This document shows positions 1-34,844 of a stretch of 34,844 nt of DNA, one piece after another. Under the pieces are notes generated by a model, which worked only from the letters and a program-made list of their open reading frames with translations, was not told where the DNA came from and did not search any database. Origin of the DNA: Nostoc linckia FACHB-104. Lineage in GTDB: Bacteria > Cyanobacteriota > Cyanobacteriia > Cyanobacteriales > Nostocaceae. Both the position numbers and the translations under genes were made by a program. The stretch is taken from positions 1-34,844 of the forward strand of contig NZ_JACJQJ010000084.1 in assembly GCF_014696615.1 (NCBI RefSeq), given 5' to 3'. How positions within the stretch are numbered: position 1 is the stretch's first letter; each line of letters begins with the position of its first letter.

Positions 1-60
1 ACTCTTGAACGCCAGTTGCTTCAAGTCGGCAAAGCCGCCCAACGCACTGGCTCCTTTTGA
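1..60. repeat. Probable end of a dispersed Nostocales repeat
   Basis: One frame reads 19 codons and stops at 58-60, so this could be the 3' end of a gene cut by the window edge. However, the string resembles a GC-richer intergenic repeat I recall from Nostoc and Calothrix genomes (gccagttgcttcaagtcgg followed by cgcccaacgcactggctcc). I prefer the repeat reading, but I cannot see the left side. Confidence 0.35.
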
Positions 61-363
61 CAACCTGAGTGCGAAATACACAATTTAAATGCGTAACAGC
101 TTAAGTTCAATACAGTTGAAATGAAAAATTGAATCGTGTTCTTGTAGTATGTCCGAAAAAAGAAAGCAGAGGAAAAATCTCTCCCTCTGCTTCTCTGCTT
201 TCTCTTCTTCCGCTGCTGGCTCAACGAAGAGATACAGCATATTTCAGGTAAATGAGTATGCGCTTCGGGGCATGGCAGTGCCAGTGCCCCTACAATCAAC
301 GATCATCTGTACCTCAGCAACTGGCAATCTGCTGTATCTTAACTAAACGGTATTAGGAGAGAA
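61..363. other. Gene-poor stretch with an inverted repeat
   Basis: No convincing gene is present. An 11-bp perfect inverted repeat (AGAAAGCAGAG at 161-171, CTCTGCTTTCT at 193-203) with CT-rich sequence between the arms is typical of short intergenic repeats in filamentous cyanobacteria. A second fragment around 268-292 (ggcatggcagtgccagtgcc) is also a self-complementary repeat type. The 65-aa frame running through this stretch is repeat-derived. Confidence 0.5.
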
Positions 364-900
364 TTACTCATTTTCAGTGAGGCGTTGTGCATTCCAAAAC
401 TGTTCTGCAAATGTCACTGCTGGGTGAATTGGAGCTTTAGGTTTGGTTTTCAGTACCATTCCGGCTTCATGTGGTAGGCGATCGCTCTTGGTTGAGTTGC
501 AACGTTCACAAGCTGTAACAACGTTGTTCCAAGTATGCTGACCACCTTTAGAACGGGGAATTACATGGTCGAGGGTGAGACGCTTGGTGCTTCCACAGTA
601 TTGGCAGGTGTGTCCATCACGTTTGAGTACTTCACGTCTGTTTACGGGTGGTACTTTCCAATGACGTTCAGGATTGCCAAATGTTAGACGAATGTGTTCG
701 GGAACTTGTAGTACGAAGCTAGCAGAGCGAACTTCCCAAAGTTTAGTACTGCCAAACTCTAACGATTCTGCCTGTCCGGTGACTAAAAGCACAATGGCTC
801 GTTTAATGTTAACCCGTGCTAATGGTAGGTAGTTCTTAGAGAACACCACCACCGAATTTTGTAGTATGTGTGGTTTCTGAGTCTGTGGTTGAGCTTCCAT
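364..900 (-). CDS. HNH endonuclease family protein
   Basis: A 178-aa protein whose second half is a zinc-ribbon HNH nuclease module. CQYC is at about residues 99-102, the catalytic pair DH at 111-112, the N of the motif at 126, and the second Cys pair CERC at 131-134, followed by NSTKSDR. Such folds nick or cut DNA using one metal ion held by the two His and the Asn. The N-terminal 90 residues (VVVFSKNYLPL, a beta-rich segment) are typical of the small free-standing HNH proteins common in cyanobacteria. These are not clearly tied to restriction or homing, so the biological target is unknown. I chose ATG 900 because GAGGA lies 12 nt before it; the alternative GTG at 912 directly abuts that Shine-Dalgarno sequence. 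The gene stands alone, and a strong GC hairpin sits just upstream at 926-957. Confidence 0.85.
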   Translation of the reverse strand: MEAQPQTQKPHILQNSVVVFSKNYLPLARVNIKRAIVLLVTGQAESLEFGSTKLWEVRSASFVLQVPEHIRLTFGNPERHWKVPPVNRREVLKRDGHTCQYCGSTKRLTLDHVIPRSKGGQHTWNNVVTACERCNSTKSDRLPHEAGMVLKTKPKAPIHPAVTFAEQFWNAQRLTENE

Positions 901-925
901 AAGTGAATTCACTCCTCAAAAAATA

Positions 926-957
926 ACCCCCGCCTCTAGTCATTCAGAAGCGGGGGT
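926..957. terminator. GC-rich hairpin upstream of the HNH gene
   Basis: The arms ACCCCCGC (926-933) and GCGGGGGT (950-957) pair perfectly, with an inner TCT/AGA extension. It lies 26 bp upstream of the HNH start. There is no clear T-run on either side, so it could be a terminator for minus-strand transcription arriving from the right, or a leader hairpin of the HNH mRNA. Confidence 0.45.
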
Positions 958-1681
958 CAAGTAGTTAATACTCTTGGCTTTATAGTTGGCACAAGAAAGC
1001 ACTTGCACCTCCCGCTCTGTATCAGTCGATTTGGATTTAGCCAGAGCGCGATTGCTCCTACGATCCCTTGATTGGCAGATTTACTGCTCACAAACCGATA
1101 TATTCCCTCAAATGCCAATAGCCTATAGAAGCTAGCGGCTTTACAGAATGCGATCGCTTTACCTAAACCCTTGCTGGGTAGGTAATCTATCGCGCACTTA
1201 TGTGTTGAGGAAAATCTGCGGTTCATTGAATTTCTGTAGTATTTGTGATTAAGACTAATAACTAATATTTATAATACAGTTGTAGTATGAAATTGTCTAC
1301 TGCATATTGGAACTCATATCAATACTTATTGTTTAAGGGGTAAAAAGCGAAAAGGAGAAAGGGAAAGAAAATACCTGAATGGGATTTGCACTCAGCACTT
1401 TCCACTCAGCTAATCATGGGAAACCCCTACAACCAAGCATGAAAATATTAATCCTTCCTTCTGCCTCCTGCTCTCTGCCTTCTGCCTTATTTTCCAGCTA
1501 GGACTAAAGCTGTTAGAGCGTGTAGAATTGTCACTTGCAGTCTTGACGTTATTGGTGTCTCGGGTGAGAACAGGTTTCATTGGCGACCAAATTTGTGATG
1601 TGTAAGCTTGCTTAAAATCATCCTGAAGTGGAAGCACTATATACCAAAAGTTACTCTACACACTAATTTAGGAGAATAACT
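958..1681. other. Intergenic stretch, no gene seen
   Basis: About 0.7 kb without a believable coding region. The 89-aa minus frame (957-1226) has no Shine-Dalgarno sequence, includes a HIP1 site and looks like translated spacer DNA. A period-7 STRR block (CTTCTGCC/CTCTGCC units) lies at about 1456-1488. The patatin gene's Shine-Dalgarno sequence is at the right end. Confidence 0.5.
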
Positions 1682-2863
1682 ATGTCCTTCAAAATCCTCA
1701 GTATGGATGGTGGCGGGATGCGTGGAGTGATTACTGCACGGATACTCCAAGAAGTTGAACAACAGATTAGAAGACAGAAAGGCCAGTCTTTACATGAATA
1801 CTTCGACCTCATTGCCGGTACTTCTACTGGTTCAATTTTAGCAGCGGGAATTGCTTTAGGTAAAACTAGTGCAGAACTGATAGATCTATATGTGAATAAG
1901 GGTAAATACATCTTCCCCCTCAAAATTAAAAATCGCTATAAAAGGTTTCCATCTTTCATACAACCCATTCTAGAAGCGTTTTCACCTAGTAAATACTCTC
2001 ATGAAGGGCTAATTAAAGTTCTGATAGATGAGTTGGGATACCGCAGAATTCAAGATATAGAAAATCCGATTATTTTGATTTTGGCTTATGATACCCTTTA
2101 TCGCAACACAACCTTTTTTACAAATTGTCATCCCGATTTAGGCTACCGTTGGTACGATGAATGTTATTTATGGCAGTTATGTGTGGCTTCGGCAGCAGCG
2201 CCTTCGTTTTTTCCACCTTATAACTTAGAGCCTGTTAATAAAGAGAAATTTGGCAATTGGGTATTTCCACATATTGATGGTGGCGTATCAGCTAATAATC
2301 CGGCTTTAGCGGCGCTAAGTTTAATTATGAGAATTAGTCAATGTTCAGATCGGGTTGTTTCCCAGGAAACAAAATGCAAATATAGGCTAGATAACCTGCA
2401 GATGGAAGACATCTCTATCCTTTCGATTGGAACTGGTCAAACTGGCGAACCTTATCAATTTGAGCAAATCAATAAGTGGAAGCCTTTAGACTGGGCACAA
2501 CATATTCCTGATATTTTTATGGAGCCTACGTCTGAGGTTAATAGCACTATTTGTCGCCAGATTATGGGTGGATATGAATCTCAACGGTATTTACGCCTTC
2601 AGTTTGACCTCAATGAGAGATTTAAGGCGAAGCCAGGAGAAACATATAGAGACAGTAGAGTCTTATTGCGGCCAGAAGAACGGAAAAATAAGTATACAGA
2701 TATAAAAGTGAGTGAAGATATAGATAACGCTCACAGGGAGATTATTAGACAATGGATAGATACTACATCTGCATACATAGATGAAGGTCATGCATACTAT
2801 ACGAGAGATGATGTAGGGCCTAAAGTAAAAGATGCGATCGCATCTTTTATTGCTGTTAACTAG
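1682..2863 (+). CDS. Patatin-like phospholipase (CapV/cPLA2-like fold)
   Basis: A 393-aa lipid acyl hydrolase of the patatin family. The glycine-rich oxyanion loop DGGGMRG is at residues 9-15, the nucleophile elbow GTSTG at 46-50 (Ser48), and the dyad Asp is in DGG at 199-201 (Asp199). These are all the catalytic elements, so the enzyme should be active on membrane glycerolipids. There is no signal peptide, so it is cytosolic or peripheral. The start follows an ideal Shine-Dalgarno sequence (TTAGGAGAATAACT-ATG). The length fits bacterial patatins of the cyanobacterial type. The gene is monocistronic: a strong double hairpin follows at 2918-2958. Related proteins act as phage-defence effectors (CapV in CBASS), but there is no nucleotide cyclase beside this one, so a housekeeping or signalling lipase is the simpler reading. 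Confidence 0.93.
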   Translation: MSFKILSMDGGGMRGVITARILQEVEQQIRRQKGQSLHEYFDLIAGTSTGSILAAGIALGKTSAELIDLYVNKGKYIFPLKIKNRYKRFPSFIQPILEAFSPSKYSHEGLIKVLIDELGYRRIQDIENPIILILAYDTLYRNTTFFTNCHPDLGYRWYDECYLWQLCVASAAAPSFFPPYNLEPVNKEKFGNWVFPHIDGGVSANNPALAALSLIMRISQCSDRVVSQETKCKYRLDNLQMEDISILSIGTGQTGEPYQFEQINKWKPLDWAQHIPDIFMEPTSEVNSTICRQIMGGYESQRYLRLQFDLNERFKAKPGETYRDSRVLLRPEERKNKYTDIKVSEDIDNAHREIIRQWIDTTSAYIDEGHAYYTRDDVGPKVKDAIASFIAVN

Positions 2864-2917
2864 TTGCATCCACTTAAAAGCATATAAAAAATATCATCCT
2901 TAAGGCTATTTAGATAG

Positions 2918-2958
2918 AAATCTCGTAAGCATACGAGATTTTCGCGTATTTATACGCG
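2918..2958 (+). terminator. Double-hairpin terminator after the patatin gene
   Basis: A perfect 10-bp stem (AAATCTCGTA 2918-2927 / TACGAGATTT 2932-2941, loop AGCA) is followed directly by a second 6-bp stem (CGCGTA 2943-2948 / TACGCG 2953-2958). It lies 55 bp after the patatin stop. The T-run is short, so efficiency is uncertain. Confidence 0.6.
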
Positions 2959-3885
2959 CCACAATCAGGATTTTTGTGTTTGTTTCAGTAAGAGCTACAT
3001 ATTAATGATAAAAATTTCGGTTTCTGAATGTAGGATTCAATTAAATTATTAAATATATTAATCTCTCCAGACAAATTTTATCTGTATAAATATTTAATTT
3101 ATCAGCAAAATAATCTACCTAAGCCTAAGTTATACTGCTGAAATCAGTTTAGTGATTTTGAAACTTTTAAAAAAAATATTTCGGTATTTCAGTATTATGG
3201 AAGTTTTCTCAGTAATTTGAGAAAGTCTGACTAGACAATAAATCTCTGTTAGTTATGTATAAACGCTGTTTTCAAGCAATCAAAAATACAGATATGCTTA
3301 GATAACAAATCTTAAAATTTGCAAAAATGCAAATCAAACAATAGATTTAACAGTATTGTGCCAGCAGGCTGATTACTGTTGTAAAAGATTAAATTATAAC
3401 CACCCAACAATCATTACAACAAGCTCGTAACTCCATCTTCTTAAGGTAATTTAAGGATGATAAAGCATAATGCCAGCAGCTCACAAAATCCCGGCAATAT
3501 TAATAGCAGAACTAAAATCAATTCTCAAAAGAGTTGTTTTTTGAATGCAGGCATTGATTAAATCTGGTAATTACCTAGCACTGCTATGCAAAAATCAATC
3601 AATTTTAGATTTGCGTTAGCGAAGCGATAGCTCTGCATGGCTTCTTATAGAGAAGAACAAGTATCTTTTTGATACGCTCGCAAGAAAAGTGGTGTAGAGC
3701 AAACAAAAACCAATCCAAAATCTAAAATTGCTACAGTCAACAGCAGCCAGATGTCAGTTCATCAGACTTCTACCACAAGAGAAACCTTATCTCTATGGTA
3801 TTTAAGCTACGCGTGGCATTTCCTTCGCCAGCAGGATAGCAACTAGCATTTAAAAGTCAAACATTGTTTATTCTAAACTTTTGTC

Positions 3886-3914
3886 TTGACTTTGAAACTT
3901 TACGTAGTCATAAA
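3886..3914 (+). promoter_or_regulatory. Candidate sigma70-type promoter for patS
   Basis: TTGACT (3886-3891) is separated by 17 nt from CATAAA (3909-3914), which predicts a start near 3921 and a leader of about 190 nt before patS. The -35 box matches 5 of 6 and the -10 box 4 of 6. A second TATAAAA occurs at 3951-3957 without a well-placed -35. This is pattern matching only. Confidence 0.3.
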
Positions 3915-4033
3915 ACATCTTTCCTTAAAGTGGCGATACTAGATATCCCCTATAAAAGAATTGCGCTAGCCAAATGCTTGGAGTCAAGTGTAATTCATCT
4001 ACTCTTAATTTCTGTTTAAACACAAAAATTAAT

Positions 4034-4062
4034 GGTAGATACAAATGGTGTGTCTATCTTTT
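4034..4062 (+). terminator. Hairpin plus T-run in the patS leader (attenuator-like)
   Basis: GGTAGATACA (4034-4043) pairs with TGTGTCTATC (4049-4058) across a 5-nt loop, with two G-U pairs, followed by TTTT. The shape is that of an intrinsic terminator, placed 50 nt before the patS ATG and inside its likely leader. It could limit read-through, or it could mark the end of a short upstream RNA. Confidence 0.4.
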
Positions 4063-4111
4063 GTCATTTGGGTCTTGTGTACATTTAGCAAACAAATTAG
4101 GTAAGACAACA

Positions 4112-4153
4112 ATGTTAATTAATTCCTCAGATGAACGTGGTAGCGGCAGATAG
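4112..4153 (+). CDS. patS: PatS heterocyst-inhibitor peptide (13 aa)
   Basis: ATG 4112 opens a 13-codon frame, MLINSSDERGSGR, stopped by TAG at 4151-4153. The C-terminal ERGSGR is the diagnostic PatS signature; the Nostoc sp. PCC 7120 peptide ends CDERGSGR and likewise has a Met-Leu-Val-Asn start at this position. PatS is made in differentiating cells. A C-terminal fragment moves to neighbouring cells, binds HetR and prevents it from binding DNA, so that heterocysts stay spaced. TTAGGTAAG is suitably placed as a Shine-Dalgarno sequence (AGG 10 nt before ATG), and no in-frame upstream ATG lies nearby, so the short 13-aa form is the likely product. Two residues differ from the PCC 7120 core (Phe-Cys replaced by Ser-Ser). 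It lies alone in AT-rich DNA between a patatin and a haem-oxygenase-like gene. Confidence 0.92.
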   Translation: MLINSSDERGSGR

Positions 4154-4590
4154 CACAAGCATAGATTACCTATTAGCTATTTGCAAAATTTGATTCAGTT
4201 TATGGGTGCTGAGTATAAGGAAAAATCGCTCAAGCTAGATGATTGAGCAAATCAGAAATTTATTTTTTGAAAATAGTTAAAGCTAGAATAAAGTTGCAAA
4301 GAAGGTCATCCTGCTTCGCCAACTTCCGATGGCTACTAATCTATTTGTATTGTGTGAAAGCCTTGACTAACCGAGTACTCAGCACTAGGTTACATCCAAG
4401 ATAATGGTTATTGAGTATAGGGCATTGGAATTGCGGACTAGGGAATATACCTGCCCAATCCAATGCCCTGCCTCTATAGAGTTAATCTTTCTTTATAACC
4501 TGAGAAAGATGTAAGGCATACTAAAAATGTGGAAATTTAGGTTGTAGAGATGGAAATTTTTCACATCTTGGCAAAGCTACCAAATCTTCC
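4154..4590. other. patS downstream spacer with a long-loop inverted repeat
   Basis: No further coding frame is seen. Arms AGGGCATTGGA (4419-4429) and TCCAATGCCCT (4459-4469) form an 11-bp perfect inverted repeat with a 29-nt loop and no T-run. It may be a small repeat element or a weak transcription boundary before the next gene. Confidence 0.45.
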
Positions 4591-5709
4591 ATGCAAAACA
4601 ATCTGGTTATGTTCCCCAGCCTGAAGGTGGCAGGGAATGATTCACACGCAACGAAAACAAAGCCTACTAAATACAATTACGCTGAGCAGCTGTTTATAGA
4701 ACTGCTAGCAACGGAAAATTTAGATGAGCAACTAGAAAATGTTGCTGGGAAAGTCAAGGCGTTTGAACAGACGCTGTCAATAGCAATTCATGCAGCTTAT
4801 GAAAATGGCTGTGGTGAGCAAGATGCTCATCTGTTTTTGCAAAGAATACTTTATCGGATTAATCGACTAAATTTGTTTTGGTATGACGATTTGCGACATT
4901 ATGACAATGAGAGATCGCTTTACTTGTCTTCATGTCGTAATCAAATCGAAGCTGCTTGGCAAGCTTGGGAACTAGCGCAATTCGATTTGCCAAGATTGCA
5001 AAAATTGAATGTCAAACAAGCACTTACTGAACGTGCATCTTTTGATGTTGATCCACCGTTATCGGCGGATAGTCGCTATATTCGTGAAGAAATGAGCGAG
5101 GTTGGCTATCGTCACTTATTAGCGATCGCATCTTTTGATGGCTTAGTAGAAGGTAGCCGTATGACCAACATTTTGGGTGGTGCGGCGAATGAAGTGCAAT
5201 GTACGCTGGTACGGGTCTTTTTGGAAGAATACGGTAACGGTCGCTTACCTCGCAAGCACTCGACATTTTTTGCCCAAATGTTAGATGAATTTGGGATGAA
5301 TACTGAACCCGAGGGATATTTTGATTTAGTACCTTGGGAAGTTTTAGCTTGTGATAACCATAATTTCTTAACTACGCAGCGTAAACGCTATTTTCTGCGC
5401 TACAGTGGTGCATTAACCTATTTTGAAGTGGCTGGCCCAGCTGCTTATAGAAATTATTTGACGGCGGCACAACGATTGGGACTGTCACAAGCAGCGATGG
5501 GTTATTGGGAATTGCATATTAAGGAAGATGAACGCCACGGTCGTTGGATGTTGGATGATGTGGCTTTACCTTTGGCAGATAAGTATCCCGATGATGCTTG
5601 GGAATTGGTACTGGGTTATGACCAAGAGAAATTGATGGGCGATCGCGCTGCAAAAGCTGTTGTTCGTTCAATACGTGAAGTTGAACAAGCTGCTTTAGGT
5701 AGTAGATAA
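4591..5709 (+). CDS. Iron-containing redox enzyme, haem-oxygenase-like fold (HDO-type)
   Basis: A 372-aa, mostly helical protein. The pattern LEEYGNGRLPRKHS at about 211-224 and ELHIKEDERHGRW at about 307-319 supplies Glu212/Glu213, His223, His309, Asp313, Glu314 and His316. These are placed like the metal ligands of the haem-oxygenase-like diiron oxidases annotated as 'iron-containing redox enzyme family'. Members oxidise very different substrates (amino acids, fatty acids, N-oxygenation), so the substrate cannot be read here. The first 30 residues are polar and probably disordered. There is no signal peptide or membrane segment. The start is weakly supported because no good Shine-Dalgarno sequence precedes ATG 4591. 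It is monocistronic by spacing (the neighbour lies 166 bp away, beyond a terminator). The fold assignment is likely; the ligand mapping is inference. Confidence 0.78.
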   Translation: MQNNLVMFPSLKVAGNDSHATKTKPTKYNYAEQLFIELLATENLDEQLENVAGKVKAFEQTLSIAIHAAYENGCGEQDAHLFLQRILYRINRLNLFWYDDLRHYDNERSLYLSSCRNQIEAAWQAWELAQFDLPRLQKLNVKQALTERASFDVDPPLSADSRYIREEMSEVGYRHLLAIASFDGLVEGSRMTNILGGAANEVQCTLVRVFLEEYGNGRLPRKHSTFFAQMLDEFGMNTEPEGYFDLVPWEVLACDNHNFLTTQRKRYFLRYSGALTYFEVAGPAAYRNYLTAAQRLGLSQAAMGYWELHIKEDERHGRWMLDDVALPLADKYPDDAWELVLGYDQEKLMGDRAAKAVVRSIREVEQAALGSR

Positions 5710-5763
5710 ATATAGACCTGAAAATAGTCTTAGTTTTATCCTACTAATTTACTCAATAATAGC

Positions 5764-5803
5764 TTTCTTTAGTAACAGCTTGATTACTAAAGAAACAGTT
5801 TTT
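5764..5803 (+). terminator. Rho-independent terminator
   Basis: A 12-bp perfect stem TTTCTTTAGTAA (5764-5775) / TTACTAAAGAAA (5784-5795) has an 8-nt loop and is followed by GTTTTT (5798-5803). It lies 55 bp after the haem-oxygenase-like gene. Confidence 0.65.
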
Positions 5804-5875
5804 ATTGTCTGAATATATTCATCGCAGTATTTTTTTTGCAAGTTTGATTATACCTTAAATTGAAATCGAGGTCAC

Positions 5876-6571
5876 ATGAAAGATATATTTTTCTGCCCAG
5901 AAGAATCTAATTTTTACTCAAATTGTTTAGAAACCTTAGTGCTAAGGAATTGTCAATATCCTGAGTCTATTGTTGAGTTTGGCTCGGGCGATGGTAGTCC
6001 TGTAATTAACTCATTATTGAGAAACCAATTTGAAGGTGTGATTCACGGATTTGAGTTAAATAAATCTGCATGGAAAGCAGCTAATTTAACCATTGATGAG
6101 TATAACCTGACTAATAAATATATTATCAATAATTCGTGTTTATTTACATCTGAAAAACCTAAAGGCAAATATCTTGTAGCTAATCCGCCATATCTACCTG
6201 CACCGGATAAAGATATTTATATGCCTCTATTGTTTGGTGGTATAGATGGAGCGACAATTACTAATGAACTTTTATCTTTAGGCTATGAAAATGTACTTGT
6301 TTTAGTTTCTAGTTTTTCTAATCCTACAAGTACAATTTCTCAAGCACAAGAGCATGGATATGTTGTAAATAACTTTGTGGTTTTACCCTTAAAGTTTGGC
6401 TACTATAGCTCAGAACCAAAAGTTAAAAATCACATTGAAAATTTACGTAAACACAAAATGGCATTTTATTCTGGTGACTATTACTTTTTGGCAGGGGTTT
6501 TATTTAGTAAATACCAACAAGATACACCAGATTTATCTAAAGAATTAGCCCAGGTAATGACCAGTTTATAA
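5876..6571 (+). CDS. Class I SAM-dependent methyltransferase with NPPY motif
   Basis: A 231-aa Rossmann-fold methyltransferase. The SAM loop is EFGSGDGS (34-41). An acidic residue after the second strand (HGFELNKSAW, Glu60) should contact the ribose. Motif IV is NPPY (103-106), which in HemK/RsmC/N6-adenine type enzymes handles an amide or an exocyclic amine. The substrate therefore may be a glutamine, an adenine or a small molecule; length and sequence do not decide it. Ile/Lys/Asn-rich AT-biased codon use is higher than in neighbours such as the ZIP or LysR genes. GAGG lies 5 nt before ATG 5876, giving a clear start. It stands alone between a terminator and a MITE-like repeat. Confidence 0.8.
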   Translation: MKDIFFCPEESNFYSNCLETLVLRNCQYPESIVEFGSGDGSPVINSLLRNQFEGVIHGFELNKSAWKAANLTIDEYNLTNKYIINNSCLFTSEKPKGKYLVANPPYLPAPDKDIYMPLLFGGIDGATITNELLSLGYENVLVLVSSFSNPTSTISQAQEHGYVVNNFVVLPLKFGYYSSEPKVKNHIENLRKHKMAFYSGDYYFLAGVLFSKYQQDTPDLSKELAQVMTSL

Positions 6572-6699
6572 TTTACAGTAGATTTCGATTTGGTGAAGTA
6601 TAGATAATTGTAAGGACAAGGCACTGCAGCCCTTCGTACTTCATTTACCCGAAATATGCTGTAATTAATAAACAGAATTTCTTTAGCTATTTTGTAGTG
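6572..6699. other. Spacer left of the MITE-like element
   Basis: No gene or strong hairpin is seen. With the element at 6700-6878 and the spacer at 6879-7225 it makes a 650-bp gene-free stretch between the methyltransferase and the CD225 gene. Confidence 0.4.
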
Positions 6700-6878
6700 A
6701 TAAATTTAGGGTGCGTTACAATAATTGTCGGTTAAGGGCAAAAGGGGAAGGGGAAAAGGGCAAGAAAAAACCTTTAACCCTTACCCTTTCTCCTTTTCCC
6801 CAAACCAAATTCCGAGTTGAAAATTCTTAACCGAGCAGTATTAGGGTGCGTTAGGAAAGTAACGCACCCTAAATTTAT
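6700..6878. repeat. MITE-like element with 20-bp terminal inverted repeats (family A)
   Basis: ATAAATTTAGGGTGCGTTAC (6700-6719) is exactly repeated inverted at 6859-6878. Inside is a core of about 125 bp (6721-6845) with G-rich then C-rich arms and the end sequence TTAACCGAGCAGTATTAGG. A further 13-bp hairpin (TTAGGGTGCGTTA 6841-6853 / TAACGCACCCTAA 6860-6872) overlaps the right terminus. It has no coding capacity. A second copy of the core lies inverted at 13126-13300, which supports mobility. Confidence 0.7.
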
Positions 6879-7225
6879 GAAGTTTTTAGTAAGCACTTTA
6901 GTGCTTTAAATTGAGGGCTGAAGTTCTGAGTACGAAATTATTTTTCACTCAAAATTATTCTAATAGACTACTCTTTTGAAAAAAGAAGGCGACAAATATA
7001 TTTATTTCTTCTTTTCTGTTCCTGGTTAAAAGTTACCTTTTTAGTAATCTACAGCAATTTGCAGCTCAATAGACTACAGTAAAGACACAAATAATGTTGC
7101 GTCATTATACTGAGTATTGATTTTTATGAAGCAGCTTTTGAGACCTAAAGGTAATTCTGATATTTTTAGAGACGTATTACTAAAAACGCAAATTGTCTGA
7201 TTAATGACATTGCAAGGGTGTTTTA
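6879..7225. other. Intergenic stretch before the CD225 gene
   Basis: About 350 bp without a credible gene; the 63-aa minus frame at 7074-7265 overlaps the start of the CD225 gene and lacks support. The promoter of the CD225/DUF2752 pair must lie here, but no convincing boxes were found. Confidence 0.4.
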
Positions 7226-7480
7226 ATGCAATCTCAGAATGTACCCAATTATTTGCCACAAGCAATTTTAACTACACTTTTCTGCTGTTTACCGTTTGGA
7301 ATTGTGGCGATTGTCTATGCTGCCCAAGTGAATACAAAGCTGCAAGCAGGAGATTATGAAGGGGCAATGCAAGCATCCAAAAGTGCCAAAACATGGTGCT
7401 GGGTATCCTTTGGTTCAGGATTAGCTGTGTTCTTAATTTATTTTCTCCTAATAATTCTGGCTTCTTTGGCACCACAATAA
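7226..7480 (+). CDS. CD225/dispanin-like small membrane protein
   Basis: 84 aa with the dispanin layout: a first hydrophobic helix (about 12-34) containing FCCLPFGIVAIVYAAQV, a short conserved loop with a GDYEGAMQASKSAKTW pattern (42-57), and a second transmembrane helix (about 58-79). The family has the same topology as animal IFITM proteins. In bacteria its role is not settled, although it often sits beside DUF2752 or TM2 proteins. The start has AAGGG about 10 nt upstream. The next gene begins 45 bp downstream on the same strand and is a DUF2752 protein, so the two are probably cotranscribed. Confidence 0.85.
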   Translation: MQSQNVPNYLPQAILTTLFCCLPFGIVAIVYAAQVNTKLQAGDYEGAMQASKSAKTWCWVSFGSGLAVFLIYFLLIILASLAPQ

Positions 7481-7525
7481 ATCAATTATGTAGCGTTAAA
7501 AATTGCAAGAAATTTACTTACAAAA

Positions 7526-7957
7526 ATGAACATAATTTCTCGTCACTCTTCTTCTATATCTGTAAGAACTTTAAAAGTAGCAGTACTTTCGGGCATTATT
7601 GTTGTAACTGCAATTGTTCTCTACTTTTTCAATCCTAGTAATTCTTCGATTTACCCTCCCAGCCCATTTCGAGCGATAACTGGCTTATATTGTCCTGGTT
7701 GTGGTACGTTACGAGCCTTACATCATTTACTCCACGGGCATATTTTCAAGGCTTTTGATTTGAACCCGTTGATGATTTTAGCGATGCCATATTTGGTTTA
7801 TTCTTATGTGTCATATAGCGCGCCTGTAATTCTTGGTGAAAAAATTCCCCAAGTTTTTATTAAACCCGCTTGGATTTGGCTGGTGTTGAAAATTATTTTG
7901 GCGTATTGGGTATTGCGAAATCTTCCTTTTGCTCCGTTTTCTTGGTTAGCACCTTGA
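7526..7957 (+). CDS. DUF2752 membrane protein
   Basis: A 143-aa protein with about three transmembrane helices (18-36, about 78-95, about 112-130). The DUF2752 hallmark is GLYCPGCGTLRALHHLLHG at 53-71, with Cys56, Cys59 and Gly60, and then the conserved DLNPL (78-82). The CPGCG pair could bind metal or be redox active, but the family function is unknown. It follows the CD225 gene by 45 bp on the same strand, a recurring pairing in bacteria that suggests a shared membrane role. It converges with the ZIP transporter gene, whose stop lies only 15 bp away. Confidence 0.9.
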   Translation: MNIISRHSSSISVRTLKVAVLSGIIVVTAIVLYFFNPSNSSIYPPSPFRAITGLYCPGCGTLRALHHLLHGHIFKAFDLNPLMILAMPYLVYSYVSYSAPVILGEKIPQVFIKPAWIWLVLKIILAYWVLRNLPFAPFSWLAP

Positions 7958-7972
7958 AAAAATAAGTAGCCA

Positions 7973-8725
7973 TCAGAGTTTACTCAGGGCAAAAGCGCTA
8001 AGAAAGCCAAAGACGACAATCAGCCCAGCAAAATCATGTGCTTGCTCGAAGGCTTCTGGAATCATGGTATCTGTGAGCATTGCCAAGATAGCACCTGCTG
8101 CTATAGCTGTGGTTGCAGCAATTACTTCGACTGAGAAATGGCTAAACACTGTGTAGCCCAGCAGTGCAGCGATGCTGGATATGATGGTAATACTTCCCCA
8201 GACACCGAAAATGTAAGCAGTGGAACGCCCTGCTTTTTTCATCCCAGCAGCGCTGGAAAGTCCTTCTGGCACATTGGAGAGAAACACAGCAGCCACTGTT
8301 ACCCAGCTGACAACCCCTCCCTCAATCATGCTGACACCAATCACAATAGACTCTGGAATACCATCAAGTAATGCACCGATGGCGATCGCTAATCCACTTC
8401 CACTATTTTCTGCTTCTGATGGTTGCTTTTCGCCTGAACGCTTGCGATGCTTGGCACCTTGCTGGGCTAGAACCCAGTTTGCTGCTGTGTAGACAACTGC
8501 ACCACTCACAAATCCGATCGCAGTAGAGTCAAAACCACCACGCCGATAAGCTTCATCCATCAGTTCAAATGATAGTGCCGAAATTAATACACCAGCACCA
8601 AAAGCCATAATTGCAGCGATCGCTTTTTGCGAAATCTTGACGTAGTAGCCAATTGCGGAACCCAACAGTAGGGCTGAACCACCTACCAACCCCCAAAAAG
8701 CTGCTTTTAACCAAAGTGGAAACAT
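7973..8725 (-). CDS. ZIP-family divalent metal transporter
   Basis: 250 aa with about eight hydrophobic helices and a hydrophilic loop (RKRSGEKQPSEAEN, near 120) between helices 3 and 4, as in ZIP proteins. In the helix 4 motif the usual HNxPEG is LLDGIPES, so an Asp stands where most ZIPs have His; helix 5 keeps LSNVPEG. This variant is common in bacterial ZIP homologues and may alter metal preference (Zn, Fe or Mn). I start at ATG 8725, which has TAGGG about 7 nt upstream. The longer frame begins with a TTG at 8812 and adds a 29-residue non-conserved stretch. It probably sits in the inner membrane and imports metal into the cytoplasm. Confidence 0.85.
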   Translation of the reverse strand: MFPLWLKAAFWGLVGGSALLLGSAIGYYVKISQKAIAAIMAFGAGVLISALSFELMDEAYRRGGFDSTAIGFVSGAVVYTAANWVLAQQGAKHRKRSGEKQPSEAENSGSGLAIAIGALLDGIPESIVIGVSMIEGGVVSWVTVAAVFLSNVPEGLSSAAGMKKAGRSTAYIFGVWGSITIISSIAALLGYTVFSHFSVEVIAATTAIAAGAILAMLTDTMIPEAFEQAHDFAGLIVVFGFLSAFALSKL

Positions 8726-8992
8726 CTTAAACCCTAATAATGGTGATAAGTTGCTGAAGTTACTGCTGATCCCTAGTTTGCCTGAGCAATACAAAATCAT
8801 CCTCAACCACAAGCATTAAGGTTTCAATTTGATATAAGTAATTATTCACTACCGCCTGATATATTCTTGTGTTACATTAAGTAGTGGATAGTAATACATT
8901 AGCAACGCTATGGTTCGGGTTCTGTATGCCCGTCTGGTGCGCCAAACTCTGGATTGAGCGTATACCGCCGAGCAATGCGTCACTAATCCACC
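8726..8992. other. Spacer between ZIP gene and tRNA relics
   Basis: No protein gene is seen. The stretch 8880-8992 contains tRNA-flavoured fragments (ggttcgggttc, and ctaatcca ahead of the first tRNA-like unit) that I could not fold into a cloverleaf. It may be another eroded member of the array. Confidence 0.35.
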
Positions 8993-9061
8993 GTTTGATT
9001 AGCTCAGTGGTAGAGCAGCCGAAGAGGTCGGACGTAGGTTCGAGTCCTACATCAAACACCA
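8993..9061 (+). pseudogene. Degenerate tRNA lacking an anticodon
   Basis: The acceptor stem GTTTGAT (8993-8999) / ATCAAAC (9051-9057) pairs fully, the D arm GCTC/GAGC (9002-9005, 9013-9016) is intact, and the T arm GTAGG-TTCGAGT-CCTAC (9034-9050) is perfect, with an encoded CCA (9059-9061). Only 16 nt remain between D arm and T arm instead of about 21-22. They fold as a 4-bp stem with a 5-nt loop, so the anticodon loop is deleted. It cannot decode. Confidence 0.7.
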
Positions 9062-9136
9062 AGGAAGTTAGCTCATTGGTAGAGCAATCGACTCATAATC
9101 GATGTGTTACAGGTTCGATTCCTGTACTTTCAACCA
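9062..9136 (+). tRNA. tRNA-like gene, anticodon CAT (Met or Ile2)
   Basis: A full cloverleaf: D arm GCTC/GAGC (9071-9074, 9082-9085), anticodon stem ATCGA/TCGAT (9087-9091, 9099-9103) with loop CTCATAA giving anticodon CAT (9094-9096), variable loop GTGTT, T arm ACAGG-TTCGATT-CCTGT (9109-9125), encoded CCA (9134-9136). The acceptor stem has an A-A mismatch in the first pair and one G-U pair. CAT is read as elongator Met, or as Ile after lysidine modification. Encoded CCA and the damaged neighbours suggest a mobile tRNA array rather than a core gene. Confidence 0.75.
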
Positions 9137-9137
9137 C

Positions 9138-9161
9138 AAACCCTGTCCGGGTCAAAAGACA
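9138..9161 (+). repeat. Direct repeat, copy 1 (tRNA-array spacer)
   Basis: Twenty-four bases beginning AAACCCTGTCCGGGTCAAAA are repeated exactly at 9241-9264, each immediately after a tRNA-like unit. This indicates duplication of a unit made of tRNA plus spacer. Confidence 0.85.
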
Positions 9162-9165
9162 AATT

Positions 9166-9237
9166 TGCGGAATAGAGCAGCGGTAGCTCGTTGGAATTGG
9201 TATCCAAAGATCAGTGGTTCAAATCCACTTTCTGCCC
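9166..9237 (+). tRNA. tRNA-like gene, apparent anticodon TGG
   Basis: D arm GAGC/GCTC (9175-9178, 9186-9189), perfect anticodon stem TTGGA/TCCAA (9191-9195, 9203-9207) with loop ATTGGTA, so the anticodon by position is TGG (Pro), T arm AGTGG-TTCAAAT-CCACT (9213-9229). The acceptor stem pairs 6 of 7 with one G-U. T at position 37 is atypical and the 3' end does not show a clean CCA, so it may be non-functional. Confidence 0.55.
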
Positions 9238-9240
9238 CAA

Positions 9241-9264
9241 AAACCCTGTCCGGGTCAAAAGACA
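9241..9264 (+). repeat. Direct repeat, copy 2 (tRNA-array spacer)
   Basis: Identical over 24 nt to 9138-9161. It is followed at once by an isolated Asp-type anticodon arm. Confidence 0.85.
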
Positions 9265-9281
9265 CTACCCTGTCACGGTAG
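9265..9281 (+). other. Isolated anticodon arm of a tRNA-Asp (GTC) relic
   Basis: CTACC-CTGTCAC-GGTAG is a perfect 5-bp stem with a 7-nt loop carrying anticodon GTC at 9272-9274, the same arrangement as the anticodon arm of bacterial tRNA-Asp. No D arm, T arm or acceptor stem flanks it. Confidence 0.55.
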
Positions 9282-9740
9282 CCCATGTAACTTAATGCAA
9301 AACTCTGCGGTGTAGGTGCTTACTACTAGCGATCGCTCTGCGATCCGAAGTAGTAACAGTGAAGGAGCTAGAGCAAATGTTCTCTCCCTAACTTGAGTAT
9401 GTCCCTTCCTTTGTTACATCTGGGTTCTCTAGGGAGATTCTGGAATTGGCAAGGCGAACGGTATATCTGAGCGCTGTTTTTTCTAGGTTACCTTTGGGTA
9501 ATTTAGGGAATTTAGCAGTCCTCTTAATCCAGTTTTAGAGATGCTATTTGCCCGCAACTGAACTGTAAACACCTGCATTTGCAGAGTTTTAAAATATAAT
9601 GTAGTATTTGTATTACGAACCGATTTAAGTCGCAAGCTGACTGAGTTAGCTAATGTAACACAAGAGTAGTTTTCTGCTAGTTAGACCAAAAATTGGCTTC
9701 ACCAGAAAACAGGGTAAATTCTAGAGAGCCAAAGTTATAA
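9282..9740. other. Spacer between the tRNA relics and the slipin gene
   Basis: About 460 bp without a gene longer than 25 codons. It includes a HIP1 site at about 9328-9337 and a short GTAGTA/TACTAC-type inverted repeat around it. No further complete cloverleaf could be folded. Confidence 0.4.
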
Positions 9741-11327
9741 ATGTTGTTATCAAACTTTTTGCTTCGGCTACAACGGCCTAAGTTATCTATACAATTTTCT
9801 ATGTGGAAGACTTTCTATATCAAACCTAACGAAATTGGAATTTTATATCATCGTAGTGATTTTAAAAGAATCTTACAGCCCGGTACCCATACTTACTTTG
9901 GTTGGCATTGGCAAGTAAAAACCTATGACCTTAACCAACCAGAAGCTAATATTAATAACTTGGAATTGTTACTGAGAAATCACAGTTCACAATTACAGGA
10001 ATATCTATTAGTAGTAAGAACCGCATTTAATCAAGTTGCTTTAGTACGCGTGGGGCAAACTTGGGTGAGCGTTTTACCCAATCAACTGCGGGCTTTTTGG
10101 CGTGGTTTTATTGAAGTAGAATCTCATATATTCAACTTGGATGAAAGTTTAGAATTACCTGCTGAATTTGTACAGCAAGTACGCCTAACTACGATAAATG
10201 GGCTGAAAAAGTTCATAATTTCTGAGTATGAAATTGGGTTGCTGTATGAGCAAAATAACTTTGTGCGACCCCTAGAACCAGGAGATTATGCTTTTTGGAC
10301 GGTCAATCGAGATGTTTCGGTTCGCTCTTTGAGTCGAATTATTCCCAATCCTGGCTTTCCTTTAGAAGATGTATTAATTGAGAAGCATCCTGAATTTGTA
10401 GCGGCTTACTGCGAGACAGTACAATTACAGACTCAGCAAGTAGCAATTGTACGCTATCAAGGAAAAGTAATTGCTATTTTAGCACCATGCGATCGCAAAC
10501 TTTTCTGGCAAGGTGTTGTAGTCGAAGTGATTGACATCAGCACCGATGCTAAATTACCTTCTCGCTTAGTTGCAGAGTTAGTTGCAGGTTCACCAGAGGC
10601 TTTATCTTTGAGCCGCAATAGTTTGCATATTTGCGAAGTACCAACACAGCACGTAGGCTTACTGTACATTAATCAAGAATTTCAAACTCAACTTCAGCCT
10701 GGAAAGCACGCATGGTGGGTGTTTGGGCGTTCTTGGCAAACGCAAGTCTTTGATTTGCGTCAGCAAACTCTTGAGGTTTCTGGTCAAGATATCCTTTCTA
10801 AGGATAAAGTGCCTTTGCGTTTAAACTTAACGGCTGGTTATCGCATTCTCGACCCCCTGAGAGCCAAAAACGCTTTAGTAGATATTACTGGCTACTTATA
10901 CAAAGAGCTACAGTTTGCTTTGCGTGGCGCAGTTGGGGAAAAAACTCTGGATGCGTTGCTAGAGGATAAAGGTGCAATCGATAGAAGTATCTCTGAATAT
11001 ATTCGCCAGAAAACCGTAGACTATGGAATTGAAGTAGATTCTGTAGGGGTGAAAGATATTATTCTCCCCGGTGAAATCAAGACGATTTTGAGCAAGGTAG
11101 TAGAAGCAGAAAAAGCTGCTCAAGCTAACGTAGTTCGTCGTCGTGAAGAAACTGCTGCTACTCGCAGTATGTTGAATACTGCCAAGGTGATGGAAGATAA
11201 CCCCGTGGCGTTGCGGTTAAAGGAATTGGAAATACTAGAAAGAATTGCTGAGAAAATTGAAAAAATTCAAGTTAATGGCAGTTTGGATAGTATTTTAACC
11301 GAGTTAATTCGGATTAATAGGGATTAG
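9741..11327 (+). CDS. Slipin-like SPFH (band 7) protein with tripled N-terminal module
   Basis: A 528-aa SPFH-family scaffold protein. Three related modules come first: residues about 23-135 (IKPNEIGILYHRSDF...LQPGTHTYF), 157-265 (ISEYEIGLLYEQNNF...LEPGDYAFW) and 295 onward (VPTQHVGLLYINQEF...LQPGKHAWW). Only the third continues into a full SPFH domain (to about 452), which carries DKVPLRLNLTAGYRILDP and the slipin-like VKDIILPGEIK (437-447). A charged coiled coil follows (about 453-515). SPFH proteins oligomerise on membranes and organise lipid or protease complexes. No clear transmembrane helix precedes the modules; only the first 20 residues are mildly hydrophobic. It is therefore probably membrane-peripheral. 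Extended SPFH proteins of this form occur in other bacteria, but the function is unknown. The start codon has no good Shine-Dalgarno sequence. Confidence 0.87.
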   Translation: MLLSNFLLRLQRPKLSIQFSMWKTFYIKPNEIGILYHRSDFKRILQPGTHTYFGWHWQVKTYDLNQPEANINNLELLLRNHSSQLQEYLLVVRTAFNQVALVRVGQTWVSVLPNQLRAFWRGFIEVESHIFNLDESLELPAEFVQQVRLTTINGLKKFIISEYEIGLLYEQNNFVRPLEPGDYAFWTVNRDVSVRSLSRIIPNPGFPLEDVLIEKHPEFVAAYCETVQLQTQQVAIVRYQGKVIAILAPCDRKLFWQGVVVEVIDISTDAKLPSRLVAELVAGSPEALSLSRNSLHICEVPTQHVGLLYINQEFQTQLQPGKHAWWVFGRSWQTQVFDLRQQTLEVSGQDILSKDKVPLRLNLTAGYRILDPLRAKNALVDITGYLYKELQFALRGAVGEKTLDALLEDKGAIDRSISEYIRQKTVDYGIEVDSVGVKDIILPGEIKTILSKVVEAEKAAQANVVRRREETAATRSMLNTAKVMEDNPVALRLKELEILERIAEKIEKIQVNGSLDSILTELIRINRD

Positions 11328-11457
11328 GGACTGGGGACTGGGGGTGAGTTGAATACGGTTTGGTGAAAGGTGAAGGGGGAAAGGGGAAAGGGGAAATTAC
11401 AACCGATTTTCTTTCCCCTTTTTCTTTTTGTAATGCTGTATCGATTTTGGATTTTTA

Positions 11458-11557
11458 ATACCAAATCAAATAATGTTTGCGACACATCAATAATATTCTA
11501 GAGGGCACGGTATTGCCGTGCCCTCTAGAATTTGTCGTATTCTTTTTTCAAATGGGT
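11458..11557. repeat. MITE-like element (family B), copy with palindromic insert
   Basis: The right end, TGTCGTATTCTTTTTTCAAA then TGGGTAT (11533-11557), matches the right end of the element at 20064-20144. The left end ATACCAAATCAAATAATG is an imperfect inverted version of it. Inside is a perfect 16-bp palindrome (11495-11510 / 11516-11531, arms ATTCTAGAGGGCACGG and its complement, loop TATTG) that the other copy lacks. It sits between convergent genes and could also end transcription. Confidence 0.6.
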
Positions 11558-11583
11558 ATAGTTGAGAATTTCCCTTGGCTTTA

Positions 11584-11880
11584 TTAGTATTTATAAAGCT
11601 GCTCAATCCATATAGATACATCAGCTTCGGAGCCGGAAGAGAAAGATTTGCCTGTAGCGGGATCGTAAGCTTGCCAATAGGTATTACCGTGGCGGTCAAG
11701 TTTTTGTACTACTTGTAATTCGTTAGGGTCTGCCGTTATTGTTGCGATCGCATTTTTGCAGAAATCAGAAAAGGCTTGGCAAACTGATGTGAAAATATTA
11801 CTTCTGAACTTTCTATTGAAAATTTTTGCAGAACTTATATTGATTTTGCTGGTTTGCAATGATCTAATTTCATTTTTCAT
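11584..11880 (-). CDS. Small conserved-looking protein (98 aa), unknown function
   Basis: 98 aa. The C-terminal half (NTYWQAYDPATGKSFSSGSE followed by ADVSIWIEQLYKY) looks like a compact domain that reads well as real protein; the N-terminal half is Lys/Ser-rich. There is no signal peptide and no recognised motif. The frame stays open further upstream to 12108, but that extension runs through G-rich repeat DNA. ATG 11880 (MKNEIRSLQ) is the better start, with GAG about 8 nt before it. It is divergent from the LysR gene, 213 bp apart, so it could be a regulatory target of that protein. Confidence 0.6.
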   Translation of the reverse strand: MKNEIRSLQTSKINISSAKIFNRKFRSNIFTSVCQAFSDFCKNAIATITADPNELQVVQKLDRHGNTYWQAYDPATGKSFSSGSEADVSIWIEQLYKY

Positions 11881-12093
11881 AACAGTTTCTCGATAGATGC
11901 TCTCTATAACAGCAACTCTAACAACACCTGAGTAAACAATCCAAAAATGGCTTGCATACTTTCCATAAATGCCATTTATAGTGGGGGATTGGGGAGATGG
12001 GGGGATAAGGGGAAAATTACAATTACCAATTACCCAATGCCCAATGTCAAAATTTAAGAGAAGATGTTTTAAAAGCGATCGCATCAATTGACC

Positions 12094-12987
12094 ATGAAAC
12101 TCTTTCAACTTCGAGCAGTAGTTGCAGTAGCAGATTGCGGTAACTTTAGTGAGGCTGCTTTAACATTGCAACTTTCTCAACCAGCAGTGAGTCACGCCAT
12201 TGCTACCTTAGAAGAAGAATTGGGTGTACCTCTATTTGCTAGGGGTCGTCATGGTGCTGTACTTACACCTGCGGGAGAGCGCATTTTATACCACGCGCGG
12301 CAGGCATTGCAACATCTGGAGATGATGGAACGGGAAGCTGATTTACATAAAGGCTTGCATGGTGGCCATGTAAGGATTGCAGCTTTTCGCAGTGTGGCTA
12401 CCCACTTACTACCAAAAGCGATCGCACAATTCCACGAGAAATTTCCAGAAGTAGCTGTCACAATCATAGAATGTCCAGCCTTCCCGGATGTAGAACAATG
12501 TTTGCGTGACGGACGTGCTGATATTGGGATTACTTGTTTACCTACTAGTGATGAATTTGAAGCCTGGGAAATTTTCCGCGATGAGTATGTAGCTTTGATT
12601 CCACCGCAGACAAAAACGAGAAGGGAGGAAATTACCTGGGAAGAAATAGCAGCCTATCCACCAGTATTGCTTCCCTGTACACCTTGCGGACGGATTCTAC
12701 ACAATCACCTCAATGTTGTAGAAATCCCCATTCAAACTGCTAGCGACATTCAGGAAGATTCTACTGTTGTGAGTATGGTTAACCAAGGGCTAAGAGCAGC
12801 TATTATGCCTAGGCTAGCAGCAGTTCCCATCCCCCCAAAGGTGCAAGTATACAGTTTACCTGTACGCTTAGAAAGAATTATTGGCGTTGCCATTTTATCA
12901 AAGACTCTCCATGTGCCGGCAGTATTCACTTTTTTAGAAATGCTGAGAAAATTTGATTTTTATAGCTTAGCTCAATTTATTTACTGA
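12094..12987 (+). CDS. LysR-family transcriptional regulator
   Basis: A 297-aa regulator. The winged helix-turn-helix spans about residues 1-60 (MKLFQLRAVVAVADCGNFSE, LSQPAVSHAI, LGVPLFARG), followed by the linker helix and a periplasmic-binding-protein-like effector domain (about 88-295). LysR proteins bind as tetramers and switch on effector binding. The effector cannot be read here, and I see no feature that marks it as NtcB, CmpR or RbcR. I start at ATG 12094; the frame also permits TTG at 12088. There is no obvious Shine-Dalgarno sequence. It is divergent from the 98-aa gene, a common layout for LysR genes and their targets. A HIP1 site lies 19 bp upstream. Confidence 0.95.
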   Translation: MKLFQLRAVVAVADCGNFSEAALTLQLSQPAVSHAIATLEEELGVPLFARGRHGAVLTPAGERILYHARQALQHLEMMEREADLHKGLHGGHVRIAAFRSVATHLLPKAIAQFHEKFPEVAVTIIECPAFPDVEQCLRDGRADIGITCLPTSDEFEAWEIFRDEYVALIPPQTKTRREEITWEEIAAYPPVLLPCTPCGRILHNHLNVVEIPIQTASDIQEDSTVVSMVNQGLRAAIMPRLAAVPIPPKVQVYSLPVRLERIIGVAILSKTLHVPAVFTFLEMLRKFDFYSLAQFIY

Positions 12988-13125
12988 GAATTTTGCAACA
13001 TTAGATTATTTGTTAAAATTCACTTGATTTAGATAATTGGCTTATATGAGAAGTTGAGTATCTCATTTTTATAATTAATTTTGTCAACCCAGATTATTTC
13101 TTGATCCACTTCTAGGATTGCATCC

Positions 13126-13300
13126 AATACTGCTAGGTTAAGGATTTTCAACTAGGAATTTGGTTTGGGGAAAAGGCTTCCCTGCGGGACGCTGTTCGCG
13201 AACGCCGTGAGCGTCAGCCGAACGGTAAAAGGGTAAGGTTTAAAGGTTTTTATTGCCCCTTTTCCCCTGCCCCTTTTGCCCTTAACCGACAAGTATTAGG
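13126..13300. repeat. MITE-like element (family A), second copy, interrupted
   Basis: This is the reverse complement of the core at 6721-6845: AATACTGCTAGGTTAAGG at the left, the G-rich run TTTGGTTTGGGGAAAAGG, the C-rich arm, and CTTAACCGACAAGTATTAGG at the right. In the consensus the two ends are a 20-bp terminal inverted repeat with two mismatches. The outer ATAAATTTAGGG... arms of the first copy are missing here. A separate GC-rich insert interrupts it at 13177-13225. It occupies most of the 341-bp gap between LysR and GNAT genes. Confidence 0.65.
13177..13225. repeat. 49-nt GC-rich repeat inserted inside the family A element
   Basis: Absent from the copy at 6700-6878, where the corresponding joint is only a few bases. 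It has GC-rich self-complementary parts (CCCTGCGGG, TTCGCGAA) typical of small palindromic repeats dispersed in Nostocales. The result is a nested, later insertion. Confidence 0.55.
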
Positions 13301-13328
13301 ATTTAATCAAATTTCTTATAACTAAATC

Positions 13329-13739
13329 ATGCACTACCAAATTGTTGACCATCTGACTGAAAATCAAATTCTAGAATTAGTAGATTTATACAAAGACGAA
13401 TTCTGGAGTAAAAATCGTAAATATCAAGATGTAGTCAAAATGTTGGCGGCATCAAATATTATTATTGCCTTTGTTACTGATAGCCAAGAATTGATTGGTT
13501 TTACCCGGATTCTGACAGATTTTGTTTATCGGGCAACCATTTACGATGTAATTATCAAACCTACCTATAGAAAAATGGGGCTTGGCGCTAAGTTGATGGA
13601 TGCAGCCATCAATCATCCCCAGTTACGAGAAGTTGAGCAAATTGCGCTTTATTGCTTACCAGAAATGATGCCCTTTTATCAGCGTTGGGGCTTTACAACT
13701 GAAGTAGGCGAACTGCGGCTGATGTATCGTTATCAGTAG
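13329..13739 (+). CDS. GNAT-family N-acetyltransferase
   Basis: 136 aa, the size of a single GNAT domain. Motif A for acetyl-CoA binding is VIIKPTYRKMGLGAKLMDAA (about 74-93), where the R-K-M-G-L-G-A loop holds the pyrophosphate; the C-terminal strand-helix MPFYQRWGF (about 117-125) is the motif B signature. The acceptor substrate is not predictable; the form resembles small cytosolic GNATs of the YitI/PA4534 kind that act on small molecules. ATG 13329 has no strong Shine-Dalgarno sequence. It stands alone, bounded by a MITE-like element and an STRR island. Confidence 0.9.
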   Translation: MHYQIVDHLTENQILELVDLYKDEFWSKNRKYQDVVKMLAASNIIIAFVTDSQELIGFTRILTDFVYRATIYDVIIKPTYRKMGLGAKLMDAAINHPQLREVEQIALYCLPEMMPFYQRWGFTTEVGELRLMYRYQ

Positions 13740-13860
13740 GGATTGGGGATTGGTGACTGGGGATTGGGGAAATGAGGGAGATGAGGGAGATGAGAAAAAA
13801 ATGCCCAATTACCCATTACCAATGCCCTATGCCCTATGCCCCATGCCCAATGCCCCATGC
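13740..13860. repeat. STRR island: G-rich and C-rich heptamer arrays
   Basis: GGGGATT-type units (13741-13770) and AGATGAGGG units (about 13775-13795) are followed by an ATGCCCT/ATGCCCC/ATGCCCA array (13822-13860, over five units of period 7). The two halves are loosely complementary and could fold. This short tandem repeat class is typical of heterocystous cyanobacteria. Confidence 0.75.
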
Positions 13861-14038
13861 AGAGGTACAATTACTGTGCCTTTAATTAAATTTAAAGATG
13901 TAGGTACTCTATAGCGCCAGTATAATCTGCTTACTCGGATATATTTTTCGCTTAGATGTACTTATGTTCCCGGAGTGATTATAACTAGAGTTATTATTTA
14001 AAACCGTCAAAATTTAAACAATTGACTAGTAACAACTA

Positions 14039-16129
14039 ATGGTGAACTCTAGCATCGTGACCACAATCTATGTCAATTCCGTACAGGGGAATGATGCCAA
14101 CGCTGGTTCACGGTTGAGTCCCTTTAAAAGCCTCACCCGTGCCTTAAAAGCATCTACACAATCTACTATTATTCAACTTGGTTCAGGGACATATAGCGCC
14201 GCTAGTGGTGAGGTGTTTCCCCTAATAGTTCCTGCAGGGGTAATTGTGGTGGGTAACGAAGCCAGTAAAGGTGCTGGCATTGTGATTATTGGGAGTGGCT
14301 CTTATCAGAGTCCGAGTTTTGGTGTGCAAAACGTGACGCTGCTATTGCTAGATGGTGCCAGTCTTCGGGGTGTAACTGTGACAAATAACACGCCCAAAGG
14401 TAGTGGTGTCTGGATTGAGTCAACTGCCCCTACTGTGACTAACAATACATTTATTAACTGTGCTAGAGAAGGTGTGTTTACCACAGGCACAGCTAAACCC
14501 GCAATTTTAGATAATGTATTTTTGCAAAATGCTGCCAGTGGGTTGACGATGGCACGTAATAGCAAGGGCGAAGTTTTGCGAAATGTTTTGCAAAAGAATT
14601 CTATAGGCATAGCAATTAGTGATGCGGCTGCGCCTTTGGTGGCAAATAATAAGCTAACAGAAAATCAGACTGCGATCGCTCTCTCTCGCGATGCCAAACC
14701 GGTGTTACGTCAAAATGTGATTACTAACAATTCCCAAGGCGGTTTGTTGGTGAATGGCAATGCATTTCCCGATTTAGGTAGTACTCAAGACTCTGCCGGT
14801 AATGTTTTTCGTGATAATAAGGAATTTGATTTACAAAATGTCACATCACAACAGTTAGTTTCTGTTGGTAATCAGTTAAATCCGAGCAAAGTTAAAGGTG
14901 CAGTTGATTTTCTCTCCTCATCGATAGAAACACCTGCCCAAGTATCACTAGGCACTAGTTTTTATGATCTAGGTGGGCATTGGGCAGCAGCTTATGTAGA
15001 AGCATTAGTAGGCAAAGGTCTGATTAGTGGCTTCCCCGACGGTTCTTTTAAACCAAATTCACCGATCACTCGTGCCCAGTATGCTGCTATAATTGCCAAG
15101 ACTTTTCCACCACCCAGCAGTAGTAAAGCCAGTAATTTTACGGATGTCAAACCAGATTTTTGGGCGGCATCAGCCATTTCGCGGGCAGCGAATATGGGTT
15201 TTATTAGTGGATTTCCTGATGGGACTTTTAGACCAGGACAAAACTTAACAAAAATTCAGGCAATTGTATCTATTGTGAATGGATTGAAATGGAGTGGGGG
15301 GAACCCAAATGTGTTGACTGTATATGGCGATCGCGCTCAAATTCCTAGCTATGCTACTAATGCAGTGGCAGTTGCTACCCAAAAGTTATTGGTGGTTAAC
15401 TACCCAAAAGCTGAACAGCTAGAACCATTGCGGGATATTAGCCGCGCAGAAATAGCTGCAATTATTTATCAGGCACTAGTCGCTATTGGACAAGAAAAAG
15501 CGATCGCCTCGCCTTACATTGTCAGTCCTGATGTTGATATCCCTTCCTTTAGCGACTTGAAAGGACACTGGGCAGAAGCCTTTATTCGCGGCTTAGTCAG
15601 CATGGGCTTAACCACAGGTTTTGCCGATGGTACTTATCAGCCAGATAAACCCATGACTCGTGCCCAGTATGCAGCTTTAGTAGCAGCAGCTTTTAACCCA
15701 ACAGCCAAACGCGCAGCCATCGATTTTACTGACGTACCCAAGGATTTTTGGGCTGCTAAAGCCATAGAAATTGCCGCTAGCGGTGGTTTTGTGAGTGGAT
15801 TTAGCGATCGCACTTTCCGCCCCGATCAAAATGTCCAAAGGTTACAGGTAATTGTCTCTTTAGTAAATGGACTAGCCCTACCAGCAGCCGATAGCAATAC
15901 CTTAGTTGCTTATAAAGATCGGGATACTATCCCTGAATATGCTCAGAAGGCTGTAGCAACTGCTACTCAACAGCAAATAGTAGTTAATTACCCAGATTCT
16001 AAGCTGCTTGTGCCAGTTCGTGAAGCGACACGCGCAGAAGTAGCAGCGATGGTTTATCAAGCTTTAGCTGCAATTCAACGCACAACAGCAATTAATTCAC
16101 CCTATATTGTTTCCCATACCATTAACTGA
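14039..16129 (+). CDS. DUF1565/beta-helix protein with two S-layer homology blocks
   Basis: 696 aa. Residues 8-50 are a DUF1565 start (TTIYVNSVQGNDANAGSRLS), and about 60-285 form a right-handed parallel beta-helix of the pectate-lyase type (repeated NNTF, DNVF, RNVL, NNKL turns). Then come two similar blocks of three SLH units each: about 306-495 (DLGGHWAAAYVEAL; DFWAASAISRAANMGFISGF; then a degenerate unit ending SPYIV) and about 502-692 (DLKGHWAEAFIRGL; DFWAAKAIEIAASGGFVSGF; again SPYIV). SLH units anchor proteins to peptidoglycan-linked polymers, so a cell-wall or outer-membrane place is expected. Oddly, no N-terminal signal peptide is seen from ATG 14039. Polysaccharide binding or modification by the beta-helix is possible. 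The two blocks probably arose by tandem duplication. Confidence 0.92.
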   Translation: MVNSSIVTTIYVNSVQGNDANAGSRLSPFKSLTRALKASTQSTIIQLGSGTYSAASGEVFPLIVPAGVIVVGNEASKGAGIVIIGSGSYQSPSFGVQNVTLLLLDGASLRGVTVTNNTPKGSGVWIESTAPTVTNNTFINCAREGVFTTGTAKPAILDNVFLQNAASGLTMARNSKGEVLRNVLQKNSIGIAISDAAAPLVANNKLTENQTAIALSRDAKPVLRQNVITNNSQGGLLVNGNAFPDLGSTQDSAGNVFRDNKEFDLQNVTSQQLVSVGNQLNPSKVKGAVDFLSSSIETPAQVSLGTSFYDLGGHWAAAYVEALVGKGLISGFPDGSFKPNSPITRAQYAAIIAKTFPPPSSSKASNFTDVKPDFWAASAISRAANMGFISGFPDGTFRPGQNLTKIQAIVSIVNGLKWSGGNPNVLTVYGDRAQIPSYATNAVAVATQKLLVVNYPKAEQLEPLRDISRAEIAAIIYQALVAIGQEKAIASPYIVSPDVDIPSFSDLKGHWAEAFIRGLVSMGLTTGFADGTYQPDKPMTRAQYAALVAAAFNPTAKRAAIDFTDVPKDFWAAKAIEIAASGGFVSGFSDRTFRPDQNVQRLQVIVSLVNGLALPAADSNTLVAYKDRDTIPEYAQKAVATATQQQIVVNYPDSKLLVPVREATRAEVAAMVYQALAAIQRTTAINSPYIVSHTIN

Positions 16130-16235
16130 CACAGTAGAATAAGAAGCATTTCCTATTAATTAAAAAAACACTTGGGTAAATCCCTTGTAATTAAAAGTAC
16201 TTTAGCCTATTTGTAATGGGTAAAATTTTTAACTT

Positions 16236-16970
16236 ATGTCTGAAGCTAATAGTTCAATGGTAACACCAGTTACAGACACATTTCCCGATTTGGCCACGGC
16301 CTTATTAACTCACTATAGCTTTGACCTGAGTGGTTATAGCGCCAGTGAGCTAATTAGGCGTTGGAAAACCCATTACCCACTTGAATGGCTACATATTGCA
16401 GTCATAGAAGCACTGTATCAAGGTCGTTACAAAGCAGTTTCCGTACAACAAATTTTAAACTTCTGGCACAGAAAAGGTCAGGCTACTTATCATTTCAACA
16501 TGGAATTTGAGCGCTTAATTTGTAGCAAATTTCCCGAAAGCTTAACTGCAATTCCATCACCAGTTTTATATCCAGCTAAGAAAAACCCCTCTGTAGAAAA
16601 AACTAGCTATCACCTATCATCGCCTACAGGTGATGCATCAGCTACTAAGGTGAATCATGAGTATCACCAAAGACAGCTTGCGCCGATAAAAGTCATACCT
16701 GAACCAGAAAAAACGGAAGAAACAGCACCTGTTGTTCCCCAACTACAGCCAACTCTTCAGCCTGAGTATGCTGTTGCACAAGCTGGTAATAACTCTCCTC
16801 GGTTTCTCCCTGCTGCAGCCAATCATAGTCCAATTGGGCAATTTACTCCCGAAATTAGCGATCGCACCGATTCCTTTACATCTAAACTCAAAGCCATGTC
16901 TGGTAGACAAATACCTCGCAGAAGCTTTAGCAGAGATCATTTTCTCGATGAAAATAGTGCTATTAGTTGA
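16236..16970 (+). CDS. Conserved-looking cyanobacterial protein of unknown function
   Basis: 244 aa. Residues about 15-105 form a helical, well-ordered domain (LTHYSFDLSGYSASELIRRW, YPLEWLHIAVIEALYQGRYK, SVQQILNFWHRKGQATYHF), followed by a Pro/Gln/Ser-rich, probably disordered tail of about 140 residues. The ordered part resembles cyanobacterial hypothetical proteins that I cannot tie to a function; it may bind protein or nucleic acid. No signal peptide or membrane segment is present. It follows the SLH gene by 106 bp on the same strand without a visible terminator, so cotranscription is possible. Confidence 0.75.
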   Translation: MSEANSSMVTPVTDTFPDLATALLTHYSFDLSGYSASELIRRWKTHYPLEWLHIAVIEALYQGRYKAVSVQQILNFWHRKGQATYHFNMEFERLICSKFPESLTAIPSPVLYPAKKNPSVEKTSYHLSSPTGDASATKVNHEYHQRQLAPIKVIPEPEKTEETAPVVPQLQPTLQPEYAVAQAGNNSPRFLPAAANHSPIGQFTPEISDRTDSFTSKLKAMSGRQIPRRSFSRDHFLDENSAIS

Positions 16971-16971
16971 T

Positions 16972-17047
16972 TGGGGACTGGTGATTGGGGATGGGGAACA
17001 ATAATTTTTGACTTTTGACTCTTGACTTTTGACTCTTGATTCTTGAC
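16972..17047. repeat. STRR block between convergent genes
   Basis: GGGGACTGG/GGGGATT units (16974-16997) are followed by period-7 TTTTGAC/TCTTGAC units (17008-17047). It lies in the gap between the convergent 244-aa gene and the ABC ATPase gene. Confidence 0.7.
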
Positions 17048-17058
17048 AAACACCAATA

Positions 17059-18318
17059 TTATTTATTTAAAACTTGCCATTTTCGTGGTTGATAAAATAA
17101 AGAACGACTGGTAATTTTACTGGCTTTGATAGTAAATCGGAACGATTCGACAACATCAAAAGAACAAACACCTTCTTTGATATAAATTTTGGCTGTGTAT
17201 ACACCTGCTAACAAACAAACATAAGGCATCTGCATTTGGATTTCTACTTTACCAGGTGAGATTTTTAGAGGTTCATTATCGCTGGCAGAAGTTATATATA
17301 AAACTCGCTCATTCTGTCCAGATAAAGCTGTAATTAATACGCCTAAATTAGCATATTCAACTTCTCTATAGGCTTTACATTCTACACATAAATAGGCTGG
17401 TTCTCCACAGAGGGGAGCAGTCAATATATTACCTTGTTTATCCTTAAAGCAAAGAGAAACAATATCTACACCTAAACTTTCGCTTTTGGGTTTCTCTGGT
17501 AAATACATGATTCCTAAAGCTGTGTCTGCACCAGCTAAACTTAAATCCTCTTCGTATTGCCGAATTACTGCTTCGGTTTCTCCAGCTTTAATTAATTTAC
17601 CTTTAGCAAGATATAGAGAATTTTCACAGACATTTAAAACAACATGGGGATTATGGGAAACTAAAATAAAAGCTGTCCCTGCTTGCCTTAATTGTGCTAG
17701 CTTTTGGTAACATTTTACCCGAAAATTGATATCACCAACTGCCAAGACTTCATCAATTAATAAAACATCGGGTTCTATGTGTACAGCACAAGCAAAACCT
17801 AACCTTGCAGCCATCCCAGAACTATAGGTTTGGACAGGTGCATCAATGGCATCAGCAATTCCTGCAAAGTCTATCACATCTTGAAATCTCGCCGCAATTT
17901 CTTGGGTTGATAAACCCAATATTGACATATTAGCATAGATATTTTCTCGCCCTGTGAGAATCGGATTAAAGCCAGCGCCTAAAGCAATTAATGGTGCTAA
18001 TCTTCCCCTAACTTTGACATAGCCAGTATCAGGATTAATCAAGCCACTAATAATGCGTAATAATGTACTTTTTCCGGCTCCATTTGCTCCTACTAATCCT
18101 AAAGCTTCTCCCCTTCGTAGTTGAAAACTTACATCTTTTAGCGCCCAAAACTCTTGGGGACGTAAAGTGTCACTTCTACGGTTTCCGCCAATTATTTCTG
18201 TACAAATATCTTGCACACCATATAACAAAGACTGCTTGAGATTTCGACAAAATTTTTTAGAAACATTATCTACGGAAATCAACAAATCGGAATCTTGAGG
18301 CTGAATCTCATCAAGCAT
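17059..18318 (-). CDS. Wzt-type ABC transporter ATPase (polysaccharide export)
   Basis: 419 aa. An ABC ATPase domain comprises Walker A GANGAGKS (77-84), signature YSSGM (165-169; the degenerate form usual in Wzt/TagH), Walker B VLLIDE (185-190) and the H-loop His in SHNP (221-224). Residues about 265-410 form a beta-rich C-terminal domain like that of Wzt proteins, which bind the finished end of the polysaccharide. It powers export of an undecaprenyl-linked polysaccharide (O-antigen or exopolysaccharide) across the inner membrane with the permease encoded 22 bp upstream. The gene pair makes a two-gene unit, and its product may be the glycan that SLH proteins or the sheath use (inference). 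The start ATG 18318 has no strong Shine-Dalgarno sequence. Confidence 0.93.
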   Translation of the reverse strand: MLDEIQPQDSDLLISVDNVSKKFCRNLKQSLLYGVQDICTEIIGGNRRSDTLRPQEFWALKDVSFQLRRGEALGLVGANGAGKSTLLRIISGLINPDTGYVKVRGRLAPLIALGAGFNPILTGRENIYANMSILGLSTQEIAARFQDVIDFAGIADAIDAPVQTYSSGMAARLGFACAVHIEPDVLLIDEVLAVGDINFRVKCYQKLAQLRQAGTAFILVSHNPHVVLNVCENSLYLAKGKLIKAGETEAVIRQYEEDLSLAGADTALGIMYLPEKPKSESLGVDIVSLCFKDKQGNILTAPLCGEPAYLCVECKAYREVEYANLGVLITALSGQNERVLYITSASDNEPLKISPGKVEIQMQMPYVCLLAGVYTAKIYIKEGVCSFDVVESFRFTIKASKITSRSLFYQPRKWQVLNK

Positions 18319-18340
18319 TATCTAAATTACAAATTATTAA

Positions 18341-19213
18341 TTATGAACTGACTCTTTCCACGACAAATGGCATAGCTAACCGGAAGATAATCCAAGTGAT
18401 GATTAATCCTATTAAAGTAATGGCACTGACAATCAAAAATGCAGAAAAATTAGATATCACACCTGTTGTAGCTAATTCTCTTGCTGTTACTAATAAAGGA
18501 GTTACAGGATTAAGCTGCACTAAAAAACCGAATATTCCCTGTTTTGGTACAGGATAAACTACGGGAGTCAAGAATAACCAAAAGCCTGTAATTAAAGTTA
18601 AACCTCTAGAGACATCTTGATATAATATCCCCAAAGGAGCTAATAAAAGTCCCATAAATATTCCGAGTAAAACTAAATTAATCAATGCCACAGGTGCAAG
18701 AATTACTGTCCAAGTTACAGAAATATTAAACCAAATAAACAGTGCCACAATTAAAATTAGCTTGATAGCAAAGTTAAAAAATACTTCGCCAATTTTTGCC
18801 AAAATCAATGCTTCTCGGGGAAAATTAACTCTCGCTAACATTGGTTTCGCTACACTTACAGCTTGCACAGGGCCATTTAAAGCTTCAACAAATGTTTGCC
18901 ATAATGCAGTGCTGAACATCACATAGGCTGGATATGGTAAATCTGTAGCGCCAATGTTAATTACATTAGCATCGTGAGCTAAGGTAAATCCTGCTGCCAT
19001 AATTACTGGTGGTAAAAAAGCCCAAGCTATACCGAAAAAGGATTGGCGATACTGAGCGCTAATATCGCGGACTAGTAGCCGCCAAGCCAGTTCCCGCGAA
19101 GCTAACAAGTCGCGCCACATTTGTTTGCCTAATTGGATGGGATGTCTCAGCTGACTTTCGGGTGTATAAATAACTTCAGGTAGCAGTGAATTTAAATTCT
19201 TCTGTCGCTTCAC
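18341..19213 (-). CDS. Wzm-type ABC transporter permease (polysaccharide export)
   Basis: 290 aa, ABC-2 permease type. An N-terminal cytoplasmic segment (WRDLLASRELAWRLLVRDIS, RQSFFGIAWAFLPP) is followed by about six hydrophobic helices, including FWLFLTPVVYPVP in the fifth and a C-terminal helix ending FRLAMPFVVERVSS. This is the usual Wzm/TagG/KpsM arrangement. It pairs with the ATPase gene 22 bp downstream to export a lipid-linked glycan. GTG 19213 is the start, with GGAGAAATC directly before it (Shine-Dalgarno, 6-nt spacing). The start of a polysaccharide unit here fits the two glycosyltransferases on the same strand at 20351-22646, although a plus-strand gene separates them. Confidence 0.92.
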   Translation of the reverse strand: MKRQKNLNSLLPEVIYTPESQLRHPIQLGKQMWRDLLASRELAWRLLVRDISAQYRQSFFGIAWAFLPPVIMAAGFTLAHDANVINIGATDLPYPAYVMFSTALWQTFVEALNGPVQAVSVAKPMLARVNFPREALILAKIGEVFFNFAIKLILIVALFIWFNISVTWTVILAPVALINLVLLGIFMGLLLAPLGILYQDVSRGLTLITGFWLFLTPVVYPVPKQGIFGFLVQLNPVTPLLVTARELATTGVISNFSAFLIVSAITLIGLIITWIIFRLAMPFVVERVSS

Positions 19214-19434
19214 GATTTCTCCCTGTTACATCAGACAGATCCGAACCTAGTTAAATGTATTATTTTCAACATTTATGGCATTATAAAAGCGATAGGTTAG
19301 CAAACCTGTATTGACAGCAGTTTTCATGTATTTGCAACACATTTATTATCAGGCCACAGCGGTGCTGTGTTCCTGTAATGTGTTCTATTTAGGTAAAAAT
19401 TGCTGGAAACGAAAGATGAATTTGAGGTAATGGC

Positions 19435-20064
19435 GTGAGTACATTTCTATCAGGTGTGGCAGTATTCCTTTCTACTGTCGCTTTGTTATGTGGCGGCTAT
19501 GCAGCTTACGAAGTGTTCACACTGCGACAGACGCTAAATACTACTAGCACTAGCACGCAAACTAATACTGCTTCTCCAATTTCTACCAAACAATCAGTTC
19601 CCCCGGAACCAGAAACAACAGTATCACCATCACCATCACCAGAAACAACACCCTCACCTGCGGCTACCTCGACAAATGCAATTAAGGCTGGACAATTTGT
19701 GCAGCCTGCTTTTGGTAATAAGGCTGAAGTTGAGATACTGTCAGCAAAACGGATTAAAGATCCAGAAACCGCAAACCGTGATGTGATCAATTTACAGATG
19801 CGTATCCGTCGCCAAGCTACGGACAATGTTGGTGATGGTGATGTAATATCGGTTGCTAGTACAACAGCGCGTAATCCTGACACTAGTGAAACCTATAAAG
19901 GAGTTTCTGCAAATCGCTCAACAGGAAGTGTGTCTTTAGCACAGTTGCGTCCCAAAGCGTCAGCTGATGCTTATGTCTGGATTAGGGTTCCTGATGGTGT
20001 CAAGAGCGTAGATCTGTTTGTGCCAGATACAGCAGCATTTAAAAATGTACCAATTTCTAACTAA
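19435..20064 (+). CDS. Membrane-anchored protein with Pro/Ser/Thr linker, unknown function
   Basis: 209 aa. One hydrophobic helix at the N-terminus (about 3-26) acts as signal anchor. A low-complexity stretch rich in Thr, Ser and Pro (about 35-82, including SPSPSPETTPSP) follows, and then a beta-rich folded domain (about 85-205: FVQPAFGNKAEVEILSAKRI, DAYVWIRVPDGVKSVDLFVP). The layout resembles bacterial surface domains of the DUF4352 type, so it is likely exposed in the periplasm. GTG 19435 is supported by GAGG seven nt upstream. It lies in the surface-polysaccharide region but points away from the exporter genes, and its role is unknown. The end abuts the family B element at 20064. Confidence 0.78.
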   Translation: MSTFLSGVAVFLSTVALLCGGYAAYEVFTLRQTLNTTSTSTQTNTASPISTKQSVPPEPETTVSPSPSPETTPSPAATSTNAIKAGQFVQPAFGNKAEVEILSAKRIKDPETANRDVINLQMRIRRQATDNVGDGDVISVASTTARNPDTSETYKGVSANRSTGSVSLAQLRPKASADAYVWIRVPDGVKSVDLFVPDTAAFKNVPISN

Positions 20065-20144
20065 TACCGATTTGAAGAATGTTTACGGCATATAAAAGAT
20101 TCATCAGGTCACATATCTGTCGTATTCTTTTTTCAAATTGGTAT
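20064..20144. repeat. MITE-like element (family B), short copy
   Basis: 81 bp from ATACCGATTTGAAGAATG to TTTTTTCAAATTGGTAT, with terminal inverted repeats of about 27 bp matching at 21 positions. Its right end is almost identical to that of the element at 11458-11557. It begins at the last base of the 209-aa gene's stop codon. Confidence 0.6.
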
Positions 20145-20160
20145 ATATAGGTGGGGAAAA

Positions 20161-20297
20161 AGGGGAAGGGGGAATGGGGAAAGGGAAAAATAATACCTTT
20201 TACCCTTCCCCTTTTCCCCAAACTCAATGGGGAAGGGGGAATGGGGAAAGGGAAAGACAATACCTTTTACCCTTCCCCTTTACCCTTTTCCCTAAAC
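20161..20297. repeat. Tandem duplication of a G-rich/C-rich hairpin unit
   Basis: Two units of about 66-70 bp (20161-20224 and 20227-20297), each running from GGGGAAGGGGGAATGGGGAA to a C-rich arm ACCTTTTACCCTTCCCC, so each unit can fold on itself. The second has a small extra TTTACCC. The unit resembles the core arms of family A. It lies between convergent genes and may act as a transcription barrier. Confidence 0.75.
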
Positions 20298-20350
20298 TAA
20301 ATAATGAGTTCAAAATACCTAGCCGAGTTTTATTGGCGCGATCGCACATT

Positions 20351-21331
20351 TTACCAAGTTGTAATCCAACGGTTTAATACCCTATCCAGCAGACGCAGGA
20401 TTTTACTCACTACCCGAAAGCCAAAGTTACCTACGGGAAATTTGCGCGCAAAGGGGTGGACAATTGTCATGTGTCGTCTTGATCCCAAGCGTTTATAGCG
20501 ATTTTGGAAATATTCGTCTTCGCTGAGGTTCCACTTTTGTAGTAAGTGTTTCAGGCTGGAGAATTCCCAGCGATCGCTCCACCGCAACATATAGTAATGT
20601 AGGTCTGTCCACTCTAATGGTGGCCCTGGAACGTAAGTCACGATAGATTCAGGTTCAAGATAAATTGTTCCGCCAGCTGCATTTACCAACATACATAAAT
20701 CAACGTGTTCTTTGGTAGAAAGTAACTCTTCATCTAAAAAACCAATTTGCTGGAATATTTCTGTACGTACCAGCATACAGTGGAACTCTGCTAACCCAGT
20801 TTCTTCTCGTTTTAGCTGGGGTTGCACATCTGCTACTTGCTTACCTTGAAGATAAATTTTTTCAATAATCCGCCTTCTGGTGGTTTCATTTTTGGTTTCT
20901 TCTTTCACCCCAGTTTCGCCACCTGCACAATGTACTTCTTCGTGTACTGGTGTACCCTGACAGGTAAGGGGGCCGACTATAGTTGCGCCTGTAGTTTCAG
21001 CACATTCTACCAATGCTTCCAGCCAACCAGGAGTAAGTACTACATCGTTATCGAGAAAAACCACATATTTGCTGGTAACTTCTCGCAAACCAAGATTTCT
21101 GGCGCAGTTGGGAGATAAATACTTTTCCGTGCGAATCAGGTGAAATTGTTTTTGCTTTGCTTGTTCTGCAAGATAATCTCTAATATGAGCAGGTGAATTG
21201 GCATCTACGTAAATTAATTTAAATGGATAAGTCGTATGCTCATAGACGCTGGTTAAAGATTCCTGAGTGTAGCTAAAACGTTCTCGTGGAACCACAACAA
21301 TAGTTACTTGAGGTATTTCTGGTAGATTCAT
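20351..21331 (-). CDS. Glycosyltransferase family 2 (GT-A)
   Basis: 326 aa. A GT-A fold with N-terminal QVTIVVVPRERFSYTQESL, the nucleotide-binding motif FLDNDVVLTPGWLEAL holding Asp-Asn-Asp at 94-96 as DXD, and an acceptor-side segment around 205-225 (EIFQQIGFLDEELLSTKEHV), where E-H takes the place of the usual ED. It transfers a sugar from a nucleotide donor, probably in making a surface polysaccharide. The donor is not readable. The start ATG 21331 has GGAG a suitable distance upstream, inside the end of the preceding gene. It is translationally coupled to the GT4 gene (7-bp gap) and so in one operon. The C-terminal 80 residues are basic and could contact membrane. Confidence 0.93.
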   Translation of the reverse strand: MNLPEIPQVTIVVVPRERFSYTQESLTSVYEHTTYPFKLIYVDANSPAHIRDYLAEQAKQKQFHLIRTEKYLSPNCARNLGLREVTSKYVVFLDNDVVLTPGWLEALVECAETTGATIVGPLTCQGTPVHEEVHCAGGETGVKEETKNETTRRRIIEKIYLQGKQVADVQPQLKREETGLAEFHCMLVRTEIFQQIGFLDEELLSTKEHVDLCMLVNAAGGTIYLEPESIVTYVPGPPLEWTDLHYYMLRWSDRWEFSSLKHLLQKWNLSEDEYFQNRYKRLGSRRHMTIVHPFARKFPVGNFGFRVVSKILRLLDRVLNRWITTW

Positions 21332-21338
21332 CTATGCG

Positions 21339-22646
21339 TTAACTCCCTGAGGCTTCATAGTTCAGCCTGCCTGCTACAGCTAAAGTTGGTTGTAGTAGAG
21401 GTAAATTATTAGCAATTACTTGTTGATAAATTTGTACTAGCTCATCGTTGAGCTTGTTCATATCATAATGTGTTTCCACATAGGCGCGGCCAGCTACACC
21501 CATTTGTGACCAAATTTCTGGATGCTCTATCAGGTAAGTTAATTTTTCTGCGATCGCATCCGCATCTCTCTCTGGAACCAGAAAACCGGAAATCCCATCT
21601 TCCACTAGTTCTGGAATACCACCATGTTGAGTACTGATGACTGGTAAACCCATAGCCATCGCTTCTTTTAAGGTGTTGAGGGGTGCATCTTGATTACCAT
21701 CATTAGTTGTGATGCTGGTAGCCAGAAAAATATGAGCTTGATCCAAAATTTCAATAATGGCTGGCTGATTTTTCCAACCTAAAAGTTTTACTTGTTCAGT
21801 AACATTTAAATCTTGAATTAGTTGTTCTAACTCATCTCTTAAATAGCCATCGCCAATTATGTTGTATTCGATATCAGGATAAATTTTCGCTACCTTGGCA
21901 ACTCCACGAATGCTGTATTCTATGCCTTTTTTGGGTATCAGGCGGCAAGTTGTAGCCAAATAAATTTTCCCTTTAGGTTCAGGTGGTAATCTTTGTTTAA
22001 ATTGAAACTGACTACAATCAATTCCCGAACCATGCACAGCAATTTTTTGGGGATCGCAACCAATACTGATAGCTTTGTTTTGAAAATATTTGCAGTTAGC
22101 TAAGAAAAAGTCTCCTTTAGTAAAGAGTTCGTCATAAATATGTTCTCCATATTCATGGACAAACCAGCTAATGTCATAGCCGCGGAACGAAGTCACTAAC
22201 TTACCTTTAATCGCGACAATATCCCGCCAAGCCATTCCTTGACGCGCAAATGTACCAAATTGGCAGTGAATAATATCGTAGGTTTCTGTGTTTAATAAGG
22301 GAATGACTGAGTAGAGTAATCTTAAAGAAGCTGCCCATCTGCCATATTTGAAAAAATTGAGCGATCGCAGCAATACTAAAGGGCTTTTCTGAAAGTTGGC
22401 AATGATTAATTTTACCGCTTTCAGCAACCGCCAAAAGAAATTTTGTGGTATTGACGGTTGAAATTTTGTCCGCTCTAGTAACTGGTATTTAATGATATCT
22501 GGATGCAATTGTGATGTATTTCCCGGTTGATATGCATAGATATCAACATCATGTCCACGGGCAATCAAACCTATAATTTGATTAACAACAAATGTTTCCG
22601 ACAGGACGGGAAAATACCCAACTACGAAAGCTATTTTCATTATCAA
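21339..22646 (-). CDS. Glycosyltransferase family 4 (GT-B)
   Basis: 435 aa. GT-B fold with two Rossmann halves: N-terminal FVVGYFPVLSETFVVNQI (residues 7-24, the loop usual in exopolysaccharide GT4s) and C-terminal donor site RLIPKKGIEY (about 235-244) plus EAMAMGLPVISTQHGGIPEL (328-347), containing the conserved E-x-G-G-x-x-E pattern (Glu328, Glu346). The order matches the colanic-acid/WcaL-like family. It adds a sugar to a growing lipid-linked chain in the cytosol. It is the first gene of a two-gene operon with the GT2 gene 7 bp downstream. The start is ATG 22646 or 22640. Confidence 0.93.
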   Translation of the reverse strand: MIMKIAFVVGYFPVLSETFVVNQIIGLIARGHDVDIYAYQPGNTSQLHPDIIKYQLLERTKFQPSIPQNFFWRLLKAVKLIIANFQKSPLVLLRSLNFFKYGRWAASLRLLYSVIPLLNTETYDIIHCQFGTFARQGMAWRDIVAIKGKLVTSFRGYDISWFVHEYGEHIYDELFTKGDFFLANCKYFQNKAISIGCDPQKIAVHGSGIDCSQFQFKQRLPPEPKGKIYLATTCRLIPKKGIEYSIRGVAKVAKIYPDIEYNIIGDGYLRDELEQLIQDLNVTEQVKLLGWKNQPAIIEILDQAHIFLATSITTNDGNQDAPLNTLKEAMAMGLPVISTQHGGIPELVEDGISGFLVPERDADAIAEKLTYLIEHPEIWSQMGVAGRAYVETHYDMNKLNDELVQIYQQVIANNLPLLQPTLAVAGRLNYEASGS

Positions 22647-22855
22647 ATTTTAAAGTCTAGATTATTGCTTGATATTTGCAGGTTTTTTTATGATTAAATG
22701 CCTTATCTATCTTTTGGTAGAGTGTTTTTTATCATGTTTGAATAAATTTCAGTATATATTGTTCCTGATTCATCACAAAATATTTTTTTAATTTTAGCTT
22801 TATAAAAATAGTTTCATGTGCAAATTTTTAGGTCATAAATATTACATTTAAGAAC
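22647..22855. other. AT-rich spacer before the GT operon
   Basis: No gene is seen in 22647-22855; the promoter of the GT operon must lie here, but no confident boxes were identified. With the terminator and the spacer to 23232 this makes 586 bp without a supported gene. Confidence 0.4.
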
Positions 22856-22886
22856 AAAAAAAGCCCTCAGATTGAATCTGAAGGCT
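22855..22886 (-). terminator. Strong minus-strand rho-independent terminator
   Basis: Read on the minus strand: an 11-position stem (AGCCTTCAGAT ... ATCTGAGGGCT, one mismatch, 3-nt loop) is followed by TTTTTTTG. The arms are at 22862-22872 and 22876-22886. It lies 347 bp beyond the stop of the 67-aa gene, so either that gene has a long 3' region or another transcript ends here. Confidence 0.75.
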
Positions 22887-23232
22887 GGTGTGCATTGATA
22901 CTGCACAGACGATGGGAAAATTAAAGTTATTGGAGAAATCGCTAACAGCAGGTAAACCCAGGCTGGAAAATTTATATATAGCAATTGAATTTGATTTTTG
23001 AAAAAATATAAGTATTTGTAGAATGCGATACAAAGTATATGGCGCACCATCTGAAAGCTGGAATGCCGTATTCTCAGCGATAAAATACTCAGTACATTTC
23101 CAAAAATCAATTAGGAACCCTATAGCAATAGTCAGTATTGCACCTGGAATTGACAAAAGAATGTCAACATCATGGCGTAACTATGTCTATTTTGACTATT
23201 TTGCCCTAATTTAGCAATAAACTGAGATAAGA
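22887..23232. other. Unexplained stretch between a small gene and a terminator
   Basis: Minus frames of 98 and 102 aa overlap each other here in different frames, lack Shine-Dalgarno sequences and have no family resemblance. A non-coding RNA or a decayed gene ending at the 22855 terminator would explain the layout, but I cannot identify one. Confidence 0.35.
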
Positions 23233-23436
23233 CTACAATCCTCTATCTGCTGCTAACTTCCGCAATCTTTGGACTAATTCATTGCTACCACCAAGCTGAT
23301 GCTTTTTGCCTAAATCAATTAGTTCACGTTCTATTTGTTGCCGATCTATAGCATCACCATCTAAGTAAAAGCCAAATAATATGTCTATTAATGCATCTGT
23401 ATTTTTGTTTGTGATGTATATCAAATTTTCAATCAT
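23233..23436 (-). CDS. Small protein (67 aa), unknown function
   Basis: 67 aa, acidic-basic mixed and mostly helical (ALIDILFGFYLDGDAIDRQQ, then QIERELIDLGKKHQLGG). No motif or signal peptide is seen. GGAGTTATACA directly precedes ATG 23436 with ideal spacing, and the composition is protein-like, which supports a real gene. A minus-strand terminator lies 347 bp beyond its stop. The genomic neighbours give no functional clue. Confidence 0.65.
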   Translation of the reverse strand: MIENLIYITNKNTDALIDILFGFYLDGDAIDRQQIERELIDLGKKHQLGGSNELVQRLRKLAADRGL

Positions 23437-24002
23437 TGTATAACTCCATAATTACATAATTGCTTGTAACCAGCCTGGAGTAAGGAACACAGCATAATTT
23501 TTATGTATACCTTATCCAGTTCCATGTTATTTTTCCCGTGCTTTTACTGAAAATAACAAAGGGGATGTAAAGAAAAAATGTTACCAGTAATAATTCTTAG
23601 TATTTTTTCGCAAAAAAAAACCATAGCTGGTCACTACGGTTTTTCTGAGCGAACTGATTCTAACTTGCCGTGAGAAGATGGAAGTATTACAACGTAAGTC
23701 CTCTGGCGTTGTATCATCTCTTTGAAAACATAGTCTACTGGCTCTAGCAGAATTCGTCATTACTTAGGTAACCTGTTGAATTAGGTGAAATATTTAGCTA
23801 AATGACCCTGAAAGTTTCAATACTTAGTAATTGAAATTAAACTGTATTAACTTATTTCTCTGTAATAATTCGGTAAGATGCAAAACTTTAAGCACTTTAC
23901 TACTCTGAAACTTCTATGAGGAGCGAAAATTGACACTATGACCGCAACAGAAAATTCCGTAGTTGAGTGTAATATTTCTTTAAAGATAATTTTGGCCAAT
24001 AT
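23437..24002. other. Intergenic stretch with a two-way hairpin and one small ORF
   Basis: A poly-A tract, then an imperfect ACCATAG/CTACGGT hairpin, then TTTTT (about 23610-23645) could stop transcription in both directions. A plus ORF of 24 codons (MTATENSVVECNISLKIILA then four residues) runs from ATG 23938 with GAGGAG about 15 nt upstream. Its stop overlaps the terminator at 24003. It may be a micro-protein or the remnant of a gene start. No longer ORF is present. Confidence 0.4.
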
Positions 24003-24024
24003 AAAACCCTGAGTCACCTCAGGG
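24003..24024 (-). terminator. Terminator of the mbnP-cydAB-mbnH operon
   Basis: Minus-strand stem CCCTGAG (24024-24018) / CTCAGGG (24013-24007) with a GTGA loop and a TTTTATATT tail. It is 89 bp beyond the MbnH-like stop. Confidence 0.75.
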
Positions 24025-24112
24025 CGGGCTAAAAAGTAATATACCAGCGATATTTATTATCGACTGACTCATATAAGAGTTGGCTCATCCGTTTGGTATA
24101 TTTTGTGATCTA

Positions 24113-25291
24113 TCAAAAGGCAGATCTGCTGGAATTTTCCCCGTGAGGATTACTCAATTTGGGGTTGTGAGTAAATGTTTCATCAGTCAGACTGTGCAAG
24201 AATGCCAGTAAATCTTGTTTTTGCTCCTCAGATAATTTAAAACCAGAGATAAACTCACTCTTGAGAGGATTTTTACTTCCATCTCCGGCAAACTTTCCTG
24301 TATGAATAGTTCGACCACCTGCTTGGTAATGGGCGATAACTTCCTCCAGGGTAGCGATACTGCCATCATGCATATAAGGAGCTGTTAAAGCAATATTTCT
24401 GAGAGTCGGAGCTTTAAACCTACCCATATCAGATGGTTTGGTGGTAATTGCATAAACGCCTGTATTATCAGGTGGGTAAGCTCCTTTACCATCAATATTG
24501 TAAAGTCCAGTGTTATGAAAGGCGATTTCCACAAAAGCTAGGCGTTCGTGAATCACTGAATCTGTGAAGTTAATGCCACCATGACAATGAAAACATTCCA
24601 AGCTTTCACTATGAAATAATTTCTCGCCTCGTTTAGCAGCTTCAGAAATAGCATGAGCATCACCGCCAAAGCGATAGCGATCGTAGGGAGAGTTAACAGA
24701 AATTAAAGTGCGTTCAAAACTAGCTAAGGCTTTAGTGAGATTGCTGAGGCTAATTACATCCTTTCCATTGCCAAAAGCTGCGGTAAACATCTGGTGATAT
24801 TGGCGATCGCTTTCTAGCATTGCCAATATTTGTTTTTCCCTTCCTACCATACCCATTTCTACCGGATGTTCGCCAAACATGGGCACGAGAGCCTGATTTT
24901 CTAACTTTGTCATCAAAGGATTAGCCCAAGTCAACACCGGATTGTAGGCAATATTAGCCAGACTCATAGAATTTCGCGGGTGTTTTTCGCCAGTGGCTCC
25001 CACAGCTATTGGTTTACCATCTGTAAAGGCTAGTGACTGGATATGACAAGATGCACAAGAGAATTCGCCTGTAATTGATAAGCGTTGCTCATAGAACAAG
25101 TGTCTTCCCAATTTCACCTTTGCAGAACTCATCAGGTTATCTGCTGGCACAATTGGCTTAGGCATCCAAGTAGGGAGATTCCAGTCATAATCGGAAGTTG
25201 GGGAAGCAGAAAAAGCTTTACCCAGTCCGACTGACAGGCAAATGGATAATAAAAAAATGCTAGCAAGGGTAAACCAGCGAGATAATTTCAT
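24113..25291 (-). CDS. MbnH-like di-haem enzyme (MauG/cytochrome c peroxidase family)
   Basis: 392 aa with an N-terminal signal peptide (hydrophobic stretch 8-24, likely cut near AFSAS), so periplasmic or lumenal. Two c-type haem sites: CASCH (79-83) and CFHCH (233-237). The surrounding sequence (LFYEQRLS, FGEHPVEMGM, FHNTGLYNIDGKGAYPPDNT, RFKAPTLRNIALTAPYMHDG) follows the di-haem family that pairs with four-Cys MbnP proteins (the MXAN_0977-like group). In methanotrophs MbnH reacts with peroxide to form a bis-Fe(IV) state and oxidises a Trp of MbnP to kynurenine. Here the MbnP partner is encoded 2.7 kb upstream in the same direction, with cydA and cydB in between. The start lies only 9 bp after the cydB stop, so one mRNA is likely. 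It could instead act as a classical cytochrome c peroxidase, but the partner gene argues for MbnH. Confidence 0.88.
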   Translation of the reverse strand: MKLSRWFTLASIFLLSICLSVGLGKAFSASPTSDYDWNLPTWMPKPIVPADNLMSSAKVKLGRHLFYEQRLSITGEFSCASCHIQSLAFTDGKPIAVGATGEKHPRNSMSLANIAYNPVLTWANPLMTKLENQALVPMFGEHPVEMGMVGREKQILAMLESDRQYHQMFTAAFGNGKDVISLSNLTKALASFERTLISVNSPYDRYRFGGDAHAISEAAKRGEKLFHSESLECFHCHGGINFTDSVIHERLAFVEIAFHNTGLYNIDGKGAYPPDNTGVYAITTKPSDMGRFKAPTLRNIALTAPYMHDGSIATLEEVIAHYQAGGRTIHTGKFAGDGSKNPLKSEFISGFKLSEEQKQDLLAFLHSLTDETFTHNPKLSNPHGENSSRSAF

Positions 25292-25300
25292 GGCAATACA

Positions 25301-26314
25301 TTATTCACTGTAGTTACCGCCAGTTACCTTACCTCGAAACACAATGTACTGGTAAAGGTTATAAAACAGCATCACAGGGATGAGAAAGCCGATAAAAATA
25401 ATCATGATTACCAACGAACTAGGATCGGCAGCTGCCTCATAAATCGTAATTTGTGGTGGGATGATATAAGGAAAGACAATCAAGCCTAAGCCAATAAAGG
25501 ACAGGATAAACAGCAGAATAGTCCAGACAAAAGGCGCTCGTTCTTCCTGGCGGTTGAGACTCTGCAAAAGTTGCCAAATCAACAGCACTCCCAGTACGGG
25601 AATGATCGCAAAGATATAAACTAGGGGTTGCTGAAACAACCGGGTTCTGGCACTTTCATAAATTATCGGTGTGGTAATTGTAATTAGCACCGCACCTATG
25701 AGAGTTGTCCAAGCTGCAATTTTGGCTGTTTTATAATGCGTTGCTTGTAATTCCCCTGTGGTTTTCCACACGAGATAAGTAGAACCAATCAACACGTATC
25801 CTTGAATTAAGGTCAATGCCACCAACACTGAAGGTAAACTGAACCAGTCCCAGGTGCTACCGATAAAGTGTCCAGTTTCATCCACTTTAATACCTTTGAG
25901 TACTGCACCCAAAGCGAAGCCTTGACCGAGTGCAGCCGTAAAACTCCCTGCACCAAAAGCGAAATTCCAAAATAATTTGCGCCTGGCTAGTTCCCGAAAC
26001 TCAAAGGCGACACCCCGAAAAATAAACCCAAACACCATGACGAAAATCGGGATATACAAGGCGTTTAAAATTGTGCCGTAAGCTAAAGGAAAAGCCCCAA
26101 ATAAACCTCCTCCCATGAGGACTAGCCAAGTTTCGTTAGCATCCCAAATGTTACTTAAGCTAGTCATCAAAATTCCCCGACGTTCTTCATCGGAGGAGGT
26201 AAGAGACAAAATACCTACCCCTAAATCAAATCCATCTAGCATCACATAGAGGAAAAGAAATAGAGCTAGAATTACAAACCAGACTTGCGGCAGAAAATAC
26301 TTGAGCGTCTCCAT
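25301..26314 (-). CDS. cydB: Cytochrome bd-type quinol oxidase subunit II
   Basis: 337 aa, about eight to nine transmembrane helices, with the CydB hallmarks YVMLDGFDLGVGIL near the start, DANETWLVL with its conserved Trp, and FGAFPLAYGTILNALYIPIF. It is the structural partner of CydA in the bd quinol oxidase that reduces oxygen to water at the membrane. I place the start at ATG 26314, which AGGAGA precedes at ideal spacing. The frame remains open to 26398, but that extra part is encoded by a repeat element and carries no transmembrane helix. It is in an operon with cydA upstream (135 bp) and the di-haem enzyme downstream (9 bp). Confidence 0.96.
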   Translation of the reverse strand: METLKYFLPQVWFVILALFLFLYVMLDGFDLGVGILSLTSSDEERRGILMTSLSNIWDANETWLVLMGGGLFGAFPLAYGTILNALYIPIFVMVFGFIFRGVAFEFRELARRKLFWNFAFGAGSFTAALGQGFALGAVLKGIKVDETGHFIGSTWDWFSLPSVLVALTLIQGYVLIGSTYLVWKTTGELQATHYKTAKIAAWTTLIGAVLITITTPIIYESARTRLFQQPLVYIFAIIPVLGVLLIWQLLQSLNRQEERAPFVWTILLFILSFIGLGLIVFPYIIPPQITIYEAAADPSSLVIMIIFIGFLIPVMLFYNLYQYIVFRGKVTGGNYSE

Positions 26315-26349
26315 ATCTTCTCCTCTGCTGCTCCACATTTCATTTTGAA

Positions 26350-26445
26350 TTTTGAATTTTGCGGAAAGTTGCGTGCGGGGGTTCCCCCCGTTGAGCAAAC
26401 TTTCCTTGGCGTAGCCTCTCCCTTTGGGAGAAGACGAATTTTGAA
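26350..26445. repeat. Palindromic repeat between cydA and cydB
   Basis: GGAAAGTT (26363-26370) / AACTTTCC (26398-26405) around a GC-rich run, then a second hairpin TCTCCC-TTT-GGGAGA (26417-26431), flanked by TTGAATTTTG-type direct repeats. The type is common in Nostocales spacers and may stabilise or attenuate the message between the two oxidase subunits. Confidence 0.6.
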
Positions 26446-26449
26446 TTAT

Positions 26450-27895
26450 TTACTGTTGTGCTTCTACAGGACGCTCATCGGGTACAAACTCCCCTGGAGT
26501 AGTATCTATTGCAGGTTTGGTGATTTCTAAACCAGGAATTGGTAGTTCTAGATTTGGCCCTGTGCGAATAATCCGGCTACCAAAGTACATAGCTGCAATA
26601 AATAACAGGGTATAAACTAAAGCAAAGCTAGTAAGTGAAACTAAGACATTACTAGCTGGTAACCGAGAAGCCGCATCAACAGTGCGAATTTGTCCGTAAA
26701 GTATCCAAGGCTGTCTGCCCACACAACGCACAATCCAACCAGATTCTACAGCAATGTATCCTAAAGGCGCAGCAAATACCCAAGCCCACATCAACCAACG
26801 CTGCTGCGTGATATTTTCGGCAGAAAGTTTACCTCGCAACCATTGCAGGGTACTCAGTAGCATTAAGCCAGCAAAGAAAAAACCAATGGCAATCATTACA
26901 CGAAAGGCGTAATAAATTAAACCTACCATGCGCGGACGATCCTCTGGTTGCCACTCTTTTAAACCGCGTACTGGTTGGGAAAGATTCTGTTTAAATTCCA
27001 AAATATATCCCAAAGCGTTAGGAATGGTAATTTCCCAATCATTTTTCTCAGCTTTGGTATTGGGGATAGCAAGTAAACTCCAATCAGCAGGTTGTCCGGC
27101 GGGTGTGCTTTCCCACTGGGCTTCCATTGCTGCCAGTTTTGTGGGTTGATAGTGATAAACTTGCTCGCCGCTTAAATGCCCAATATATATTTGTAATGGC
27201 GCAACTGCGATCGCAGCTGCTAAAGCAATCTTCAAAGATTTACTAAAGAAAGCTGTATGGCGGTGCTTGACAATGTACCAAGCGCTGATACCACCAATCA
27301 CAAACAAAGATGTCTCTAGTGTGGCAAAAAACATATGCAGCACACTATTGACCATAAAAGGATTTAAAATTGCCTGAAAATAATCGTTAACGATAAACTT
27401 GCCATTGATAATTTCTCCACCTGCGGGTGTTTGCATCCAAGAATTGGCTGTCAAAATCCACAAAGTTGACAAGTTAGCACCAAAAGCAACCAAGATGGTG
27501 GAAAGATAGTGAATGGCAGGATTTACCCTTTCCCAACCAAATAACATAATCCCCAAAAAAGCAGCTTCTAGCATAAAGGCCCAAGAAGCTTCAAACCCAA
27601 TTACACTACCAAAAAAATTGCCTACTGCTTCTGAGAAGGGGGCCCAGTTGGTGCCAAACTGAAATTCCATCGGAATCCCAGTGGCGACACCAATGCCAAA
27701 ATTGAGGACATAGAACTTAGACCAAAAACGGGCATGGAGATAGTAATCGGGATTACGAGTTTTGAGCCATAATCCCTCTACAATCACCAAATAAATGCCC
27801 ATCCCTGTAGTCAGGACAGGCCAAAGCATATGAAAGATGGCTGTTAGCGCAAACTGCATCCGTGATAGCACTACGGAATCGGATAAAAATTCCAC
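26450..27895 (-). CDS. cydA: Cytochrome bd-type quinol oxidase subunit I
   Basis: 481 aa from GTG 27895, which GGAG precedes by 8 nt; the longer frame starts with TTG at 27922. The haem ligands and proton residues align with E. coli CydA: His22 in SRMQFALTAIFHMLWP (E. coli His19), Glu102 and Glu110 in GFEASWAFMLEAAFLG (E. coli 99/107), and His187 in MVNSVLHMFFA (E. coli His186). The end carries the GRQPW signature (393-397). The quinol-binding Q-loop is short, as in the cyanide-insensitive CIO-type bd oxidases typical of cyanobacteria. It takes electrons from plasto- or menaquinol and reduces oxygen; in heterocystous strains such oxidases can support low-oxygen conditions for nitrogenase. It is the second gene of the operon after the MbnP-like gene. 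Confidence 0.97.
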   Translation of the reverse strand: MEFLSDSVVLSRMQFALTAIFHMLWPVLTTGMGIYLVIVEGLWLKTRNPDYYLHARFWSKFYVLNFGIGVATGIPMEFQFGTNWAPFSEAVGNFFGSVIGFEASWAFMLEAAFLGIMLFGWERVNPAIHYLSTILVAFGANLSTLWILTANSWMQTPAGGEIINGKFIVNDYFQAILNPFMVNSVLHMFFATLETSLFVIGGISAWYIVKHRHTAFFSKSLKIALAAAIAVAPLQIYIGHLSGEQVYHYQPTKLAAMEAQWESTPAGQPADWSLLAIPNTKAEKNDWEITIPNALGYILEFKQNLSQPVRGLKEWQPEDRPRMVGLIYYAFRVMIAIGFFFAGLMLLSTLQWLRGKLSAENITQQRWLMWAWVFAAPLGYIAVESGWIVRCVGRQPWILYGQIRTVDAASRLPASNVLVSLTSFALVYTLLFIAAMYFGSRIIRTGPNLELPIPGLEITKPAIDTTPGEFVPDERPVEAQQ

Positions 27896-27977
27896 TAAAT
27901 TTTCTCCATTAGCTAGCCACAATATTTATACCAATTTAAAATTCATTAAAAGCAACGTTTATGCTTGCCAATGATGC

Positions 27978-28004
27978 GATGCGTTACGCTATCGCTAACG
28001 CATC
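27978..28004 (-). repeat. Hairpin overlapping the end of the MbnP-like gene
   Basis: GATGCGTTA (27978-27986) and TAACGCATC (27996-28004) form a 9-bp perfect stem. It covers the last codons and stop of the MbnP-like gene. No T-run follows on the minus strand, so it is more likely a repeat that also tunes read-through into cydA. Confidence 0.55.
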
Positions 28005-28945
28005 CTACTTGACTGTGATTCAACCCTAAAAAATGCTTGACCAGCAGTAGGTTTATTAGCAAATGGAATACCAAGATTAGCCATAATCCCAGCGCAATCA
28101 CCATCATCAGGAGATGACATACAACCTGGTGGGCTATTGGGTTGATTAGCGGCTAAATTCGTATTTAGCACCAACGCTGCAATGTCGGCAATCACTACAT
28201 TTTTCGTTGGATCAAACTTCGTAAAAAATAACTTGACTCTATTGCGATTGCTACAACTTGCAGGTTTTTGACTACCTTCAGCCGCTTGACAACCAGTACT
28301 ACCCAAGTGTATGGGGAAACCTTGTCCGTGATGACTGTGTTGATCATCCTTTGGACTTGCGCCTAGACTTTGACTCGCCAAATCCAGGCGCAGAAATTTA
28401 TACCCCGATAGCCAATTCCACCAGAGTGAAGTCAAATTTAATGGTGATGGTGCTGTCACAACATCAGCATGATTGAGATTGAAGGGTACACCCAGAGTAA
28501 ATTGCAGTCGTTGATAATTGCCTTTGGGTACTGTGCCAATAACTTGATTGTTTGTCTCTACTGTGCCATTTGCACAAGCACCAGATTTATTTTCAAAGTC
28601 CAGCAAGGCTACATTTTGATATTGCCATTTATTATCTTGGGTTAAGGTTACGGGTACAGTTTTGCCGTTATTATCAATCAATGCAACATCAGATACATAA
28701 AACCTAAAGTCAGAGAAAGTAACTTTTGTAGCTGGTTTGCCTAAACCAACGTAGCTTTTACCACACTCAAAAGAATGTTTGCCGACTTTGGCATTAAATT
28801 TAATACTGACTTCTTGGGTTTGAGCATTGGCGGTTAAAGCTACACCATCATTCCCCAAAACAGCAGCAAGGGGAATTGCTATCATTGCGATCCACTGAAG
28901 GCTTTTGGCTACGCCAATCGCGGCTGATTTGACAAACAACAGCAT
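27995..28945 (-). CDS. MbnP-like four-Cys metalloprotein ('metallo-mystery pair')
   Basis: 316 aa from ATG 28945. A signal peptide spans about residues 1-42 (hydrophobic core ~17-33, cleavage near TANAQ), so it is exported. The MbnP core follows: SIKFNAKVG (47-55), DFRFYVSDVALID (79-91), Trp107, Cys61 and Cys124, the cluster SLWWNWLSGYKFLRLDL (173-189), a His-rich stretch (HSHH 203-206, His213), and the Cys pairs Cys219/Cys231 and Cys275/Cys284, the last in PPGCMSSPDDGDC. In studied MbnP proteins one Trp becomes kynurenine after MbnH action, and the protein then binds copper. The MbnH-like enzyme is the last gene of the same operon. Longer starts (GTG 29080, ATG 29023) exist, but the signal peptide favours 28945. 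Domain assignment is sure; copper binding is inferred from family knowledge. Confidence 0.88.
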   Translation of the reverse strand: MLLFVKSAAIGVAKSLQWIAMIAIPLAAVLGNDGVALTANAQTQEVSIKFNAKVGKHSFECGKSYVGLGKPATKVTFSDFRFYVSDVALIDNNGKTVPVTLTQDNKWQYQNVALLDFENKSGACANGTVETNNQVIGTVPKGNYQRLQFTLGVPFNLNHADVVTAPSPLNLTSLWWNWLSGYKFLRLDLASQSLGASPKDDQHSHHGQGFPIHLGSTGCQAAEGSQKPASCSNRNRVKLFFTKFDPTKNVVIADIAALVLNTNLAANQPNSPPGCMSSPDDGDCAGIMANLGIPFANKPTAGQAFFRVESQSSRMR

Positions 28946-29116
28946 TTCTTTACCAGTGCTTAAATCGAGGTGTGTGACAATTCTCGATAACAGTGGAGTT
29001 ACTGTCAAAAGACGGGTTGTCATATTACCAAATAGCTTATGCCCTGCACCGCAAATTCTCGTGATGGTATATAAGCGCACAGTTTAATACTTGGACGATG
29101 AAGTAAAGTTGCATCT

Positions 29117-29140
29117 CGTATAAAAAGACAGTCTGTCAAA
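29117..29140 (-). promoter_or_regulatory. Candidate -35 and palindromic operator for the mbnP-cydAB operon
   Basis: Minus-strand TTGACA (29139-29134) is a perfect -35 box, but the -10 at 17 nt (AGATGC) is poor. The -35 overlaps a perfect odd palindrome GACAG-T-CTGTC (29127-29137). Perfect symmetry on top of a -35 suggests a repressor or activator site; the regulator is unknown. The implied leader before ATG 28945 is about 160 nt. Confidence 0.3.
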
Positions 29141-29221
29141 GATTTTTTAATTCTGTCGAGAACACTAAAAAAGCGATCGCTTAGTGTAAATTGCAGCTTA
29201 ATATCTGAAAGGAGAATAGAT

Positions 29222-30001
29222 ATGCAGCTTCTGGAAGCTCCTAGCGTGACGGTCATTGCTGGTGAAAATGCGGTGACTGTGTCTCAACTACCTGCTGTAT
29301 GGCAAGATATCGCCAGAGGGGTGGCTGATGTGGGAATGTGCGATCCACAATGCTATGTTGAGATGGCGCAGTTGTTTCAGTACAAATTGGAGCATGGTGA
29401 TGTAGACTTATTTAGCGATCGCCCAGATCTAACTCACTTCAAACCCGCTTTTTCTCAGTTATTTGGGCAGTTAGCGCGAGAAACTCTAGAATTCTACGGT
29501 CAAGATTTCCTGATTAGTAGCTATCCCAACTTTGCAGAAATTCTCCGCGATGTCGAGTCCAAGGGTATAGAGTACGCCGATGAGGTAAAAGTAGCGCGCA
29601 TTGGCATCGAACTTTTTGAAGAATTTGGTTATGAGTTACCCGCCAGCTTTTATCATGTCCATCTAGCCCCAATTTATCGAGATCATGTGTTTGAAGAACG
29701 CGCCTTAAGATTTGACAAGCGTGATATAGAACACAAACGGGCTTGGGATGCGGTATTACACGCTGGTAAAGTGTTTGCTATCCAAATGAAAGTGCAAAGC
29801 ATCGCTGCTAAATACGGTTTTACCTATCAACATGGCTGCGGTTGCAACTCTCACCTCTCATCTATTGATGCATCGGCTGGGGCTTTTGCATACGAAATCA
29901 GCCCCGAAAAGCGTCAACGTTGGCTTCGCAGCTTCATTTGGACTGCTTGGTATGAGTACGCTTTCTTTGCGATCGTACCGAATACTATTTATCTAGTCTG
30001 A
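29222..30001 (+). CDS. Unknown protein with clustered Cys/His, divergent from mbnP
   Basis: 259 aa, soluble, no signal peptide or membrane helix. Not recognised. Possible metal ligands: Cys40 and Cys44 (GMCDPQCY), His145 and His147 (YHVHLAP), His171, His180, then His204, Cys206, Cys208 and His211 in QHGCGCNSHL. The spacing C-x3-C, H-x-H and H-x-C-x-C-x2-H is suggestive of a metal site or an iron-sulphur/thiol centre. The start is excellent: AAGGAGAATAGAT precedes ATG 29222. It is transcribed away from the MbnP-like gene, and their starts share a 276-bp control region, so co-regulation is likely. Working guess: a metal-handling or redox partner of the mbnP-cydAB-mbnH operon. It could instead be an unrelated enzyme. 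Confidence 0.85.
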   Translation: MQLLEAPSVTVIAGENAVTVSQLPAVWQDIARGVADVGMCDPQCYVEMAQLFQYKLEHGDVDLFSDRPDLTHFKPAFSQLFGQLARETLEFYGQDFLISSYPNFAEILRDVESKGIEYADEVKVARIGIELFEEFGYELPASFYHVHLAPIYRDHVFEERALRFDKRDIEHKRAWDAVLHAGKVFAIQMKVQSIAAKYGFTYQHGCGCNSHLSSIDASAGAFAYEISPEKRQRWLRSFIWTAWYEYAFFAIVPNTIYLV

Positions 30002-30331
30002 GGTTATGTTAATTGTGGGGTGGATGCTAGTGATTATCAGCCTCAGAATAAAATATCTCGCAGTGCCCACCCTACAAAAATTGCCATAATGCCAAGGTAT
30101 TGCTTTAGGCTACATTCTGCGTTTACATACTTCAATTTGTACCAGGAATCGCTTTTAGTAATCACATTATCGCTGTCAGTTTGTAAATTGCTATAGCAAT
30201 CCTATTGAATTCACCAAAATTGTAATACCACAAATTTTGAGAATTAATGCTTTAGGTAGATATTTGTTCTGCCTGTGAATTTTAAACTCTGGAGTGGTAT
30301 GACACTTATGTAATGACTCACACAAGCTTTT
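30002..30331. other. Spacer after the unknown metal-site gene
   Basis: About 330 bp without a gene. Together with the terminator and the AT-rich 30353-30497 it forms a 496-bp gap. Confidence 0.4.
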
Positions 30332-30363
30332 CCTCACATCATTGATGTGGGGATTTTATTTTT
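30332..30363 (+). terminator. Plus-strand rho-independent terminator
   Basis: CCTCACATC (30332-30340) / GATGTGGGG (30344-30352), a 9-bp stem with one G-U pair and a 3-nt loop, is followed by ATTTTATTTTTG. It ends plus-strand transcription 330 bp beyond the unknown gene, so that transcript has a long 3' region, or a separate short RNA ends here. Confidence 0.65.
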
Positions 30364-30497
30364 GTTGGGTGTGTGCCATGATGAACTGGCTTTTGCAAAT
30401 TAAATAGTACAAGATAACTATTTTTTCTAGTATTTAAAAAAATTAAATTAGCATTTAGCAGTTTTATGCATCAAAAAATTAATATGATTATAATTGA

Positions 30498-33107
30498 TTA
30501 AATTTGTATCTCAGCCTGAACTTCTGTTTCAACTTGAGCTTCAACAAAAGGTGTATAAATTGGAATATCAGCTTGTATGGCTTCAAAACTCACAACTAGA
30601 GAGTATGGAACACTAGCTTCTGGATCGTTATTCCAACCTTCATGTCCAACAACTGCAATAGAAAATGCTTCTGTCAGTTCAAATGAATTTACAACTGTCC
30701 AATCCTTTTGAAGAGTTCCTGAACTTCTAGAAACACCCTCAATTTTCCCGTGGTTTTTTGATCTTTTACCAAGAGTCCATTGGAAACCTTTATCCCCCTT
30801 TTCAGCATCTTCTGGAGCATCATACTCTTTTAAAATCCTTTCTAGAAACCTTTCTGGATCTTCACCTTTCTTACTACAGTCCCAGTCCAGCCAAGTTGAA
30901 AGATATTTGCGGCGATTCCTGCGGGTGCGGCGCGGTTGTGCTTTGTATGACAAAGTAACTTCTAAAAGAATCTCCAGCGATTCCCCTTGAGAACGTAATT
31001 GTTCTGGAAGTTTTACTTGATAGACATGAGCTTGTTTAGCTACAATACGGCGTTCTCCTGTTGTCATTAAAGTGATTCTATTGGAAGAATTACCCAAAGC
31101 ACGATCAACATTGGGAAGTCCGTAACCAATTTGACGAATAACGTGCAATTTATTTACATTATCGGCCATTACCCATTCTGGCCATCTTGCTGATTGTACT
31201 ATTAATGCACGGTAAAGAAGGCAACTTTCACTTGGTAACTCAGCAGCTAGACGCGCAGCAATATGACTTACTTTTGGTGCTGCAAATGATGTACCAATAT
31301 TGTCAGCAGCAACCGCTGGGCCACCATACAAAGTTGACCGGACTAATTCGGGGCAAACATCTTTAGAGGTAGTAATATTTGGGGGTGTACCTTCATCTTT
31401 GACTAAATCTCCACCATACTCAACTACTTCTGGCTTAATAGTATTCCAAATTCCTAACCCAGAACATGAAAAAGCTGAGGGTTGATCCTTTTGTGCCATC
31501 GAAGAATAAGGTGGTGAATTATAAGAATTTGCAGCAATAGAACCAACTGTTAAAGCTTGGAAACTTTGTGCAGGGTTAGCTATTCTACATGAATTTTCTA
31601 GCAGATAATCCGGATATAGTCTATTTGCTGAAAGATGCTCTGTGATCGATAATCTTGTAACAGGTTTCTGAGGATAGGGAACTCTAGGTAAATTGCCTGC
31701 TGCCACAATTACAAGAATATCTTTTTGCCATGTTAAATTATCAATAGTTGATGCCCATGCACTCATATATCTAGTAAGACATGGAACCTGGCCAGTTATA
31801 GAGTGATTAAAAATTCTGGTTGATGTTAAATCATAATAAAACTCCACGATATCTTTCAATAACTGAGGTGGAAATAGTTGAATAGGTAGGTAGCAATTAG
31901 CATCAAGCACTCTAGCATTTTGTACCCAGCAAATAGCTTTCTCCTTACCACTACGAGGTATTTTCCTCGGATAAAGCAATGCACCAGCTACTCTCGTTCC
32001 ATGTCCACCATTGCTAACATAGTCTGGAGTTTTATCAGTTTCTCCTGGAACCCAAGACCTTGAGTTTTTTGAATCAATTGCTGCTCTTAGCAAAGAATGT
32101 CTTTCTTGAATACCACTATCTATAATGCATACTCTGGGAGCATTTAATTCTGGTGACTCTAGTTGAAATGATGGAGAATCAGTATCAGATACATTATCTT
32201 GCTGAATAATTTCAGCAAACTCATCTGGCTCACTAACATCAAAAATGTAGGGAAAATTCTCAACTAAATCTTTGAGACCTTTACCTGAAATTTGAATTCG
32301 ACATGAAAAACTATCAGGCAAAGTAGCTGTACCAATCTCACCCCCATCATCTTGAAAACCCTTGATAATCTTACCTTTATAAACTTGAATAAATTCTTCA
32401 AATTCGTCTTGCCTTTCCCAGGATATCTCTTCCCACTCTTGCTCAGTTAACTGACGTTTCTGAATCCAATTATTTACTCGCCTTGTAAAATTTTCATGAG
32501 TTTCATTAGGTTTCATTTTAGGATGATTAGGTAGTTGGCTGTTGGTTCCCACACAAGCAACACCAACATCAACAGTGTATATTTGCTCTTCTTTTATAAA
32601 AAGCCAATTATCATATAATTCAGCAAATAAGTTGGGAGAAAGAATCAATTCTGGCTTTTTTTTACCATCTATTACGTCCCAAACTTCGGCAACTTTATTA
32701 CTACCATACTGATCATTAATAAACTTTTCTATCTTTTTTTGTAACTCACTAAGTTCTAAATCTGCTGATGCACCAATAATGTATCCATCTTCTGTATCAG
32801 CAATCAATTCAATGCCATATGCTTTTAAACCATCTAGATTAAAAGAACCAGGGTCAATCTGTAAGATAATCCGTCGAGATTTCAGTGCCGGCTTCCCTTC
32901 TTGCTCTCTTTCTTCTTGGGTTTCTTGCCAATCAAATATCAAAGAGTCAACCGAACTTTTGAGTTGACCTCCATGTCCTTGGCGATTACCCAGATTAACG
33001 ACTGTTATGGGATTCTTTTTTCCTCCTCCTCCCGGTGGCGATGCAGCACGTCCTTCTGTTGTCAACCTAAGGCGGATATGTGGAAAACCCTGATAACTTT
33101 CAACCAT
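30498..33107 (-). CDS. Subtilisin-like serine protease (S8), partner of the AAA+ ATPase
   Basis: 869 aa. The first 320 residues form a poorly recognised, charged, likely helical region with a Gly-rich stretch (AASPPGGGGK, 21-30). The S8 protease domain follows: Asp330 in VCIIDSG, His369 in GGHGTRVAG, oxyanion Asn472 in AAGN, and Ser607 in GTSFAAP, so the catalytic triad is complete. About 180 beta-rich residues follow (LEILLEVTLSYKAQPRRTRR, IAVVGHEGWN). There is no signal peptide, so it should act inside the cell. It is downstream of the AAA+ gene by 28 bp in the same direction. Pairing of an intracellular S8 protease with a one-domain AAA+ ATPase recurs in bacterial genomes and looks like a regulated cleavage module, possibly defence (inference). 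ATG 33107 has weak Shine-Dalgarno support. Confidence 0.9.
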   Translation of the reverse strand: MVESYQGFPHIRLRLTTEGRAASPPGGGGKKNPITVVNLGNRQGHGGQLKSSVDSLIFDWQETQEEREQEGKPALKSRRIILQIDPGSFNLDGLKAYGIELIADTEDGYIIGASADLELSELQKKIEKFINDQYGSNKVAEVWDVIDGKKKPELILSPNLFAELYDNWLFIKEEQIYTVDVGVACVGTNSQLPNHPKMKPNETHENFTRRVNNWIQKRQLTEQEWEEISWERQDEFEEFIQVYKGKIIKGFQDDGGEIGTATLPDSFSCRIQISGKGLKDLVENFPYIFDVSEPDEFAEIIQQDNVSDTDSPSFQLESPELNAPRVCIIDSGIQERHSLLRAAIDSKNSRSWVPGETDKTPDYVSNGGHGTRVAGALLYPRKIPRSGKEKAICWVQNARVLDANCYLPIQLFPPQLLKDIVEFYYDLTSTRIFNHSITGQVPCLTRYMSAWASTIDNLTWQKDILVIVAAGNLPRVPYPQKPVTRLSITEHLSANRLYPDYLLENSCRIANPAQSFQALTVGSIAANSYNSPPYSSMAQKDQPSAFSCSGLGIWNTIKPEVVEYGGDLVKDEGTPPNITTSKDVCPELVRSTLYGGPAVAADNIGTSFAAPKVSHIAARLAAELPSESCLLYRALIVQSARWPEWVMADNVNKLHVIRQIGYGLPNVDRALGNSSNRITLMTTGERRIVAKQAHVYQVKLPEQLRSQGESLEILLEVTLSYKAQPRRTRRNRRKYLSTWLDWDCSKKGEDPERFLERILKEYDAPEDAEKGDKGFQWTLGKRSKNHGKIEGVSRSSGTLQKDWTVVNSFELTEAFSIAVVGHEGWNNDPEASVPYSLVVSFEAIQADIPIYTPFVEAQVETEVQAEIQI

Positions 33108-33135
33108 TTATTTATCCAGACAGCAAAATTGAATA

Positions 33136-34137
33136 CTAGGAAACTTTGATTTCTGCGATCGCTTCTTCTAAGTGTTCTTGAATCACTAGCTCCTCTCGCT
33201 CTAAGATTGCTCGTTTAGCTGCATCTTGAGCAACTCTTACAGCTTGAGCCGCAGAAAAACCTTTCATCTGCTCAATTATCCTTGACCAGTTGATAGATCC
33301 AATTTCAATTGCAGATAGTGTTTCCTTTAGTATAAATTCTAGCTCTTGTTCTCCTGGTTTGGGTACTGCAATTAAATCATCAAATCTTCTCCAAAGGGCA
33401 GTATCGAGAGATTTATTCAGATTTGTTGCTGCGACTAAAAGCCCAGAAGATGGTTGATATTCATCCAAAATTTGCAAAAATGTATTTACTACTCGCTTAA
33501 TTTCTCCTACTTCCTGAAAGTCTTCCCTTGATTTAGCTATTGAATCACATTCATCCAGAAATAATAAACATGGATTTTTTGAAGCATCCTCAAAAACAAG
33601 TCTCAAATTGCTTGCAGTTTCACCTAAAAAAGACGACACCATTGCATCAAATCGCACTTTCAGAAGTGGTAAACCTGTATTCCAAGCTAAACGCTCTGCT
33701 CCCAGTGTCTTTCCACAACCAGGAGGGCCATAAAGAAGAATTTTTTGTCTGTAAAGCAGTCCATGATGAGCCAATCTATCTCTGGCAGCATATTCACGTT
33801 CAATCCGACGAAAACGCTTCTCAATATTTTCAGGCAACACCATATGATGGCGTAATTTCTCCCTAGGTATAATAGTTACTAGGGGAATATTAAATCTTTT
33901 ACTAGTTGGTAATTCAGTTAAAGCCTGTAAGTTTTCCGGTACTGAGGAAGTGGATTTGATTGAGTTGATAGACTTATCTTTCTGACTCTTTTTAGTAATA
34001 TTTTCTAACTGGTCAGCTAAGAGAGTATGTCCTTTACTCCGTTCTTCTTCAATTACTAGATATGTAAGTTTATCAATCGCTTCTTGATCTGAACTAGCGA
34101 TCGCTCTAAAAAATCTTTTGAGAAGCTCTGCTTTCAT
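33136..34137 (-). CDS. AAA+ ATPase (ClpX/FtsH-like class), partner of the S8 protease
   Basis: 333 aa. Residues 1-90 form a helical N-terminal part (MKAELLKRFFRAIASSDQEA). The AAA+ core is about 95-300: Walker A GPPGCGKT (137-144), Walker B LLFLDECD (191-198), sensor 1 AATN (236-239) and the Arg-Arg pair 250-251 at the arginine-finger place. A helical lid closes the domain. It should form a hexameric ring that remodels or delivers substrates, probably for the protease encoded 28 bp downstream. GAGAGG lies directly upstream of ATG 34137, a strong start. It is the first gene of the operon behind the promoter with palindrome at 34175-34211. Confidence 0.92.
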   Translation of the reverse strand: MKAELLKRFFRAIASSDQEAIDKLTYLVIEEERSKGHTLLADQLENITKKSQKDKSINSIKSTSSVPENLQALTELPTSKRFNIPLVTIIPREKLRHHMVLPENIEKRFRRIEREYAARDRLAHHGLLYRQKILLYGPPGCGKTLGAERLAWNTGLPLLKVRFDAMVSSFLGETASNLRLVFEDASKNPCLLFLDECDSIAKSREDFQEVGEIKRVVNTFLQILDEYQPSSGLLVAATNLNKSLDTALWRRFDDLIAVPKPGEQELEFILKETLSAIEIGSINWSRIIEQMKGFSAAQAVRVAQDAAKRAILEREELVIQEHLEEAIAEIKVS

Positions 34138-34174
34138 ACTGCCTCTCAGTATAAATGGTAACTTTTAATCAATT

Positions 34175-34211
34175 TAGTACTATTGTACTATATAAATATA
34201 TTGTATTGCAA
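34175..34211 (-). promoter_or_regulatory. Promoter with palindrome for the AAA-S8 operon
   Basis: Minus strand: TTGCAA (34211-34206), 18-nt spacer, TACAAT (34187-34182; 5 of 6). A perfect TAGTAC-aata-GTACTA palindrome (34175-34190) covers the -10. This is the layout of a repressed promoter; the repressor is unknown. Pattern evidence only. Confidence 0.4.
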
Positions 34212-34338
34212 ATTATAACGCACTCACTGTCTCCCTAATCATTATATTAATTTATATAAAATATAAAAATTTTTATTTTCCGGAATTAAATATATCTAAT
34301 CATAAAGTATTGTTTTGAAATCTATATCATCTTCTCCT

Positions 34339-34569
34339 TCAATCAATAACAGAGTCATCATCTGCCTCAATAAAACTCGTTAATTTAAAATCAGACATAG
34401 TTTTAAATTCCTCAATAGCAACTTTTTCAGAATAGTATTTAAATATTATTTGAATAGCTTTATTTTTATCTAAATAATTTTGGTAGCTACTATCCTTTTG
34501 CATCAAATGTTCAACAATTTTTGATATTCTCTCCAACAGAGCTTCTTGATCTCCATCCACTTCTGGCAT
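34339..34569 (-). CDS. Small acidic protein (76 aa), unknown, upstream of the AAA-S8 pair
   Basis: 76 aa, helical and acidic (EVDGDQEALLERISKIVEHL, DKNKAIQIIFKYYSEKVAIE; tail SFIEADDDSVID). No motif or signal peptide is seen. It reads in the same direction as the AAA-S8 operon, 201 bp upstream of its promoter, and may be a third accessory gene or an adaptor. ATG 34569 has no strong Shine-Dalgarno sequence, so gene status is only moderately sure. It lies 111 bp from the IS701-type transposase start on the other strand. Confidence 0.5.
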   Translation of the reverse strand: MPEVDGDQEALLERISKIVEHLMQKDSSYQNYLDKNKAIQIIFKYYSEKVAIEEFKTMSDFKLTSFIEADDDSVID

Positions 34570-34614
34570 AATATTCTTTGATTTTGAATCTATTACCTCA
34601 ATTATATCCCTCTT

Positions 34615-34844
34615 CTGTCACTTTCCGAGTATTCTGAATAAAAGGATGAAAAGAAAAAACTCTGGAAGGTAAGCAGGGCAATGGATGTAGAATTACAAAT
34701 CCTGAAACATTTAGCAAGAGATCCTCATCCAACAGTTGGCATCATAGATGAATATTGTGCAGAGTATAAAGACTTATTTAAAGAAGTAAGAAATTATGAG
34801 TGCTTCAAATATTTACACTTGGGAATCATCTCAACGATAAAAAG
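34615..34844 (+). mobile_element. Left end of an IS701-type insertion sequence (cut by window end)
   Basis: A transposase start at 34681 is preceded by about 65 bp that would include the left terminal repeat (a candidate begins near CACTTTCCGAGTATTCTGAA at 34619). The right end is outside the window, so the boundary is a guess. Confidence 0.5.
34681..34844 (+). CDS. IS701-family transposase, N-terminal part
   Basis: 54 codons from ATG 34681 with a good Shine-Dalgarno sequence (GGAAGGTAAGCAGGGCA). The residues MDVELQILKHLARDPHPTVG, then DEYCAEYKDLFKEVRNYEC, then FKYLHLGIISTIKR match the opening of cyanobacterial IS701/IS4-like transposases as I know them (the FKYLHLG stretch is characteristic). 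Catalytic DDE residues lie beyond the window. Its presence 0.1 kb from a small gene beside the AAA-protease cassette fits a mobile or plastic region. Confidence 0.75.
   Translation, partial: MDVELQILKHLARDPHPTVGIIDEYCAEYKDLFKEVRNYECFKYLHLGIISTIK

Follow-up and report, generated by a model that had tools for sequence, protein, structure and literature searches.

PatS is a textbook example of a bacterial morphogen, and its induction in proheterocysts is taken as given in models of how heterocysts are spaced. PatS of PCC 7120 ends in the eight residues CDERGSGR (PatS-8; PMC5812504), and PatS of Nodularia spumigena CCY9414 has been given as MKTTMLVNFLDERGSGR (PMC3610870). A distinction is drawn between the ERGSGR form of the inhibitory motif and a proline-rich H/Y-RGSGR form (PMC5812504). 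The HetR residues E253, E254, D256, D270 and D278 are named as binding PatS6 (PMC4649674). Expression of patS in PCC 7120 from the transcription start at -580 is described as HetZ-dependent, with a DIF1 motif (TCCGGA) 35 bp upstream of this start (PMC7377430). Here we describe a patS gene in a 34,844-nt stretch of DNA (the window), which is contig C165 of a 9.39 Mb genome in 181 contigs. The gene is of a known kind; the new part, as far as it can be read from DNA, is its promoter.

The first-pass annotation had proposed a hidden patS in the window. The frame is real and translates to MLINSSDERGSGR* (Table 1). It has the features of PatS, being very short with RGSGR as its end, and its DERGSGR terminus is of the ERGSGR form rather than the proline-rich H/Y-RGSGR form. 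The AAG of the weak Shine-Dalgarno-like sequence is kept across the five aligned genus loci. A longer frame starting at an upstream TTG was rejected: the in-frame upstream sequence varies among genus members, and G389 and G390 have a stop 14 codons 5' of the ATG.

Table 1. Coordinates of the patS locus in the window and of the PatX gene on another contig (C68) of the same genome.
Feature	Position	Strand	Details and basis
Patatin-like phospholipase gene	1682..2863	+	Upstream common neighbour; PF01734
Place aligning with the DIF1 hexamer of classic patS promoters	3192..3203	+	Alignments; no TCCGGA here
Conserved leader block	3251..3300	+	Ungapped matches and block alignment; putative role
Weak Shine-Dalgarno-like AGGTAAG ahead of ATG	4099..4105	+	Sequence and five-locus genus alignment; putative function
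patS frame	4112..4153	+	42 nt, 13 aa, MLINSSDERGSGR then TAG; translation
Haem-oxygenase-like (iron-containing redox enzyme) gene	4591..5709	+	Downstream; Haem_oxygenas_2, PF14518
PatX gene	C68:51095-51328		Proline-rich before HRGSGR

In a set of 388 genomes from the order, a codon pattern for DERGSGR followed by a stop matched 22, and 21 of these remained after translation (the match in G097 reads DERGSGS and was dropped); the pattern covers this ending only, and genomes without a match may still have a longer or differently ended PatS. A DERGSGR-ending frame is present in all eight genomes of the window's genus, its own included, so the conservation in relatives that the annotation had set as a check was borne out. 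A stricter DNA pattern retrieved 23 stretches from a collection of named genomes, every one of them titled as a filamentous cyanobacterium (Nostoc, Anabaena, Calothrix, Tolypothrix and Fortiea are among the titles). The 13-mer of the window recurs without change in three of these, from Nostoc sp. 106C, Nostoc carneum NIES-2107 and Calothrix membranacea FACHB-236. The looser RGSGR-stop pattern gave 25 matches in the window's own genome and 18 for its control, and the match in the window is the only one of the 25 to spell RGSGR plus a stop. Short frames are common, and a reversed DERGSGR-stop control did find 8 matches in the 388 genomes (about 0.02 per genome), but a chance match to RGSGR is extremely improbable here, because the frame is kept in 8/8 genus genomes, with a common neighbour and conservation at the codon level. 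Since patS is short enough for annotation to miss, species lists for this gene may be incomplete.

The patS frame is under purifying selection. Among five close genus members only two of its 42 columns are variable, both at third positions and both synonymous. Flanking 42-nt windows in the same five members have a mean of 10.6 variable columns (9.6 if gap-free), and only 1.1% of them (1.7% of the gap-free ones) are as low as the patS frame. The final seven residues are invariant across all eight genus members; the first six read MLINSS in six members, with MLMNAT and MLNNFS once each. Judging from these alignments, the C-terminal signal is what is kept, and the N-terminal half tolerates more change.

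The patatin and haem-oxygenase-like neighbours named by the annotation were confirmed by their Pfam matches. The patatin gene ends 1.25 kb before patS. It lies upstream of patS at all six retrieved genus loci long enough to include it (L032, a seventh, is truncated), at 4 of 12 retrieved loci outside the genus, and at several named patS loci, including L055; it is the only neighbour in common with the classic patS loci. The haem-oxygenase-like gene adjoins patS in the window and in four of the seven other genus loci, and was not found at the patS loci of the remaining three genus genomes, so that only the nearest relatives have it as a neighbour. The patatin gene also resembles the phospholipase effectors of CBASS systems (NCBIfam CBASS_lipase, 170 bits, below the cut-off of 200; PADLOC phospholipase effector, 203 bits). 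Elsewhere in the window, adjacent AAA ATPase and subtilase genes (30498-34137, minus strand; Pfam AAA and Peptidase_S8) have matches to IetA and IetS, the models for the IetAS anti-phage system, and a gene for cytochrome bd oxidase subunit I lies near genes for a MauG-type di-haem peroxidase and an MbnP-family protein (24113-29080, minus strand). Three consecutive tRNA genes (8993-9237, plus strand) were the only matches in an Rfam scan of the whole window.

The genome provides the expected partner of PatS. It has a single hetR gene, whose presence the annotation had asked for (NF009718, 624.8 bits; cut-off, 489), and this copy together with the DERGSGR end in 8/8 genus genomes supports the patS assignment. 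The HetR protein retains all five PatS6-binding residues and also R223; in a comparison of 38 genomes, 37 have the same six residues and only G303 differs. Of the 30 genomes given, 28 have a PatX match, and G330 and G360 have none. There is one whole copy of nifD (on C123) and one interrupted copy, although the nifD model also matches 3 of 14 control genomes, one of them above the cut-off. The interrupted copy contains a 16.9-kb insert bounded by the 11-bp repeats GGATTACTCCG at 32983 and 49914 of C136 (L157, G000:C136:32500-50500). The same repeat is printed for nifD elements in PMC3610870, and in size the insert exceeds the 11-kb element described for Anabaena 7120 (PMC1079853). Near one end of the insert, at the place expected for XisA, is a gene whose match to a phage integrase is weak and falls below the cut-off. 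DevB-family proteins score above the cut-off but are weak evidence, because the family also matches 9 of 14 controls (one above the cut-off). The annotation had taken patS to show that the organism makes heterocysts. While patS alone is insufficient for this, the split nifD with its excision repeats, HetR and PatX together make heterocyst formation very likely. A strain labelled Tolypothrix, PCC 7712, is reported to have terminal heterocysts (PMC9679502).

The promoter of patS differs from what is known of PCC 7120, a point that the annotation had missed. In 14 of the 21 order genomes the heterocyst-specific DIF1 motif precedes the patS ATG by 349-710 nt. The seven without it there are G000 (the window's genome), G359 and G381 from the window's genus, and G318, G372, G306 and G360; only 311 nt upstream of patS were available for G381, and G372 has its only copy near -1210. 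Between the patatin gene and patS, the motif is missing in all seven genus genomes that have this stretch (the eighth is cut off), and in G388 and G389 copies occur farther out, in or beyond the patatin gene. DIF1 is also missing at the corresponding place in two neighbouring genera. No exact TCCGGA occurs within 1500 nt upstream of the window patS. A DIF1-type promoter is a common trait of PatS and not a defining one; the stretch from patatin to patS has no exact copy of the hexamer in the window or six other genus loci. Of 22 named loci for which 700 nt or more of upstream sequence is available (L050 was too short to judge), 17 have DIF1 within 750 nt, compared with a chance expectation of about 0.08 copies per 750 nt, and the five without it all carry the window-type core. 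A scan of the DNA upstream of patS found neither HetR sites (GGGN5CCC) nor NtcA sites (GTAN8TAC), in the window or at six other loci of the genus. A search of titles and abstracts found no published description of patS without DIF1; an earlier description may exist, for example in the key paper on distribution (Elhai and Khudyakov 2018, DOI 10.1111/mmi.14003).

PatS could be genuine and its promoter still of the DIF1 type, with a degenerate hexamer and unchanged control. The window contains one-mismatch hexamers at 2965 (TCAGGA) and 3066; the former is followed by GTA after 17 nt, near the spacing of classic promoters, and G389 and G390 have TCCAGA at the same place. However, the degenerate hexamer differs within the genus, is missing from G392 and G388, and is off the place that aligns with the classic DIF1. 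One chance match with one mismatch in 1250 nt is not unlikely, and at patX these genomes retain the hexamer in its exact form. We therefore consider a degenerate DIF1 rather unlikely.

At patX, DIF1 is located 62 or 63 nt upstream of the gene in 8/8 genus genomes. Of the 28 best PatX loci, 27 have it within 600 nt (the exception is G342; a second, weak PatX locus in G327 has no parsed frame). Because DIF1 is missing at patS but kept at patX throughout the genus, patS is probably controlled differently there than in PCC 7120. The same contrast could mean that patS induction has been lost in the genus, with PatX taking over entirely and the frame surviving as a remnant. This is very unlikely given the purifying selection described above: DERGSGR is invariant in 8/8 genomes, and the five close relatives show synonymous change only. 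Of 38 hetR loci, 37 could be read, and among these DIF1 occurs about 310 nt upstream of hetR only in the seven g2 genomes (L107, L109, L110, L114, L116, L119 and L120), so its absence at the window hetR is unremarkable. The g2 hetR promoter with DIF1 also looks lineage-specific.

We compared the DNA upstream of patS in twelve pairwise alignments, with 100 shuffles each. Ten of the twelve pairs beat all of their shuffles: G388, G392, G318 and G372 against classic loci, and the window and G392 against G318 or G372. Direct alignments of the window to classic loci were weak, with 27 of 100 shuffles scoring as well for L084 and 1 of 100 for L088; the apparent relatedness of its upstream DNA to classic loci thus rests on the intermediates. 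The leader block is common to the genus, G318 and G372, and a related block is found just after DIF1 in classic loci. The patS transcript probably starts near this block. Where classic loci have DIF1, the aligned DNA of the genus and of G318 and G372 reads differently. As the surrounding DNA is related, it appears to be the motif that is missing, and not the region. Together with the patatin neighbour, the related upstream DNA indicates that the window patS is at the orthologous place to classic patS.

We built a tree from the HetR proteins of 38 genomes, in which the 14 genomes with DIF1 at patS make up one side of a branch (support, 95/88; 94% of 200 bootstrap trees), and the window's genus forms another branch with G318 and G372 (96/96). 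The absence of DIF1 at patS is thus one clade event, not several independent ones. One gain and one loss of the motif both fit the tree; the outside position of G306 and G360, whose upstream DNA may be unrelated, slightly favours a gain. Tentatively, and against our own leaning, DIF1 at patS may be an innovation of the Anabaena/Nodularia-type clade; ancestrally, patX would have been the DIF1-driven proheterocyst signal and patS controlled otherwise, a state kept in the window's genus and its neighbours. In that case, heterocyst formers would not all share the spacing circuit as wired in the textbooks.

We put the probability at about 0.95 that the window frame is patS, the gene of the diffusible heterocyst-spacing inhibitor. 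Most likely as in the known system, the peptide would be trimmed to an RGSGR- or ERGSGR-type fragment, which would move to neighbouring cells along the filament, bind the hood domain of HetR and stop HetR from binding DNA. The genus patS, which has the short start only, is probably not under the HetZ/DIF1 control known for patS of PCC 7120. PatX may be the DIF1-driven inhibitor in the genus; it would carry the early proheterocyst signal, and PatS would be set by other inputs. A conserved PatS without DIF1, beside a patX that keeps it, offers a natural experiment for telling which of the two inhibitors sets the pattern.

Among the known inhibitors of HetR, HetN is a large protein in which the motif is internal, unlike the 13-residue frame of the window. 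The likeness to HetN is the RGSGR motif found in some HetN proteins (PMC5812504). PatX is an RG(S/T)GR-bearing inhibitor of HetR that is likewise found with HetR (PMC12756182, PMC7761841). It differs from the window peptide in being about 80 residues long, proline-rich ahead of HRGSGR, and extended by further residues after the motif; with 13 residues, none of them proline, the window frame lacks the longer, proline-rich sequence before H/Y-RG(S/T)GR that marks PatX. The closest known counterparts are PatS of PCC 7120 and of Nodularia. For PCC 7120 we take the 17-residue sequence encoded by locus L055 to be the full peptide. Compared with this sequence, the window peptide is shorter, the four-residue upstream start MKAI being missing so that only the short start is present, and it differs by V3I, F5S and C6S, three substitutions in the core where the annotation had counted two. 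Unlike PCC 7120 patS, the window patS has no upstream DIF1 motif. It shares with classic PatS a HetR with the same contact residues and, at some classic loci, the patatin neighbour. Like PatS of PCC 7120 and Nodularia, it is encoded by a tiny free-standing gene, with DERGSGR at the extreme C-terminus.
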